Positions 1 through 64,000 of a stretch of DNA of 64,000 nucleotides are shown one piece after another. Both the position numbers and the translations under genes were made by a program. The first letter of the stretch is position 1, and every line of letters begins with the position of its first letter. This stretch comes from Novibacillus thermophilus (lineage in GTDB: Bacteria > Bacillota > Bacilli > Thermoactinomycetales > Novibacillaceae). The notes beneath the pieces were generated by a model, which made no database searches, was not told the origin of the DNA, and saw only the letters and a program-made list of their open reading frames with translations. The DNA is taken from positions 3,162,001 through 3,226,000 of the forward strand of contig NZ_CP019699.1 of NCBI RefSeq assembly GCF_002005165.1, given 5' to 3'.

Positions 1-769
1 GGGTTTGACAGCGTTGCCAGGTGACCCCTTGGAAATGGTGACGAATGGCACGGACTAAACCGCCATGGTCATCAGAGGTGATCAAATCGACACCACCAAG
101 ACCACGTTGTTTTAACCAACTGAAAAATTCGCTCCAGCTGGCTTCCGATTCCGTGTCACCGGTCATGATCCCCAAGACTTCCCGGTAACCGTCTGTGTTG
201 ACACCGATTCCTATCATCACTCCTCTGGACCGTACCCGGCCATCCTCACGGACTTTGAGGGACAAGGCATCCACCAGCACAAACGGGAACCGGCGGTCTG
301 AAAGCGGACGATAATTCCAAGCCTCCACAATAGGATCAAGCCTTTTGCACAGGTCTGAAACGGTGGACTTGGAAAAATGAGTGCCGCAAAGCTCTTCGGT
401 AATCTGAGTCACTTTACGTGTGGAAACCCCATTCACGACCATTTCCATCAAAGCCAACACCAAAGCTTGCTCGCTCCGTTGGTAACGGGCAAACAGTTCA
501 GTGGAGAACTGACCGTTTCGAATCCGTGGAACACGTAACGTAATGGTCCCCACCCGAGTGGTTAATTGATGAGGATAGGATCCATTGCGATAGCCTTGAC
601 GGGAATCCGTGCGTTCATAGCGTTCAGCTGCCAGCTGTTCGGTCACCTGCGCTTGGAGAATTTGGTTTAATACCGATTCCAGTAATTTCGCTACACCAGC
701 GTCTTTTGAATGTCCTAAAAAAAGTTGCTGCAAAAGTTCTTGATCTACGGTAATCTGGTATTGAGCCAT
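1..769 (-). CDS. IS256-family transposase, C-terminus outside the window
   Basis: The reading frame starts at the ATG at 767-769 (MAQYQITVDQ) and is open to the window edge, giving about 256 of the 408 residues seen in the two complete copies. Relative to those copies it carries a Tyr-to-Ser change in the segment A-L-Y-L-K-V-R, caused by one base near 265. It belongs to the IS256/MULE DDE transposase family, which excises and joins the element as a double-strand circle intermediate. The first catalytic Asp region (FVLVDAL) is present; the catalytic Glu lies outside the window. Confidence 0.93.
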   Translation of the reverse strand, partial: MAQYQITVDQELLQQLFLGHSKDAGVAKLLESVLNQILQAQVTEQLAAERYERTDSRQGYRNGSYPHQLTTRVGTITLRVPRIRNGQFSTELFARYQRSEQALVLALMEMVVNGVSTRKVTQITEELCGTHFSKSTVSDLCKRLDPIVEAWNYRPLSDRRFPFVLVDALSLKVREDGRVRSRGVMIGIGVNTDGYREVLGIMTGDTESEASWSEFFSWLKQRGLGGVDLITSDDHGGLVRAIRHHFQGVTWQRCQT

Positions 770-885
770 TTCAAAATTCTCCTCTCCAGAATGGTATTTC
801 CGACAACTCCATTCTAACCGAGGATTTTGAAATTGGCTCCTTTATTTTTAAGGAATCCATTTTACACAATTATAAGGACTTAACT
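1..885 (-). mobile_element. IS256-family element, copy 1 (cut by the window edge)
   Basis: This is the right-hand part of an IS256-family element that runs off the left edge. It aligns base for base, with no indels, to the complete copies at 35710-37101 and 53938-55329; position 1 corresponds to 36217. The right terminal repeat reads, inward on the minus strand, AGTTAAGTCC then ATAATTGTGTAAAA, which pairs imperfectly with the left terminal repeat of the complete copies (GATCAAGTCC, AATTGTGT). The 12 bases directly after the element (886-897) are identical to the 12 bases directly before copy 2, a sign of recombination between the copies. Confidence 0.93.
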
Positions 886-897
886 TCTCTTTCTTTA
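886..897. repeat. 12-bp flank shared with the left side of IS256 copy 2
   Basis: TCTCTTTCTTTA lies flush against the right end of IS256 copy 1 and again flush against the left end of copy 2 (35698-35709). Neither copy 2 nor copy 3 has matching flanks on its own two sides. Confidence 0.7.
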
Positions 898-1511
898 CGA
901 ACGCATGTATAAAAATATTTTCAGGAGCGTGTTATAACAATGTCCAGAAATAGGAATTGCCTAAAAAAACTTTTTTTCTTTGCTAGAGTAATTTTGACAA
1001 GAAAATCAAGAAAGGTGAAGTCCTTGTTACAGGATACCAATAATGTGCCAATACACCCAATATACTCGGGGTCTCAAGGCAAAATTGAAAAAGCAAAGTA
1101 TAGCCCTTCTCTTCCCGCATAAGGTGACCTAACACACACGATGCTAGCCCGTTCTGCACAGCCTAACGGCCATTTCAATCATCTCCTTTGGATTTTTAAA
1201 ATAAAAAAACGCACTCACCCTTTCTGGCAAAATGCGTTTTAAATCACCCTTGATTCGTTTCACTTCCGCGCCACGTGCAGATGAAACGAACCTCGTCTTT
1301 TCGTCAACTCCTAATCCAAGAGATGCGCCAGGGGAGATAGCGCCCCCCTATCTTTTGCTGACCATCTTTTTGAGCTTATTCTTGTCCCGATACAAAAAGA
1401 TTTTGTGGAGATTTCAGTAGACCTTTGCGTTAGTGTTGATTGATCTTTAGCGAAGATTTGCGTGATCTTTCTTTAATTGAGCATTTCCCCTTGTAAGGTC
1501 ATTAAGCAGTT
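898..1511. other. Intergenic remnant DNA, no recognisable complete gene
   Basis: No gene here can be supported. On the minus strand one frame is open for about 65 codons between an in-frame TAG near 1346 and a stop near 1144; it contains a stretch reading roughly ERVSAFFYFKNPKEM, which I do not recognise. A ribosome-binding-like AAAGGAG lies within it near 1180. A terminator-like hairpin overlaps the same stretch. It may be the 3' end of a lost gene that followed vsr. Confidence 0.4.
1203..1240 (-). terminator. Candidate rho-independent terminator (minus strand)
   Basis: AAAACGCA (1206-1213) pairs with TGCGTTTT (1233-1240) across a 19-base loop, and on the minus strand the stem is followed by a run of seven T. 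It would end transcription from the vsr side. The stem is only 8 bp, so this is tentative. Confidence 0.4.
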
Positions 1512-1686
1512 TCAACTTCTCACTTTCTTCTCTTTAGCTTTATTAATAAAATCCCCTATTTTGGAAACAGCGCCTTCAAAGTCTTCTTTGATTTCATGTT
1601 CCCAAATTCGTAATATATTCCATTCATTTCTAACATACTCAACTTTCGCACACAGAAATATTTAAGCATTGCTTGATATAATTAGG

Positions 1687-3397
1687 CCTGAATTATTCAT
1701 AACCGCGTCTCAAATGTTTTAAAAACCAGTTTCAAGCCTGATTTTTGTAAGTTTTTGGTTTCCCTAGATGTTTTCTCAAATATATTACCTAATCTACTGG
1801 AAAAACAGCAGGAAGTCATACGCTAGCTTTCAAAATCGGCTGTAAAAGGGCACACTGATCCTGTGGTTAATGTGAATGCTATGAGATTGACTTTTCTAAT
1901 ATCATCTCATTCAACCAAGCCGTGGGAGGTGATGGATGGTTCGTAAAGTCTGCCAATAAGCCTTTTGATACAGACAACTGCTGCACAGTTTAAATGTCAG
2001 ATATCTGCCTGAACGAACCAGCTTTCCCGCGATCTTAAGCAACTTCAAACGGATGTTGTCGATACGATTTTTGTTCATCGTTCTGGGTAGACACAGTCGA
2101 CGAAACCAGTTGTTGAAGTTATAGGCGAGCACCATGAGTTGCAGCTTTGTGGCGTTGCTGTAAAACGATGGACTGCTCATCTGATCGAAAGCAAAGCCGT
2201 TCTTGGCTTCTTTGATAAAGTTTTCCATCGTGCCACGGTTCGCATAAAGCTTGACGATGTTTTTGGGTGAGAGCCCCATGTTGGTCACGATGAAGGTGTA
2301 GGTGAAGAAAAGCTCACCTTCCGGTTTCTCCATCTTGACCACCACACGACGCGGCTTATCCCAAGCACGTGCCTGGTAGTCAAATGATGCGTAAAACACC
2401 TTAGCTTCTGTCGTGTTCAGATCAAACTGTTTCCAGAGTTCATCTTCAAATGGCTGTGCTTTTTGTTTCAACACGTTGTTTGCTTTTAAACGGATCACAT
2501 AGTGGACATCATGTGTTTCCGCCAATTGATAGAGAGCCGGGATGGCAAAACCGCTGTCCCCGCGTATGCATAGCGTTGCCCATGGACTTTGCTTCCGATA
2601 TCGCTTGATTTCAGGGCCGACAAAGCGGACGACTTGCCGGGATGTGTACACATGACCAGCGCGCAGTTCTGCTTTGAGACAATCTCCAGTCAGTCCATCA
2701 AACATCATCAGGGGATGGTAACCCTGGGCTTGATAATGCGTGTTAAAGGCGGATCCATGCTGTTCACCATAGGTGGCCAAGTTGGTCGAGTCCAGATCCA
2801 TCATGATGTTTTCCTTGGGTTGGATGATATCGACTCGTTTTTGCATCAGTGAATGGACCGATTGCAACTGCTTCATCGTTTCCTTATCCAATTTCTGATT
2901 TAGCCGGGAAATGGTCGGTTGAGAAGCCAGGACTTCTTTACCCAAAATGGTGGTCAACACAGGTTCATGACGTAATTCATCGGCATGATCATCCGCATGA
3001 TACCCGGCAATGTGCTGATAGATCTTTTGGATGATGACGTCATCGTTAAAATGGATGTGATGACTGTTTGGATCATTCACATTGAGGTGATCCGTGATCG
3101 CTTGACTGAGCCCGATTTTTTCATCAAATTCTTTATACAGTAACCAACCGGCATCTGAGGTCAGGTTTCCACCTTCAAAATTGACTTTCACACTTTTGTT
3201 GAAATGCATGGTCTGCTCGTTTACACTATGCATAAGGGAGCCTCCTTGGTTTGTATTGGTTTTGGTCACTTTTACAATACCAAAGGTTGGGCTCCATTTC
3301 TATTTTTCACCCATTGGGTGAAAAGGTGGAATGCTTTTAAAGGCCTGGTATGACGCGCTTTTTGATATTTTAAGTTCAGCTATATGAATAATTCAGG
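1687..3397 (-). mobile_element. IS1380-family element, copy 1, nested inside the IS4-like element
   Basis: The 1,711-bp element has terminal repeats CCTGAATTATTCATA at both ends. It is flanked by a 5-bp duplication TTAGG (1682-1686 and 3398-3402), so this copy is an undisturbed insertion. It landed in the last codons of the IS4-like transposase gene. Two nearly identical copies lie at 20407-22117 and 32004-33713. Confidence 0.92.
1911..3233 (-). CDS. IS1380-family transposase, copy 1
   Basis: A 440-residue DDE transposase. I chose the ATG at 3231-3233 (MHSVNEQTMH) because GGAGG sits 6 bases upstream; an in-frame ATG 36 bases earlier has no comparable site. Catalytic motifs visible are the first Asp in MMDLDSTN, the second in IRGDSGF and the Glu in MENFIKEAKNGF. 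It differs from copies 2 and 3 by a few substitutions (for example NDPNSHH against NDPNRHH and NLATYG against NLAAYG). The leader carries a short palindrome, TTTTCACCCA/TGGGTGAAAA, near 3303-3325. The gene appears intact. Confidence 0.93.
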   Translation of the reverse strand: MHSVNEQTMHFNKSVKVNFEGGNLTSDAGWLLYKEFDEKIGLSQAITDHLNVNDPNSHHIHFNDDVIIQKIYQHIAGYHADDHADELRHEPVLTTILGKEVLASQPTISRLNQKLDKETMKQLQSVHSLMQKRVDIIQPKENIMMDLDSTNLATYGEQHGSAFNTHYQAQGYHPLMMFDGLTGDCLKAELRAGHVYTSRQVVRFVGPEIKRYRKQSPWATLCIRGDSGFAIPALYQLAETHDVHYVIRLKANNVLKQKAQPFEDELWKQFDLNTTEAKVFYASFDYQARAWDKPRRVVVKMEKPEGELFFTYTFIVTNMGLSPKNIVKLYANRGTMENFIKEAKNGFAFDQMSSPSFYSNATKLQLMVLAYNFNNWFRRLCLPRTMNKNRIDNIRLKLLKIAGKLVRSGRYLTFKLCSSCLYQKAYWQTLRTIHHLPRLG

Positions 3398-4716
3398 TTA
3401 GGTATAGTGGCCAACCATTTATTCATTTGATTTTTAAAGATGTCCATGTTCAAAGAAACCTCGGCTTCCGCCAAAGTTTGGAAAAGGTCAATAAGTGATT
3501 GAAGGGCAGTAATAAAATCTATGTCTTTTACATCTTCGCAAAGGATGTAAAAAAGGTTGCCAATCGTCTTAGGATCCTCCTCTTTTCGCATTTGCCAAGC
3601 AATGAGAATATATCGTGTAAAAACAATGGTTGTATGGCTAATTAACATGTCGTAGGAACGTCCCTGGAATTCTTTCTCTAAATTTAAAAGGGATTTATTG
3701 CATTTGAAGAAGACTTCAATGTCCCAACGCATGCCGTAAATACGAATGATCTCTTCATTTTCTAATGTTGTATCTGTGCTGAGAATGGCAAGCCATTCGC
3801 TCCGTTTATTACGGTTTCGTACAAATAGAATTTTTACTGGAATTCCATTGTCTAAAGTAGCATAAACGGATCCGAGAATGTCTTTTTTACCCATGTGAGG
3901 TTTTGCCAATTTGTAAAGTTGATTCAGTGTGAAACGTTCACCATTGTAAACGTATCGCTGCTTTAATTGCTTCACCATGCCAATGACAAATAACCCTTTG
4001 TTCGTAATCTTCTCAATTAAAGGCGCTTGTGTAAACCAGGAATCCATGAGAACATAGTCAGCTACAATCCCTTTTTCAAGCGCATGATCAAGTAAAGCTG
4101 AAGCCACGTCTGGTTTTGATTTCAGAGCTTCCTGGCGACGCTTATAGCCAGATGTTCGTTTATCAATATTGGTATTGATTTCTTGCAGGCGATTTTCCTT
4201 TTTCGGTGAACTTAGAAGAGCAAAATCAACGGGAATAAAAGTAAAACTATCGGTCCAGCCAAGGGTAAGCATTTGAAACCCTTTCAAGTACTGATGGGTA
4301 GAGTGATCAAAAACCTTAGCCAACAGTTCAACCGACTTACTACGGTTTCTTGAAAAGACAGAATCATCAATCACAAAAGCTGTGACACGATCTTTTGAAG
4401 TTAATGGTTGAAGCAGACGGATCATTTCACTGCTTAATGAAAGCAGAAACTTTCTCCAATGATAGGTTGGTGTATTTAAAAAGCGATAGACTGTATCCTT
4501 TCCGGGCAGATCCTGAGATCGTTTACTCATAAAAGCACGAAACCAGTTCTTATATTGGAAGACTAAAAGAAAAATCAGTTTGAAAACAGTAAGACAAGAA
4601 TACCCGGAAAGTTTCGTAATATTCGCTTTTCTTAAATGATATCCAATATTTAATTCGGAAAATCCTTGTTTAATTTCTTTTGGTAATTGCGCAAAGTAGT
4701 CTTTATTCGTTATCAT
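3376..4716 (-). pseudogene. IS4-like transposase, C-terminus replaced by IS1380 insertion
   Basis: A 446-residue frame with DDE motifs: Asp in FVIDDSVFSRNRS, Asp in VLMDSWFT and the Glu of RWDIEVFFK. Its last six residues (LNYSYS) are encoded by the end of the inserted IS1380. Reading across the insertion site without the IS1380 gives the original tail IPNYIKQCLNISVCES, matching the tail of copy 2 (LPNYIKAYLPKLSCES). The active-site segment reads FFKCNKSLLN where copy 2 has FFKTVKSLLK. The protein is full length apart from the exchanged tail, so activity cannot be excluded, but the element is physically interrupted. Confidence 0.85.
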
Positions 4717-5167
4717 AGTGGTGACACCTTTCTTTTGGATTTGGTTTCGTCACCAATATTTTACCAAAAGAATAGGTGTCTTTCTTTATGTTTTAAAAAA
4801 TGTCAAATGATAATTTTGTACTTCCCAAAACCATTTACATCAAGCATTTAAACAAGATTTTGGACTGCGAAAGCTGAGTAACATAATAATTCGAAACTTT
4901 TTCATCCCTCTGTTTGTTTTTTTTAATTTTGTTTACCCAATAGTCAGAGTTTGTCTTCGGAATTCTTCCATGGATGGGACAGCCATGCCAAAAGCGTGAA
5001 TCTATAAAAATGACAAGTTTATATTTTTTATTGCTATATCAGGAGTTCCCAAAAGCTTTTTTACATTTCTTCTGCAACCTAAAACCTTGTTTCCATAATC
5101 CTTTGGTTACTTTGTTTTCTAGGTTTGAGACTGAACGAATCGATTGCATATTTTTCTTTCTTTGTTC

Positions 5168-5557
5168 TTATTTTGCAGCCTGTTGTGTTAAAACGCCCGG
5201 GAGAAGTGTCCATCCAGGGAAGACCATCGGAATTTCATAGCTTCCAGTTGCTACATAGACAATTTCTGCTTCTATTTCTAGGAGTTGTTTTTTTTGTTCT
5301 GCTATAATTTTCCGTGATTTTGTGATGGATTGGACAAGTGTTTCTGTCATGCAATTACTAAAGTCAATGTTAAGTTCTTCCAGTGGATCTTGATCTTTTA
5401 AATACCATTGTTCAAAACGGTATAATCCTCCTAAAAACGCAGACATTTCAAGCAATAAGTAATCTCGCCCCCCTTCTTCTAATTGCTCCGCTAAAAGGCA
5501 CCCCTTATGGCCTCCACCTATAATGACGTTTTCAACATACTTTCGCAAACAAATCAC
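5168..5557 (-). pseudogene. FAD/NAD(P)-dependent oxidoreductase, truncated fragment
   Basis: A 129-residue frame with an N-terminal dinucleotide-binding motif (NVIIGGGHKGCLLAEQL) and a second family block, VATGSYEIPMVFPGW followed by GVLTQQAA. This combination is typical of the alpha subunit of HcnB/sarcosine- or proline-oxidase-like flavoenzymes of about 450 residues. The spacing between blocks looks shortened and everything after the GVLTQQAA block is missing, so it is a degraded piece. It lies directly upstream of vsr on the same strand. The substrate cannot be inferred. Confidence 0.7.
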
Positions 5558-5750
5558 CTACTCCTGAGTTATAATATCCATATCTGATTCTACCAGCGTG
5601 AGGCAGGCTTTTACCTTGACCCCGTTATTTTTCACCATTTGGGTTCTTACTCATTGATGACACATGCAACCCGAAACACCCGACGACGTCTCGAATAGAA
5701 GGGCTAGACTTTCATTACGGCCTAGTGAACATAAGCAGGTCTGGTCTCAC

Positions 5751-6551
5751 TCCGTTGTGACGTCACATTTGATCAGTCACGGTATTTCGTTGCCGTTAGA
5801 TTTTCGTGTCTACCGTCGGCAAGCCGACTGCTAGAACCACGATGTGCCGTTTTATAGTAAAGTCGATTTGGCAAAGGAGTTGATTCAAACATGTGACCCC
5901 ATCGATGATCGCATGTATGTGTTGGGAGACAGTTGGTATACAAACGATAAGGTCATCTCCGCTTGTGACCGCCGCGGCTTCTTTTACATCGGTGGCCTGA
6001 AAATGAATGCCATTGTCTATCCTTGGGAACACCGGTCCTCTGTCAAAATGCTTGCTCATTCCCTGCGTCCCGAAGACCTCCACTCCGTAACCGTGGCGGG
6101 AAAGCGGTACGATGTGTTTGTATATGAAGGGAAAGTGAGCAAGATCAATAACGCACAGGTCATTCTTTCTTGGGAGAATGGTTATCACCCGAATGAACTC
6201 CCGTTTGTTCTCGTCTGTACAGACGTTAGTTTGGACCCTGTGACCGTCCTGACTTATTACGGAAAACGGTGGGAGATTGAAACCGGGTACCGGTATTTAA
6301 AAGAAAACCAAGGATTTGATCAGTACCAAATGCGTTCCTTAAAGGCAATTCGTCGCTTCTGGGTTCTACAGTTTTTGGCGTACACTTACCTTGAAATCCA
6401 ACGTGACCAACACCAATTTTCGACACTTGGAGAAGTCCTTCATCAGGAACGGCAAGCCTATTTGGGCCGGTTAATGATGTACGCTTATGAACAGGGATTA
6501 AAGCGTGTACCGGCCAAACAGATGTTACACGAGTTTGGTTTGACCGCTTAA
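5751..6551 (+). pseudogene. IS701/IS4-type transposase, 5'-truncated with internal stop
   Basis: The intact stretch 5844-6551 encodes the C-terminal half of a DDE transposase: second catalytic Asp in VLGDSWYTND, Glu in YGKRWEIETGYRYLKENQ. The same frame continues upstream (HGISLPLDFRVYRRQ, about 5778-5820) but is interrupted by a TAG just after RRQADC. The N-terminal half and both element ends were not found. It is a relic and cannot transpose. Confidence 0.8.
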
Positions 6552-6718
6552 ATTATAGTTGAAACCTTGATTACCCACAATCAGTATGTCTTTTTTAGTC
6601 CTGATCATATGAAAATGCAGAACTCAAGCTATATAAGTAAATATTGAACCCACCACGAACATAACCAGTAAGTAGAAACCATTCCACTTCACCATTGCTT
6701 TCGACTTGACCTACATTT

Positions 6719-6796
6719 CTAGTTTCCTGTCCAAATAAAAGAGCCGATAAATCCGATTAAAAAAACTACGATGATCCATTCAACTCCCATTCCCAT
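6719..6796 (-). CDS. Possible 25-residue single-span membrane peptide
   Basis: A short frame begins MGMGVEWIIVVFLIGFIG and ends ...WTGN, forming one hydrophobic helix. AGGGG lies upstream, 2 bases from the first ATG (6794-6796) and 8 bases from the second (6788-6790), so the second start is more likely. It sits about 86 bases after the enolase-superfamily gene of the symporter operon. Tiny accessory subunits accompany some bacterial transporters, but nothing here proves such a role. It could also be chance. Confidence 0.35.
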   Translation of the reverse strand: MGMGVEWIIVVFLIGFIGSFIWTGN

Positions 6797-6882
6797 ATCC
6801 CCTGTAAAGAGTAATAGGACATCTTCGTGAACAGATGCCCTATACCGTAAGAATTTAAAAAAGACACACGATACTTCTAAGT

Positions 6883-8013
6883 TCAGCCGATAATCGTAAA
6901 CTCCCCTTGTTTTTGATATAACTCCGCATAGTGATTCAATTTATCACGGTCAAGCGTTACCCCTAACCCTGGTTTTTCTATTAGATCCATCTTATCCACA
7001 TCCGGTTTCATCACTTCTTTCACAATATCATCTGACAGCAACTGCGCATACGTCTGATTGCCTTCAGTTAAATTCGGGATTGTTGCTATCACGTGAATCC
7101 CTGCCGCTAGTGAAATACCTAACTCGGGTTGACTGTGGCGACAGAAAGGCACGCCCGCCATTTGGCACGCTGCTGCTACTTTTTTTAATGCGAGCAGACC
7201 GCCGACGCGATGTGCATCCGTGATGAGTACATCACAAGCGCCATGAGATAAAATATTCATACAATCTTCAGGAAGCCAGGCAGCCTGATCTGCTGCTATA
7301 GGTACGCCTGTGCGCTCGCGCAATCGAACAAGGCTATCGACCTGAAGACGGGAAGTAGGCTGCTCCACGAGTTCCACGTTGTAGGCTTTAAACTTCTCTA
7401 TCAGCACCATCGCCAATCCTTCATCCCATGCTTCATTGGGATCCAACCGTATACGAACATCTTCTCCGACAGCAGACCTTATCGCTGACACCATTTCAAG
7501 ATCTTCGTTTGAATCAAAACCAACCTTTAAATAAAGAATTCTGGCTCCTTTTCCGACGGCGTTCTTGGCCTCTTCTACCATATGATCAATATTTTTTCGT
7601 TGGATCCAAGTAAAAAAGGAAATTTGATCACGTACCTTTCCTCCCAACAGTCGATAAATCGGTTGGACGGTTTTTTTACCTATAATATCCCAGAGAGCCA
7701 TTTCCACTCCAGCCAAGGCTGAATTTCCGAGATTTCGAAAATAAGCCCAACGCGCCTTTTTATAAAAATCGGCAGTAATATTTTCGATTGAAAAAACGTC
7801 TTGACCTATTAAATGTGGGCGGAATAACTGTATAGCTTCTAAAATAGCACCCGCAGAAGGATTTCCCATACATTCCCCAATACCACTAATACCTTCATCT
7901 GTTTTAATTTCAATAATGACGTTACTGAGCCCTTCTCGATAACCAAACGAAAAAATTTCGCGTTCTTTGAATGGAACAGAAACGGCAGTTGCTTGAAGGT
8001 CAGTAATTCGCAT
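6883..8013 (-). CDS. Mandelate racemase/muconate lactonizing enzyme (enolase superfamily)
   Basis: 376 residues, normal length for the superfamily. An N-terminal capping domain (about 1-115) is followed by a TIM barrel. Metal ligands are visible as Asp in IRLDPNEAWD, Glu in VELVEQP and Asp in IAADQ. The Asp of ITDAHRVGG and the His of FCRHSQPELGI look like the Asp-His dyad of the mandelate racemase subgroup, with Glu in NLTEGNQ. The usual Lys-x-Lys at barrel strand 2 reads Y-L-K, so the first Lys is missing. Such enzymes abstract a proton alpha to a carboxylate (racemisation or dehydration); the substrate is unknown. It is the fourth gene of a minus-strand operon with a symporter, a GntR regulator and a PLP enzyme, suggesting catabolism of an imported acid. 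Confidence 0.85.
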   Translation of the reverse strand: MRITDLQATAVSVPFKEREIFSFGYREGLSNVIIEIKTDEGISGIGECMGNPSAGAILEAIQLFRPHLIGQDVFSIENITADFYKKARWAYFRNLGNSALAGVEMALWDIIGKKTVQPIYRLLGGKVRDQISFFTWIQRKNIDHMVEEAKNAVGKGARILYLKVGFDSNEDLEMVSAIRSAVGEDVRIRLDPNEAWDEGLAMVLIEKFKAYNVELVEQPTSRLQVDSLVRLRERTGVPIAADQAAWLPEDCMNILSHGACDVLITDAHRVGGLLALKKVAAACQMAGVPFCRHSQPELGISLAAGIHVIATIPNLTEGNQTYAQLLSDDIVKEVMKPDVDKMDLIEKPGLGVTLDRDKLNHYAELYQKQGEFTIIG

Positions 8014-8053
8014 GATTTCTTCTCCTCCTACTTTTTAGCGATTTTAAAATTAA

Positions 8054-9313
8054 TCACATTGCTTCTTCTTGAGTGTATCGTTGAACACCAGACACATTTT
8101 TTTTCTCACTCTTATCAACAATGGCGGCACCAACCAAATCTCCTGTCACGTTACAAGCCGTTGCAATCATTCCTAGTACTACATCCACCCCAGCAACAAG
8201 CGCGACCACCTCAATCGGCAACCCTGCCTGCGTAAGCACGATTGATAGTGCAATCAATCCTGCTCCGGGCACACCTGCTGTCCCTATTGATGCTAGTGTC
8301 CCTGTCAAGACGATCCCGAAAAGAGCCGAAAAACTTAAATCAAGCCCAATAATATTCGCAGCAAATATAGCAGAAACCCCTAAGCGAATGGCTGCCCCAT
8401 CCATGTTAACGGTTGCCCCAACTGGTAAAGTAAAACTCGAAACATCGTCGCCAATCCCTGCCTTCTTGGCAGATTTTATCGTAATAGGAAGCGTCCCCAG
8501 GCTACTTGACGTCATAAAAGCTGTCGAGATCGCCTCGCTCACATTTTTAAAAAACGGTATGATCGGGACTTTGAACACACGTAGTAGCAACATGTAAACA
8601 ACAATAAATTGAACAGCAACAGCCACATAAACGACACCGGTCAATTTTGCTAGTGAAGCTAGTGCATCCAAACCTTGTCCACCGATTGCGGAAGCACCAA
8701 TAGCAAACACACCTATTGGAGCGTACTGAAGAACTCCGTTAAGTATACGGAAGACAACTTCACTTCCAGCGTCTGTAATTTTTAACAGTGTGTTACCCCA
8801 ATCATTCAATTTTGTTTCGCTTGCATGACGGAGGGAAGAAATCGTTACTCCAATAATAATCGCCACAAATATAATCCCCAATATATCTGCATTAACCATT
8901 GCCTCAAAAATGTTGGTTGGGACAATTTCCAATAAAACTTGAATAAATGTCGGGGCTTCCGGCACTTCAACATTCTCCTGTGGCAGTGCCAGTCCCAACC
9001 CGGGGTTGACTAACATCGCCAACAAGAGCCCGATGACGATGGCAACAGCAGTCGTTAAAATGTAGTAGACAAAAATCTTTCCCCCTATTTTCCCAAGCTT
9101 CTTCGAGTTGGTGTTATTAACTGCAGCAATAAGAGTAAACAAAATTAGGGGTACAATAATCATATTGAGCAGACGAAGTAAAAGATCACCTAAAGGGGAT
9201 AACACCTGAGCAGATGGCCCGAAGATCAATCCTACGAGTACGCCTAATACGAAGCCCACTGTTATTTTCAGCATAAAGGACTTGTCACGATAGAATTCCC
9301 ACAATTTATACAT
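8054..9313 (-). CDS. Dicarboxylate/amino acid:cation symporter (DAACS family)
   Basis: 419 residues with multiple membrane segments, the length of GltP/GltT/DctA proteins. Family hallmarks are the serine-rich loop SSSLGTLPITIKSAKK, the substrate/cation motif NMDGAAI and the conserved GVPGAG loop. It imports acidic amino acids or C4-dicarboxylates with H+ or Na+ across the cytoplasmic membrane. It lies 40 bases upstream of the enolase-superfamily gene and 54 bases after the GntR gene, so it is very likely co-transcribed. Which substrate it carries is not visible. Confidence 0.9.
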   Translation of the reverse strand: MYKLWEFYRDKSFMLKITVGFVLGVLVGLIFGPSAQVLSPLGDLLLRLLNMIIVPLILFTLIAAVNNTNSKKLGKIGGKIFVYYILTTAVAIVIGLLLAMLVNPGLGLALPQENVEVPEAPTFIQVLLEIVPTNIFEAMVNADILGIIFVAIIIGVTISSLRHASETKLNDWGNTLLKITDAGSEVVFRILNGVLQYAPIGVFAIGASAIGGQGLDALASLAKLTGVVYVAVAVQFIVVYMLLLRVFKVPIIPFFKNVSEAISTAFMTSSSLGTLPITIKSAKKAGIGDDVSSFTLPVGATVNMDGAAIRLGVSAIFAANIIGLDLSFSALFGIVLTGTLASIGTAGVPGAGLIALSIVLTQAGLPIEVVALVAGVDVVLGMIATACNVTGDLVGAAIVDKSEKKNVSGVQRYTQEEAM

Positions 9314-9367
9314 AAGTAACCTCTCCTCCTATAAAAATTCCTCCACTTAAAATAGGTTGTACAAAGT

Positions 9368-10081
9368 CTAGTCTTTTTCACTGACAAACCAGTTTTTGTA
9401 GGCACTCGTCAGGTGTACCCGCATCGCTTCATCGGCTTTGTCACCATCTTCGGCGACAATGGCCTCAAATAGCAAGCGATGATGGCCGACATACTGATTG
9501 GCGAGTGAACGACCGAGGTGATGCGTACCTTCTCTTATTCTTCGACCTAAATTCTGATTCCCGTATTTAATCACCGATTCAACAAATTGTTGAATCACAG
9601 CATTTTGACTAGCAATCGCCACTTCCAAATGAAATTGCATGTCGAGACTGCTATACCGACTTAGGTTGTCAAGCGACTGTTCCATCTCTCCTAGCAGTTT
9701 CTCCATACGTGTAATACTGGTCGAATCCCTCCTTTCAGCGGCTAATTTGGCACTGCCTGGTTCAACAATCATGCGAGCTTCCAATACTTGCAAAGGGCTC
9801 TCTTCGTTTTCTAAAAACCAAAGTTGCTGACTTTTATCCACAGGTGGTTTTCTTAGGACAATTGTGCCCCGCCCCGTATAGGTTTGTACAATACCCAGCA
9901 GCTGTAGGGAAGAAATAGCTTCACGTATAATCGGGCGACTAACAGCGAATTTTTCAGCCAACGAACGCTCCGAAGGCAACATGTCACCGGGTTGAAATTC
10001 TTCATTTTGTATGGCTTCCATAATTTGGTCTGCAATAAATACGAATAGTTTTTTTGGTCGCTCCGCTTTTTTAAAAGGCAT
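9368..10081 (-). CDS. GntR family transcriptional regulator (FadR/FCD subfamily)
   Basis: 237 residues: an N-terminal winged helix (about 10-75, with PGDMLPSERSLAEKFAVSRPIIREAI) and an all-helical FCD ligand-binding domain (about 95-230, metal-binding Asp/His in LDMQFHLEVA and the later LGRSLANQYVGHHRLLFEAI). Regulators of this type usually sense an organic acid and repress the adjacent catabolic operon. It is inside the operon it probably controls, between the trans-sulfuration gene and the symporter. Confidence 0.9.
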   Translation of the reverse strand: MPFKKAERPKKLFVFIADQIMEAIQNEEFQPGDMLPSERSLAEKFAVSRPIIREAISSLQLLGIVQTYTGRGTIVLRKPPVDKSQQLWFLENEESPLQVLEARMIVEPGSAKLAAERRDSTSITRMEKLLGEMEQSLDNLSRYSSLDMQFHLEVAIASQNAVIQQFVESVIKYGNQNLGRRIREGTHHLGRSLANQYVGHHRLLFEAIVAEDGDKADEAMRVHLTSAYKNWFVSEKD

Positions 10082-10094
10082 AGCCTTACCACCT

Positions 10095-11278
10095 TTACAT
10101 ATTTGAAATTTGCCTTAGAGCTTGTTCCAAATCTGATATGATGTCATTTGGACTTTCCAAACCTACTGAAACGCGGATCAGTCCATCAGTGATACCTGCT
10201 TCCTCCCGCTGTTTTCGAGTGAGTGGAAAATGAGTCATGGAAGCCGGATGTTCGACAAGTGTTTCCGGATCACCTAAACTGAATGCGAGTGTCGCCAGTT
10301 TTAAAGCATCTAATAGTTTTTTCCCCGCATCTAACCCTCCGTTCACTTCAAAGGACACGACACCCCCATCAGTTTCATTTGTTTTTGGGCTAACTCATAT
10401 TGCGGATGATGACTTAACCCGGGATAAAAAACTTTTTTCACTGCTGGGTGTGAGTCTAAATAATCGGCGACTTGTTGAGCATTGTGACAATGGCGCTCAA
10501 GGCGGACACTCAATGTCTTTAAGCCTCGAAGCATTAAAAACGCTTCCCATGCATTTAACGATTGTCCTAAATTGACCACTATCTTTTTCCTCATGAATTC
10601 CACATGTTCTTTACTTCCAACAATCAATCCTGCAATGACATCACCATGTCCGTTTAAATATTTGGTTGCACTGTAAACTACAACGTCTGCACCAAGTTCT
10701 AACGGTTTTTGTAGATAAGGTGTCATAAATGTATTGTCTACAATTAACGGTATACCGTGGCGATGGGCGATCTCGGCTAAAGCCGAAATGTCCAACACAA
10801 CAAGATGAGGATTGGAAGGTGTCTCAATATATAGTGCAGTCGTATTGTCCTTTATGGCAGCGCTAACATTTGTCAAGTTCGTACAATCGACAAAGTCAAC
10901 TTCGATCCCAAAGCGCGGCCCAAGCGTAGTTAGAAATTTATATGCGCCACCATAAACATCCCTAGTCACAACAACATGATCTCCTTGCTTCAAAAATGCC
11001 AGTAGCGCGGTCGCGATTGCCGCCATCCCGCTGCTAACTCCAAGTGCTGATTCGCCACCTTCCAAATGAGCTATTTTTTCTTCAAGTATACGGGAAGTCG
11101 GATTGCCGAATCGTCCGTATTGTATACCGGGCATCGATCCGTCTACTATAGCTGCCGCTTCGTCCGCATTAGAGAAAGCGTAGGCGACTGCTGGTGTGAT
11201 AGAAGGTGTGATTGCTTCTTTGTGCGGGTGTTGCGCAGAATGAATAAGTTGAGTTTCAATATCCCAATCTTTATTCAT
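10095..11278 (-). pseudogene. Trans-sulfuration PLP enzyme (cystathionine/methionine gamma-lyase type), frameshifted
   Basis: The N-terminal 306 or so residues (11278 down to about 10362) and the C-terminal 87 residues (10095-10358) lie in different frames. A run of five G near 10358-10363 would need six to join them ([13 protein letters not shown]). Together they form the roughly 390-residue Cys/Met-metabolism PLP family. The PLP lysine is in VVYSATKYLNGHGDV, and the substrate-loop region reads QYGRFGNPTS. The homologous group includes MetB, MetC, MdeA and O-acetylhomoserine enzymes; I cannot separate them. It is the first gene of the operon ending at 6883. The shift may be a sequencing error in the G run. 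Confidence 0.85.
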
Positions 11279-11456
11279 GTTGAACTCCTTTCTAATTAGT
11301 GGGTAATTTATGTTTTCGGGTAATTTAAAATTATCCTATACTAATTCTGGTAAAGTTGTCAACCTGTTTGATCAGTTCGTATGAGTAAAATGTTTGTGGG
11401 AGAGTGATCCCCCTCGATGGACAAAAGCCGGGGTATTGGTAAAAAGGCATGAAAAA

Positions 11457-11512
11457 GAGGACCTTCTCTTGTATAGTTAAGTTTAACGCACAAAACCGAA
11501 AGAGAGGTCCTC
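11457..11512 (+). promoter_or_regulatory. Hairpin sequestering the transposase ribosome binding site
   Basis: GAGGACCTTCTCT (11457-11469) can pair with AGAGAGGTCCTC (11501-11512). The second arm contains the GAGAGG ribosome-binding site just upstream of the ATG at 11516. Transcripts entering from outside would fold and hide the start. This matches the known strategy by which IS10/IS50-type elements limit transposase made by read-through. Confidence 0.55.
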
Positions 11513-11515
11513 ATC

Positions 11516-12871
11516 ATGAAAGATATCATATCCACGATCACAATGAAAGAATTAGAACAAATGACCTTTCGCATTTTACAAGCATGTTTTTCCCAAGTGA
11601 TGAGGGAAATCCTCCTCGAATTCGACAGCATCATTGCGGAAACAAGGGATAAACAACGGTTTTACCTCAAGGATAAACGGCCCTTAAAATTTGAGTCCGT
11701 CTACGGTTCCGTTGAACTAGAGAGGAATTACTACCAAGACCGAGAAACCGGTAAATACGTGTTTTTGCTGGATCAATACTTAAACTTTGACGGGACAAAA
11801 GGGCTGAGCCCCGTCGTGCAAGAACTGGCCATTGAACTGGCCGTAACCGGTGTTTCGTATCGTCAGGCGGGACAAGCTTTAGAGAAACTGTTGGGCTATC
11901 CCGTGATCAGTCATGAAGGCATCCGTCAACAACTGTTAAACACGGAAGTCGTACCAGAAAAGGACGTCGTCCCTTTACAACAAGACGTTCTGTTTGTCGA
12001 AGTGGATGGTCTCTACACCAAACGACAGAGGCATAAGCGAAAGGGCAAAGAAGAAAAAATGGCCGCCGTGCATCGAGGGTGGGAAGTCGAAAACAACCGT
12101 GCCAAACTGGTGGGAAAACGGCACTATGTCCATCAAGGAACACACCCGTTTTGGGAAGGATTCGAGACCTTTTTGATGGAGACATACGCGTACGATCCAA
12201 CCAAGCACCATCTTGTCATTAACGGCGATGGCGCCTCGTGGATCACCGCCTGCCGCGACTATTTCAGGCACAATGTCACCTTCGTGATCGACCGTTTCCA
12301 CGTGGCCCGCGACATCCGTGCCATTTTTCGCGATCATCCAAGATGCCGGGACATCCAGAAAAAACATGCCGCCTATGACGCTGAAGGCCTTTTGTTGGCA
12401 TTAAACAGTGCCGTTGGTACCATTGGGGACGAAAAAAAAGAAGCACACCTCGAGATGCTTATAAACCAGCTCTCGCAGTATCCAGAAGCCCTAAGAGATT
12501 ACCGGGAAAGGCTACAAGAAAAAGGGATCGAAACCGAAGGCTTTCGTCCCATGGGCAGTGCTGAAGGGACGATGAGCGTCTTTGCTAAACGCTTGAAACA
12601 GGGGCGCAGTTGGAGTGACAACGGATTGGACAAATTCATCCATGTGTTTGTCGCCATCAAAGACAAATTAGCGATTAAAATCTTGAATGGGAAATGGACA
12701 TCCACCGTGGAGACTGAGGGAGAACAGCGGCAAGAGACACAACCACCGAAACATTTTGTAGAGAAATTAAAAGATTGTGCTCAAGAGGCGACACGTGGGA
12801 ACATCGCTTATCTCCAGCAGGCCATTGGGAAGCCGATTGTGGCGGCGTTAAAGGGGCTTCAAGGTGTTTAG
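11516..12871 (+). CDS. ISLre2-family transposase
   Basis: 451 residues, the full length of the ISLre2/UPF0236 family. It starts at ATG 11516 (MKDIISTITMKELEQ). Recognisable family blocks are the YGSVELERNYYQD segment, VLFVEVDGLYTKRQR with a catalytic Asp, VINGDGASW, and FVIDRFHVARDIR with a further acidic residue. No stop codon or frameshift is present, so the gene looks functional. Its ribosome binding site lies in a hairpin (see 11457-11512). Confidence 0.9.
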   Translation: MKDIISTITMKELEQMTFRILQACFSQVMREILLEFDSIIAETRDKQRFYLKDKRPLKFESVYGSVELERNYYQDRETGKYVFLLDQYLNFDGTKGLSPVVQELAIELAVTGVSYRQAGQALEKLLGYPVISHEGIRQQLLNTEVVPEKDVVPLQQDVLFVEVDGLYTKRQRHKRKGKEEKMAAVHRGWEVENNRAKLVGKRHYVHQGTHPFWEGFETFLMETYAYDPTKHHLVINGDGASWITACRDYFRHNVTFVIDRFHVARDIRAIFRDHPRCRDIQKKHAAYDAEGLLLALNSAVGTIGDEKKEAHLEMLINQLSQYPEALRDYRERLQEKGIETEGFRPMGSAEGTMSVFAKRLKQGRSWSDNGLDKFIHVFVAIKDKLAIKILNGKWTSTVETEGEQRQETQPPKHFVEKLKDCAQEATRGNIAYLQQAIGKPIVAALKGLQGV

Positions 12872-12932
12872 AGATTTACCCAAACAGGGATTGTCGTCAT
12901 CGGCGACACATCCCATTAGACCAACTTTTGAA

Positions 12933-13038
12933 GACTTGACATTGAGGGCGGGCATGATAGGCTGGTTAGCCTGGCAGACACCCTTGGGTATGGCCCTGGA
13001 TGCAAGAACTCATGCCCGCGGAGGCTCAATGTCAAGTC
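12933..13038. repeat. Long imperfect hairpin downstream of the ISLre2 transposase
   Basis: The arm at 12933-12957 pairs with 13010-13038. GACTTGACATTGAG is perfectly matched, then four unpaired bases, then GCGGGCATGA is matched. The 52-base loop contains smaller GC-rich repeats (AGGCTGGTTAGCCT; CCCTTGGGTATGGCCCTGG). It could be a terminator-like end structure of the element, a structured RNA or a miniature element; no function can be assigned. Confidence 0.6.
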
Positions 13039-13274
13039 GTCGGATACCCGTGCAGTAACATCGCTGGTATTTGTCATGTTTTGGTATGAGTATAATGTAA
13101 TCTGAAAATTGGAATAGCAATAAACAAGAGAGGGTTTTCGCCTTCTAGAAAAACCTCCCACAAGTACTTGACAGCAACGATCAGTTCATGGGAATCTAGA
13201 AACGAATTCCAAATTCACACCAAGAAAAACGCTTAGTTACATCGAGCGACAAAATATGACAAAACCTGAATTCT

Positions 13275-13658
13275 TCATTCAACTATTTCAAACGATTCCG
13301 ATACCTGAATGCTACCTTGAACTGATTGAATCATGGCACAATTCTTTCGTGAAAGCACAAGCGCTTTTTCGATCTTTTCCTTTCGCAGTTCCTTTCCAAA
13401 GATCTCAAAATGCAAATGCAACTTTTCGATGCGCCTCGCTTCTGTTTCATTACGTTCCACTAGAACTGACACATTGATATCTTTAAATGTTATCCGCATT
13501 TTAGTCAATATTTTCCGTAACATTGTGGCACTGCATCCTACAATAGACGATACCATCAGTTGGAATGGATGGAAACCATCTTGGTCATCTGGAGATATAT
13601 GTAATTCTCCGTATTTCGTTTGCGTGACGAAACCATTCTCTTTCATCTTAAATTCCAT
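13275..13658 (-). CDS. OsmC/Ohr-family protein
   Basis: 127 residues when started at ATG 13656-13658 (MEFKMKENGF), which has AAGGG 10 bases upstream; an upstream in-frame start would add 24 atypical residues. The family's two redox cysteines are visible in VGCSATMLRK and KNCAMIQSV. Members reduce organic hydroperoxides or bind related small molecules in the cytosol. It is the last gene of the thiol-redox operon (TlpA-like, CcdA, membrane protein), 80 bases after its neighbour, consistent with oxidative or thiol stress. Confidence 0.85.
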   Translation of the reverse strand: MEFKMKENGFVTQTKYGELHISPDDQDGFHPFQLMVSSIVGCSATMLRKILTKMRITFKDINVSVLVERNETEARRIEKLHLHFEIFGKELRKEKIEKALVLSRKNCAMIQSVQGSIQVSESFEIVE

Positions 13659-13738
13659 TTCATACACACCCTTACATTTTTGACGTTCGTTAGCATAATA
13701 ACAAAACACTTTTGCCATCAGCATAATCACAGCTCAAT

Positions 13739-14464
13739 CTATCCAGTGCCACTCTTTTTCCGATCTCTTATCACGCTAAATATCCACCCCTTTATTGCCA
13801 ACGATACCCCGATCCACTGCCCAGTCGCCAAACCGAACACCAATCGACCGGTCTGATAATCGGCAAAGGACGCTAGCGTATACACGATCCCTGTCACAAG
13901 AGCCCCCAGGCCGAAAACACGTCCACTTTGAAGCCGTTTCCACTTACAGAATACCCAAACGAGCAACGGCAATAACAAAACAGCCCGGTACACATGCAGA
14001 GGATGATAGCGGTACTCACCACTGTTCCATCCCCACCACACTGACGTTGTTTCTCCCAAATCCTTAATCAACACGTTGTAAACAAAGACGGTCAGCAAAG
14101 CGGAAACAGCTATAACATCCGCCGTAGCCCAGGGGGACGGCGATTTAACGGTTTTCCATGTCAACCAACTTATCGTGAGGAAGGATGCCAGCAGAACGGA
14201 TGTATCCGTTCCAGACATATAGAGCAACATTGCCGGGTTGCGCCACACTTCTTTCAGATCGAACAGTGCAGGTGCGAATTTGTACACCAAAAGCGCGATC
14301 AGTATGGCGGTTGGGAGCCATTCGCTCACTGTTCGCCGTACATGCTTGTGCTCAGGAGACAACTTTTCCGCAAGCCAAACGGAGAAGAATAGCGAACAGA
14401 CTGCTACAATCAAAGGCAAAGGAAGAAAAAGCGGACCGATACTGATGATGATCGGATCGAACAT
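13739..14464 (-). CDS. Polytopic membrane protein, weakly Lgt-like, in redox operon
   Basis: 241 residues with about seven hydrophobic segments. It starts at ATG 14462-14464 behind a strong AAGGGGAGG site. One segment (EYRYHPLHVYRA) resembles the HPxxLYE signature of prolipoprotein diacylglyceryl transferase (Lgt), but other Lgt landmarks are not clear, so that assignment is an inference. It follows ccdA by 16 bases and precedes the OsmC gene. A role in extracytoplasmic thiol chemistry is suggested only by context. Confidence 0.7.
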   Translation of the reverse strand: MFDPIIISIGPLFLPLPLIVAVCSLFFSVWLAEKLSPEHKHVRRTVSEWLPTAILIALLVYKFAPALFDLKEVWRNPAMLLYMSGTDTSVLLASFLTISWLTWKTVKSPSPWATADVIAVSALLTVFVYNVLIKDLGETTSVWWGWNSGEYRYHPLHVYRAVLLLPLLVWVFCKWKRLQSGRVFGLGALVTGIVYTLASFADYQTGRLVFGLATGQWIGVSLAIKGWIFSVIRDRKKSGTG

Positions 14465-14480
14465 GGCATCCTCCCCTTGG

Positions 14481-15200
14481 TTAAAATCCCGTAAACCCGC
14501 CGTAAAGGTCGATCAACGTGGTCGTGATTTTGGTCATGTGGCCGGTGTACAGTAATACACCTGTCAGCACCATAACCGCTCCACCGACTTTCATGATTTT
14601 GGACGAGTACTTCAAAATCCACCGTGCACGTCCGATGAAAAAAGCCATCACAAAAAACGGTATGGCAAAGCCGAGCGTATAGGCGGTAATGTAAGCCAAT
14701 GCCTGGGACGGGTTCGTCGTGGCTATCCCAAGTACAGCGCCCAAAATAGGCCCGATGCAAGGAGTCCATCCAGCTGCAAATCCGACACCGACAAGTGTTG
14801 TACCTAAATATCCGGCCGGTTTCCGGCTGACCGACAATTTTTTCTCCTGCATTAAGAACTTGGGCTGGAACACGCCCATGACGAACAATCCCATAGCGAT
14901 CACGAGGATCCCCGCCAACATGCGAATCAAATCTTGTTGGCCTTGAAACAGTTGGCCGATCCAGGAAGCGGCAAACCCTAAAGCGTAAAAGATAATCGAA
15001 AATCCGATAATAAAAAACAGCGTGTGGAACATCGTTAATTTTCGTATCTTGGTTGACTGATGATCACCTCTTAGCTGGCTGACCGACACCCCGGTAATAT
15101 AGGAGATATATGACGGGTACAGCGGCAGACAGCACGGCGACACAAACGAGAGTACCCCCGCCCCAAACGCCAGCCACAGTGTGACATCTGCTGCATTCAC
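14481..15200 (-). CDS. ccdA: Cytochrome c biogenesis / thiol-disulfide transporter CcdA
   Basis: 239 residues, six membrane helices, DsbD transmembrane-domain family. The redox-active cysteines are in VSPCCLPLYPSY (helix 1) and GWTPCIGP (helix 4). CcdA carries electrons from cytoplasmic thioredoxin to extracytoplasmic thiol proteins such as ResA. It lies 13 bases after a TlpA/ResA-like gene, the usual partner, and is on the same strand. Confidence 0.92.
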   Translation of the reverse strand: MNAADVTLWLAFGAGVLSFVSPCCLPLYPSYISYITGVSVSQLRGDHQSTKIRKLTMFHTLFFIIGFSIIFYALGFAASWIGQLFQGQQDLIRMLAGILVIAMGLFVMGVFQPKFLMQEKKLSVSRKPAGYLGTTLVGVGFAAGWTPCIGPILGAVLGIATTNPSQALAYITAYTLGFAIPFFVMAFFIGRARWILKYSSKIMKVGGAVMVLTGVLLYTGHMTKITTTLIDLYGGFTGF

Positions 15201-15213
15201 ATGATCACCTCAT

Positions 15214-15786
15214 TCAATCCGTTAAATCATCCATGATCGCTTGAATCTGCTGCTCTGTCATCGCGCCTTGAATGCGGTGGGTAATGATCCCTTCCGCATC
15301 GACAATAAACGTTGTCGGAATGGCAGCCGCCTGATAGGTCATGGCGACATCTCCTGTTTCGTCCAAAGGCACAGGGAACGTGTAATTGTTTTCCTCAATA
15401 TATTGGGTCATATTGTCAAAATTGTCATTGAACGCGAGGTCCACCATGTGGAAATTCACATCATCTCCATACTGGTCGTAGGCTTCTTGCAAATGCGGCA
15501 TTTCCACCTTACACGGCGGACACCATGAAGCCCAAAAGTTAATCAGCGACGGCTTTCCGTTATTTTCATATAGACGTACCGTGTCTCCTGCTAATGTCTC
15601 GAGTTCAAAATCCGGTGCGGCAAACCCTTCCTGTGGTTTCACATCTCGGTCAGGTTGAATCGGTTCAGTACTTTGCTGCTCCTCCTGACCCGCCGTCTCT
15701 TCATCACCTGTCTGATTGACGACCACCGCTCCGACGACGAGCAACAAAATAATAAAACCGAAGAGCACATTTCTCCAGCGCATCAT
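15214..15786 (-). CDS. Membrane-anchored TlpA/ResA-like thiol-disulfide oxidoreductase
   Basis: 190 residues. Residues 5-24 form a single uncleaved-looking hydrophobic anchor, followed by an acidic linker and a thioredoxin-fold domain (about 50-190). The active site reads FWASWCPPCKVEMPH, with the CPPC motif. It would reduce disulfides outside the membrane (apocytochrome c or similar), receiving electrons from the adjacent CcdA. It is the first gene of the operon. ResA and StoA cannot be told apart here. Confidence 0.9.
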   Translation of the reverse strand: MMRWRNVLFGFIILLLVVGAVVVNQTGDEETAGQEEQQSTEPIQPDRDVKPQEGFAAPDFELETLAGDTVRLYENNGKPSLINFWASWCPPCKVEMPHLQEAYDQYGDDVNFHMVDLAFNDNFDNMTQYIEENNYTFPVPLDETGDVAMTYQAAAIPTTFIVDAEGIITHRIQGAMTEQQIQAIMDDLTD

Positions 15787-15821
15787 GTCACCTCACCTCC
15801 AATTTTATACCGTTTATCGTA

Positions 15822-15924
15822 TACCCGAGTTCGACAGTTACTAGACAAATAAAATGCCCGAAACCCTAGTCCAGAATTGGGATGACGGGCATTTTATTTG
15901 TCTAGTAACTGTCGAACTCGGGTA
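15822..15924. repeat. Perfect 39-bp inverted repeat (miniature element or IS-end hairpin)
   Basis: Arms 15822-15860 and 15886-15924 are perfectly complementary across a 25-base loop, beginning TACCCGAGTTCGACAGTTAC. The outer arm resembles the sequence ACTCAAGTTCGACAGTAATG at about 27431-27450, which borders an IS1634-type transposase fragment. This suggests a miniature inverted-repeat element (103 bp) derived from, or mobilised by, an IS1634-type transposase. It would also form a very stable transcript hairpin between the redox operon and the integrase gene. Confidence 0.75.
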
Positions 15925-16068
15925 CACACATCGATGGTTTTATTAAACACTTGCTGCGGTTTGTTGGTTGGTTTGTTTCGCTAGCCCCAGCTTTACCCAC
16001 CATGGTATCACGCTGTAGGTGGTATGCTTGAATCGTTGAGACGTGGATTACTCATTTCTGTTGCATAG

Positions 16069-16104
16069 AATTATAGCGTAGAATTGTAATTCTGCGCTAT
16101 AATT
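16069..16104. promoter_or_regulatory. 17-bp inverted repeat upstream of the recombinase gene
   Basis: AATTATAGCGTAGAATT and its inverse with one mismatch flank a 2-base spacer. The half-site GCGTAGAATT recurs at 16163-16172, only 30 bases before the recombinase start. It may be a recombinase-binding or operator site; the pattern alone does not decide. Confidence 0.45.
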
Positions 16105-16202
16105 GTATTGGTAACCATATCCAAAGCAACCAAAAACACGTGATTATCTCACTAAAATTTTTGCGTAGAATTTCTTAAGACCAAAAATAAAGGGGGATAC
16201 CA

Positions 16203-17027
16203 TTGGTTGATCGGTTTGTCAAAGAGGGGCTGAAAGGGAAATCGGACACAACCGTCAAAACATACGAACAGGCGTTAAAACAGTTCGAACGTTGGCTTCA
16301 TGGGGCTGGAACGGATTTGGAAGAGTACTCTCGCTCGGATGTTCAGCAGTACCTTGACTACTTGGTCGCTAACAAGAAAAGTGCGGCCACCATCAACAAA
16401 ATCTGGAACGCCATTAAAAAGTACAGCCGTTGGAGAGGGAAAGAAGAAACGATAGAGGATATTGCTGTTGTTCAACCTCCTTCATACTATACGGAAGCTC
16501 CAAAGAGTTTAAGCCAAGTAGAGCGGAACCGGCTCATCCGGGAAGTGGACCGTTCAGGAAACAAAAGAGATTTTGCTATCGTCCAGATGCTACTCAACAC
16601 GGGATTGCGTGTTTCGGAATTGGTTTCACTGGACAGAGCGGACGTGGAGATCAAAGAGCGGAAAGGCTCGGTCAAGGTAATAGGGAAAGGGAACAAGGAA
16701 CGGATTGTTCCTCTTAACAAGGAAGCCCGCCGAGCGTTGCAGAAATACCTTGACGAACGCACGGACTCTCATCCAGCCCTTTTTCTGAGCAATCGTGGTC
16801 AGCGGATCAGTGTCCGTAGCGTCCAGTACCTTTTGGAAAAGCATGATGTTCACTCTCATCAGCTAAGGCATACGTTCATTACCGGATTGGTGCGGAATAA
16901 TGAGGATATTGCTGTGATCCAGTCCATGAGTGGACATTCTTCGACAAAGATGATCGTCAGATATGCCCTACCAACGGAAGAAGATAAAATGGAGGCGGTC
17001 GAAGAATTGTGGCACCAAAGTAAATAG
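16203..17027 (+). CDS. Tyrosine recombinase (XerC/D-like integrase)
   Basis: 274 residues, starting at TTG 16203 with AAGGGGG 7 bases upstream. An N-terminal SAM-like core-binding domain (about 1-85) precedes a catalytic domain with all expected residues: Arg in TGLRVSELV, Lys in GKGNKERIV, His-x-x-Arg in HQLRHTFI, His in MSGHSST and the nucleophile Tyr in VRYALP. It is short, like Xer or plasmid resolvase/integrases. The repeated half-sites just upstream may be its targets. It probably belongs to an integrated element. Confidence 0.9.
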   Translation: MVDRFVKEGLKGKSDTTVKTYEQALKQFERWLHGAGTDLEEYSRSDVQQYLDYLVANKKSAATINKIWNAIKKYSRWRGKEETIEDIAVVQPPSYYTEAPKSLSQVERNRLIREVDRSGNKRDFAIVQMLLNTGLRVSELVSLDRADVEIKERKGSVKVIGKGNKERIVPLNKEARRALQKYLDERTDSHPALFLSNRGQRISVRSVQYLLEKHDVHSHQLRHTFITGLVRNNEDIAVIQSMSGHSSTKMIVRYALPTEEDKMEAVEELWHQSK

Positions 17028-17099
17028 AACATATGTTTCCTGACCATATGACGTCAAAGTGAAATGCTAATATAAAAAGTTAAGAGAGGGGATTTCGAC

Positions 17100-17985
17100 G
17101 TGATCAGGAAGCCAATGAGTTTGTTTTTGGGGTTATTTATCTCATTATCAGTTGTGTTAACAGGTTGTTCAGAAGAAAGTTGAAAACGACATTGAAAAAC
17201 AGGAAACAGCTATCGAAGAAGAGAAAGATCAAAATGTAGACCAGGCCGAGAAAAATGATGTAGGGGAAGACCTGGATGAACAGGAACAAGAACCTTCTGA
17301 TTCAGACACATCGGAAGAGGATAACAATGACAATGTACCTGACAATACTATACCAGCCACAGTTGTCCGGGTCGTGGATGGGGATACACTTAAAGCAACC
17401 ATCGACGGCAAGGAAGAAACCGTAAGATTAATCCTTGTCGACACACCAGAGACGGTTCATCCGTCGAAACCCGTACAACCATTCGGTCCGGAAGCCTCCG
17501 ATTTTGCAAAGGAAACACTGGAAGGAAAAGATGTTGAGCTGGAACTGGATGTATCAGAACGTGATCAATACGGGAGAGTACTAGCTTATGTATGGATCGG
17601 CGATAAAATGTTCAATGAAATGTTGCTTGAAAAAGGATTAGCAAGAATAGCTATCTTCCCTCCGGATGTGAAATATGTTGACCGCTTCAGGGAAATTGAG
17701 AGCAAAGCTCGTCAGAAAGAAATTGGGATATGGAGCATAGAAAACTACGCAACAGAGGAAGGTTATAACGAAACGTCAGAAACCCAGGGGAATACAGGGA
17801 ATACGTCGTCAGCAAAAGCTAGTGCTGATTGCGATGATCCCAAAATTAAAGGGAACATCAACTCAAGTGGCGAAAAGATTTATCATGTACCAGGCGGACA
17901 ATTTTACGATGTAACGAATCCGGAAGAAATGTTTTGTACCGAAGAAGAAGCGCAGGCGGCGGGGTATCGGAAATCGAAACGTTAA
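17100..17985 (+). pseudogene. Thermonuclease-family lipoprotein with C-terminal KGN/FCTEEEA module, frameshifted
   Basis: A GTG start at 17100 with AGAGAGGGG upstream gives a lipoprotein signal ([13 protein letters not shown], lipobox LTGC) that stops at a TGA near 17180. Removing one A from GAAGAAAGTTG joins it to the long frame that follows. That frame has an acidic linker, then a staphylococcal-nuclease domain from about 17350 ([38 protein letters not shown]) and a C-terminal module ([29 protein letters not shown]) found in other secreted nucleases. It would degrade DNA/RNA at the cell surface. An internal ATG at 17374 would miss part of the nuclease fold. Confidence 0.8.
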
Positions 17986-18784
17986 TTTTGTAAACGGAGG
18001 TATTTAATTGTATACGAATGAGGACGAACAGTACTGTTGTGGGTGAACAATTAGATAGAGGAATGGAAGGAGGAGGAAGAATGTTTTACAATCTACCTTT
18101 AGAACTCAACACTGAAGATTGGGTCAATATACTTTCGGACCAAGAAGTAACAACTAAAGTAGATTTTAACATTCTAAAAGTAGTTTTTGAGAGCAAAAAC
18201 CATGAGCTGACAGCATCTGAAATTGCTTCACAGTTAAAATTACCCCATCATGTAGCAATAAACTCACAAATCAGTCGTTTTAGTAAGCGGATTGTTTATA
18301 AAACCGGAATTCAACCTCCGAAATTGGATGAGGATAAACCGAAATGGTGGCATATCCCATTTTTAGGATACAACAAAAATGGGAAATTTCCTTGGATTAT
18401 GCGACCCGAACTTGTAAAGGCGTTTGAAAGGTTTTTGGATGAAGAAATTAACGATGAGCATGTTTATTTAGATGAGGTTATACATGATGAAGCTTCTTTA
18501 ATGTCAGAAGGAATAGTTAAGCAGGTTTTTGTGAACCGTTATGAAAGAAACAGAGCCGCTAGAAATAAATGTATTGAACATTATGGGAGCCAATGTGTAA
18601 TTTGTGGTTTTGACTTTGAGGAAGTGTATGGACCTATAGGTAAAAATAAAATCCATGTCCACCATCTTGTACCTTTATCAAAAATAAAACATGACTACAA
18701 GGTAAATCCTATTTATGATTTGCGTCCTGTATGCCCAAATTGCCATCTTATTATTCATAGTAAGAAGGAGGCTTTTACTATAGA

Positions 18785-20319
18785 ACTCAACTTTCGCAGC
18801 TCAATTTTGGTAAATAAGCCTTGATATAATTAGGCAAAACTACAATCCATTTACGTAATTGACTTTCGATGAATTTTTTAATCTTTTGATTTACATTTTG
18901 AAGTGCATCTTCAAGAATTTCAATGAGTAGTTGAAGTGCAAAGGCCCAATCTAGTTCATCGATTTCATCACAAAGTTCATAAAAAATGCCGCCTAATGTT
19001 CGATAATCTGTACTTACTCGGTTTTGCCAAGACAAAACAATGTACCTTGTAAACACAATAGTGGTATGGCTGATCATGGAATCATAAGATCTTCCTTGGA
19101 ACTCTTTTTGGAGTTTCAATAAGGATTTGACTGTTTTGAAGAATACTTCAATATCCCAACGTATCCCATAAATACGAATGATTTCTTGATCCGATAAAGT
19201 ACAGTCTGTACTCAAAATAGCTAGCCACTGTCTCTTTTTATTACGATTACGGATAAATACCACTTTAACAGGTACGCCATTTGCCATCGTTGTGTGAATA
19301 GAGCGCAAAATACCCTTTTGATGTTGTGATGGTTTAGCTGTTTGGTATAGTTTTTTTAGGCTCACCCATTCACCGTTCACTTGATATCTTTGTTTTGTAT
19401 CCTTCACCATTCCAATAACATCCAACCCTTGATCCACAATGGACTTGATCAAAGGCTGTTGGGTAAACCATGTATCCATTAAAACGTATGAGGCATCGAT
19501 TCCTTGAGAAAGTGCCCGTTTAATCATATTGGGAATAACTTCCGGCGCTTTTTGTAAAGCTTCGACACGCCGCTTATAACCGGATGTACGCTTATCGATT
19601 CGGTTATCAATCCCATTGATTTGGGAATTCGTAGAGCTTAATAAAGCAAAATCAATAGGCAAAAATGTAGCACCATCTGACCAGCCGAGTGTAAGCATAC
19701 GAAATCCTTTGTAATAACGCATTTTTTGAGAAGAATGATCGAAACAGCGAGCAAGCAGTTCAACCTTTTTACTGCGATTTCGTTCATAAGATGAGTCGTC
19801 CACGATCAGCACTTTCGGACGGTCGTGTCTCGTTAAACTACTTACCTTCATAATGGTGAAAGTACTCAAAACAAGTAAAAACCTGCGCCAATTGTATTGA
19901 GGGTTATTTAAGAAGCGATAAATAGCGTTTTTTTCCGGCAAATCTTTAGCTTTTTTACTTTGAAGAAGTCGAAACAAATTTTTGCCTTCAAAAACCAAAC
20001 TAAAAACTAGCTGGAATAAATAGGCGCAGGAATAACCGAAACCCTTGTTAATTCCCACTTTCCTTAAATATTTTAAGATTTCAAGTTCATCAAATATAGC
20101 TTTTACTTCTTTTGGTAGTTGATTGTTCAGTCTGTTATTCGTTATCATAATAAGAGACACCTCACCTGCTTTTGGTAATGTTTTTTCTGGACAATTAAAC
20201 TATACCAAAAGTTGAGGTGTTTTTTTTTGCAAATTTTTATGTCAAGAAGTATTCGAAACAACCAACAAACCCATTAACCGTAAGGCTTAGAAATCCAATT
20301 TACTGTGAGAAAGTTGAGT
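18785..20319 (-). mobile_element. IS4-like element, copy 2
   Basis: 1,535 bp with terminal repeats ACTCAACTTTCGCAG (left) and, inverted, ACTCAACTTTCTCA (right), flanked by a 5-bp duplication ATAGA (18780-18784 and 20320-20324). It is related to, but clearly diverged from, copy 1 at 1637-4879. It is inserted in the 3' end of the HNH endonuclease gene. Confidence 0.9.
18787..20160 (-). CDS. IS4-like transposase, copy 2
   Basis: 457 residues, DDE type: Asp in VLIVDDSSYERNRS, Asp in SYVLMDTWFTQQ and Glu in IRWDIEVFFKTVKSLLK. The tail (LPKLSCES) is encoded right up to the terminal repeat. The frame is complete, and the target duplication is intact, so this copy looks active. The start is the first ATG 3' of a GAGGTG site, with a second ATG five codons later as an alternative (MSLIMITNN). 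Confidence 0.9.
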   Translation of the reverse strand: MSLIMITNNRLNNQLPKEVKAIFDELEILKYLRKVGINKGFGYSCAYLFQLVFSLVFEGKNLFRLLQSKKAKDLPEKNAIYRFLNNPQYNWRRFLLVLSTFTIMKVSSLTRHDRPKVLIVDDSSYERNRSKKVELLARCFDHSSQKMRYYKGFRMLTLGWSDGATFLPIDFALLSSTNSQINGIDNRIDKRTSGYKRRVEALQKAPEVIPNMIKRALSQGIDASYVLMDTWFTQQPLIKSIVDQGLDVIGMVKDTKQRYQVNGEWVSLKKLYQTAKPSQHQKGILRSIHTTMANGVPVKVVFIRNRNKKRQWLAILSTDCTLSDQEIIRIYGIRWDIEVFFKTVKSLLKLQKEFQGRSYDSMISHTTIVFTRYIVLSWQNRVSTDYRTLGGIFYELCDEIDELDWAFALQLLIEILEDALQNVNQKIKKFIESQLRKWIVVLPNYIKAYLPKLSCES

Positions 20320-20406
20320 ATAGAAGAAGTAAAAAATTTGCTTAATAAGAACTGATAACAAAAAATCACCAAAATCGGGTCGTAATATCCATAGCTTATA
20401 TTATAA

Positions 20407-22117
20407 CCTGAATTATTCATATAGCTGAACTTAAAATATCAAAAAACGCGTCATACCAGGCCATTAAAAGCATTCCACCTTTTCACCCAATGGGTGAAAA
20501 ATAGAAATGGAGCCCAACCTTTGGTATTGTAAAAGTGACCAAAACCAATACAAACCAAGGAGGCTCCCTTATGCATAGTGTAAACGAGCAGACCATGCAT
20601 TTCAACAAAAGTGTGAAAGTCAATTTTGAAGGTGGAAACCTGACCTCAGATGCCGGTTGGTTACTGTATAAAGAATTTGATGAAAAAATCGGGCTCAGTC
20701 AAGCGATCACGGATCACCTCAATGTGAATGATCCAAACCGTCATCACATCCATTTTAACGATGACGTCATCATCCAAAAGATCTATCAGCACATTGCCGG
20801 GTATCATGCGGATGATCATGCCGATGAATTACGTCATGAACCTGTGTTGACCACCATTTTGGGTAAAGAAGTCCTGGCTTCTCAACCGACCATTTCCCGG
20901 CTAAATCAGAAATTGGATAAGGAAACGATGAAGCAGTTGCAATCGGTCCATTCACTGATGCAAAAACGAGTCGATATCATCCAACCCAAGGAAAACATCA
21001 TGATGGATCTGGACTCGACCAACTTGGCCGCCTATGGTGAACAGCATGGATCCGCCTTTAACACGCATTATCAAGCCCAGGGTTACCATCCCCTGATGAT
21101 GTTTGATGGACTGACTGGAGATTGTCTCAAAGCAGAACTGCGCGCTGGTCATGTGTACACATCCCGGCAAGTCGTCCGCTTTGTCGGCCCTGAAATCAAG
21201 CGATATCGGAAGCAAAGTCCATGGGCAACGCTATGCATACGCGGGGACAGCGGTTTTGCCATCCCGGCTCTCTATCAATTGGCGGAAACACATGATGTCC
21301 ACTATGTGATCCGTTTAAAAGCAAACAACGTGTTGAAACAAAAAGCACAGCCATTTGAAGATGAACTCTGGAAACAGTTTGATCTGAACACGACAGAAGC
21401 CAAGGTGTTTTACACATCATTTGACTACCAGGCACGTGCTTGGGATAAGCCGCGTCGTGTGGTGGTCAAGATGGAGAAACCGGAAGGTGAGCTTTTCTTC
21501 ACCTACACCTTCATCGTGACCAACATGGGGCTCTCACCCAAAAACATCGTCAAGCTTTATGCGAACCGTGGCACGATGGAAAACTTTATCAAAGAAGCCA
21601 AGAACGGCTTTGCTTTCGATCAGATGAGCAGTCCATCGTTTTACAGCAACGCCACAAAGCTGCAACTCATGGTGCTCGCCTATAACTTCAACAACTGGTT
21701 TCGTCGACTGTGTCTACCTAGAACGATGAACAAAAATCGTATCGACAACATCCGTTTGAAGTTGCTTAAGATCGCGGGAAAGCTGGTTCGTTCAGGCAGA
21801 TATCTGACATTTAAACTGTGCAGCAGTTGTCTGTATCAAAAGGCTTATTGGCAGACTTTACGAACCATCCATCACCTCCCACGGCTTGGTTGAATGAGAT
21901 GATATTAGGAAAGTCAATCTCATAGCATTCACATTGACCACAGGATCAGTGTGCCCTTTTACAGCCGATTTTGAAAGCTAGCGTATGACTTCCTGCTGTT
22001 TTTCCAGTAGATTAGGTAATATATTTGAGAAAACATCTAGGGAAACCAAAAACTTACAAAAATCAGGCTTGAAACTGGTTTTTAAAACATTTGAGACGCG
22101 GTTATGAATAATTCAGG
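20407..22117 (+). mobile_element. IS1380-family element, copy 2
   Basis: 1,711 bp, terminal repeats CCTGAATTATTCATA at both ends. The flanks (TATAA left, TTTAT right) do not match, unlike copy 1 with its clean TTAGG duplication. One side has therefore probably been exchanged or deleted after insertion. The right end cuts off the 5' part of a BCCT transporter gene. Confidence 0.92.
20571..21893 (+). CDS. IS1380-family transposase, copy 2
   Basis: 440 residues, start ATG 20571 behind AAGGAGG. Motifs are as in copy 1 (MMDLDSTN, IRGDSGF, MENFIKEAK). The frame is intact and the sequence is nearly identical to the other two copies, so the element spread recently. Confidence 0.93.
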   Translation: MHSVNEQTMHFNKSVKVNFEGGNLTSDAGWLLYKEFDEKIGLSQAITDHLNVNDPNRHHIHFNDDVIIQKIYQHIAGYHADDHADELRHEPVLTTILGKEVLASQPTISRLNQKLDKETMKQLQSVHSLMQKRVDIIQPKENIMMDLDSTNLAAYGEQHGSAFNTHYQAQGYHPLMMFDGLTGDCLKAELRAGHVYTSRQVVRFVGPEIKRYRKQSPWATLCIRGDSGFAIPALYQLAETHDVHYVIRLKANNVLKQKAQPFEDELWKQFDLNTTEAKVFYTSFDYQARAWDKPRRVVVKMEKPEGELFFTYTFIVTNMGLSPKNIVKLYANRGTMENFIKEAKNGFAFDQMSSPSFYSNATKLQLMVLAYNFNNWFRRLCLPRTMNKNRIDNIRLKLLKIAGKLVRSGRYLTFKLCSSCLYQKAYWQTLRTIHHLPRLG

Positions 22118-23429
22118 TTTATGTTGCTCTCGCTGTTTTTGGTTTTTTCGAAATACGGCAGAATCAAATTGGGCGACGACGAGGATCGGCCGGAATACAG
22201 CCGTCCGACGTGGATTGCCATGCTGTTTAGTGCCGGTATGGGGATCGGCCTCTTGTTTTATGGTGTATCTGAACCGGTTTCACATTTTGTCAATCCTCCT
22301 TATGGACCCGGAGGAACGCCTGAGGCAGCAAAACTTGCGCTCCGGTACACGCATCTCAACTGGGGACTGCATGCTTGGGCAATTTATGCCATTATCGGAC
22401 TGTCTTTGGCTTACTACAAGTTTAGAAAAAAGGTGCCTGGTTTGATCAGTGCCACGTTGTATCCACTTCTCGGGAAAAAAACTCAAGGACCGATTGGAAT
22501 TAGTTGCTGTCTTCGCGACCGTGTTTGGTGTAGCGGCGTCACTCGGTCTCGGTGCGGCGCAAATTAACAGTGGTCTTTCTTACTTAACCGGCATTCCCAC
22601 TGCTTTTTGGATACAATTGATCATCATTGCCGTGACCACGGTTCTGTTTATTTTGTCAGCCGCTACCGGTCTCAAACGCGGTATCAAATATTTAAGTAAT
22701 GCCAATATGATGTTGGCAGTCATCCTGTTCTGTTTGTTTTTCGTGTTGGGACCGGTGGGATTTATCCTCGACTTATTCACGACTGCGGTCGGTGAATACA
22801 TTCAGTATTTGCCGAGCATGTCACTGCGGATGGCGCCATTTAATGCGGAAAATGCGGAATGGCTGCGCAATTGGACAATTTTTTTCATGGCCTGGTGGAT
22901 TGCCTGGTCTCCGTTTGTCGGCACGTTTATTGCCCGCGTGTCGAAAGGGCGGACTGTCCGAGAATTTATGGTTGCCGTATTGCTTGTGCCAACCACAGTG
23001 TGTGTCATTTGGTTCTCTGTGTTCGGTGGGACAGGTATTTACTTTGATTTGTACCAAGGAACTGAAATTGCGGCACAATCATTGGAAACGGCCTTATTTT
23101 ATACGTTTCAACAACTGCCTTTGAGCGGCACGATGTCTGTCATTTCTCTGTTTTTGATCACGACGTTTTTCATCACGTCGGCCGATTCAGCGACATTTGT
23201 GCTCGGGATGCAAACGACAAATGGCAGTCTCAACCCGCCTAATTTTGTGAAGATCAGTTGGGGACTGTTTTTAGCGGCAACGGCGATCATTCTGATGGGG
23301 ACAGGCGGTTTGAGTGGATTGCAGACAGCGATCATTGTCAGCGCGTTCCCACTGACCATCGTGTTGCTCTTTATGAGTTATGCAGTGTTAAAAGCGTTCA
23401 GGCGGGAAGTACGGAAAGAAAGGAACTGA
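22118..23429 (+). pseudogene. BCCT-family betaine/choline/carnitine transporter, truncated and frameshifted
   Basis: The 5' end is removed by the IS1380 end at 22117. The remaining frame 22121 to about 22480 (FSAGMGIGLLFYGVSEP, a classic BCCT segment) is joined to the frame 22449-23429 only if one A is removed from the A7 run near 22470-22476. The second part has the signature tryptophan-rich helix FMAWWIAWSPFVGTFIARVSKGR and ends at a normal-looking C-terminus. Such transporters import glycine betaine, choline, carnitine or choline-O-sulfate-like compounds with Na+. Both lesions make it non-functional as assembled. Confidence 0.9.
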
Positions 23430-23600
23430 TACGGATTAAATCCAGAGATGCTGTAAAGTGGAAAAGAGGATACAACAAGCGCACATCCGTGGAGCGAATG
23501 AACAGCTGTTTGGATGTATCAATTTGGCTTTGGACAACATACCATTCATTCGGGAGGGTGTGGACTATTTTCAGATCGCCCTCTAAACCTACAACCGCTA
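23430..23600 (+). pseudogene. Transposase C-terminal scrap (KRTSVER motif)
   Basis: Plus-strand frames contain WKRGYNKRTSVERMN and, one base shifted, YQFGFGQHTIHSGG. These correspond to the conserved end of DDE transposases with a KRTSVER...GF..HTIRG block (IS1182/IS4-type). It is a short relic between the transporter and formylglycine-generating-enzyme pseudogenes. Confidence 0.55.
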
Positions 23601-23655
23601 TCACCTGAAACTATGGATCAAGCAAGCATTAAGCATCTCTTCTGCATTTATTTTT

Positions 23656-24623
23656 TTACGCATCAGCAGCGCATCGAAACCCCATGTGCCCCGTTGAGCT
23701 GTCAGGTGTATTGGATGTGCGGGCGGATACTCTGTATCGATTACAGTAAGAACGGTGACAGAGGTACGATCCGCCGCGTATCACTTTTGTTTTTCCTTGT
23801 GGAGGGCCCTTTGGGTTGTCCCGTGGTCCGTCAATGTGAAAGGTGGTACTGAACCAATCGGCGCACCACTCCCAAACGTTGCCCGACACGTTGTATAATC
23901 CGTACCCATTAGGTGGAAAGGACTTGGCAGGTGCCGTCCCTAAATAGCCGTCAGAAGCGTGGTTTTTCTCCGGAAATTTCCCTTGCCAAATGTTACAACG
24001 ATGTTCACCATTCGGTCTCAAAGTATCTCCCCACGGGTACGTTTTTTGCTCAAGTCCGCCACGGGCAGCGAACTCCCATTCTGCCTCTGTCGGCAGGCGT
24101 TTTCCTGCCCATTGGCAATAAGCGACCGCATCGTTCCAAGAGACGTGCACAACGGGGTGATCCATGCGATCTTCAATTGATGAGTACGGGCCTTCCGGTG
24201 ACTTCCAGCAGGCTCCTTCAACGGCCAACCACCATGGAAGCCCCCTTACGCTATCTATTACGTATTTTCTCGTTTTCTCAGATACAAAAGAGTAGAAGAC
24301 ATACGACCACCCAAACTGTTCTGCTTCCGTCTTATACCCGGTATCCGCTACAAACTCCGCAAATTGAGCATTCGTCACTGTACAACTGTCTATATAAAAA
24401 GGGTCGACTTTCACTTTGCGGACGGGACCTTCACCATCTTCCGGGAACGCTTCCGGATGGTTTGACCCCATTAAAAACTCTCCACCTGACAGGTAAATCA
24501 TATCATTAGTATTTGGTCTCTTTTTTGGACATTCTCCAGCCGAGAGTGTTCAACTAGCGTTGCTGCTTTTGTTGAAATGGGACGACTTGCTGCACAACAA
24601 CTCGGTTTCTTTTTATGAGACAT
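23656..24623 (-). pseudogene. Formylglycine-generating enzyme (sulfatase-maturating, SUMF1 type), frameshifted
   Basis: The start ATG at 24621-24623 opens a frame (MSHKKKPSCCAASRP) that is lost near 24528, where a GA dinucleotide appears duplicated. Removing it gives ...ENVQKRPNTNDMIYLSGGEF, continuing through to 23656. The main domain has FLMGSN, TVTNAQFAEFV, RLPTEAEWEFAARGG, NVWEWCADWF and the two catalytic cysteines in SYLCHRSYCNRYRVSAR. The enzyme oxidises a sulfatase active-site cysteine to formylglycine using copper and O2. No sulfatase gene is visible in the window. An internal ATG at 24501 could still produce nearly the whole catalytic domain. Confidence 0.88.
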
Positions 24624-24637
24624 ATCAGATTCCTCCT

Positions 24638-25437
24638 TTATGTCACGATGAGGTTGAGGCCGACACCGATTAATAATACGGATAGCATCTGGATAATGAC
24701 GTTGCCAGGCAACTTATTGGAGATTAATACACCTAGTTGAGCTCCGAGCATGACACCAATGCCTCCCCAAAGGACAGCCATCCAATCAATGTGTTGATAA
24801 AATATTTGTAGCCCAACACCCATGGAGGCGTATAAGCTGAGTGAGAAGAGAGAAGTCGCGGTTGCCTGATGTGGCGGTACTTTAAACAAGTAAATTAAGA
24901 TAGGAACTAGCAACCATCCGCCTCCAATGCCAAAAAAGTTGGAAATGATACCTAATACGAGCCCGAGAATTAATAATCCGATGAATGATTTATGAGAAGC
25001 CGGGAACGCGCGTGAAAGTGGTTCCGACGCTGCGGCTGTTTCAAACTGAGCTCCGTGTACTGTGCGGCCAGGCCTGTTTTTGATGAATAAAAACATTCCA
25101 AGCGCAATCAACATAACCGCGAACGCAACGTGAAACAATCCATCAGAAACCATTCGAGATAGCTGAATTCCGAGAAATGTACCGGGAACAGCTCCTAAGG
25201 TAAGAACGAGGCCGAGTTTATAGTCGATTCTCTTCTGTTTCACATACCCTATTGTGCCGAAAAGTGAATTTAACAGCACGATTACCAATCCTGTACCTGC
25301 CGCTATTTGCGGTGTCATGTTAAAGAGAATGAGCAGTGCTGGAACGAAAATAAATCCGCCGCCAGCGCCGACGATCACGCCATATCCCCAGCAAACAGGC
25401 CAATGATTAAGAGAAGAAAACATGTAAATAAATCCAT
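24638..25437 (-). pseudogene. TauE/SafE-family anion exporter, frameshifted near the N-terminus
   Basis: The likely start is ATG 25435-25437 (MDLFTCFLLLIIGLFAG). One base is missing near 25386, after which the frame continues as YGVIVGAGGGFIFVPALL. The two halves of the family repeat are visible: GAGGGFIFVPALL and FGIGGGWLLVPIL, each followed by the A-T-x-L block. The protein has about eight membrane segments and normal length (about 266). TauE/SafE proteins export sulfite, sulfoacetate or related anions. It is 14 bases after the formylglycine-generating enzyme gene, so sulfur export after desulfation is a reasonable inference. Confidence 0.85.
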
Positions 25438-25534
25438 GAAAAAGACCTCATTTATGTTGATGGAATCATAATCAACATTAGCAAATCACCTTCATAAGGT
25501 AAAATACTATATTTGTATACGGTATAATCAAACG

Positions 25535-26443
25535 TTATGGCCTGTCGTAGCTTTGTATGAATGCAATAAGCTTGTCCAGTTCCGCATATTCGAAGCGGCT
25601 CGATTTTGTCACCAGCCACAAATCGCGTTTAAGCCTTAATTGTTCAATTTTTACTCTGTGTAGGGTGCCTGATTTTAATTCCTTCTCAACAGACATTTTC
25701 GGTAAAATACTAATGCCGAGGTTCGCTTCAACAGCCGCTTTAATAGCTTGTGTACTACCGAGCTCCATGTAATTTTCTATTTTATCCAGCATATTGTGCT
25801 GTTTGAATACATTTTCTATGATTTTTCGTGTCCCGGAATCTTCTTCACGCCAAATCATTCGTTCGTGAAGCAGTTCCTTTAAATAAATCTCCTGTTTCTT
25901 CTCCCATGGATGTTCGGAAGAGCAGACGAGGATAAGCTCATCTTCAGCGAATTTACTTACATCAAAATAATTATCCTCAACGACACCTTCGACAAGGGCG
26001 ATGTGAATGTGATTCATCGTCAACGCTTCTAACATGGCGGGAGTGTTGCCAATCTTTAAGGACAATTTTATATGAGGATTCACTCGTTTGAACCGGCCAA
26101 GTATTTCGGGTAATAAATATTCACCGATCGTTAAAGAAGCCCCAATTTTTAGGTGAGGTTCTATTTTTCCTGCAAGGCGTCGAATGGCTTCTTCTGAGTT
26201 TCTGAAATCAGTTGTAATCGTTTTTGCGTACTGATAAAGAGTTTTTCCTGCCTTTGTCACTGCAAGTTTTCCGTCAGTACGATCAAACAGCGGCGTACCG
26301 TAATGGACTTCCAGTTGTCTGATTTGCCGTGTGACAGCGGGTTGCGAGAGGTAAGCCCTTCTGGCAGCCTGACTGATGCTACCCTCTTCAACGACAAGGC
26401 AGAATATTTCAAGATGACGAATATTGATGTGCATCTCCTCCAC
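25535..26443 (-). CDS. LysR-type transcriptional regulator
   Basis: 302 residues. An N-terminal winged helix (about 5-65, ISQAARRAYLSQPAVTRQIRQLE) is followed by a periplasmic-binding-like effector domain. It resembles CysL/YwfK-type regulators, and lies upstream of the TauE/SafE exporter on the same strand, which makes sulfur control plausible but unproven. The frame is intact, in contrast to its three downstream neighbours. Confidence 0.88.
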   Translation of the reverse strand: MEEMHINIRHLEIFCLVVEEGSISQAARRAYLSQPAVTRQIRQLEVHYGTPLFDRTDGKLAVTKAGKTLYQYAKTITTDFRNSEEAIRRLAGKIEPHLKIGASLTIGEYLLPEILGRFKRVNPHIKLSLKIGNTPAMLEALTMNHIHIALVEGVVEDNYFDVSKFAEDELILVCSSEHPWEKKQEIYLKELLHERMIWREEDSGTRKIIENVFKQHNMLDKIENYMELGSTQAIKAAVEANLGISILPKMSVEKELKSGTLHRVKIEQLRLKRDLWLVTKSSRFEYAELDKLIAFIQSYDRP

Positions 26444-26747
26444 GTATAATTGTGTAAAATGGTTTTCTAAAAAGTTCTCGCCTTAAAAAGCGAGTAATCC
26501 GAATCCAAAACATTCTAAGAATAGGATTTGAAATTAATATGAATTATTTTTCGAAAAATCTTTAATAAGGTGATACCAACCTAAATACACTAAATTGACT
26601 AGATCGACACATCCATCTAAGAAAACGCCGGAGAGCCTCTATTCTCAATTTTTTTCAATTGTTTAACAGTATCTGCGGGACTGATCAGCTGAGTTATTCA
26701 TTACTATTCTATCATCATCAATATTATACAATTCCCAGTCTCTTTCC
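26444..26747. other. AT-rich intergenic DNA
   Basis: No frame or RNA could be supported. It contains the presumed promoter region of the LysR gene and the 3' side of the MFS remnant. Confidence 0.4.
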
Positions 26748-27180
26748 TTAATCAAAAGGAATCATCTTATCAATAACTTCAATTTCAACGTCCATTTCTG
26801 TAGGATCCCATTTTATAACAGACAATAATCCAATGATCGGCACAATTGCTCCACGAAGTTCAGTTGGATAAGATAGTGCAGCCATTGTTTTCCCTTGAGC
26901 TCCCGGACCCATAGAATGCCCAAATATAAATGTGGCAAGTGGAATTGCTGCCCATATTAGGGAAGAGTGATCAATTGCCAACCCTATCACTATTATTAAA
27001 CTCATGGCAACTATTCTGTAACCTATAATCGCTAATTTACTCATCCCCATTTTGTGAGTAGAAAAGCACCAGTAAACCCTCCGATTATACCAAAAAGGTT
27101 AAAAATGATTGTTCCAGTAATACAATTAATAATTCCTTCACCTAAGAGAATAATTGAACTTGTAGGATATAATACCCTAC
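26748..27180 (-). pseudogene. MFS transporter, decayed C-terminal part
   Basis: Frame 26748-27050 encodes KLAIIGYRIVAMSLI and FGHSMGPGAQGKTMAALSYPTELRGA, typical of late helices of the MHS/sugar-porter branch of the MFS. After TELRGA the sequence jumps to a tail, so an internal deletion is likely. The preceding helix (TGTIIFNLFGIIGGFTGAF) is in another frame further upstream (about 27060-27135), joined by a shift near KWGMSK. It is a relic. Confidence 0.7.
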
Positions 27181-27282
27181 AGCAAAATACTGCATCGACT
27201 GAGTAGACGATATAGTGGAAGTGATAAATTTTATATTTACCCGTTTAATAATCCACCTTTTTTTACCGGGTTCCCGTTAACA

Positions 27283-27381
27283 AAGTTTCGGGAAGATTTG
27301 TACCACCGTTTAAACGTCATCCATATTCAGCTCCCGCCACTGAGGGAACGAAAAGAAGACATTGAATACTTGAGTCGATAA
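27283..27381 (+). pseudogene. Sigma-54-dependent activator, 33-codon fragment
   Basis: The frame reads [17 protein letters not shown] then [14 protein letters not shown] and stops. This is the conserved block of the AAA+ domain of NtrC-type enhancer-binding proteins. Nothing before or after it matches, so it is a scrap left by deletion. Confidence 0.75.
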
Positions 27382-27433
27382 ACCGGAAAATTGAACCGAT
27401 ATCCGAAGTACTGGAAACTCTGCAAACCTATCA

Positions 27434-28150
27434 CTCAAGTTCGACAGTAATGGGCACATTTTTTAGATCCTTGTTATCCACAATTCCCCCGTTACAGGAA
27501 TGTATCCACAGGACACGGTGGATGTCACTGTCGTCGAAGAAGTTAAAAAGGACTTAGTCGGTTGGAAACTCGGCCGTGTCATCAGTGTCATGGATCGCGG
27601 CTTTTCTTCCGAAGCCAACCTCCGTTTTCTCCAACGTGCCGGTGGTCATTACATCGTGTGGGAACGGATGCGATCCGGTTAATCGACCACACAAGAAGCA
27701 CTGGCGCGCAAAGGGCGCTATCAAACCGTTCGCAACAAACTGAAAGTGAAAGACATCGGTGAAGCCCGCAAACGCTTGGTGCTCGTCTACAATCCGAAAG
27801 AAGCGGAAAAAGAGAAAAAACACCGCGACAAGATCATCGAGGATTTGACCCGGGAACTGGAAAATCTCCGCCAATTACCGGACAAACAGCACACAAAAGC
27901 GGTATGTGCCCTTCGGTCTCATCAAGTCTATGGCCGGTATTTGCGCCAATTAAAAGACGGCCAACTGAAACTGAACAAACAAGCGATTCGGGATGCCGAG
28001 CGTTACGATGGCAAATACCTTATTCGTACATCGGATGATACCCTATCCGCCGAAGATGTCGCCTTAGGCTATAAGCAGCTGATCGAGGTAGAAGCGGGGT
28101 TTCGGAAGCTGAAATCCACCTTATCCCTTCGGCCGATGTACCACCAATAG
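27434..28150 (+). pseudogene. IS1634-family transposase remnant
   Basis: It starts with an IS-end-like sequence (CAAGTTCGACAGTAATG), then jumps into the middle of a transposase (VEEVKKDLVGWKLGRVISVMDRGFSSE). An in-frame TAA at 27680-27682 follows; the frame then runs on to RPMYHQ and stops at 28150. Motifs are the catalytic Asp in VMDRGF and the Glu in IEVEAGFRKLKSTLSLRPMYH. The first half and the true C-terminus are missing. Confidence 0.75.
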
Positions 28151-28370
28151 GCATGATAAAAGCGCGGTTCCTTGAAATCGGTAAACCGCGCAGTATCAAT
28201 GTTTTTTAGTGGTGCGGACGGAGGGACGAACCCGCGACGAATAAGTAAAAGTGCAATCTGGGCGAAATGAGCTGACTTTGACGGTCTCTTTCTGTATCGA
28301 CGGATTCATTGCAGGCATCAGCAGCAGCTTGTTGATTGCATAACGCATTTCAACTCCGATTATTTTTCAA
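28151..28370. other. Intergenic, one terminator-like hairpin
   Basis: GCGCGGTT (28162-28169) pairs with AACCGCGC (28184-28191), followed 10 bases later by TTTTTT. No gene is supported in the rest. Confidence 0.4.
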
Positions 28371-28503
28371 TTACCACGGTTTAAAAACCATTAGAATGAA
28401 AATAGAAATGATTAGTGTGTTTTCTATCCAATCATGCTTGGCTTTTTTATTTAATAATTCTTTATATTCCCGCGGAATACTTTCACCAGCGTGTGTCTTG
28501 GAG
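28371..28503 (-). pseudogene. Unrecognised C-terminal fragment cut by the IS5377-like element
   Basis: A minus-strand frame begins at the element boundary and reads HAGESIPREYKELLNKK then a hydrophobic stretch (NTLIISIFILMVF) and a stop at 28371-28373. It looks like the tail of a small membrane protein. The family is not recognised. Confidence 0.4.
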
Positions 28504-29939
28504 CACTAGCGTTGCATTAATTAAATCCGATGATTCATAATACCCTCAATGTTCACATTTATTTTGTCCAACTGACAAAAAAATCCTTTACAATGGATGT
28601 ACAGGGTGGTTCCTGTCCAAATCCAACATAAAGGATACCGTTATGGACAAGAATACACTGATTTCATCATTTGGTAAATGGGTGGCACCCATTAATTTTT
28701 CCCATTTTGAAAAACAAGTTGCCGCCACCAATCAGGACAAATACACCAAGAAGCTCACGACAAAGGCTTATCTGATGCTTTTCCTGTATGCACATCTTCA
28801 GGAAGAAGAGAGTTTACGCGCAATTTCGGATGCCGTACTCGATGAAGATTTGGGGCAGGCACTCGGACTCGATGGGATTAGCGCTTCCCAATTGTCTCGA
28901 AAGAATAGGGAAGTGGATCCATCGCTGATGGCCAATGTGTTTCTTCATCTCGTTCAGCAAATCCATCGGCACAAACAAGGCAAGAAACGGGTGGATCTAC
29001 CGGTCAAAATCATTGACTCCAGCACCATTCCTTTAAGTTTAAGCCGCTATAAATGGGCCACTTTTCGCAAGACGAAGGCCGGTGTCAAATTACACTTACG
29101 CCTTGTCTTTATGGACAAAGGAACGGTCTATCCGGAAAAGGCCATCGTTACACCGGCTAACATCCACGACCGTACCCAATTGGAGGTTCTCATAGACGAA
29201 AAAGAAGCGATGTACGTTTTTGATCGCGGTTATGTCGACTACAAGAGATTTGACCGCTATTGTGATAAAGGGATTTTCTTCGCTTCGCGTCTGAAGAAAA
29301 ACGCGGTGATCCGCACCCTTGAAACGTTTTCCGTCGCGGAAGAAAGCCCCATTATGTCAGATTCGATGGTCGTCATCGGTACCCCTCAGAAACGAACGGA
29401 AAATGTATTCCGGCTCATTGAAACCGTTGATTCGAAAGGCAATGTCATTCGCCTTGTGACCAATCGTTTTGACCTGAGCGCCGAAGAAATCGGTGACATC
29501 TATCGTTCGCGTTGGGCGATCGAGCTGTTTTTCAAGTGGCTTAAGCAACACGTGCGAATCAAAACCTTTTTCGGAACGAGTGAGGAAGCCATCCAAAACC
29601 AGATTTTCATGGCACTCATCGCCTACTGTCTGCTTGTTCTCGTGCAAATGGAGACCAAAGCGAAGCAGTCCATCTTGCAATTAAAACCATGGTTAAAATC
29701 TTTTCTTTGGAAATCCTATGAAAAATGGTTTCACCGCATCCAATTTCGTTCGATGAGGCGAAAGAGAAAACTCTCGACATAAGCGTGTTTGTCGTTGTCA
29801 CTCTAGGACTAACTGTATAATATTACCAAATGGGCAGCACCACCTTTTATGCGGTATTTGTCTTTTTAGCCCTATTAGATGAAATATGGATAACTGAATA
29901 TTCAATCAAGTAATTGCCAAGTTTTATGCAACAGTAGTG
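28504..29939 (+). mobile_element. IS4-family element (IS5377-like)
   Basis: The imperfect terminal repeats are CACTAGCGTTGCATTAA at 28504 and, inverted, CACTACTGTTGCATAAA ending at 29939. The element is about 1,436 bp with one transposase gene. The flanks (CTTGGAG and ATTCTGT) show no target duplication, so it may have been rearranged after insertion. Confidence 0.75.
28643..29782 (+). CDS. IS4-family transposase (IS5377-like)
   Basis: 379 residues; starts at ATG 28643 with AAAGGAT upstream. Catalytic residues are visible in IIDSSTIPL, VFDRGYVDYKRFD and the Glu of IYRSRWAIELFFKWLKQH. Length and motifs agree with the IS5377/IS231-like branch of IS4 seen in thermophilic bacilli. The frame is intact. 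Confidence 0.9.
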   Translation: MDKNTLISSFGKWVAPINFSHFEKQVAATNQDKYTKKLTTKAYLMLFLYAHLQEEESLRAISDAVLDEDLGQALGLDGISASQLSRKNREVDPSLMANVFLHLVQQIHRHKQGKKRVDLPVKIIDSSTIPLSLSRYKWATFRKTKAGVKLHLRLVFMDKGTVYPEKAIVTPANIHDRTQLEVLIDEKEAMYVFDRGYVDYKRFDRYCDKGIFFASRLKKNAVIRTLETFSVAEESPIMSDSMVVIGTPQKRTENVFRLIETVDSKGNVIRLVTNRFDLSAEEIGDIYRSRWAIELFFKWLKQHVRIKTFFGTSEEAIQNQIFMALIAYCLLVLVQMETKAKQSILQLKPWLKSFLWKSYEKWFHRIQFRSMRRKRKLST

Positions 29940-29998
29940 ATTCTGTGTTAAATTCAAAATTCCTCCCTTTATGTATTTTTTATATTTTTAATACTATG

Positions 29999-30190
29999 TC
30001 AAGTTATTTCTTCGACAACATTCATATCCGCTGTGTGACCCGACCATACCCAGCAGCGGATGGGGATCCCTTCGCGAGTCACGGCCATTCCGATGACAAC
30101 CTGAAGTAGATCCAGTCGTTTATCTTTCGAATAACCCTGTTGACGAAGCGTCGTCAGGTGCTTCATGGGGTTCGACTTCGAAATAAGAGG
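29999..30190 (-). pseudogene. Second IS1634-type transposase scrap
   Basis: On the minus strand LRQQGYSKDKRLDLLQVVIGMAVTREGIPIRCWVW ends at VVEEIT; this is the segment preceding the one retained at 27500, here in the opposite orientation. Upstream, YFEVEPHEAPDDA lies one frame off. The sequence CTCAAGTTTGACACGGC near 30283 resembles the IS end at 27434. The two scraps may come from one inverted element or from two copies. Confidence 0.65.
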
Positions 30191-30360
30191 TCAACCTCAA
30201 GGTTCATAAGGTTGGTTCGTGTCAAATAAAGTTCGCAAAAACCATCAGCACTCCGAACAGGTTTATGCCGTTTGCGTAGTTCTTGACTCAAGTTTGACAC
30301 GGCACATCACTGAAAAGCCTGAAACCACTACGATTTCAAGCTTTGTTTCCATCGCATAAC

Positions 30361-31990
30361 ACTACATTATTTAGTGTTATGCGTATTCACAAGAACCCTT
30401 GGCGGCGCTTGGGTACCAATCGCCACAAATGCGGCATTGGCTTCTCCTTGCAGCTCCGTTCGTACCATTTGATCCTCTCCATTGACGGTGATGAGAGAAG
30501 CCTTGATTTGGCTTACATCATACAAAACATCCTTCACGCTTTTCCTGCACCCGGTCTCTTTCAGTTTGTACGCTAGATAGGACTCCAGGACAAGCGCCAG
30601 GAAGCAGACCAGGATATGACCACGAATCCGGCTTTCATTCCGGTGGTACATCGGGCGTAATTCAAGCCCGGTTTTCAAGTTCCGAAAGGCCTGCTCCACC
30701 CGCCATAATTCCTTGTATGCTAAAGCCACCTCTTCATCCGAAAGGTTGGTGTTGGTCCGTATCGCATACTTTCCATCAAATTTGGCGTCCTCCGCCACCT
30801 TGACTTCATCAATTTTCGCCGATGCTTTTTCCACTGTCAGGAACTTGGAGTAGGCTCGGTTTTTCACTAATCCGGAGGGCCCTAATTTCTCCAGCTTGTC
30901 TTGTAGCTTCTCCAGCACCAAGTCCCTTGTCAGGCGGTCGCGTGCTTCTGCGTCAGGATTATAACAGAGGACATACTGCTCACCATCCATCTGTTTTGAT
31001 TTCACCTTTAGGTTTTCACGCACCTTTTTATACGGTCCACGGATGGACAGGAGTTCCTGTGCCTTTTTGGATTTGCGTAATTTCACACCGACAATGTATT
31101 GCATACCCAAATCTTTGATTTGTTCCAGATTCTTTTCGCTCACCATGCCACGATCCCCGACAAGGATGACCTTGTCAATTGGGTAACGTTTTTTGATGTC
31201 CTCAATGACCAGTGAAAAAGTTTTCGTGTCATGCATGTTTCCAGGAAACACCTGATGTTCGATCGGAATCCCTTGTTTGGTCATCAAAAGACCGATGACC
31301 ACTTGTTTGCGGTCTCCGCGGTGATCCTTTGAAAAACCGTAACCAGCGATTTCCTCATCTGCATGTTCCCCTTCGAAATAGCTGCTGGTGGTATCATAAA
31401 AGACAATATCTACATCCAAGGACATCAAATCCGTTAACCGTCCATAAAGCTGATTTTCAATTTGTTCTTTTCGTTCACTTAAAAAATCCAATGCTCTGTA
31501 ATAGTGATGAAGCTTTATGTCGGAAAGACCTTCAACCGTTTGGACCCACTTTTTGAACAATCGGTACTTGCTGTTTGGATCCATCAACCGATTCAATACC
31601 ATGGCAAAGATCGCCTCGTCATAACAGGAGGCCACTTCGGCATCATTCATGAGTTTTTGCAATAAACGGCCCAAACCAATCTTGTCCCATATTTTCCGAA
31701 ACAAATAGACCGATCCAAACTCTTTTGTCCATTTCATGGAAACGGTAGAGGAAGCCCCCTGACCATGAATACGGTCGAAATAACGTTCCGAGAATTTGGC
31801 AAGTCCCTCGATCATCGTATCGATGGAGCCATCCTCTGTAAGATTTTCCAACCTCCCCAGATTACAGAGGGTCTCTTGGCGAACCTTGTTTTCGACACGG
31901 TAGGTGCGGCAAATTTGTACATATTGACGGATGGAACCGTCCTTGTTTTTTGCTGATTAATCCGAAAATACATAACACTATTATTATAGC
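30361..31990 (-). mobile_element. IS1634-family element (ends approximate)
   Basis: TAGTGTTATG is present inverted near both ends (about 30372 and 31971), giving approximate boundaries. The left end forms a hairpin (GCATAACACTA/TAGTGTTATGC, 30354-30382) that contains the transposase stop codon. A target duplication could not be established. Confidence 0.65.
30367..31973 (-). CDS. IS1634-family transposase, N-terminal A-run frameshift
   Basis: The long frame (30367-31851, 494 residues) has VFYDTTSSYFEGE, LVGDRGMVSEKN and WRVEQAFRNLKTGLELRPMYH, the DDE residues of the family. It clearly extends upstream without a start (IRQYVQICRTYRVENKVRQ, NLGRLENLTEDG). The natural start is ATG 31971-31973 (MYFRINQQK), which is in frame only if an A6 run near 31948-31953 is read as seven. 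This may be a real lesion, an assembly error or slippage on the A run. Family members are normally single-frame. Confidence 0.85.
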
Positions 31991-32003
31991 ACATTATCTT
32001 TAT

Positions 32004-33713
32004 CCTGAATTATTCATAACCGCGTCTCAAATGTTTTAAAAACCAGTTTCAAGCCTGATTTTTGTAAGTTTTTGGTTTCCCTAGATGTTTTCTCAAATAT
32101 ATTACCTAATCTACTGGAAAAACAGCAGGAAGTCATACGCTAGCTTTCATAATCGGCTGTAAAAGGGCACACTGATCCTGTGGTCAATGTGAATGCTATG
32201 AGATTGACTTTTCTAATATCATCTCATTCAACCAAACCGTGGGAGGTGATGGATGGTTCGTAAAGTCTGCCAATAAGCCTTTTGATACAGACAACTGCTG
32301 CACAGTTTAAATGTCAGATATCTGCCTGAACGAACCAGCTTTCCCGCGATCTTAAGCAACTTCAAACGGATGTTATCGATACGATTTTTGTTCATCGTTC
32401 TGGGTAGACACAGTCGACGAAACCAGTTGTTGAAGTTATAGGCGAGCACCATGAGTTGCAGCTTTGTGGCGTTGCTGTAAAACGATGGACTGCTCATCTG
32501 ATCGAAAGCAAAGCCGTTCTTGGCTTCTTTGATAAAGTTTTCCATCGTGCCACGGTTCGCATAAAGCTTGACGATGTTTTTGGGTGAGAGCCCCATGTTG
32601 GTCACGATGAAGGTGTAGGTGAAGAAAAGCTCACCTTCCGGTTTCTCCATCTTGACCACCACACGACGCGGCTTATCCCAAGCACGTGCCTGGTAGTCAA
32701 ATGATGTGTAAAACACCTTAGCTTCTGTCGTGTTCAGATCAAACTGTTTCCAGAGTTCATCTTCAAATGGCTGTGCTTTTTGTTTCAACACGTTGTTTGC
32801 TTTTAAACGGATCACATAGTGGACATCATGCGTTTCCGCCAATTGATAGAGAGCCGGGATGGCAAAACCGCTGTCCCCGCGTATGCATAGCGTTGCCCAT
32901 GGACTTTGCTTCCGATATCGCTTGATTTCAGGGCCGACAAAGCGGACGACTTGCCGGGATGTGTACACATGACCAGCGCGCAGTTCTGCTTTGAGACAAT
33001 CTCCAGTCAGTCCATCAAACATCATCAGGGGATGGTAACCCTGGGCTTGATAATGCGTGTTAAAGGCGGATCCATGCTGTTCACCATAGGCGGCCAAGTT
33101 GGTCGAGTCCAGATCCATCATGATGTTTTCCTTGGGTTGGATGATATCGACTCGTTTTTGCATCAGTGAATTGACCGATTGCAACTGCTTCATCGTTTCC
33201 TTATCCAATTTCTGATTTAGCCGGGAAATGGTCGGTTGAGAAGCCAGGACTTCTTTACCCAAAATGGTGGTCAACACAGGTTCATGACGTAATTCATCGG
33301 CATGATCATCCGCATGATACCCGGCAATGTGCTGATAGATCTTTTGGATGATGACGTCATCGTTAAAATGGATGTGATGACGGTTTGGATCATTCACATT
33401 GAGGTGATCCGTGATCGCTTGACTGAGCCCGATTTTTTCATCAAATTCTTTATACAGTAACCAACCGGCATCTGAGGTCAGGTTTCCACCTTCAAAATTG
33501 ACTTTCACACTTTTGTTGAAATGCATGGTCTGCTCGTTTACACTATGCATAAGGGAGCCTCCTTGGTTTGTATTGGTTTTGGTCACTTTTACAATACCAA
33601 AGGTGGGCTCCATTTCTATTTTTCACCCATTGGGTGAAAAGGTGGAATGCTTTTAATGGCCTGGTATGACGCGCTTTTTGATATTTTAAGTTCAGCTATA
33701 TGAATAATTCAGG
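32004..33713 (-). mobile_element. IS1380-family element, copy 3
   Basis: 1,710 bp, one base shorter than the other copies (one T missing in the leader near 33604). It has the same terminal repeats. The flanks TTTAT (left) and TTAAT (right) do not match, so no target duplication is left. Its right end removes the 5' part of a YiiX-like gene. Confidence 0.92.
32228..33550 (-). CDS. IS1380-family transposase, copy 3
   Basis: 440 residues from ATG 33548-33550 behind AAGGGAGG. It is nearly identical to the other copies, with a His-to-Asn change (QSVNSLMQ) and the C-terminus PRFG instead of PRLG. The single-base leader deletion opens the frame further upstream but does not touch the gene. Confidence 0.93.
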   Translation of the reverse strand: MHSVNEQTMHFNKSVKVNFEGGNLTSDAGWLLYKEFDEKIGLSQAITDHLNVNDPNRHHIHFNDDVIIQKIYQHIAGYHADDHADELRHEPVLTTILGKEVLASQPTISRLNQKLDKETMKQLQSVNSLMQKRVDIIQPKENIMMDLDSTNLAAYGEQHGSAFNTHYQAQGYHPLMMFDGLTGDCLKAELRAGHVYTSRQVVRFVGPEIKRYRKQSPWATLCIRGDSGFAIPALYQLAETHDVHYVIRLKANNVLKQKAQPFEDELWKQFDLNTTEAKVFYTSFDYQARAWDKPRRVVVKMEKPEGELFFTYTFIVTNMGLSPKNIVKLYANRGTMENFIKEAKNGFAFDQMSSPSFYSNATKLQLMVLAYNFNNWFRRLCLPRTMNKNRIDNIRLKLLKIAGKLVRSGRYLTFKLCSSCLYQKAYWQTLRTIHHLPRFG

Positions 33714-34214
33714 TTAATCAAATTTTATACGAAAAAGCCTTATAATCATGCTTCTATCGCCTTTGATGAAGAACTATCAACGGTTTATAGTTTTGGAAGA
33801 AAAAATCCGAGGAACCCACTTATTGGCGGATTTGTATGCGAAGATATGTATTCGAGGTTGTTTATGCAAGCCGATTGTGCCATCTATTCTTTATCTGTTC
33901 GAGAGGAGCAATTTTACAAACTAAAATCCTGTATTCAAGAAATTGCAGCCCGAAAGGAACGATATCACTATAATTTGTTAGGAATCTTTGGTGTCATGTT
34001 GAATATGCCAATAAAAAGAAAGAATGCTTTCTTCTGCTCTCAGTTTGTCGCATCCATCTTAAAGCAAGGCGACCTCATTCGCCCGGAAAAGGATTTATCC
34101 CTTATTCAACCGCATGAATTGCCTTTTTTGGCAGATTTTCAACTGGTTTACGAAGGAAGGGTAAAGGATTATTCCCACAAAATAATGAGGGAAAGAGTCC
34201 CGATCCCTCAATAG
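33714..34214 (+). pseudogene. YiiX-like permuted NlpC/P60 amidase, 5'-truncated by IS1380
   Basis: The frame is open from the IS end: FYTKKPYNHASIAFDEELSTV, then GFVCEDMYSRLFMQ, and later KRKNAFFCSQFVASIL. The order of an early His (NHASIA) and a late Cys (FCSQF) fits the circularly permuted papain-like group to which YiiX/YebB proteins belong. These are putative cysteine hydrolases of peptide or lipid amides. The first part of the gene, including its start, is missing. Confidence 0.65.
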
Positions 34215-34339
34215 TGTTTAGACTTGATGCCAAGAAAATTTTGCCGTTGGAGGGATATGACGAACACTTTGTTGAATTGAACAGTAATGCTTCCCAACGA
34301 GCGAAATGTGCCGGCGGTAAAAAGAGATTGCACCCCACC

Positions 34340-34714
34340 TTAATGATCATGTAGATGGACGAAGTTGCTAACGGCACTTTCTCAGGCAAAACCAAAACTG
34401 CCGTCGCATTATCCAAACCCGTTTTTCAGGATGCGCATCGCTTTAGGCGCTTTCTTAACAAATGCTTCCAGAGTATCGTTAAGCAGTAATCGGGTTGTTT
34501 GACTGTCGGCCGCTTCCAGTATCGACGGACATGGCGATGGACGTCATCTCTCAACATCTTTAATGTAGCATCCAAAAAGTTGAGCGCACAACAAATCGGT
34601 CTGACCAGCGTGGCCAGGTCCTCCTAAAAGTGTTGGCGAATGCCACGGACTAAACCCGCCACGGGCATCAGAAGCGATCCAATCAACATCCTTGAGCCTT
34701 CGCTGTTTTAACCA
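34340..34714 (-). pseudogene. Degenerate IS256-family relic
   Basis: This stretch aligns with the minus-strand IS256 transposase (compare 36012-36325) but with many substitutions and indels, for example around ATCGCTTTAGGCGCTTTC and the TGCCACGGACTAAACCCGCC block. It is older than the three near-identical IS256 copies. Bases 34215-34340 between the YiiX-like fragment and this relic hold nothing recognisable. Confidence 0.7.
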
Positions 34715-34717
34715 AAA

Positions 34718-35205
34718 TCATCCCAAAGAATCCCAATATTTCCGGTCCAAGCTGCGGTATTGGATCGCCTCAGCGATGTGCGGTGTATCGATCCGTTCTG
34801 CACCTTCCAAATCGGCAATCGTCCTCGCGACTTTCAGTATGCGGTCGTGGGCGCGGGCGCTCAATCCGAGTGTGTCGAACGATTGGGCCAACAACTCACG
34901 CGACGGCTTCGTCAACTGGCAATACCGGCGGATCGCCTTCGGGTGCATCGTGGCATTTGTTGAAAAAGATTCCCGCTTGTACCGCTGCATCTGCAGAGCG
35001 TGCACACGGTTGACCCGTTCCCGTATCGTCTCCGATGACTCATTTGGTCCTGTGTCCATCAGCGTCTGATAGTCGACTTTTGGCACCTCGATGTGGATGT
35101 CGATCCGGTCAAGTAAAGGGCCGGACAATTTGGAGCGGTAACGTTGTATTTGGTGCGGCGTACACGTGCACGTGTCGGCTGGCGAACCAAAATATCCGCA
35201 CGGAC
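34718..35205 (-). pseudogene. comM: ComM/YifB Mg-chelatase-like ATPase, 3' fragment
   Basis: The retained C-terminal 160 or so residues read CPCGYFGSP, YRSKLSGPLLDRIDIHIEVPKV and end at the normal tail IAEAIQYRSLDRKYW. ComM is a hexameric branch-migration helicase used in natural transformation. Its N-terminal two thirds, including the Walker motifs, are missing; the sequence switches at about 35205 to the 5' region of the HTH gene. Relic IS256 DNA abuts its 3' end. Confidence 0.8.
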
Positions 35206-35235
35206 AAGCGTGTAAGCCAGTCCTATGGAAATTAC

Positions 35236-35676
35236 GTGATAAAGCGGGAACATACACCACTTGAAAAACTATATTCCCATCTTGAAGAAGAGTCTCCCGG
35301 CAAAAGAATCAGAAAAGCCCGCTTGGACAAGAATCTATATCTGTATGAACTGGCAGAGCTCGCTGGACTTACTCCGGAAGAAATTTCCCACATTGAAAGA
35401 GGGTTTGTAAAGATTCCTAAACCAAAAACTGTCAAAAAGCTAGCCAAAGTATTGAGTAAACCTATTTGGTACTTAGGATGTTACGACAAACTCCCAGAAA
35501 AGACAATCGGCCAAAAGTTGAAAAAGGCTCGACTGTATCATGCTCATACCTTAAGTGATGCGGCAAAATATTTGGGTGTTAATGAAAGGAGCATTAGAAA
35601 CTGGGAAAAGGACGCAAGAAAGCCTCTCCCTGATAATTTAAAAAAATTGGAAAAGTATTTTGGTGTATTGAAATAA
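35236..35676 (+). CDS. Tandem helix-turn-helix (XRE/Cro) regulator
   Basis: I start it at GTG 35236 (VIKREHTPLEKLY), since the longer frame from 35035 is antisense to the comM fragment. About 146 residues: helix-turn-helix 1 (about 22-70, KRIRKARLDKNLYLYELAELAGLTPEEISHIERG, split here only for reading) and helix-turn-helix 2 (about 88-140, IGQKLKKARLYH, AAKYLGVNERSIRNWEK). Two such domains in tandem are common in regulators of plasmids and integrative elements. The native N-terminus may have been lost at the comM junction. Confidence 0.8.
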   Translation: MIKREHTPLEKLYSHLEEESPGKRIRKARLDKNLYLYELAELAGLTPEEISHIERGFVKIPKPKTVKKLAKVLSKPIWYLGCYDKLPEKTIGQKLKKARLYHAHTLSDAAKYLGVNERSIRNWEKDARKPLPDNLKKLEKYFGVLK

Positions 35677-35697
35677 GTAGAATGGCTGGATGGTTCT

Positions 35698-35709
35698 TCT
35701 CTTTCTTTA
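35698..35709. repeat. 12-bp flank of IS256 copy 2 shared with copy 1
   Basis: TCTCTTTCTTTA ends at the base before the element and recurs at 886-897 flush with the right end of copy 1. Confidence 0.7.
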
Positions 35710-37101
35710 GATCAAGTCCAAAATTGTGTGTAAAAAGCTCCTCGGTTAGATAAGCTGCCTACATGATGCGTGTCACCTTACTATGTGTTTTTGCTGAATG
35801 GCTTTTGCGCCAGGTGAAGTAATCTTCCATATCGAGGTATTTCCGACCACTGGCCCACTTCTCATCCTGTTCCATGAGTAAGGCCCCCAACAGACGAATC
35901 ACCGATTGGCGGTTGGGAAAAATGCGAATCACACGTTCCCGTCTGCGGATTTCTTCGTTCAACCGCTCGACGCTGTTGGTGGTACGCAGTCGCTTACGGT
36001 ACTTCTCAGGGAAAGCCAAAACGGCGGTGGCATCATCAAACCCGTTTTCCAAAATACGCATGGCTTTAGGCGCTTTCTCTTCAAAGACTTTCAGCGTTTC
36101 GTTCAAAAGCATTCTGGCTGTTTCGATATCCGCTGCATCCAGGATGCCACGGACATGGCGATGAACTTCGTCTCTCAGCGCTTTTGGTGTGGCATCCAGA
36201 ATATTACGCATCAAATGGGTTTGACAGCGTTGCCAGGTGACCCCTTGGAAATGGTGACGAATGGCACGGACTAAACCGCCATGGTCATCAGAGGTGATCA
36301 AATCGACACCACCAAGACCACGTTGTTTTAACCAACTGAAAAATTCGCTCCAGCTGGCTTCCGATTCCGTGTCACCGGTCATGATCCCCAAGACTTCCCG
36401 GTAACCGTCTGTGTTGACACCGATTCCTATCATCACTCCTCTGGACCGTACCCGGCCATCCTCACGGACTTTGAGGTACAAGGCATCCACCAGCACAAAC
36501 GGGAACCGGCGGTCTGAAAGCGGACAATAATTCCAAGCCTCCACAATAGGATCAAGCCTTTTGCACAGGTCTGAAACGGTGGACTTGGAAAAATGAGTGC
36601 CGCAAAGCTCTTCGGTAATCTGAGTCACTTTACGTGTGGAAACCCCATTCACGACCATTTCCATCAAAGCCAACACCAAAGCTTGCTCGCTCCGTTGGTA
36701 ACGGGCAAACAGTTCAGTGGAGAACTGACCGTTTCGAATCCGTGGAACACGTAACGTAATGGTCCCCACCCGAGTGGTTAATTGATGAGGATAGGATCCA
36801 TTGCGATAGCCTTGACGGGAATCCGTGCGTTCATAGCGTTCAGCTGCCAGCTGTTCGGTCACCTGCGCTTGGAGAATTTGGTTTAATACCGATTCCAGTA
36901 ATTTCGCTACACCAGCGTCTTTTGAATGTCCTAAAAAAAGTTGCTGCAAAAGTTCTTGATCTACGGTAATCTGGTATTGAGCCATTTCAAAATTCTCCTC
37001 TCCAGAATGGTATTTCCGACAACTCCATTCTAACCGAGGATTTTGAAATTGGCTCCTTTATTTTTAAGGAATCCATTTTACACAATTATAAGGACTTAAC
37101 T
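35710..37101 (-). mobile_element. IS256-family element, copy 2
   Basis: 1,392 bp, from GATCAAGTCC to GGACTTAACT; the ends are imperfect inverted repeats of the IS256 type. The two flanks (TTTCTTTA and AAAACATG) differ, so the original duplication has been separated. It lies between the HTH regulator and the carbohydrate locus. Confidence 0.92.
35759..36985 (-). CDS. IS256-family transposase, copy 2
   Basis: 408 residues with an intact frame. DDE motifs include FVLVDALYLKVRED, LITSDDHGG and NSVERLNEEIRRRERV. It differs from copy 3 by one visible residue (NYCPLSDRR against NYRPLSDRR). Confidence 0.93.
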   Translation of the reverse strand: MAQYQITVDQELLQQLFLGHSKDAGVAKLLESVLNQILQAQVTEQLAAERYERTDSRQGYRNGSYPHQLTTRVGTITLRVPRIRNGQFSTELFARYQRSEQALVLALMEMVVNGVSTRKVTQITEELCGTHFSKSTVSDLCKRLDPIVEAWNYCPLSDRRFPFVLVDALYLKVREDGRVRSRGVMIGIGVNTDGYREVLGIMTGDTESEASWSEFFSWLKQRGLGGVDLITSDDHGGLVRAIRHHFQGVTWQRCQTHLMRNILDATPKALRDEVHRHVRGILDAADIETARMLLNETLKVFEEKAPKAMRILENGFDDATAVLAFPEKYRKRLRTTNSVERLNEEIRRRERVIRIFPNRQSVIRLLGALLMEQDEKWASGRKYLDMEDYFTWRKSHSAKTHSKVTRIM

Positions 37102-37270
37102 AAAACATGCCACAGCACTTAAAAAAAACTCCTTTATAAAAATACGGCTATCAGGCTGTTTAATCATTTTTATCAATCGGGGTTTGATATGACCCTATTC
37201 ACTCTTAAACATTACTTATTAAGTTAATTGGGTACCCTATTAAGAACGCCCCAACCGGAAAGTATATGTC
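37102..37270. other. Intergenic DNA between IS256 and the carbohydrate locus
   Basis: No gene is seen; this is the 3' side of the minus-strand operon. Confidence 0.5.
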
Positions 37271-40200
37271 TCAAGACGGGAAAAAAGACCTTCCGAAATG
37301 GAAGGTCTTCGTTAGGAGAAACATGAGTTTGTTCTCCTCATTTTTATAAAATTTTTCTTCAGACCAACGGTCTATGATTACCTGTGCATCAGCATCTAGT
37401 ATGTCTCTTGCTTCTTCTGAAATATATTTTTGCATGCCCCGTTTATACAAATGTTTCTGAAAATCTTGCATATGTTTAACGGCGGCATTGTCACGTCCAT
37501 GATCTTTGTGATGCTCCACCTGATCCAGTCGGTTGCTCAACTGTTTATAAAGTGGCGTTTGTAAGGCATTCATATCCTTATAGTATTCAAGGGTGTCACG
37601 TATAAGCGGAATACTCACTGCTACGTCAAACTCAACGATATTGGATGTGACAGTGATACCGGCCAGCGTTACTTCCGACCATACTTCAAATGATCGGACA
37701 TCTTGGACTTCTTCCGCCAGTGTGATCCGGCCTTCAGCATCGATTTCAACGATATCGGGGTGACTGCTTGCATATTCAATGTCCGCTCCGCTTAAGTCCG
37801 CTTCTGTTCCGTCATTCATCAAACCACTGACAGATAAGACAGTACTTTCTCCGGGATTCAACTCTGTCTGATCCGCACTTAAGCTGACATCATCTAAAAC
37901 AGCTGGATCATCTACTTCATCACTCCATCCCATGACTAATAGATTATCAAATACAGTTTGTTCATGATAAGTTCTAAATCCAATTCCACCTTTCATCAAA
38001 GAAGTTCCTTCATCAATTATACTGATTAATAGCTCATCATTTACATAACCATCTATTTGTTCTCCTTGAACATCAATTTTTAGCTCATACCAGGTTCCTT
38101 GAGTAAAATTATAATCAATTTCTTTAAGAAGTTTAGCTACTCCGTTTTCCCACTTGTAAAGTTCGGCAACTGTCCTACCAGCATTATTAGATAACCTGAA
38201 GTGATAGAAATTTCCTGTGCCATTATATCTAAATATTATCCCTGAACTCAGATTAGCTGGCGCAGTTCTCATAATAGGTTTCATATCAACTGAAATGATA
38301 TAATCACTCCAATCACGATCACCAGCTACACTCAAGGCAGCAGCATTGCTTGACCCTTCATAAACAGTGCTTCCATCCTCTAAAGTTGTTGCCCATTCAC
38401 CTGATTCAACTGTCCAGGTATTTTCATTAAAATCTTCAAAGTCTTCCTCAAAGAGGGTAGCATTGGGTGCTAGTCTTACTACTACTTCAGACTGTAAGTT
38501 TATTACTTCGCCCTGTCCGTAAGAGATGTTTATTGGTATGACATATTTGCCGCTATCAATACCTGGTAATACTTCTATGTCGTAAGACAAATTTACAGTT
38601 TCATTTCCAGGTATCGTCACTTCTTGGCTGTTCTGACTTGTATCAAATCCCTCTCGTAAGTCTATGCTGCTTTGAACAGTAATATCATGTTCTGTTGTAT
38701 TAAACAAGGTAACACTTACATTTATTGTTTCTCCTGGAAAAGCAGTATTTGTTTGATTTGAAAAAACATACCCTAAGTTATCCGGGGCATTGATTTGTAC
38801 ATTTTCAAATACCGCCTCAGAAGCCTGAGAAAGACTGCCAGGAACGGTTACAATTCCAATGTAACTATCATTACTAATATTATCCATTGATATAACTTGA
38901 GTTGTGATAAGATTCCATTCGGCTCCATCAGTGGAATAATATCCGTTTATGGTATTTCCGACCTTTTCAAGTTTAAACCAGACCGGGATATCCTGACCAA
39001 ATTCTATTGGTGTTTCAGTATGAGTCTCTTCACCTTTTTCGTTCCGATAACTTATACTAATATCACCTGAAGCTGTATAACTAACATAGACATTCTGAGC
39101 GTCTTGATCCAAACTTTTTCTAATCATGATGCCAGCTGTTGCATTTTCACTTGTACTTTCTAGTGAATTCAATCTCGCTATAATGGTTGCATCACCATAC
39201 ACTTGTTTATAAGCATATTTAAAGCTATCATTAATACCTCCTACATGTCCTGTGCTTTCGATACTAAAGGTATCGCCCGAATAATCACTGTAGCCTGATG
39301 CACCACCTATTGTTTGTTGTTCCCATGATTCCGGTAATGAACCAAAATAAGAATCATTCGTGAGTATATATTTATTTTGATGTTTTATCCACTTAGCTTG
39401 ATAAGCTCTTGCAGCTAATAATGCGACCCACTGTTCCCTTCCGGAGTAAGTATCCTCTGAAGATGCTGAGTATGTTCTTCCATCGTCATGCCTGTTTTGC
39501 ATATCTAAAACCATTTGTGCATGGTAGTTTTCCCAATAATCAGCTTTCTGTGTGACTAAGTTATCAAAACCAAAAGCATCTGCATATGTGTCCATCATAG
39601 CAAAGTTCATACGCCGGTGAGTTCCCCAGTCATTTCCCTGTGGATAGTATATATCCGGAGAATCATCGATATATATTGTTCCTCCAGGTGCATTATAAGG
39701 CGGACTATCAAATTTAAGGTCTACCAATGAATTATATACAATATCAGCGTTAAAAAATGCTGCCTTAGGTGTAGCCATTTCAGCAAGAGTGTATAGTACG
39801 GGTGCGTTAATAATTTGACCTATAGAAGTCATATAATCTGGATGTATTCTTGAGTGATTGATAACTGTACCGTCATCATATGCATTTGTTCCATTGAGCC
39901 ATTCTTTAACTTGTTTTCCATGTAGAATCTCGGTATTATTAAGGTCATGTGGTCGGGCATAAGATGAAATCATAAGTTCAATATTTTTATCCATCCAGCC
40001 ATTCCAGTTAACATGACTTGGCATCATAGATGTTGCAAGTTGTAATATGCCTGAATTCCATGCATTCTCTTCAGCTTTGGTATCTCCTGGATACTTTATA
40101 TTGCCTGATTCATCCATATAATAAGGAACTTCATAGGTTATAAATCTATTTGCCTCGTACTCTACCATTTTTCTGACATATTCCCGATCAGTTGTTGATA

Positions 40201-40744
40201 AATCATCCCACATTAACCATCCTGAAGTACCTACTAGATTTGCCCATAAAGCACTTTGCCAAGCATCACCCCAGCCTCCAGGGGAATTTACTTTATGGTA
40301 ATAAGCTGCAGATTTTATGATTTTTATAGCCCGGTTAACAGCTTCCTCCTTAGAAATACCGACGAATGAAGCATCATATATCCCTAGTTTAATGGCAGTT
40401 GCTATACCTAAAGCTGCACTTGCGGGGGGTCTAATATTTCCTTCTCCCACTCCTCCTAAATCAAGATAGCCACCTGTTTGTGAACCAAAATTCTCTTCAT
40501 ACCACACTGTTAAGTTATATTTAACTGCGTTCAAAAGAATATTTTCCATACGTAGTGACGATTCATCCTCAGGAAGTCCGTTTGTAAAACGTGACCAATC
40601 TATAGGTTTCACACTATTCCTGTCATTATCCCCAACCGTATTATTTCCATCCTCCGCCATTACAAGCATAACAGGACCTGCGATTGAGAGTATTACACCC
40701 AAAACACAGATTATTGATATTAATATTAATTTCTTTAAGCCCAT
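37271..40744 (-). CDS. Secreted multidomain polysaccharide-active enzyme (probable lyase)
   Basis: 1,157 residues. A signal peptide covers about 1-30. Residues about 50-460 look like an alpha-helical toroid catalytic domain with many aromatic and polar motifs (GGWGDAWQSALWANL, NAWNSGILQLATSMM, HSRIHPDYMTSIGQ, QGNDWGTHRRMNF); the His/Tyr and Asn candidates fit a polysaccharide lyase, but I cannot name the family. Then follow a concanavalin-like domain (about 470-650), a NEW3/CARDB-like beta domain (about 655-760), a second concanavalin-like domain (about 765-930), a Big2-like Ig domain (about 945-1045) and a helical tail. It would cut an extracellular, probably uronate-containing polysaccharide. 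It is the last gene of the operon, and its final codons run into the terminator hairpin. Confidence 0.75.
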   Translation of the reverse strand: MGLKKLILISIICVLGVILSIAGPVMLVMAEDGNNTVGDNDRNSVKPIDWSRFTNGLPEDESSLRMENILLNAVKYNLTVWYEENFGSQTGGYLDLGGVGEGNIRPPASAALGIATAIKLGIYDASFVGISKEEAVNRAIKIIKSAAYYHKVNSPGGWGDAWQSALWANLVGTSGWLMWDDLSTTDREYVRKMVEYEANRFITYEVPYYMDESGNIKYPGDTKAEENAWNSGILQLATSMMPSHVNWNGWMDKNIELMISSYARPHDLNNTEILHGKQVKEWLNGTNAYDDGTVINHSRIHPDYMTSIGQIINAPVLYTLAEMATPKAAFFNADIVYNSLVDLKFDSPPYNAPGGTIYIDDSPDIYYPQGNDWGTHRRMNFAMMDTYADAFGFDNLVTQKADYWENYHAQMVLDMQNRHDDGRTYSASSEDTYSGREQWVALLAARAYQAKWIKHQNKYILTNDSYFGSLPESWEQQTIGGASGYSDYSGDTFSIESTGHVGGINDSFKYAYKQVYGDATIIARLNSLESTSENATAGIMIRKSLDQDAQNVYVSYTASGDISISYRNEKGEETHTETPIEFGQDIPVWFKLEKVGNTINGYYSTDGAEWNLITTQVISMDNISNDSYIGIVTVPGSLSQASEAVFENVQINAPDNLGYVFSNQTNTAFPGETINVSVTLFNTTEHDITVQSSIDLREGFDTSQNSQEVTIPGNETVNLSYDIEVLPGIDSGKYVIPINISYGQGEVINLQSEVVVRLAPNATLFEEDFEDFNENTWTVESGEWATTLEDGSTVYEGSSNAAALSVAGDRDWSDYIISVDMKPIMRTAPANLSSGIIFRYNGTGNFYHFRLSNNAGRTVAELYKWENGVAKLLKEIDYNFTQGTWYELKIDVQGEQIDGYVNDELLISIIDEGTSLMKGGIGFRTYHEQTVFDNLLVMGWSDEVDDPAVLDDVSLSADQTELNPGESTVLSVSGLMNDGTEADLSGADIEYASSHPDIVEIDAEGRITLAEEVQDVRSFEVWSEVTLAGITVTSNIVEFDVAVSIPLIRDTLEYYKDMNALQTPLYKQLSNRLDQVEHHKDHGRDNAAVKHMQDFQKHLYKRGMQKYISEEARDILDADAQVIIDRWSEEKFYKNEENKLMFLLTKTFHFGRSFFPS
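37281..37309 (-). terminator. Rho-independent terminator of the carbohydrate operon
   Basis: AAGACCTTCC/GGAAGGTCTT form a perfect 10-bp stem with a 5-base loop, followed on the minus strand by six T. It overlaps the last codons of the 1,157-residue enzyme, which is unusual and hints that the native stop was lost by a late frameshift. Confidence 0.8.
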
Positions 40745-40880
40745 TTATATCTTCCCCTCTCGGAAATTATTAATGAAATCCTTCTTCCGTTCCCTTATAC
40801 ACGCTTCTCAGTGACTTTGCTTTCATTAGTTGCAAAATCACGATACAATTTGACGACAAATTTTTCTAAGAGTCTAATAA

Positions 40881-41756
40881 CTAACCTTTAAATGCATAGG
40901 TGGGGGCTCCTTTCACATTTGTTTTTACTCTGAACAATCCTCCGGCATGCGGCTGCTTGGATAACTCATCCTCGCTTATGCCGAATCTGGCCGTAGTGAT
41001 AAACAGTTCATCCAAATTTTTCCCACCAAAAACGCACGAAGTGCATAATGATGCAGGCAGTAAAATGCGGTCTAACTTTTTACCCGTATAAGGATTCCAT
41101 CGAGCTACCTGATAGCCTCCCCAATGTGCAATCCATAGCATTCCTTCCTCATCGATCGTCATACCATCCGGTTTACCTTCTCGATCCGGTACCTTTATCA
41201 CGACTCGTGACTTCGAAATATTGCCAGTTTCGAGTTCATAGTCAAAAGCGGTTACGCTCTGTGTGGGAGTGTCGATGTAATACATCGTTTGATGATCCGG
41301 GCTCCAGCAGATACCATTGGAAACGCTCACATTAGTAAGAACAGGTTGAATACTCTCATTAGTATTCAGGCGGTACAATGTTCCCTGTTCCGCTTCACCC
41401 ATTAGTGACATTGTACCCGCCCAGAACCTTCCTTTGGGGTCACACTTCCCGTCATTAAAGCGGTTGTTAGTCAAATGTCGCTCAGGATCGCCAATAAAAC
41501 ATAAAGCTTCCGTTCTAAGATCTAAAGTATAAAAACCACTGGCCAGAGCTAATGCGACCCCGCCAGCTTCTCTTGGGACAACCGCTCCGACAAACTGATT
41601 TAATTGGATGCTCCGATTCTCGTGCTTGTAAGGATCATAAACATGTACTCGTTTTTCTTGAACATCCACCCAATAAAGCACTTGATTGGTCTGATCCCAA
41701 GAAGGTCCTTCGCCAAGTGTCGCATTTGCATCCAGCACAAGTTGCGGTTCTTTCAT
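40881..41756 (-). CDS. SMP-30/gluconolactonase-family lactonase
   Basis: 291 residues from ATG 41754-41756 (MKEPQLVLD), which has GGAGGAGG 9 bases upstream. Six-bladed propeller family: metal ligands in LGEGPSWD, NRFNDGKCDPKGRFWAG, VSNGICWSPD and GKPDGMTIDEEG. Enzymes of this type hydrolyse aldonolactones to aldonates in the cytosol. In this operon it fits between the SDR dehydrogenase and the enolase-type dehydratases. Confidence 0.88.
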   Translation of the reverse strand: MKEPQLVLDANATLGEGPSWDQTNQVLYWVDVQEKRVHVYDPYKHENRSIQLNQFVGAVVPREAGGVALALASGFYTLDLRTEALCFIGDPERHLTNNRFNDGKCDPKGRFWAGTMSLMGEAEQGTLYRLNTNESIQPVLTNVSVSNGICWSPDHQTMYYIDTPTQSVTAFDYELETGNISKSRVVIKVPDREGKPDGMTIDEEGMLWIAHWGGYQVARWNPYTGKKLDRILLPASLCTSCVFGGKNLDELFITTARFGISEDELSKQPHAGGLFRVKTNVKGAPTYAFKG

Positions 41757-41855
41757 AAACAACACCCTCCTCCCAATCCTTAAATAATAAAGACGTCCAG
41801 CATATGTCGTGATTCCGGCACCTACCTAACTTTGTTTAGGTAATCCGTTAAAGTT

Positions 41856-42878
41856 TCAAACGTCTTCGTTTTTTCGCCTTCCAGACAGCCTCTCCTTCTC
41901 CAAGAATGCTCTTAACAGGGCACCCTGCCCCCAAATATAACTGCCAGTTTTTCTTGAATTGTAATTATGTATATTACCTACTGGGGTGGCGTCCGACACT
42001 CCTAACAATTGACCATTTTGATTAACGGAGTTTAGTAAGTGGTAGAATGACTCATCAGCTACGTTTAAATAGCTCTTGTCACACACTTCCAACCTGCATG
42101 CCTTGTAAACAATTCCAGAGAATAACGCTGGCAACGAATTTTCAATATATGTTTCCGGGTGGTCCAGCACAGTGTGCCAGCCTTTGTTGCCGCTATCATA
42201 ATAATAGATAACAGTGTTTAAACACTCTTTGAAGACCTTTAATAAATAACTCTTGATTGGACTTGTTGGCAAGTTTTCATACGTGTCTAAAATCCCATAC
42301 AATGCCCAGCCATTTCCCCTTCCCCAGAAGATATTGTTCGGAGCACTTTTATCTACTTCGTAACCATGTGAAAAGAGGTGATTTTTTTCGTTGTATAAAC
42401 AATGAATATGGCCTACGAAATGTTTAATTAATAATTCATTAAATCTTTCATGTCCCTGTTTAATCATCTTTGAAAAAAATCGCCCATCTGTATACAAACA
42501 ATCAACCCACAAATGATGATTCAACGGGTATTCTTTATCAGGCCGATGTACGGGCGGTTCCCCTTCATTGTAATTAAAAAATAAGCTTGTTAATTCAACT
42601 AACGGCGCATCCGGGATATCGTTGGTTTCGACTAATTTCACTAACGAGTAGGAAGGCGTCACATGATCTTCAAACTGAACTTGAGAATCTTTTAATTCCC
42701 ACCATTTTTGAAAATGATCAACCGTTCTCTTTTTTAGTTTTTTATCATTAAATAGCTCGCCCGCATCCAGCAAAGCATCTATAGCAATAGCTTCACCAAA
42801 TCCCCAGTATTTTGGCTTATAATTGTAAACTGTTGAAAGAACATTCATAAAACATTTTTCATATTGTTCGTTAACCAC
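41856..42878 (-). CDS. GH105/GH88-type unsaturated uronyl hydrolase
   Basis: 340 residues, start GTG 42876-42878 with GGGAGGGG 5 bases upstream. It has the six-hairpin fold motifs of YteR/YesR proteins: NHHLWVDCLYTDG with the catalytic Asp, FWGRGNGWALYGI and the C-terminal GSYIWGQGALLRAF. These enzymes hydrate the 4,5-unsaturated uronic acid left at the non-reducing end by a polysaccharide lyase and so release it. No signal peptide is seen, so it acts on imported oligosaccharides. Its presence is the best evidence that the secreted enzyme of the operon is a lyase. Confidence 0.88.
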   Translation of the reverse strand: MVNEQYEKCFMNVLSTVYNYKPKYWGFGEAIAIDALLDAGELFNDKKLKKRTVDHFQKWWELKDSQVQFEDHVTPSYSLVKLVETNDIPDAPLVELTSLFFNYNEGEPPVHRPDKEYPLNHHLWVDCLYTDGRFFSKMIKQGHERFNELLIKHFVGHIHCLYNEKNHLFSHGYEVDKSAPNNIFWGRGNGWALYGILDTYENLPTSPIKSYLLKVFKECLNTVIYYYDSGNKGWHTVLDHPETYIENSLPALFSGIVYKACRLEVCDKSYLNVADESFYHLLNSVNQNGQLLGVSDATPVGNIHNYNSRKTGSYIWGQGALLRAFLEKERLSGRRKNEDV

Positions 42879-42896
42879 ATAATCCCCTCCCTTTCT

Positions 42897-44114
42897 TTAA
42901 TTGGCATACGCCAAAAGCTTGTCTTCTATTATGTCGATTCCTAAACCTGGTTTCTGAGGAAGTTTTAGTTTTCCATTGACTTGTTCAAACGGAGTTTTTA
43001 AAATAGCACTGCCAATTGGGTTCACTCCGGCCCAATACTCCATGATCATAAAATTCGGGACAGCCGCCGCTAAATGGGCGCTTGCTGCAAAATGAATGGC
43101 TGAACCGATACTTACATGTGGAGCAAAGGCCGCACCGTTAACATCTGCTAAAAATGCGATCTTACGACATTCCGTAATTCCCCCGGCACGACATATATCA
43201 GGTTGTACGAGATCCAGTGCTTTTTTCTCAAAATATGCTTGTGCTTGATATCGGCTAGTAATTAAGTCACTTGCGATTGGAATATTGATTGCATTTGACA
43301 ATTCACTATAAACTGAAATGAGTTCAGGGGGCGCGGGGGCTTCTAAGAAACCAACACCATACTCTTCTGCAAACTCTCCTAACTCCTTTGCAGACTTAAG
43401 ATTATAATTACCGGCTGTATCTAAGTACAATGCACATTGACTTCCAGCTACATCCCGTACGATTTCTATCGTTTTCTTATCAGCGGTAATGCCATGTCCG
43501 CCGGCTATCTTTATTGCATTAAACCCTTTTTGAAGCAAGTTTTCAGTATCCCGAATTAATTGATTCACTGCATCTTGGTCAGCACCTTGCCTCAACCCCG
43601 GGACTCCGGAACCATACAAATTAATTTCATCTCTAAATGCACCCCCCAACAGTTTATAGATAGGTTGGTTTAATGATTTACCGAGAATATCCCATAGAGC
43701 AATATCTATGCCACTAATCGCTTCTAAGAAAAAACCCGACAGATGCCCTCGTAAACGCATGGTGGAATACATTTTTTCCCATAAAACTTCTGTCTCAAAG
43801 GGATCCCGATTTAATATTATAGGTGTTAACAATTCGTCAATAATAGTTTTGACTACTTTTGGAGCAACGGGTGCCTTTGCTTCTCCCCAACCAATAATCC
43901 CTTCATTTGTTTGTACTTTTACGATACATGTGTCTATGGTGTCAGAATAACTCGCCCGCATTCTCCATTTAGGTGGATACTCTAATCCTTCTGGAACAAC
44001 GACCTTCGATTGGTTCTTTTTTTGTTCAGTAACCCATGACCTTTTCCCCCAATACTCTTGCTCACCTGTATTTTCAGCTTGTATAGCATATGTTTCTACT
44101 TTTGTAATTTTCAT
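42897..44114 (-). CDS. Enolase-superfamily sugar-acid dehydratase (first of two)
   Basis: 405 residues from ATG 44112-44114 (MKITKVETYAIQ) with GGAGAG 9 bases upstream; a longer frame from 44180 adds atypical residues. Barrel motifs: NAIKIAGGHGI (Lys-x-Ala, so the second Lys of Lys-x-Lys is absent), YLDTAGNY, FLEAPAPPE, PIASDLIT, the dyad Asp in LVQPDICRAGG and the His in FAPHVSIGSA. These are mandelate-racemase-subgroup features typical of acid sugar dehydratases, which give 2-keto-3-deoxy acids. The exact aldonate or uronate is not visible. It lies 18 bases upstream of the GH105 gene. Confidence 0.85.
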   Translation of the reverse strand: MKITKVETYAIQAENTGEQEYWGKRSWVTEQKKNQSKVVVPEGLEYPPKWRMRASYSDTIDTCIVKVQTNEGIIGWGEAKAPVAPKVVKTIIDELLTPIILNRDPFETEVLWEKMYSTMRLRGHLSGFFLEAISGIDIALWDILGKSLNQPIYKLLGGAFRDEINLYGSGVPGLRQGADQDAVNQLIRDTENLLQKGFNAIKIAGGHGITADKKTIEIVRDVAGSQCALYLDTAGNYNLKSAKELGEFAEEYGVGFLEAPAPPELISVYSELSNAINIPIASDLITSRYQAQAYFEKKALDLVQPDICRAGGITECRKIAFLADVNGAAFAPHVSIGSAIHFAASAHLAAAVPNFMIMEYWAGVNPIGSAILKTPFEQVNGKLKLPQKPGLGIDIIEDKLLAYAN

Positions 44115-44200
44115 TCGTCCAAACTCTCCTTTCGTAACCATCATTCTTTTCTCAAGGCAAAGCGGCTGCAACGCGGACACTCATATGAATCCGGAACTGG

Positions 44201-45145
44201 TTACCTTAACTTCGTTTCCTGCCAATTTAAAGCATTCAATGTAAGACCTTCGAGTGTATTGTACACATGTCTTTTAATATCATCAGTAAGGGGTACATTC
44301 GGGTTTCTCACATAAGAAGAGTTTATAACCCCGCCCGTTTTTAAGATATCTTTGTGTACGGCCATAGCATACTTTCCTAGTGTGCCAATTCTTATAAAAG
44401 GCAAATATTTGTAAAATACACTTCTAGCTTCTTTAAATTCTTGCCTTGAAAAGTGCCTGTATATTTTTACACAAACATCGGGAAATTCGCATGCCGGCAT
44501 TGTCCCGATTGCTCCGCTTTCCAGTTCTTCAATGAGATACATCCCGTTCATACCGCCGAACACTTTTAAATTTCCTCCCGATTTGTCAACAATTTCTTTT
44601 ATTTTAGGAGTGGTCGGCGGTGATTCAACTTTAACATAAGAAATGTTAGGAAAGTCCTTGTTTAACCTGATAATAAAATCAACGGAAAGATTCACTCCAC
44701 TCGCATTTGACGCATCTTGAATCATAATCGGAATATCGACGGACCGGGCGACCTCTGCAAAATAGTCATACAGACGTTCATTGTCGGGCTTTACATAATA
44801 AGGCGGAAGAACCATTAAAGCACTTGCACCTGCCTTTTCAGCTTCCTGACTTAACTCGACAGCCCCTTGAATACCTGTATGACCGGTTCCGTATACGAGC
44901 GGCACTTTTCCACCGGTCTCTTCAACCACAATGCTTGAAATCCGTCTGCGTTCATCATTCGTTAAGGTATACATTTCACTGGCATTGCCAAAAAGAGCGA
45001 TCCCATTCACTTGTTGAGCAATCTGGAAACGAACCAATTCTCTTAAACTATGTTCATCCAAATTGCCCTGCTCATCAAAGGGAGTGGCCAGTATGGGATA
45101 AACACCTTCTAAATGGACTGAATCTAATTTTGCCATGATAGTCAT
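44201..45145 (-). CDS. DHDPS/N-acetylneuraminate lyase-family aldolase
   Basis: 314 residues. The start ATG overlaps the stop of the preceding gene as ATGA and has GGAGG 5 bases upstream. The Schiff-base lysine is in SYVKVESPP; the carboxylate-binding loop reads FGNASEMYTL. The conserved catalytic Tyr of the family (usually Y-N-x-P) is replaced: the segment reads IMIQDASNASG. In this operon it should cleave a 2-keto-3-deoxy sugar acid to pyruvate plus an aldehyde. The missing Tyr suggests an atypical mechanism or substrate. Confidence 0.85.
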   Translation of the reverse strand: MTIMAKLDSVHLEGVYPILATPFDEQGNLDEHSLRELVRFQIAQQVNGIALFGNASEMYTLTNDERRRISSIVVEETGGKVPLVYGTGHTGIQGAVELSQEAEKAGASALMVLPPYYVKPDNERLYDYFAEVARSVDIPIMIQDASNASGVNLSVDFIIRLNKDFPNISYVKVESPPTTPKIKEIVDKSGGNLKVFGGMNGMYLIEELESGAIGTMPACEFPDVCVKIYRHFSRQEFKEARSVFYKYLPFIRIGTLGKYAMAVHKDILKTGGVINSSYVRNPNVPLTDDIKRHVYNTLEGLTLNALNWQETKLR

Positions 45146-46328
45146 GATAGCCTCCTTCCGTTAGTTAACAAGAGTGGATTACTGCAATTTTCTCTTATAA
45201 AGGCTTCATCGACGTTTACTCCTAATCCGGGTCCGTCAGGCAATAAATATCTCCCTTTTTCACAAACTAAAGAATTACAGACTAATTTGTTCGCATTTGG
45301 AAATACACTTGGTTGAAACTCCAAGATGTAAAAATTGTTGATCGCCGCACTCACTTGCAAGGTCGCTGCAATACATATTCCGAGGCCGACACTCAAGTGA
45401 GGAGCAATAGGGATGCCGAACGTTTCCGCTAATACCGCAATGTTTCTCATCTCGGTAATCCCGACACGCCCCACATCGGGCTGCAGGACGTCCGCAGCGC
45501 GTTTAACCAGACGCTCTTTAAATTGAAACTTCGTTCGCTTCGCTTCACCGATCGCGACTGCCATATCCAACGATCTTGTAATCTCAACATGACCGTCCAC
45601 ATCTTCCGGCAGGGTCGGAGCTTCCAAAAATTCAATATTTAATTTTTCAAGCTCTCTACCTAATCTGATGGCATCGGGTACAGTATATTGCCAATGGGCA
45701 TCGACCATTAGGCGAAAATCGGCTCCAAGATGTTCCCGCAATTGATTCATGATCTCGACATCTTCTTTAATTCCATAGCCCAAGTGCAATTTGATAGCAT
45801 TGAACCCTTGCTGTTTCCACTGTTGAGCTCTTTCTATTTTTTTGGCCATTTCTTTTTCCGGCAGTCCGGATACATAAGCAGGAATTTCACTTCTGAACGC
45901 CCCGCCAAGCAGTTGATGAACAGGCAGATCGAGCGACTTGCCATAGAGATCCCACAAGGCAACATCAACAGCGGTAATCGCATCCACCATAAAACCGGTA
46001 AAGTATCCGCGTTCACGCATTGAATCATAAAGTTTATTCCATATGACGTTAATTTGCCTCGGGTCTTTCCCCAATAAAAAAGGTTTGAACAAACTGGAAA
46101 TAATGTTCCCGGGTATTTCCGGGCCTACCGGGGCTAAAGCTTCTCCCCACCCTTCTAGACCATTGTCTGTCGTAAGCTTGACGATTAAACTTTCCAGATT
46201 TCGCGAATAGATGGATCGGTACTCGGGCGTACATAGTAATCCTCTTCTTTTAAACCTGACGATTCACCCAAATAAATGGGAGAATTGTTTATTTTAACTG
46301 GAAAAATTTCAATCGAAACAATCTTCAT
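45142..46328 (-). pseudogene. Enolase-superfamily sugar-acid dehydratase (second), frameshifted
   Basis: The start ATG at 46326-46328 (MKIVSIEIFPVKINN) continues to EDYYVR, where one base is missing near 46226. The frame then reads EYRSIYSRNLESLIVKL and continues to the stop at 45142. Total about 395 residues. Motifs: NAIKLHLGYGIKED, LMVDAHWQY, FLEAPTLPED, IGEAKRTK, LQPDVGRVGITE and the His of IAPHLSVGL. It resembles the neighbour at 42897 only in fold. One base decides between a working enzyme and a pseudogene, so it should be checked against reads. It is translationally coupled to the aldolase gene. Confidence 0.85.
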
Positions 46329-46343
46329 TGGCTCACCTTCATG

Positions 46344-47156
46344 TTACTTTTCTAATTTAAAGAACCCTTCTTTCCAACGGCTTCTCAATCCGGGTTTAAT
46401 CACCGCCCCGACCGCTTGGACAGACATCCCCCCGTCGACGACCAGATTGATGCCGTTAATAAATCCCGCCTTGTCATCTGCCAAAAATAGAGCAGCATAA
46501 GCGATATCTTCCGGTTTGCCCAATCTTCCCAGGGGATAACATTCCAACGTCATTTCCCATTCACTTTCATGCTCTTTAAGAGCTCTTTCTGTCTGTTCAG
46601 TTAAGATAAATCCGGGTGAAATAGCATTGACCCTTATATTTTGAGCGCCATACTCGACTGCCATTTGTTTTGTGAGCGAGATGATTCCTCCTTTGGCAGC
46701 AGAGTAAGCGGGAAGCCCGGGACTGACACAAAAAGCATTAATGGAAGCCATGTTGATAATGCTCGGATGTTCCGATTTTTTGAGTGCGGGCAAGGCGTAT
46801 TTGCTGCATAAAAACACAGATTGCAAACACAAATCAATGATCGTGTTCCACTCACTTGCCGGCAAATCTTCGACCGATTTGGCATAAGTCATCCCAGCAT
46901 TATTAACTAAAACATCTAAGTGCGAAATAGTGTTGAAAACCTTTTTGATTGCCTGTTCGTCTCGAACATCGAGGCGGATAAATTTCGCCGACCCGCCTCC
47001 ATCAATGACGCGCTGCTCGACTAGCTTTCCGTTGTCAACATCAATGTCCGCAATAAATACAAAGTATCCTTCCTCCGCAAATTGAATCGCCATACTTCTA
47101 CCGATACCGTTAGCAGCACCCGTGATAAAAACTGTCTTTTGTTCGATAGCGTTCAC
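46344..47156 (-). CDS. Short-chain dehydrogenase/reductase (SDR)
   Basis: 270 residues, GTG start behind AAGGG. Classical SDR motifs: TGAANGIGRS for NAD(P), VNNAGMTY, the catalytic Ser in INMASINAF and Tyr-x-x-x-Lys in PAYSAAKGG. In this operon a sugar 1-dehydrogenase giving an aldonolactone would match the lactonase and dehydratase. It is the first gene after the divergent IclR promoter region. Confidence 0.88.
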   Translation of the reverse strand: MNAIEQKTVFITGAANGIGRSMAIQFAEEGYFVFIADIDVDNGKLVEQRVIDGGGSAKFIRLDVRDEQAIKKVFNTISHLDVLVNNAGMTYAKSVEDLPASEWNTIIDLCLQSVFLCSKYALPALKKSEHPSIINMASINAFCVSPGLPAYSAAKGGIISLTKQMAVEYGAQNIRVNAISPGFILTEQTERALKEHESEWEMTLECYPLGRLGKPEDIAYAALFLADDKAGFINGINLVVDGGMSVQAVGAVIKPGLRSRWKEGFFKLEK

Positions 47157-47455
47157 ACCCTTGATATATTGGAAATTGATTTTTATAATATGTAAATAAG
47201 TTTTATATAATGAATGATAAAGTATTCAAAATGATTCAGTCAAGTCCAATCCGCATATTTTTTTATTTTTCTTGCAAAGGGCCAAACCAATTTTATTATA
47301 TTCTTTTATCTATATGAAGAATTTAGATGCTGTATCATAATGAACGAGACAGGTCAATGACAAAAATTAATAAAATAATATTGCTTATTATGAAATAAGA
47401 TTATATAATACGAAATAACTCTAATAAAGATTCATTTGCGAAAGGGTGTAATTGG
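47157..47455. promoter_or_regulatory. Divergent promoter region of the IclR gene and catabolic operon
   Basis: AT-rich 299 bases between divergent genes. TATGAAATAA (47391-47400) recurs as TACGAAATAA (47411-47420), two turns apart, just upstream of the regulator start; they could be operator half-sites. No further elements could be assigned with confidence. Confidence 0.45.
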
Positions 47456-48250
47456 TTGTCAGTACAAAAATCCACAATGCCAACGCAAAGTGTTACCAGA
47501 GCTCTGGCTATCCTGTCATGCTTTACGGAAGAAGAACCACTCCTCAGAGGATCCGATATAGCCAAAAAGTTGGACCTTACGGCCAGTAATGTTTCAAGAC
47601 TTCTCTCTACAATGGAAAGCTTGGGATTCGTGGAAAAGGATGAATTTTCAGGTTGTTACCGCTTAGGACCGGAGATTATATCCCTAAGCGGAATCGCTTT
47701 AAACAATTATGAAATCAGAAAACAAGCGCTTCCGGAACTTCACAAGTTGGAACAAGAACTGCAATTGGGGGCTAACCTGGCCATTTTAAATAAAGGAAAA
47801 ATGTTTTATCTGGCCCATGTAGATAGTCGCAAGTCACCGCGCATGTACACCATGGTCGGCTATCGGAACCCTTTGCATTGTACCGGGATCGGAAAGGTGC
47901 TGCTTGCTCACCTGGAAAAAGACGAGCTTGATTCGATCATAAAACAAGAAGGGCTTTATCCGCTTACCCAACACACTATTACCAATAAAGAAGATTTGCT
48001 TAAGGAACTGGAAACGGTGAGAAATCGAGGTTATGCGGTGGAAAAGGAAGAGTTAGCACTCGGAAGAGCATGCATCGCTGCCCCTGTTCGCGGCAGGACC
48101 GGGAAGGTTTTAGGCGGAGTTAGCATTTCGGGCCCTTTATCCGAGATGAATCTGGAAGAACGCGAACAAAAGCTGTCGAGGAAGTTAATAGAAACAACGG
48201 ACCTTATCTCATTAAAAATGGGGTATATCACGGTCGCCAATCGGTTATAG
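47456..48250 (+). CDS. IclR-family transcriptional regulator
   Basis: 264 residues, TTG start at 47456 with AAAGGG 9 bases upstream (alternative ATG 47477). A winged helix (about 8-75, DLTASNVSRLLSTMESLGFVEK) is followed by the GAF-like effector domain with the typical HCTGIGKVLLAHL and GRACIAAPVRG blocks. It is divergent from the SDR-to-lyase operon, which it most likely controls in response to a sugar-acid intermediate. It may also control the ABC importer downstream, now separated by an IS element. Confidence 0.9.
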   Translation: MSVQKSTMPTQSVTRALAILSCFTEEEPLLRGSDIAKKLDLTASNVSRLLSTMESLGFVEKDEFSGCYRLGPEIISLSGIALNNYEIRKQALPELHKLEQELQLGANLAILNKGKMFYLAHVDSRKSPRMYTMVGYRNPLHCTGIGKVLLAHLEKDELDSIIKQEGLYPLTQHTITNKEDLLKELETVRNRGYAVEKEELALGRACIAAPVRGRTGKVLGGVSISGPLSEMNLEEREQKLSRKLIETTDLISLKMGYITVANRL

Positions 48251-48511
48251 ATTGGATTCAGTTTTTAAGGGATTGTTCAGTTTTTACCTTGGCACTTTAC
48301 TTTCGCTCGATTTTCAAGCGTTTACACACATGATTTCCGCTAATTCCTGAGCAGCAATCCAAATTGTAAAATTTACGAAACATTCTTACATAATAAAAGG
48401 AGCATTCCTGTAATGAAGAAAATTGAGGTTTAACAAAAAAGAGCCTCCTTGGTATAGTACGGGATGTCGATGACATCGACTCCTAAATTCAAAACCCAAG
48501 GAGGACTCGAA

Positions 48512-49795
48512 GTGAATTATAACCGGAATAAGAAATTGAAGCAAATCACACCGGAGACATTAGTTGTAGGGATTGACATTGCGAAAGAAAAGCACGTCGC
48601 CCGAGCAGTCGATGACCGAGGGTATGAGTTTGGTAAGCGATTGGTTTTTGAAAACAACATAACGGGCTTTGAGCGATTATTAGCTTGGGTGTCCGAGAAG
48701 CAACAGGCATATGAAAAAACACATGTGATCCTCGGTTGTGAACCGACCGGACACTATTGGTTCAATCTCGCCTATTTCGCCAAGGCGAAAGAAATCCCGT
48801 TTGTCGTCGTCAATCCGATGCATGTGAAAAAAGCGAAGGAGCTCGATGACAATTCGCCATCTAAAACAGATACAAAAGACGCCCACGTCATCGCCCAATT
48901 GATCACAGACGGCCGATACGCCGTACCGAACCTGCAAGAGGGTGTATATGCCGAACTGCGGGAAGGCCTTAAAATTCGCGATCAGCTGTCGAAAGATTTG
49001 CAGATCATCACCGGTCGGATTGACAACTGGCTCGATCGTTATTTTCCGGAATTCCGGAGAGTGTTTAAAGATTGGGATGGCAAAGCCGCTTGGTATACCC
49101 TGAGCCATTTCCCATTGCCGGCAGAGGTCACTGCCATATCGGCAGAAGACCTGGTGAGGGAGTGGAAACAGGTCGCCCAGCGAGGCATCGGAATCAAACG
49201 GGCCCATACACTGCGGCAAGCAGCTGAGCGTTCCATCGGATTAACCGTCGGAACGCGGATGGCCAAACGTGCCCTGCAAAGTTTGCTCAAACAATACGAG
49301 CATCTTCAAGAAAGCATCGCAAGCATCGATGAAGAGATGGAGCAGCTGGTCAAAGTGATTCCAGGAACTGAAGAGATGATCGCCATGAAGGGCGTTAACG
49401 TTTTGACCGTGGCCACCTTTTTCGGCGAGGTTGGAGACATCGCCCACTATGAACATCCACGCCAGATCCAACGCCTTGCCGGGCTGAGCTTAACCGTACA
49501 CCAATCGGGGAAATGCAAAGGTCAGACCCACATCACCAAGCGTGGACGCAGGCGACTGCGCAAAGCCTTATATCTCGTGGTTCGTCCGCTCGTTGTGCAT
49601 AATGCGGCCTTTAAAGCCTTGCACGAATACTATACAACGCGGCAAGAACACCCGCTTAAGAAACAAGAATCGCTCATTGCCCTGAGTTGTAAACTCATCC
49701 GCGTGTTTTTTGCAATGGCCAAGAAACGATACCGGTTTGACGGCGAGAAAATGCTGCGAGACATGCCTCAGTTTTCCATACAGGAAGCAGCTTAA
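48512..49795 (+). CDS. IS110-family DEDD transposase
   Basis: 427 residues from GTG 48512, which has AAGGAGG 7 bases upstream; the frame opens earlier at 48464. The N-terminal RuvC-like domain has VVGIDIAKEKHVARAV, GCEPTGHYW and SKTDTKDAHVIAQL; the C-terminal domain has the serine region (LAGLSLTVHQSGKCKGQ). These recombinases use a structured element-encoded RNA to choose the target. The frame is intact. Confidence 0.9.
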   Translation: MNYNRNKKLKQITPETLVVGIDIAKEKHVARAVDDRGYEFGKRLVFENNITGFERLLAWVSEKQQAYEKTHVILGCEPTGHYWFNLAYFAKAKEIPFVVVNPMHVKKAKELDDNSPSKTDTKDAHVIAQLITDGRYAVPNLQEGVYAELREGLKIRDQLSKDLQIITGRIDNWLDRYFPEFRRVFKDWDGKAAWYTLSHFPLPAEVTAISAEDLVREWKQVAQRGIGIKRAHTLRQAAERSIGLTVGTRMAKRALQSLLKQYEHLQESIASIDEEMEQLVKVIPGTEEMIAMKGVNVLTVATFFGEVGDIAHYEHPRQIQRLAGLSLTVHQSGKCKGQTHITKRGRRRLRKALYLVVRPLVVHNAAFKALHEYYTTRQEHPLKKQESLIALSCKLIRVFFAMAKKRYRFDGEKMLRDMPQFSIQEAA

Positions 49796-50045
49796 AAGAA
49801 AAAGTTAGGGAGTAGGCAACCTTTCGTTTGACACTCAAGGACGGTGGGAACACAATCGAAGCGCAGAGCCGAACCATATTTTCACCATCAGGGCCCAGAC
49901 CCCGTAAAGGAGCAAAGTCGGCCTCCACCTCATGGATATGCCGGACGAAGGAATGTGAGGAGAAAATCCCGTGAGCCATGGGAGGGTAAGCGACCATGAG
50001 CTGAGTGGAGAAGAGATGCGCGATCATAAATAATTTTGAAAATTC
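49796..50045 (+). ncRNA. Candidate bridge/seek RNA region of the IS1111-like element
   Basis: About 250 bases lie between the transposase stop and the right terminal repeat and contain no frame of note. They are GC-richer than the surrounding intergenic DNA and contain paired motifs (for example GGGCCC near 49890, CCATGGGAGGG and its partners near 49975). In the IS1111 group the guide RNA is known to come from the 3' non-coding end. The position is right; structure and guides were not computed. Confidence 0.45.
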
Positions 50046-50211
50046 CATTACAGGAGTTTTAGGGCATTACTCTTCACTCTATCGGAATATTCCGAAAAGA
50101 GGACTTTCTGGTAAAAGCCATGAAAAAGCTTCGAAATAAGTTCCTATGAAAATTTGAGAATGAACGAGCATGTTAAAGAAAATTATTTATTTCAAGAGGG
50201 AGGTTATTCAT

Positions 50212-51504
50212 TTGAAAGTCAGAAAGAGGTTATTGTTGGGTGTACTTATCACGTCGTTGCTTGTCTTGTCAGTCGCTTGCTCCAATGAAAGTGAAAGCGA
50301 AACGGCAAATAAAAGTAAAGACGGCAAGATGGTCTGGGTTGGCTGGAGTGGAGAAGAAGAAACTTTTAAGCCGATCATTCAGAACATGATCCAGGATTGG
50401 AATAAGGATAATCCGGATCATAATGTGGAATGGGTTGGATGGCCGTGGGCTGAAGCTTTGCAGCAAATGATTATTAGAACCCAAGGCGGCGAAAATATTG
50501 ATGTCGGACAAATCGATATCGCCTGGTTACAAACCTTGGCCGATACGGGAAAGCTCGTCGATCTGAATACAGTCTTTGATGAGCAGTGGTTGAAGGAAAA
50601 CATTCAAGAATCTTATCTCGAATCGGGACAAATTGACGGAAAACAGGTAGGTATTCCTTGGACACTGGCATCGATCGGCATGGTTAACAATCCCTCACTG
50701 TTGGAAAAAGCGGGTGTTACCGAGACTCCCAAAACAATCGAAGAATTTGAGAAAGCGTTAAAAAAATTAAAAGAATCGAATCCTGACGTTATCCCGTATG
50801 CTTTGACAACCAAAGACGCCGGCAGCGTGTCGGGCGATTTTCAGGCCTGGCTCTGGACATTCGGCGGTGAAGTCTTTGATGAGGAGGGCAATGTCACCAT
50901 TAACAGTCCGGAAGGCGTTCAAACACTTGAATGGTTAAAGAGCCTTAAGGACCAAGGTTACATCAAGATGGACATGAGCCGTTTTGATGCCCGCGAACTG
51001 TTTGCTCAAAATAAAGTCGGGTTTTATGATGACGCCGTTCTGGCAAAAAGTATTTTAAAATCAAGTGGCGTGTCTGATGATGAATTGAATGAACGCATTC
51101 AGCCAATGCTTCGACCTGTTCTAAATGAAGAGGACCAACCACAATCCAAGTTATGGGGCCATATGCTCGTCATCTTCGACAATGCCAACAACAAGGAAAA
51201 AGCGGCTGAATTTATTAAACATCTGATTAGTAAAGAACAGTCGGTACGCTACTTTGAAGAAGGCGGATTGCTGCCGGTGATTAATTCAGCGCTCGAGAGT
51301 GAAGCCGTACAACAAGATGAGTTCTCGAAGAATTGGGCCGAAATTACAAAGGCTGGACGACCCAGCAATGTACAAAAGTTTAACCAAAGCAGTGAGATCG
51401 ACACCATTATTACCGAGGAAATTCAAGCTGCTTTACTCGACGGAAAAACCGCCCAAGAAGCTTTAGATAACGCCGCTTCTCGCATCGAATCTACCCTAAA
51501 TTAA
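50212..51504 (+). CDS. ABC transporter sugar-binding lipoprotein
   Basis: 430 residues, TTG start 50212 with GGGAGG 8 bases upstream (MKVRKRLLLGVLI). A lipoprotein signal with lipobox LSVAC precedes an extracellular solute-binding domain of family 1 (MalE type; FEKALKKLKESNPDVIPY, GDFQAWLWTFGGEVFDEEG). It captures a sugar or oligosaccharide outside the membrane. It is the first gene of an importer with two permeases directly downstream. Location beside the uronate locus suggests uptake of lyase products. Confidence 0.9.
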   Translation: MKVRKRLLLGVLITSLLVLSVACSNESESETANKSKDGKMVWVGWSGEEETFKPIIQNMIQDWNKDNPDHNVEWVGWPWAEALQQMIIRTQGGENIDVGQIDIAWLQTLADTGKLVDLNTVFDEQWLKENIQESYLESGQIDGKQVGIPWTLASIGMVNNPSLLEKAGVTETPKTIEEFEKALKKLKESNPDVIPYALTTKDAGSVSGDFQAWLWTFGGEVFDEEGNVTINSPEGVQTLEWLKSLKDQGYIKMDMSRFDARELFAQNKVGFYDDAVLAKSILKSSGVSDDELNERIQPMLRPVLNEEDQPQSKLWGHMLVIFDNANNKEKAAEFIKHLISKEQSVRYFEEGGLLPVINSALESEAVQQDEFSKNWAEITKAGRPSNVQKFNQSSEIDTIITEEIQAALLDGKTAQEALDNAASRIESTLN

Positions 51505-51522
51505 TTGAGGTGTTAAAACTTC

Positions 51523-52413
51523 ATGAACCAAAAGAAGCCATTAAGACTAACAGAAAGCCAAACAGGCTTTCTGTTAGTCTTACCAGCACTAGCCGTATTT
51601 TGTTTTATTATATTGTACCCTTTTTTAAATTCATTCGTCATGAGTTTGACAAACCAAAATTTGCTCCATGCCGAAAGCCAATTGATTGGTCTAACGAATT
51701 TTAAAAAAGTTCTCGCCGACCCTAACTTTCTGGATGTAGTGCTCAATACCGTTATTTTTGTTATAGGGGGAACATTACTGCCCTTTTTGTTAGGTCTTAT
51801 ATGGGCTTTAGTATTGAATCAAGGGTTCAAAGGTTCGGAAGTTCTTCGTGGCATTACGCTTGTGGACTGGATTATTCCCAGCACCGCGATTGGATTCTTG
51901 TGGATGTGGATTTTTCACGGTGAGTATGGTTTGTTTAACGCACTTTTACAAAAAGTCGGTCTAATCGATGCAAACGTTAACTGGCTGGGAAATACAGATA
52001 CCGCCATGCTCGTGGTGATTATAGCAAAAACGTGGCAAACCTTACCGTGGTTTATGGCCTTCCTCTTAGGAGGACTCCAAGGTGTCCAGCATGATCAAGT
52101 CGAAGCTGCAAAAATCGACGGGGCCGGAAACTGGCAAGTGCTGTGGAATGTGATTCTGCCCAGCATAAAACCGATCATCTCGCTTGTATTAATCTTGGGC
52201 ACTATAGGGAGTTTACAACATTTTGACCTGCTCTGGGTCATGACTGAAGGCGGACCGGCGAGGGCCACAACAACGTTCTCGGTTGAAGTTTACCGCACCG
52301 CTTTCCAAGAATGGAATCTGGGAGTAGCGGCTGCAATCGGCATGATCTGGGTCTTTCTTTTATTCGTTTTTTCAATTTTCTATTTCAAGAAACAAAAAGA
52401 AGAAACCGTTTAA
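51523..52413 (+). CDS. ABC sugar transporter permease (MalF type)
   Basis: 296 residues with six membrane segments and the ATPase-contact EAA loop VEAAKIDGAGNWQVLWNVILPSIKP. It starts at ATG 51523, 18 bases after the binding-protein stop, with TTGAGGTG upstream. Codons 7-20 form a perfect 18-bp hairpin (51542-51582). No ATPase gene accompanies the importer, as is common in bacilli that share one MsmX-type ATPase. Confidence 0.9.
   Translation: MNQKKPLRLTESQTGFLLVLPALAVFCFIILYPFLNSFVMSLTNQNLLHAESQLIGLTNFKKVLADPNFLDVVLNTVIFVIGGTLLPFLLGLIWALVLNQGFKGSEVLRGITLVDWIIPSTAIGFLWMWIFHGEYGLFNALLQKVGLIDANVNWLGNTDTAMLVVIIAKTWQTLPWFMAFLLGGLQGVQHDQVEAAKIDGAGNWQVLWNVILPSIKPIISLVLILGTIGSLQHFDLLWVMTEGGPARATTTFSVEVYRTAFQEWNLGVAAAIGMIWVFLLFVFSIFYFKKQKEETV
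51542..51582 (+). promoter_or_regulatory. Perfect 18-bp hairpin inside the start of the permease gene
   Basis: The arms 51542-51559 and 51565-51582 (TAAGACTAACAGAAAGCC and its exact complement) enclose a 5-base loop. The hairpin lies inside the coding sequence from codon 7. It can stall ribosomes or protect the upstream binding-protein mRNA from 3' exonucleases, giving more binding protein than permease. Confidence 0.6.
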
Positions 52414-52431
52414 CATGGGAGATGGATAGCT

Positions 52432-53262
52432 TTGTTTGAGAATACTATCGGTTTTAAACTGGTCTTCATTTTTTCCTTAGTGCTCATAGGTTTTTTTGTT
52501 TTTTTCCCTTTGTACTGGATGTTTAATACAGCTTTGAAAACACCTGAAGAAGTATTTTTACCCACACTTTTTCCCAATAACCCTACTCTCTCCAACTTTA
52601 CAAGTGCCTTAACGGATGGCTTGTTGCTCAATTATTTAAAGAATAGTTTATTTGTCGCGATACTGAGCAGTTTTTTTGCGACGATGGTTTCGGCTTATGC
52701 CGGTTACAGTTTTTCCAAGTTTCGCTATAGAGGCAGGAAGACCTTTATGGTTTCGATATTAATTTCCCAAGTGTTTCCCCATGCCGTTCTCTTATTGTCC
52801 ATTTATGTCATGATGCAAGCATTCGGTTTACTCGACAATTATTTGTCGCTCATACTGTCGTTTATCGTATTCGTATTACCCGTCGGCACATTAACCATGA
52901 AAGCTTACTTCGACCAACTGCCTGACGCCCTTATTGAATCAGCCAAAATCGACGGGGCGAATCAATGTAGGATCATCCACAAAATCATTTTCCCCATCTC
53001 TATACCGGGGATGATTTCGACGGCTATTTACGGATTCGTATGGAGCTGGAACGATCTGCTTTATTCGCTTACGCTCATTACTTCCCCTGAAAAAAGAACA
53101 CTCGCTCCGGGGTTAATCCTCAATTATATGGGAGAATTCCAGCAAAACTGGGGGGAAATGATGGCTGCTTCCATTATTGTTTCTCTGCCGGTAACGGTGA
53201 TGTTTATCCTATTACAACGGTTTTTCATTCAAGGCCTCACGTCAGGAGCTGTTAAAGGGTAG
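52432..53262 (+). CDS. ABC sugar transporter permease (MalG type)
   Basis: 276 residues, TTG start at 52432 with GGGAGATGG upstream, six membrane helices. The EAA loop reads IESAKIDGANQCRIIHKIIFPISIPG. It pairs with the MalF-type permease 18 bases upstream to form the membrane channel of the importer. Confidence 0.9.
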   Translation: MFENTIGFKLVFIFSLVLIGFFVFFPLYWMFNTALKTPEEVFLPTLFPNNPTLSNFTSALTDGLLLNYLKNSLFVAILSSFFATMVSAYAGYSFSKFRYRGRKTFMVSILISQVFPHAVLLLSIYVMMQAFGLLDNYLSLILSFIVFVLPVGTLTMKAYFDQLPDALIESAKIDGANQCRIIHKIIFPISIPGMISTAIYGFVWSWNDLLYSLTLITSPEKRTLAPGLILNYMGEFQQNWGEMMAASIIVSLPVTVMFILLQRFFIQGLTSGAVKG

Positions 53263-53308
53263 GTATACGTTGATCCTGTCACGGACGCTCATTATGGCAT
53301 AACGAAAT

Positions 53309-53342
53309 AAGCAGCCCGGCCTCATGATGAGACGGGCTGCTT
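53309..53342. terminator. Bidirectional terminator-like hairpin
   Basis: AAGCAGCCCG (53309-53318) pairs with CGGGCTGCTT (53333-53342). It sits between the importer and the convergent pheromone gene. There is no long T run, so strength is uncertain. Confidence 0.6.
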
Positions 53343-53358
53343 GATACACACTTGCACC

Positions 53359-53499
53359 CTACGATCCGCTATCACTGTTACGATCATCGACAATGACAAT
53401 GCTGTTTGCTCCTGGAGTTGTATCCGCAGCAAAGGCTGTGAAAGGCATCGATAATAGGACCGCCAGTAATAATCCGATCACGATCTTCTTCATCTTCAT
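53359..53499 (-). CDS. Secreted pheromone precursor (Phr/NprX-like) of an RNPP pair
   Basis: 46 residues: MKMKKIVIGLLLAVLLSMP (signal peptide) FTAFAAD, then a short polar tail TTPGANSIVIVDDRNSDSGS. The ATG at 53497-53499 overlaps the receptor stop as ATGA, with GGGGAGG just upstream, so the two genes are translationally coupled. A small export peptide directly after a TPR receptor is the arrangement of Rap-Phr, NprR-NprX and AimR-AimP. The mature signal would be cut from the C-terminal tail, but the exact peptide cannot be read from sequence. Confidence 0.75.
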   Translation of the reverse strand: MKMKKIVIGLLLAVLLSMPFTAFAADTTPGANSIVIVDDRNSDSGS

Positions 53500-53937
53500 T
53501 CCTCCCCTTGTAATAAACGTTCTACACGAAATAGATTCTCCGTCTCACGCAGGAAATGCTCCTTATTACCGCACCTGTCGTAATATTTTGCCAGGACCAT
53601 ATGAAAATCCTTCTTTTTGTTGTACAGTTTAGTTTTCTCCGCCAACTGAATAGCTTCTTGACAAATATTTAAAATATGCTCGGAATGGATACCCAAAGAA
53701 ATATGTGCTTTTACGAGAAGTAACTGAAGGTACTCATAAGTAAAGTGAAAATTTTTCACTAAATCAGTTGCTTTGTTAGTGAACTCCAAAGCCTTTTCAT
53801 AATCCTTTGTCTGATAATATACTTCTCCGTATGAAATATATACAACAGCAAGGTTGTGCTCGTCTTTTGTTTCCTGACACAATTTACACGCAATATCAAG
53901 AAAGTGAATAGCTTTATCGTACTCTCCGACACGATAA
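53496..53937 (-). pseudogene. RNPP-family TPR receptor, C-terminal fragment cut by IS256
   Basis: The frame is open from the IS256 edge (YRVGEYDKAIHFLDIACKL) to the stop at 53496, about 146 residues of tetratricopeptide repeats (YGEVYYQTKDYEKALEFTNKA, AKYYDRCGNKEHFL). Receptors of this type have about 380-430 residues, with an N-terminal helix-turn-helix or effector domain that is missing here. The other side of the IS256 does not continue the gene, and no target duplication remains, so the front half was lost by rearrangement. Confidence 0.78.
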
Positions 53938-55329
53938 GATCAAGTCCAAAATTGTGTGTAAAAAGCTCCTCGGTTAGATAAGCTGCCTACATGATGCGTG
54001 TCACCTTACTATGTGTTTTTGCTGAATGGCTTTTGCGCCAGGTGAAGTAATCTTCCATATCGAGGTATTTCCGACCACTGGCCCACTTCTCATCCTGTTC
54101 CATGAGTAAGGCCCCCAACAGACGAATCACCGATTGGCGGTTGGGAAAAATGCGAATCACACGTTCCCGTCTGCGGATTTCTTCGTTCAACCGCTCGACG
54201 CTGTTGGTGGTACGCAGTCGCTTACGGTACTTCTCAGGGAAAGCCAAAACGGCGGTGGCATCATCAAACCCGTTTTCCAAAATACGCATGGCTTTAGGCG
54301 CTTTCTCTTCAAAGACTTTCAGCGTTTCGTTCAAAAGCATTCTGGCTGTTTCGATATCCGCTGCATCCAGGATGCCACGGACATGGCGATGAACTTCGTC
54401 TCTCAGCGCTTTTGGTGTGGCATCCAGAATATTACGCATCAAATGGGTTTGACAGCGTTGCCAGGTGACCCCTTGGAAATGGTGACGAATGGCACGGACT
54501 AAACCGCCATGGTCATCAGAGGTGATCAAATCGACACCACCAAGACCACGTTGTTTTAACCAACTGAAAAATTCGCTCCAGCTGGCTTCCGATTCCGTGT
54601 CACCGGTCATGATCCCCAAGACTTCCCGGTAACCGTCTGTGTTGACACCGATTCCTATCATCACTCCTCTGGACCGTACCCGGCCATCCTCACGGACTTT
54701 GAGGTACAAGGCATCCACCAGCACAAACGGGAACCGGCGGTCTGAAAGCGGACGATAATTCCAAGCCTCCACAATAGGATCAAGCCTTTTGCACAGGTCT
54801 GAAACGGTGGACTTGGAAAAATGAGTGCCGCAAAGCTCTTCGGTAATCTGAGTCACTTTACGTGTGGAAACCCCATTCACGACCATTTCCATCAAAGCCA
54901 ACACCAAAGCTTGCTCGCTCCGTTGGTAACGGGCAAACAGTTCAGTGGAGAACTGACCGTTTCGAATCCGTGGAACACGTAACGTAATGGTCCCCACCCG
55001 AGTGGTTAATTGATGAGGATAGGATCCATTGCGATAGCCTTGACGGGAATCCGTGCGTTCATAGCGTTCAGCTGCCAGCTGTTCGGTCACCTGCGCTTGG
55101 AGAATTTGGTTTAATACCGATTCCAGTAATTTCGCTACACCAGCGTCTTTTGAATGTCCTAAAAAAAGTTGCTGCAAAAGTTCTTGATCTACGGTAATCT
55201 GGTATTGAGCCATTTCAAAATTCTCCTCTCCAGAATGGTATTTCCGACAACTCCATTCTAACCGAGGATTTTGAAATTGGCTCCTTTATTTTTAAGGAAT
55301 CCATTTTACACAATTATAAGGACTTAACT
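53938..55329 (-). mobile_element. IS256-family element, copy 3
   Basis: 1,392 bp, the same ends as copy 2. Flanks ACGATAA (left) and CAATCACA (right) do not match. The left end truncates the RNPP receptor. It forms the border between the carbohydrate/pheromone part and the plasmid-like part. Confidence 0.92.
53987..55213 (-). CDS. IS256-family transposase, copy 3
   Basis: 408 residues, complete frame, near-identical to copy 2. It carries Arg (NYRPLSDRR) where copy 2 has Cys and keeps the ALYLKVRED segment that is altered in copy 1, so it may be the least mutated copy. Confidence 0.93.
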   Translation of the reverse strand: MAQYQITVDQELLQQLFLGHSKDAGVAKLLESVLNQILQAQVTEQLAAERYERTDSRQGYRNGSYPHQLTTRVGTITLRVPRIRNGQFSTELFARYQRSEQALVLALMEMVVNGVSTRKVTQITEELCGTHFSKSTVSDLCKRLDPIVEAWNYRPLSDRRFPFVLVDALYLKVREDGRVRSRGVMIGIGVNTDGYREVLGIMTGDTESEASWSEFFSWLKQRGLGGVDLITSDDHGGLVRAIRHHFQGVTWQRCQTHLMRNILDATPKALRDEVHRHVRGILDAADIETARMLLNETLKVFEEKAPKAMRILENGFDDATAVLAFPEKYRKRLRTTNSVERLNEEIRRRERVIRIFPNRQSVIRLLGALLMEQDEKWASGRKYLDMEDYFTWRKSHSAKTHSKVTRIM

Positions 55330-56297
55330 CAATCACACGTGGCTATTTTTCCAATCCCACTCATCTTTTTTATAAATAACGATGGGAACGCAAGTCAACA
55401 ATTCTTTGATAAGTCATAAAGTTATTCTACAACATATAAAAAAAATTAAATTTATGTCTTAATAGCTAGCATGATTCAAGTTTTACTCGATACGCTAATA
55501 GGTTCAAGGATCAGGGATGAAAAGGATCAGGGATGAAAAGACCTCCAATCATCCCAAATCCCAGAAAACAGATGATTATAGATTAACGAGACGCGGCGTC
55601 CATTTTGCTCCCAACTATTCTGTTATTCTGTGTGCCAACAAGATCCCAACGGCGGTGGATGACAGCATACCTTTATCTCTCAAAAGTCATTCACATGCCC
55701 CACAGTCGGTATAGGCGAGTAAATACCCTTGCTTTCTCTTGATTTAAGTCATCGGCTTCGCAGCTTAAATGCGCAACGAGTGGAAAATAAACCTTGGAGG
55801 TGGCTCAATCCCAAGCATAGCAAAGGTTTTTCTGCTTCGCCGTCATTTCTGTATGATGATGGACGTCACCGTTTTTAGAAGAAAAATGTCCGAGATGTAA
55901 CTGGTCAAATCTTTACGAAGTGGCTCCCATTACAATCACGGGATCGTCCACATGGGCCGGTTGACCATTTATCAGCTGCTAGTTCTTGTGTCACTTTCGA
56001 TATACACCCACTATTGTACTGTCGAAAAAACTACGCTTCGTTAGCAATAAACTTTGTCCGATCAAAATAATCCAGTATGGTTTTGGTGTCAATCAAGACA
56101 GCTTTCAACACATCTCCATTGTGGAAGACAATCTGTGTGGTACTGTAACCAATACCGGTTTGACGACTAGCACGTTATTTCCCCGTGCACCGGCGGATCA
56201 GTTCTGTGGTTTTGCCCAAAAAGTTGCAACAGAGATGGTTCATGCCATCCTTTTACTATCCTCCTTATGTAGAGGGTCGAGTGATTTCTCTAACCCC
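55330..56297. other. Decayed DNA without a supported gene
   Basis: About 970 bases hold only broken frames. On the minus strand near 56040-56180 a 47-codon stretch reads TGIGYSTTQIVFHNGDV and LIDTKTILDYFDRTKF before a stop; it looks like a protein tail but I do not recognise it. A plus-strand frame at 55517-55714 has no plausible start site or family. The region is probably the scar of deletions next to IS256. Confidence 0.4.
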
Positions 56298-57002
56298 TCA
56301 TTTCTGGTAAATCGACTCATTCTTGACCCACACGTTATCTCCGGCATCCCATTCGTAGAACATCTGGTCAATACTTTCTTCGTTGATCAAATCCTCATCC
56401 GTGGTCACCCGTATCTTGACGCCATTTAAAAACGGATTCAAAGAGGACAGGTGTTCCAATTTTTCAGTGACTATTATGATCCGTTGATCCGGGTTCTGGT
56501 TCCATTTCATGTACAAGAGCAGATCATATACATCATCACGGGCCACAAAAACGTGATACAGCTTGTGTCCAATCTGCAGGGCCCCCACAAACGGTTCAGG
56601 TGAGGGCACTATGTTCGGCTCATAGTCCCAAAATACTTCATACAGTTTGAAAAAGACCAGACGTTTCAAAACGTCTTCTGCCTGCCAGTTGAGCCAATAG
56701 TTATGCGGCAGGTGAAATTCACGCACGCCGTTGGATCCTAAAGTGTAGACCGGAATGAGTTTGTCCCCTTGAAACAATTCGTGTTTTAAAAGCAAGTAAC
56801 TTCCTGCCAGGGACTTGAGTTTCTTCTTGTTATAGAGGCCGAACAGGTTTTTCAACTGGACGCTCCCCGCGCAGCCAATGGTGGCGACTGCGTACAACAC
56901 GGGGTAATATGTCCTGGGAATGTCGATGTCGCGCGGCATTCCCCGTTCCCGCTTCCACCCCACTTTCCAGTCATGGTGCGTTGAAAAAGGACTGACGAAC
57001 AT
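56298..57002 (-). CDS. Replication-relaxation-like protein of the mobile backbone
   Basis: 234 residues from ATG 57000-57002 (MFVSPFSTHHDWK), which has AAGGGG 9 bases upstream; a start at 57041 would overlap the previous gene by 26 bases. An apparent winged-helix half (YYPVLYAVATIGCAGSVQLKNLFGLYNKKKL) is followed by an alpha/beta half (LYHVFVARDDVYDLLLY, QRIIIVTEKLEHL). The same order is seen in the replication-relaxation protein at 60257-61255. Function is unknown; it is inferred to act in replication or transfer. Confidence 0.55.
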   Translation of the reverse strand: MFVSPFSTHHDWKVGWKRERGMPRDIDIPRTYYPVLYAVATIGCAGSVQLKNLFGLYNKKKLKSLAGSYLLLKHELFQGDKLIPVYTLGSNGVREFHLPHNYWLNWQAEDVLKRLVFFKLYEVFWDYEPNIVPSPEPFVGALQIGHKLYHVFVARDDVYDLLLYMKWNQNPDQRIIIVTEKLEHLSSLNPFLNGVKIRVTTDEDLINEESIDQMFYEWDAGDNVWVKNESIYQK

Positions 57003-57015
57003 CTTGTCCAGCCCC

Positions 57016-57836
57016 TTACAACTTCCGAACGATTTTCCCATATATTTTCTCTTTATCCACGTTCACGTCCCGAATACGCACCAGCACCCGCTCTCCTTTG
57101 CGAAGTTTCTCAAATTTCAAGTGGGGCGTCGATACGTCTACTCCCGGCTCCAGGTTGACAAACACACCGTACTCCACCACTCCGGTTACAGTTCCGGCAT
57201 ACTCCGAACCGGGGGTATACCGTTTAGCACAGTCCGGAAAGGGAGAGGGTTTCAACGCTTTGGCACTCAAGGTCACGTGTCCGTTTTCTTTGTCTACTTC
57301 CATCACTTTCACTTTCAGGTGATCCCCTATCGCATACCGTTCGCGCAAATCATCAAGCCACCCGTGATCTACTTCCTGAACCGGAATTTTGACACCGATC
57401 CCCCCAATGTCCACGCGCATTTCTTTCATGGACACTTTCCTCACGACGGCTAACACCACTTGCCCTTCTTCCAGGCGGCTCCAGGTAAGCGCGGCCATAA
57501 ACTCCAATGCCGCCTTGCGCGAAGCTGTAAACACGTCGTTCTCCCGGTCATAGTTTAACACCCGAAAGGCAATCTTTGTCCCTAACAGAACCCTCAATTC
57601 CTGGATGTTGTCGCATCCTGTTTCCTCGAGAGGGATATACCCCGAATGTGTCCCATTTGCACTATACCACACGGCTGTCCCAGTTTGTGTTCAATTCCCG
57701 ACATCTCTGCCTGCAAGACCGTACGGTTTTGGTAGGCGGCAATAATCTCTTGCCAGTACTGGTCTTGCTGTTCCTTCTGCACCGCCTTTTCAGGGTCAAA
57801 CCCTTCAACCAATACATTTAACATTTGATCTGTCAT
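57016..57836 (-). pseudogene. S1-domain RNA-binding protein, frameshifted
   Basis: Frame 1 (from ATG 57834-57836, MTDQMLNVLVEGFDPEK) is lost near 57683, where one base is missing. Joining gives IEHKLG-TAVWYSANGTHSGYIPLEE and continues to 57016, about 273 residues. At least two S1 folds are visible: GQVVLAVVRKVSMKEMRVDI and GSEYAGTVTGVVEYGVFVNLEPG. Similar proteins occur on plasmids and conjugative elements of bacilli next to transfer genes. An internal ATG at 57672 could still produce most of it. Confidence 0.78.
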
Positions 57837-57864
57837 ATCTTATCATCCTCCTGCTTAAAAAATT

Positions 57865-59571
57865 TTAAAAAAGTTCCTGCCGAATTTTTCGTTGTTTTGT
57901 GCTGTCATGCTTTTTCACGTCTTGTTTTTGACTCTCTTTTGAAACCTCTTTTGTCTCCGGATCATCTTGTGAAGGCTCACGTACTTCCCTGTCAGTATGG
58001 GCACCGCCTTGTTCAGGTTGTTTCTCTTCCCCTTGGTCATGGCGGAAATGATTGACCGTTTCATCAAAGAAAATGGGATGTGGGTCTTCGTGGTGAATAT
58101 AACGGGTTTTATTTTCCCGCTTCGGCGGGATGATCTCGATTTCATGTCTGATCAGTTTAGGGACCGTTTCCTTCTTCAGTTCCGACGATTGCTTTCTTGC
58201 AAAGAAGCGCATGAGTCCTTTGGGCTGGCGGGTGGTCGTCTCCCATTCCCGCTGTTTTTTCCAGTCACGGGGGACGAAACGGCCCCGGCCGATCTTGGGC
58301 GGTTGGGGTGTTCCGTTCTGAACCAGCTTGTACACAAAGTGGAACCGGGGAAGCCCGTCCATCAACTGGGTGTAGAAGAAGCGATATTCCTCCTGCTCGG
58401 TGTCCCGGTAGTGAGACGGAAAAAGGTTCGCCCCGATGATCTTCGTGTCATAGGTGGCCTGTCGGACGATAATCTGCTTCTTCCCAAACTCTTCCGCGAA
58501 CTCCTTGGCGTCTTCTGCCGATATACCGCCAAAACAGATTTTGTTGCGGCAACCGTTTATAATCGCGCGTTTCACCGCCTTGCCACTCATTTTGCCCGTC
58601 TCCACTTCCAGTTGGCTCAACGATTGACAAGCAAAAATGCCGGCCACCCGGTATTCGGCGGCAATGTTCAAAAACCGCTCAATATCCGGGTTAATATACC
58701 GGGAATACTCGTCCACGATCAGAAAATGGGGAACACGGGTCTTTTCGGTTCCGCCCCGTCTGAACGTCCCTGCCTGTAGGTGCATGATGATGTACTGGCC
58801 AAACGCATCCCCACTTGTCCCCAGTTCCCCCAAGGCGGTGTTCACCGCCAAAATACCGCCTTTTTCAAAATGCCGGTCCATGTCAAAGCTGGACTGTCCG
58901 GTCATGATAGTTCGCAAACGACTGTTCGCTGTCAGGTTCTCTAACTGTGCCCTGAGACCGATTACAAACTGGCGGTATTTGTCTTTCATGGCCCCCAACA
59001 GTTCCGTCTTGAAAAATTTGGTCAGATCATCCTCGCCCTGCCGATGGATCAGTTCATTCACCTTGTATTCCAGAAGTTTCAGGTCACGTAAGGTATTGAC
59101 TACATCACCTAAATCAATTCGGTCCCCATGAAGCCGTTTCAACAGCTTGGTCACATTCCGAGCAGAGACTTCCTGAACGGTAGCAAAAAAGGCTTCCTGC
59201 TTGCCAAAAAGGCTCTTTAATACGGCCACGGTGGCCTCAGCAACGGTATCCTCATCGCCAATCATCGGGTTAAACCGGTGGCTCTCGTATGACGGGTCAT
59301 AACCAGTATCCACGGCATATCCCCGCTTTTGGGACGGGTCAATATGCACAAAATCCAATCCCATTTCCTCACACATTTCCCGCACCATAAAGGCGACGCC
59401 CCCTTTCGGTTCGATAACCGACAGCCCAAGCGGTTTCCCCCTCGCTTTCTGTACCAAGAGGTTGTAAATAATCGGTTTTAATATAGTGGCCGTTTTCCCG
59501 GTACGAGTTGGACCGACGACGAGCATGTGCGTATAGGGATCGTCACCGCCCCAGATGATCTTGTTGTCCAC
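57865..59571 (-). CDS. VirD4/TraG-type coupling ATPase without membrane anchor
   Basis: 568 residues. Walker A is VVGPTRTGKTATI (about 18-30) and Walker B is HFLIVDEYSRYI (about 280). The TraG/TraD motor fold with its all-alpha insertion follows, and the C-terminal 100 residues are charged and low complexity. These ATPases deliver relaxosome DNA or substrates to a type IV secretion channel. There is no N-terminal transmembrane segment, which most VirD4 proteins have. The gene immediately upstream (59584-60078) encodes a four-helix membrane protein that could supply it. Confidence 0.87.
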   Translation of the reverse strand: MDNKIIWGGDDPYTHMLVVGPTRTGKTATILKPIIYNLLVQKARGKPLGLSVIEPKGGVAFMVREMCEEMGLDFVHIDPSQKRGYAVDTGYDPSYESHRFNPMIGDEDTVAEATVAVLKSLFGKQEAFFATVQEVSARNVTKLLKRLHGDRIDLGDVVNTLRDLKLLEYKVNELIHRQGEDDLTKFFKTELLGAMKDKYRQFVIGLRAQLENLTANSRLRTIMTGQSSFDMDRHFEKGGILAVNTALGELGTSGDAFGQYIIMHLQAGTFRRGGTEKTRVPHFLIVDEYSRYINPDIERFLNIAAEYRVAGIFACQSLSQLEVETGKMSGKAVKRAIINGCRNKICFGGISAEDAKEFAEEFGKKQIIVRQATYDTKIIGANLFPSHYRDTEQEEYRFFYTQLMDGLPRFHFVYKLVQNGTPQPPKIGRGRFVPRDWKKQREWETTTRQPKGLMRFFARKQSSELKKETVPKLIRHEIEIIPPKRENKTRYIHHEDPHPIFFDETVNHFRHDQGEEKQPEQGGAHTDREVREPSQDDPETKEVSKESQKQDVKKHDSTKQRKIRQELF

Positions 59572-59583
59572 GTTTCCACCTCC

Positions 59584-60078
59584 CTAACGCTCTTCTACTT
59601 CATCCCCCAGGATGAGGTAGATGTCCTGGTTATCTGTTTTCTCACCCCTGAAACGGCGTTGAATGTTTCTCCACTTTTCGGACAGCGGTTCGTCCGTCCG
59701 CACCAGTTGCTCTTTGTCCACGTTGCCCCGCTTGTGCTGAAAGGCGGTCACGGCGCGCCACCAGACGGCCACCAAACCGAGCATGACGAAAAGGAACAAA
59801 ACGTACACCACGCGCATGACAATGAGGGGCTGGACGATGAAGTCCCGCTCATCCCAAAAGGTGTAGATCCATACCCCAACGAGGCCGGATACATAAAGAG
59901 CAACCGCTACCATGTGCAGGTACGGCTGCTTCCGGGTCTTGAGATAGTGGAAGATACTTATCCACACACTTATCCCCAACATAATCCACAAAAGCCAAGA
60001 GGGAACAAGCCATGCCCCGCTCATGAGCAGGGTTCCGCTTGTCAGGGCAAGGAAAAGGTTGATTTTGTCCCAGATCAA
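59584..60078 (-). CDS. Four-helix membrane protein upstream of the coupling ATPase
   Basis: 164 residues: four hydrophobic helices (about 8-25, 27-43, 53-75, 83-108) and a charged cytoplasmic tail (KEQLVRTDEPLSEKW). It lies 12 bases before the ATPase gene. By analogy with coupling systems encoded as separate anchor and motor, it may be the membrane partner of the ATPase. No family was recognised. Confidence 0.65.
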   Translation of the reverse strand: MIWDKINLFLALTSGTLLMSGAWLVPSWLLWIMLGISVWISIFHYLKTRKQPYLHMVAVALYVSGLVGVWIYTFWDERDFIVQPLIVMRVVYVLFLFVMLGLVAVWWRAVTAFQHKRGNVDKEQLVRTDEPLSEKWRNIQRRFRGEKTDNQDIYLILGDEVEER

Positions 60079-60263
60079 TGTGCCAGATACTCCTTCTCTG
60101 TCCGGTTGTATACCGCTAAAACAAAATGCATGTCATCGGTCATGATCTCTTTCATCAGCGAAAAGATTTCTTCTTGCTGGGGGACAGTGTATGTTTTCCG
60201 TTCTTCTTCAATTTCCGGTCGGCTGATTAAGCGGCATACGTCCTGCAACGGCTCGATCAGCAT
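60075..60263 (-). CDS. Small hypothetical protein of the transfer operon
   Basis: 62 residues, MLIEPLQDVCRLISRPEIEEE..., predicted soluble and acidic. It overlaps both neighbours by a few bases (ATGA-type at each end), the signature of a translationally coupled operon, which supports it as a real gene. The family is unknown. Confidence 0.6.
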   Translation of the reverse strand: MLIEPLQDVCRLISRPEIEEERKTYTVPQQEEIFSLMKEIMTDDMHFVLAVYNRTEKEYLAH

Positions 60264-61255
60264 AGCCTCAACTCCTGATCCGTGATTTCGATGATTTCAA
60301 CTTTCTGAACACCTGTCAAATACTCTCTGACTCGGTCTGCAAAGGCTTCATAAACAAACAGCACAGCTTTCCGGTCAAGACGGTCCCGCCGCATCCGGTC
60401 CATCAGCGTCAGGTCGTTCATGAGCAAATTGACCGCATACTTCTTTTCCCCGTTGTGGAAAATAAAATGTCTTTTGTATTCCTCCGGCATACGCTCTCGA
60501 TTGGGTTCAACCTCCCCGTATTTTGTGATTGTTTTCACAAATTCTTGATCTGTTTTAAATCGCTTGAGTACGTTCAGTGCATAGGTGTACGGCAGGGCAC
60601 ACACGGTGTCGAAAACACGGTCGCTGGCGAGATACATAGTCCGAAACGCGTCAAACGATTCCAACCCCCTGAATAATACAAGATTGTGCCGTTTTCCCAT
60701 CTGCCGGTAACTTCTGTTCATCTCTTTCATTATGCGGCGCAAGGTCTGATCTTTTGCTCCGGCCCGGACGATGTAGACCAGGTACTCTCGTCCGTCTTCT
60801 GTCACCACGGCTCCTTTGCACAAATCGCCCCGCTCCATCTGGTACTTCTTCTTTAACGCCCGCGAATCCAAAAAGGTGTAGCCTTCTCTTTTTAACGCCA
60901 CATACAGGTCATTAAAATCCAGATACCCTTCCATGTTCTGCCTCTCTATTCTTAAATCCTTTGCTTCAATGTCCTCGTCTATCAATCCCCTTTCCCGTAA
61001 TAACCGGATTCCTTTGTCGGTGATGGTGTATATGGCGGTCCGTTCTCTCCCTTTCTTTTTGGCTCGCATGATGATTTTTGATTGAATGTACCCGCTGTTT
61101 CGCAGAATGTACATTTTACGGTACGTATATGCCTTACTTCCTCGAAAATACAGCCGTTCTATCTGCTCCCTGGTCATGATCCGGAACCGGTACAAGTCAT
61201 ACAATATTCCCTCATCCGTTTCTACCACTCGCTTAATGGTCTTCCGCTCTCCCAT
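60257..61255 (-). CDS. Replication-relaxation family protein
   Basis: 332 residues from ATG 61253-61255 (MGERKTIKRVV) with AGGAG 8 bases upstream; the longer frame to 61444 is non-native. A winged helix at the N-terminus (YDLYRFRIMTREQIERLYF, KMYILRNSGYIQSK) is followed by an alpha/beta nuclease-like domain (EYLVYIVRAGAKDQTLRRIMK). This matches the replication-relaxation family found on Gram-positive plasmids and ICEs, thought to help start replication or transfer by DNA binding. It lies directly before a cluster of TTTGACA repeats. Confidence 0.8.
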   Translation of the reverse strand: MGERKTIKRVVETDEGILYDLYRFRIMTREQIERLYFRGSKAYTYRKMYILRNSGYIQSKIIMRAKKKGRERTAIYTITDKGIRLLRERGLIDEDIEAKDLRIERQNMEGYLDFNDLYVALKREGYTFLDSRALKKKYQMERGDLCKGAVVTEDGREYLVYIVRAGAKDQTLRRIMKEMNRSYRQMGKRHNLVLFRGLESFDAFRTMYLASDRVFDTVCALPYTYALNVLKRFKTDQEFVKTITKYGEVEPNRERMPEEYKRHFIFHNGEKKYAVNLLMNDLTLMDRMRRDRLDRKAVLFVYEAFADRVREYLTGVQKVEIIEITDQELRLC

Positions 61256-61431
61256 TCCACCACTCCTGCAACGTTGGTAAGGTTTACCGTAAATTTTGGC
61301 TTGTGGGGCTGTTTGTTCGTGTCTACTTTTACGGTAGACACTCCCAAACTTACTGAAAAACGAACTTACGTTCCTTTCCGTAAGATATGGAAAATAATAA
61401 AAGGATTCACTGGATTTTCGACAGTTTTTTC

Positions 61432-61648
61432 GTGTCAAATACACCTTTTGAAAAAATCAAGTTTAACGGAAAATGGTGACCACAACTTTTTATTGCCATC
61501 AAGGCATTTTTACAACTATGAAATCCATTGTTTTTGACATTTCTAAAACGTGTCATATTAACATTCTTAAAAAATGACTTTATTTGACACAAAAAAAATG
61601 CTTTTTAACCCCGTCTGTATGTGTCAAATAGAAGATTTATTTTGACAT
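61432..61648. repeat. Six TTTGACA-type 9-mers in alternating orientation
   Basis: GTGTCAAAT at 61432 and 61621, GTGTCATAT at 61550, ATTTGACAC at 61582, and TTTTGACAT at 61532 and 61640. They form three inverted pairs in about 217 bases upstream of the replication-relaxation gene. They could be binding sites for that protein, an origin/transfer region, or in part -35 boxes. Confidence 0.5.
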
Positions 61649-61768
61649 TAAAAAAGCGATTCCCGCATTTGGCTTTTCATAGGATAATCCGTAGAAGGTT
61701 TTCCCAGGTCAATATTTACGATTTCTACCGCTTTCTTTTTGGCCTGTTTTTCCATTTTCCGCTCCACT

Positions 61769-62344
61769 TCACTGGATTGTTTTTTTTAACAGGTCAATAT
61801 GTTTAGCACCAAAATCGGCCAAATGTTTATCATCAACCACAAACAGGACCACTTTTGCCTCGTTACCCAACAATCCTGTTTCTGTCCACGATACATGTTG
61901 CCAACTATCGTCCGGGATAAAACCAGCATGTCTAAAATTATCTATCAGGAACTTTGTATAACGGTTGTCCAAGTCCCGAACCATTCTGTCAGGGAAATAA
62001 TGTATGACATAAATGTGGGCCTGTTTAAACTCATGTTTAATGGGAATTCCCGACTTGGCAAGCCAAAACGCTCTTTGATACATGTCCCGAACCTTGCCTT
62101 TAATTTTCATCTTTTCATCATAATGGGGAAGCATCCCCATGTATTCAACCGAAAGCACCGGATAACCAAACCCATCCAGCCACTTCACTGTACAGGGGCG
62201 TCCGACCTCATCATCAGGCAATTCAGCATGATCATTGATATACCCTTCGTAATACGCTTCCAGCGCATCCAGCCACCGATGGTACAGCTCAATTCTCATC
62301 CTTTCAGCCAATTCGATAGACTTGGGATATGGTTTATAAAACAT
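61769..62344 (-). CDS. RusA-like Holliday-junction resolvase
   Basis: 191 residues. The block IYVIHYFPDRMVRDLDNRYTKFLIDNFRHAGFIPDDSW (quoted only as motif: the RDLDN and PDDSW parts are key) matches the RusA family's D-x-D-N metal-binding site and second Asp pair. Such enzymes cut four-way junctions and are frequent on phages and plasmids. The N-terminal 100 residues are not assigned. It is in line with the other backbone genes but separated from them by the repeat region. Confidence 0.65.
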   Translation of the reverse strand: MFYKPYPKSIELAERMRIELYHRWLDALEAYYEGYINDHAELPDDEVGRPCTVKWLDGFGYPVLSVEYMGMLPHYDEKMKIKGKVRDMYQRAFWLAKSGIPIKHEFKQAHIYVIHYFPDRMVRDLDNRYTKFLIDNFRHAGFIPDDSWQHVSWTETGLLGNEAKVVLFVVDDKHLADFGAKHIDLLKKTIQ

Positions 62345-62557
62345 TTCTTTTCCTCCTTGTCTGACTATGTTTTCCTATCGAAAAAGGCATTCTAACGATT
62401 GTCGTCCGACATGCTTCGACATGAAAAACATCGCAGATTCTATTGTCCGACACCATCTGCTTAAAACCCGTCTTGACGCTAAAAAATAAGAAAAACTAAT
62501 TCGATCTGCTCAAATAAAAATACATGCTAACAGCTACAGCTAACGTATTCATAATAA
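62345..62557. other. Intergenic DNA
   Basis: About 210 bases with no gene or clear structure. Confidence 0.4.
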
Positions 62558-62797
62558 TTACAGAAGATTGTATCTATTTTTTCTAAAATATACTAATATG
62601 CTTATCCATTGGATAACCAGTCTAAAGAATACTACAAATACATAGAGTACAGGTACTAAAACCGCCGTTAAATATAATATTGGTGTTGCGACTGTTGTCA
62701 TAATAAAAAATGTGAATCCGGTTAACACTACCGCGTGTAAAAGAATCCAAACAATCAAATATTTTAATGGTTCCTGTTGAATTTTTTTTAAGGACAT
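62558..62797 (-). CDS. Small two-helix membrane protein
   Basis: 79 residues with two or three hydrophobic segments (IVWILLHAVVLTGFTFF, PILYLTAVLVPVLYVFVVFF). It starts at ATG 62795-62797 with GGAAG upstream, 28 bases after the ParR-like gene. The function is unknown. Confidence 0.6.
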   Translation of the reverse strand: MSLKKIQQEPLKYLIVWILLHAVVLTGFTFFIMTTVATPILYLTAVLVPVLYVFVVFFRLVIQWISILVYFRKNRYNLL

Positions 62798-62824
62798 TTT
62801 TATACTCTTCCTTTCTGATCAATT

Positions 62825-63217
62825 CTAAAGTGATATATCGCCGAGTGACATCCCTAAAAAATCGACATTGTCCGCAAAGCCTTCCTGTTTCTCAGCCCTT
62901 CGTTTTGATTGTTCTGGCTTGATTGTCGTACCTTTTAACATCGCGACTTGCTTATTTAATTCGGTCACCTGTTGAGATATCGTTTTTAGATTCCGTTCAA
63001 CCGCTTCCAACTTTCCGTCATACCGACTGAGCTTATTGATGAGATCCTGATGTTGATCCAGCAACACCTCAATCATGTGGCTTTGTTTCTCAAAAGCCGT
63101 TTTATACGTAAGGGTAAATTCCACGGCCTGGTTTAGAAATCTTGTCTTTTCACCCCTTTCCGTTAAGGTTTCAAAATAGGATTGAACCCTTTTATTCGGA
63201 CGAAAACCGATCTGCAT
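62825..63217 (-). CDS. parR: ParR-like DNA-binding adaptor
   Basis: 130 residues from ATG 63215-63217 (MQIGFRPNKRVQ) behind GGGAGGTGG; the longer frame from 63283 is less likely. A ribbon-helix-helix-like N-terminus (FRPNKRVQSYFETL, then RFLNQAVEF) precedes a long coiled coil (about 55-105). It is just downstream of a ParM-like gene and beside an iteron array, the arrangement of type II segregation systems. It would bind the iterons and link them to ParM filaments. Confidence 0.72.
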   Translation of the reverse strand: MQIGFRPNKRVQSYFETLTERGEKTRFLNQAVEFTLTYKTAFEKQSHMIEVLLDQHQDLINKLSRYDGKLEAVERNLKTISQQVTELNKQVAMLKGTTIKPEQSKRRAEKQEGFADNVDFLGMSLGDISL

Positions 63218-63230
63218 ACCACCACCTCCC

Positions 63231-63525
63231 TGTTTAACAGTATCAACCCTTGTGTCTATTGGCCTTATACCCTTGTTTTTCATGATATGTTTAACAAAAG
63301 TGTTTAACAGCTTAATCGCTTGATATGACAGCGCTCATTAAGCTTTTTCACGCACTCTGTACAACAACAAACCAATTCCCATCAAACTGTTGTTTAACAA
63401 AAACTAAAAAAACAGCTTTTAAACCCATTTGTACCAAGGGTTTTAGCTGTTAACGTGTTTGTTTAACAATTTCACGCAGAATGAGCAATAAAGCCTTTGC
63501 TGATGCACCTTTCTGCTGTTTAACA
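63231..63525. repeat. parC: Six TGTTTAACA iterons, candidate parC centromere
   Basis: Exact TGTTTAACA at 63231, 63288, 63301, 63391, 63460 and 63517, all in the same orientation, in 295 bases between the ParM-like and ParR-like genes. A seventh partial copy (TGTTAACG) is at 63448. One copy overlaps the leader of the ParR gene, suggesting autoregulation. Confidence 0.72.
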
Positions 63526-63529
63526 AGAT

Positions 63530-64000
63530 TTACCCACTATACGAAAGTCTGTCTTGTGTTTCCTGTTCCATTCTAGGTTCATCTTGTCGTTGCTGTATCT
63601 CCATAAGTTGCAGCATACCGCGTGCCTCAGACAACTGTGGATCTTCTACAATATGAATTTGTTTGGATAGCGGATGCTGTCTCAAAAGGTGCCCAACATC
63701 CGCCGTTGTTCCGCCCGCAAAAAAGATTTTGCGAATAAAACTTATTTTGTTGCCCCACCTGTTTTGTAGGCTGTCTAATACTTTACGGGTGATATGCCGT
63801 TTGCTGTCTTCTATTGTGTTGGAAAAGTCGTACTCGACTCCGTCGTAAAAAACAATCCCGTCATCATTTATAATGTCCTCTGCTTCCATGACAGATATTG
63901 GTGCTCCTACTTTGCTGTGAAAAGCACGCTGAACCATTCGCCGAATTTCCATTGCGCCTACATCATCAAGTGTAAATGACAACTCGGATTGAAGGCGAAA
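63530..64000 (-). CDS. parM: ParM-like actin-type segregation ATPase, N-terminus outside the window
   Basis: The C-terminal 157 residues are visible; the frame is open to the right edge. The block KIFFAGGTTADVGHLL followed by IVEDPQLSEARGMLQ is the adenosine-binding and helix region at the end of ParM/StbA/Alp-type actins. ParM polymerises on ParR-bound centromeres and pushes plasmid copies apart. With the ParR-like gene and iterons it forms a complete-looking type II partition module. Confidence 0.75.
   Translation of the reverse strand, partial: FRLQSELSFTLDDVGAMEIRRMVQRAFHSKVGAPISVMEAEDIINDDGIVFYDGVEYDFSNTIEDSKRHITRKVLDSLQNRWGNKISFIRKIFFAGGTTADVGHLLRQHPLSKQIHIVEDPQLSEARGMLQLMEIQQRQDEPRMEQETQDRLSYSG

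What the first reader, a model, noticed from the sequence alone, without database searches (positions are those of the whole stretch)
63231..63525. Iteron centromere between parM-like and parR-like genes
Six exact copies of TGTTTAACA in the same orientation fill the space between the two genes. This gives a compact ParM-ParC-ParR module with the array between the genes, whereas classical R1 par has it upstream of parM. The repeat unit is a near palindrome. The array identifies this part as a replicon or element that segregates actively.
Basis: partly seen in the sequence, partly recalled or inferred. Interest (0 to 1): 0.6.

Follow-up and report, generated by a model that had tools for sequence, protein, structure and literature searches.

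The report
Paired-box centromere between parM and parR
A chromosomal conjugative element carries a predicted actin-driven DNA-segregation module whose DNA anchor site lies between its two genes and is built from paired 9-letter boxes about 57 letters apart, a layout that I find kept in distant relatives even though the letters of the boxes change.

Summary
In detail: six exact TGTTTAACA copies fill 63231-63525, against about one expected in the whole 64 kb. Fetching the rest of the gene confirms an actin-like ATPase of the ParM family (nearest solved structure: pCBH ParM, E 2.5e-35). A second, 80% identical module sits 1.7 Mb away; its array holds the same box in both orientations, so "same orientation" is not a rule and the unit is a near-palindrome TGTTWAACA.

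The larger finding is geometry. In relatives from Bacilli and Clostridia, and on one Sulfobacillus conjugative plasmid, the parM-parR gap holds boxes with different letters but similar spacing: pairs 56-58 bp apart, mostly separated by 13, 24 or 33-34 bp. Counting two degenerate boxes, the window has four such pairs, at the same offsets as a relative whose ParM is 50% identical. Many pairs enclose a second, letter-conserved inverted repeat, TAAACCC...GGGTTTA.

I read this as an intergenic parC centromere bound by ParR: a new variant of type II (ParMRC) partition. ParR binding and DNA segregation are inferred, not shown. ParM-driven partition on an integrating element is known (SXT/R391). Within the papers I could search, I found no description of the intergenic, paired-box layout.

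The parts
63530..64000 (-). parM-like gene, C-terminal part; the full gene continues outside the window (L004:3530-4627, 365 aa, P0001)
   Evidence: Pfam ALP_N / MreB-like_C; pCBH ParM 6izr E 2.5e-35
63218..63529 (.). parM-parR gap = proposed parC centromere, 312 bp, four box pairs
63517..63525 (+). box 1 (pair 1, exact TGTTTAACA)
63460..63468 (+). box 2 (pair 1, exact), 57 bp from box 1
63447..63455 (+). box 3 (pair 2, degenerate CTGTTAACG); the matching position in copy 2 has an exact box
63391..63399 (+). box 4 (pair 2, exact), 56 bp from box 3
63358..63366 (+). box 5 (pair 3, degenerate TGTACAACA)
63301..63309 (+). box 6 (pair 3, exact), 57 bp from box 5
63288..63296 (+). box 7 (pair 4, exact), 13 bp from box 6
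63231..63239 (+). box 8 (pair 4, exact), 57 bp from box 7; lies just upstream of the parR ribosome-binding site
63422..63442 (.). inner inverted repeat AACCC-N11-GGGTT inside pair 2 (10/10 match)
63245..63266 (.). inner inverted repeat inside pair 4 (8/10 match)
62825..63217 (-). parR-like gene, 130 aa: predicted N-terminal extended stretch, helix 9-20, helix from 24 running into a long coiled coil (P0002)
   Evidence: no family or fold hit
61769..62344 (-). 191-aa gene of a type that follows parR in several relatives (RusA-like by eye; no Pfam hit)
60257..61444 (-). Replic_Relax (replication-relaxation) protein
   Evidence: PF13814 3.1e-11
57865..59571 (-). VirD4/TraG-type conjugative coupling protein
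   Evidence: PF02534 4.1e-12, PF12696 1.6e-11

Best explanation
This is a type II (actin-type) partition module with gene order parM - parC - parR. The gap is the centromere parC. ParR, a small protein with a probable ribbon-helix-helix N-terminus and a coiled-coil tail, is inferred to bind the near-palindromic boxes. Boxes come in pairs 56-58 bp apart, joined by 13, 24 or 34 bp steps, so bound ParR would be set in register along the DNA and could form the curved segrosome known from R1 and pSK41. ParM filaments would then capture that complex and push two copies of the excised or newly transferred element apart. The box letters would give each element its own specificity, while the spacing is fixed by the ParR-DNA architecture. 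Shown here by sequence: ParM identity, the array, its spacing, and its recurrence in distant relatives. Inferred: ParR binding, segrosome formation, segregation, and any autoregulation of parR by the box next to its start.
For: ParM family. Array far above chance. Second copy keeps the boxes and is one unit (70 bp) shorter. Relatives have gap arrays with other letters and the same spacing, including Sulfobacillus conjugative plasmid pY0017 (58, 41, 58). Pooled box pairs at 56-58 bp in five lineages: 11 observed, 1.40 expected, never reached in 20000 simulations. Motif-free test: 15 of 25 gaps have a repeated 8-mer at 56-58 bp, shuffles mean 1.17, maximum 4. Control upstream of parM: 4 of 25 against 20 of 25 in the gap for 7-mers at 55-59 bp. 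Adjacent spacings periodic at about 11 bp (R 0.88; null 99.9% quantile 0.57). Arrays of 14 or more boxes in L061 and 17 in L083 are more than an operator needs. parM overlaps its upstream gene in the window and in copy 2, leaving no room for a classical upstream parC.
Against: No binding or stability data. The ParR fold is only a prediction (mean pLDDT 75.7, pTM 0.37, no structural match). In pCBH, the nearest solved relative, the authors placed parC upstream of parM and showed ParR binding there (PMC6599009). Some relatives (Ammoniphilus L049, L027-L029, L031, L063, L072, L080) have parM and parR abutting, so the layout is not universal. The element is chromosomal, so active partition is not needed while it is integrated.
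Confidence: 0.82

Rival explanations
1. The array is mainly an operator: ParR binds the boxes to repress its own gene, and segregation, if any, uses another site.
For: The last box lies just upstream of the parR start; parR autoregulation through parC is known in pSK41 (PMC4911067).
Against: Four or more pairs, and up to 17 boxes in L083, exceed an operator; spacing is conserved over the whole gap; no other repeat cluster of this box exists in the chromosome apart from copy 2. In known systems parC is both operator and centromere, so this may be an addition rather than an alternative.
Confidence: 0.1
2. The boxes are replication iterons bound by an initiator protein.
For: Direct repeats in one orientation resemble iterons; the element carries replication-related genes (SSB, RadC, primase-like, DnaN-like by eye).
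Against: In the relatives examined the array lies between parM and parR; no initiator gene adjoins it here; orientation is mixed in copy 2 and boxes are near-palindromes.
Confidence: 0.03
3. The repeated inner inverted repeats are transcription terminators after parM and the boxes are incidental.
For: Hairpins with T-runs follow parM in L024 (-17.8 kcal/mol) and in the window's unit 2.
Against: The terminator scan finds none in the gap; units 3-4 point the other way; in L083 an A-tract rather than a T-tract follows; arms do not covary beyond shuffles, as expected of a protein site rather than a stem; terminators would not fix box spacing.
Confidence: 0.03
4. A domesticated chromosomal ParMR with a role other than DNA partition, like the genome-encoded cParMs.
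For: The module sits on a chromosome; cParMs without plasmids are described (PMC12270681).
Against: It lies inside a conjugative gene cluster in both copies, and the same layout is on a plasmid.
Confidence: 0.1

Closest known systems
pCBH ParMRC (Clostridium botulinum plasmid; ParM structures 6izr, 6izv, 6ixw)
   Same: Nearest ParM of solved structure (E 2.5e-35); parM followed by parR with a long gap (474 bp from the coordinates in PMC6599009)
   Different: Its parC was assigned upstream of parM; boxes in its gap are not reported in the passages of the main text that I read. I did not read the plasmid.
SXT/R391 srpMRC (PMC4489591)
   Same: An integrating conjugative element with a ParM-type partition module; repeats include direct and inverted copies
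   Different: srpC lies upstream of srpM (four 13-bp repeats); other host group
R1 and pSK41 ParMRC
   Same: ParM, ParR and a repeat centromere beside the genes
   Different: parC upstream of parM; direct repeats (11 bp in R1, 10-bp or 20-bp in pSK41 depending on the paper) rather than spaced box pairs
Genome-encoded cParMR (Desulfitobacterium Dh-cParM1, C. botulinum Cb-cParM; PMC12270681)
   Same: Chromosomal ParM with ParR nearby; Cb-cparC has palindromic repeats; Dh-cParM1 is a weak sequence match (4.8e-8)
   Different: Cb-cparC is outside the parM-parR gap, with three palindromes; no paired spacing described in the passages read

Membership tests
Type II (ParMRC) partition | Actin-like ATPase ParM | tested here: met
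   Pfam ALP_N and MreB-like_C, pCBH ParM 2.5e-35
Type II (ParMRC) partition | Small DNA-binding adaptor ParR next to parM | tested here: inconclusive
   130-aa gene, conserved xFRx...RSxxIRxAL pattern across 14 relatives, predicted helix-helix plus coiled coil after an N-terminal extended stretch; no family, sequence or fold hit to known ParR
Type II (ParMRC) partition | Repeat centromere beside the genes | tested here: met
Type II (ParMRC) partition | ParR binds parC and ParM filaments stabilise the replicon | not testable with these tools
   needs gel shift and stability assays
Classical R1/pSK41 layout | parC upstream of parM, direct repeats | tested here: not met
   array lies between the genes; parM overlaps its upstream gene; boxes are spaced pairs
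Replication iterons | Array tied to an initiator gene | tested here: not met
   array is in the parM-parR gap in the gap-bearing loci analysed
Integrative and conjugative element | Conjugation genes, integrase, defined ends | tested here: inconclusive
   T4CP, VirB4-like, Replic_Relax, M23/SLT present; tyrosine recombinases lie nearby; ends and att sites not mapped

The most novel reading that the evidence does not exclude
A distinct centromere class: composite units of about 65 bp in which two element-specific palindromic boxes 56-58 bp apart enclose a letter-conserved inner site TAAACCC...GGGTTTA placed 4-5 bp from one box. The units are arranged as mirror images (two facing right, two facing left; spacing 57-13-57-33-57-13-57). 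Specificity evolves through the box letters while a fixed segrosome geometry is inherited across Bacilli and Clostridia.
Probability: 0.6. Interest if true: 0.72.

Novelty: new variant of a known kind. Interest (0 to 1): 0.6.

Why it matters
Bacterial actin-type centromeres look unrelated between systems, so the rules of segrosome assembly have been hard to generalise. Here many natural centromeres share a strict spacing rule while their letters differ. That separates specificity from architecture and makes both directly testable: swap letters to change partner, change spacing by half a helical turn to break assembly. It also gives a simple way to find parC in unannotated ParM loci, and it suggests looking again at the parM-parR gap of pCBH, whose parC was assigned upstream.

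Tried and rejected
Chance: rejected. 'Same orientation' as a rule: rejected (copy 2). Inner inverted repeat as a base-paired hairpin or cruciform: no covariation beyond shuffles (63.5% against 60.8% paired, covariation score reached by 154 of 500 shuffles) and RNAalifold predicts no structure, so it is read as a protein site. Terminators: the scan finds none in the gap. 11-bp base-composition periodicity inside the spacers: no clear signal. Single-protein scans of genome contigs and viral contigs found no relatives; the alignment query worked in genome contigs but not in viral contigs. More distant plasmid ParMs of Bacillus and Thalassospira lack such an array in the gap. Literature search for parC between parM and parR found nothing, within open-access papers only. 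ParR sequence and fold searches against PDB gave nothing useful.

Full report
What was checked. The six TGTTTAACA copies are present at the stated places, between a parR-like gene (62825-63217, minus strand) and a parM-like gene that runs out of the window. The window is positions 3162001-3226000 of a single 3.63 Mb contig. With the flanking DNA the complete ParM is 365 aa, with ALP_N and MreB-like_C domains. The nearest solved structure is pCBH ParM at E 2.5e-35; Dh-cParM1 follows at 4.8e-8.

Second copy. The same chromosome holds another module at 1514435-1516158, 80% identical in ParM. Its gap has five exact boxes in mixed orientation plus a sixth with one change. The gap is 242 bp against 312 bp in the window; the difference, 70 bp, is one 57+13 unit. 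The two gaps align at 64% identity.

Relatives. Searches of the class and phylum and a named collection gave relatives down to about 25-30% ParM identity. Where parM and parR are separated, most gaps hold their own repeated box: TGTGTTACA (L024), TGTAWTACA (L018), TGTAATACR (L026), TGTAAACA (L051 Thermoanaerobacterium, L066), TGTATTACA with TGTTTACA (L052, L054, L064), TGTTAACA (L061), TGTCCGACA (L075), TGTATACA (L083), GGGTGACA (L069), TGACGGCA (plasmid pY0017, L091). On a ParM tree the paired arrays are spread over the whole clade, including its deeper branches (quick tree).

Geometry. Spacings between successive boxes are: window 57, (13), 56, (33), 57, 13, 57; copy 2 56, 13, 56, 33, 56; L024 57, 13, 57, 33, 57, 13, 57; L018 about 56, 24, 57, 34, 57, 34, 58; L066 56, 13, 58, 34, 57, 13, 57; L075 57, 23, 57, 33, 57; L060 57, 24, 57, 25, 57, 34, 58; L061 56, 24, 57, 14, 56, 24, 56, 14 and onward; L083 56, 17, 56, 51 repeated; pY0017 58, 41, 58. 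Some of these values involve boxes with one or more changes; in the window, L024 (first box) and L018 (outer boxes) I placed the degenerate ones by eye at the expected position. The statistics use exact boxes only. Five lineages give 11 pairs at 56-58 bp against 1.40 expected; 20000 simulations never exceeded 7. A motif-free test on 25 gaps gives 15 with an identical 8-mer, on either strand, at 56-58 bp; shuffles give 1.17 on average and at most 4. With 7-mers at 55-59 bp the counts are 20 of 25 in the gap, 4 upstream of parM and 8 inside parM. The other frequent distances (about 33, 69, 81, 90) are those expected from the same lattice. L026 keeps pairs of 45 bp, about one helical turn shorter.

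Inner site. Many pairs enclose AACCC-N11-GGGTT, starting 4-5 bp from one box and centred about 15 bp from it. The match is 10/10 in the window's unit 2, in L018 unit 1, in L066 units 2 and 4, and in seven of eight L083 units; it is weak or absent in several others, including the window's units 1 and 3. The aligned consensus is TAAACCCTTG...AAGGGTTTA. It lies beside the left box in the first half of the array and the right box in the second half in L024, L018 and L066; the window's units 2 and 4 fit that scheme. In L083 it alternates. Arms do not covary beyond shuffles, so I read it as a sequence-specific protein site. Which protein binds it is unknown.

ParR. The protein has no family hit. Across 14 relatives the N-terminus reads xFRx...RSxxIRxAL followed by a coiled coil and a short conserved tail. 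The predicted model has an N-terminal extended stretch, helix 9-20 and a helix from 24 into a coiled coil. This is what a ribbon-helix-helix chain looks like alone, but it is not proof, and the fold search found nothing.

Context. Around the module are a T4CP, a Replic_Relax protein, a VirB4-type ATPase, an M23/SLT wall hydrolase, and Tad-like pilus genes (T2SSE, T2SSF). Copy 2 also has, by eye, SSB, RadC, a primase-like protein and a DnaN-like protein. Tyrosine recombinases lie nearby. This fits an integrated conjugative element; I did not map its ends.

Mechanism. The inferred steps are: ParR binds box pairs; the fixed 57-bp and 13/24/34-bp steps, periodic at about 11 bp, hold the bound ParR in register; the complex is captured by ParM filaments, which separate copies of the excised element. 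Arrays of up to 17 boxes argue for a centromere over a mere operator. Direct evidence for binding or segregation is absent.

Known or new. ParM-type partition of an integrating element is known (SXT/R391, PMC4489591). Chromosomal ParMs are known (PMC12270681). parC is described as usually upstream of parM (PMC9426499). I found no paper describing an intergenic parC with paired boxes, but only open-access papers could be searched. I therefore rate it a new variant of a known kind.

Noticed in passing
window 63217-64000 and L007:2435-4158 (G000:C1:1514435-1516158): Two related conjugative elements that share the same centromere box sit 1.7 Mb apart in one chromosome, on opposite strands.
   Followed up: partly
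L004/L005 (3235635-3243831) and L006 (1497001-1505185): An 8.2 kb block is 95.3% identical between the two elements while the rest is about 65-70%, pointing to recent recombination between them, in inverted orientation.
   Followed up: no
L008:4756-5922: Copy 2 of the element region carries a DnaN-like sliding clamp gene (by eye), beside an SNF2-like helicase gene.
   Followed up: no
window 1687-3340, 20463-22120, 32004-33657: Three copies of a roughly 1.65 kb insertion sequence, about 99.5% identical to one in the copy 2 region.
   Followed up: no
window about 16509-16973: Tyrosine recombinase (PF00589, 5.2e-33); whether it belongs to the element was not tested.
   Followed up: no
L049:6001-7441 (Ammoniphilus): A ParM 51% identical with parR directly abutting and no array seen nearby: a possible loss of the centromere.
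   Followed up: partly
L052:7214-7483, L054:7220-7489: A conserved 89-aa gene lies between parM and the array; its end contains the first box of the array (TGTTTACA) within the coding sequence.
   Followed up: no
L083, gap after parM: The longest array: 17 TGTATACA boxes with a strictly repeated 51, 56, 17, 56 spacing.
   Followed up: partly
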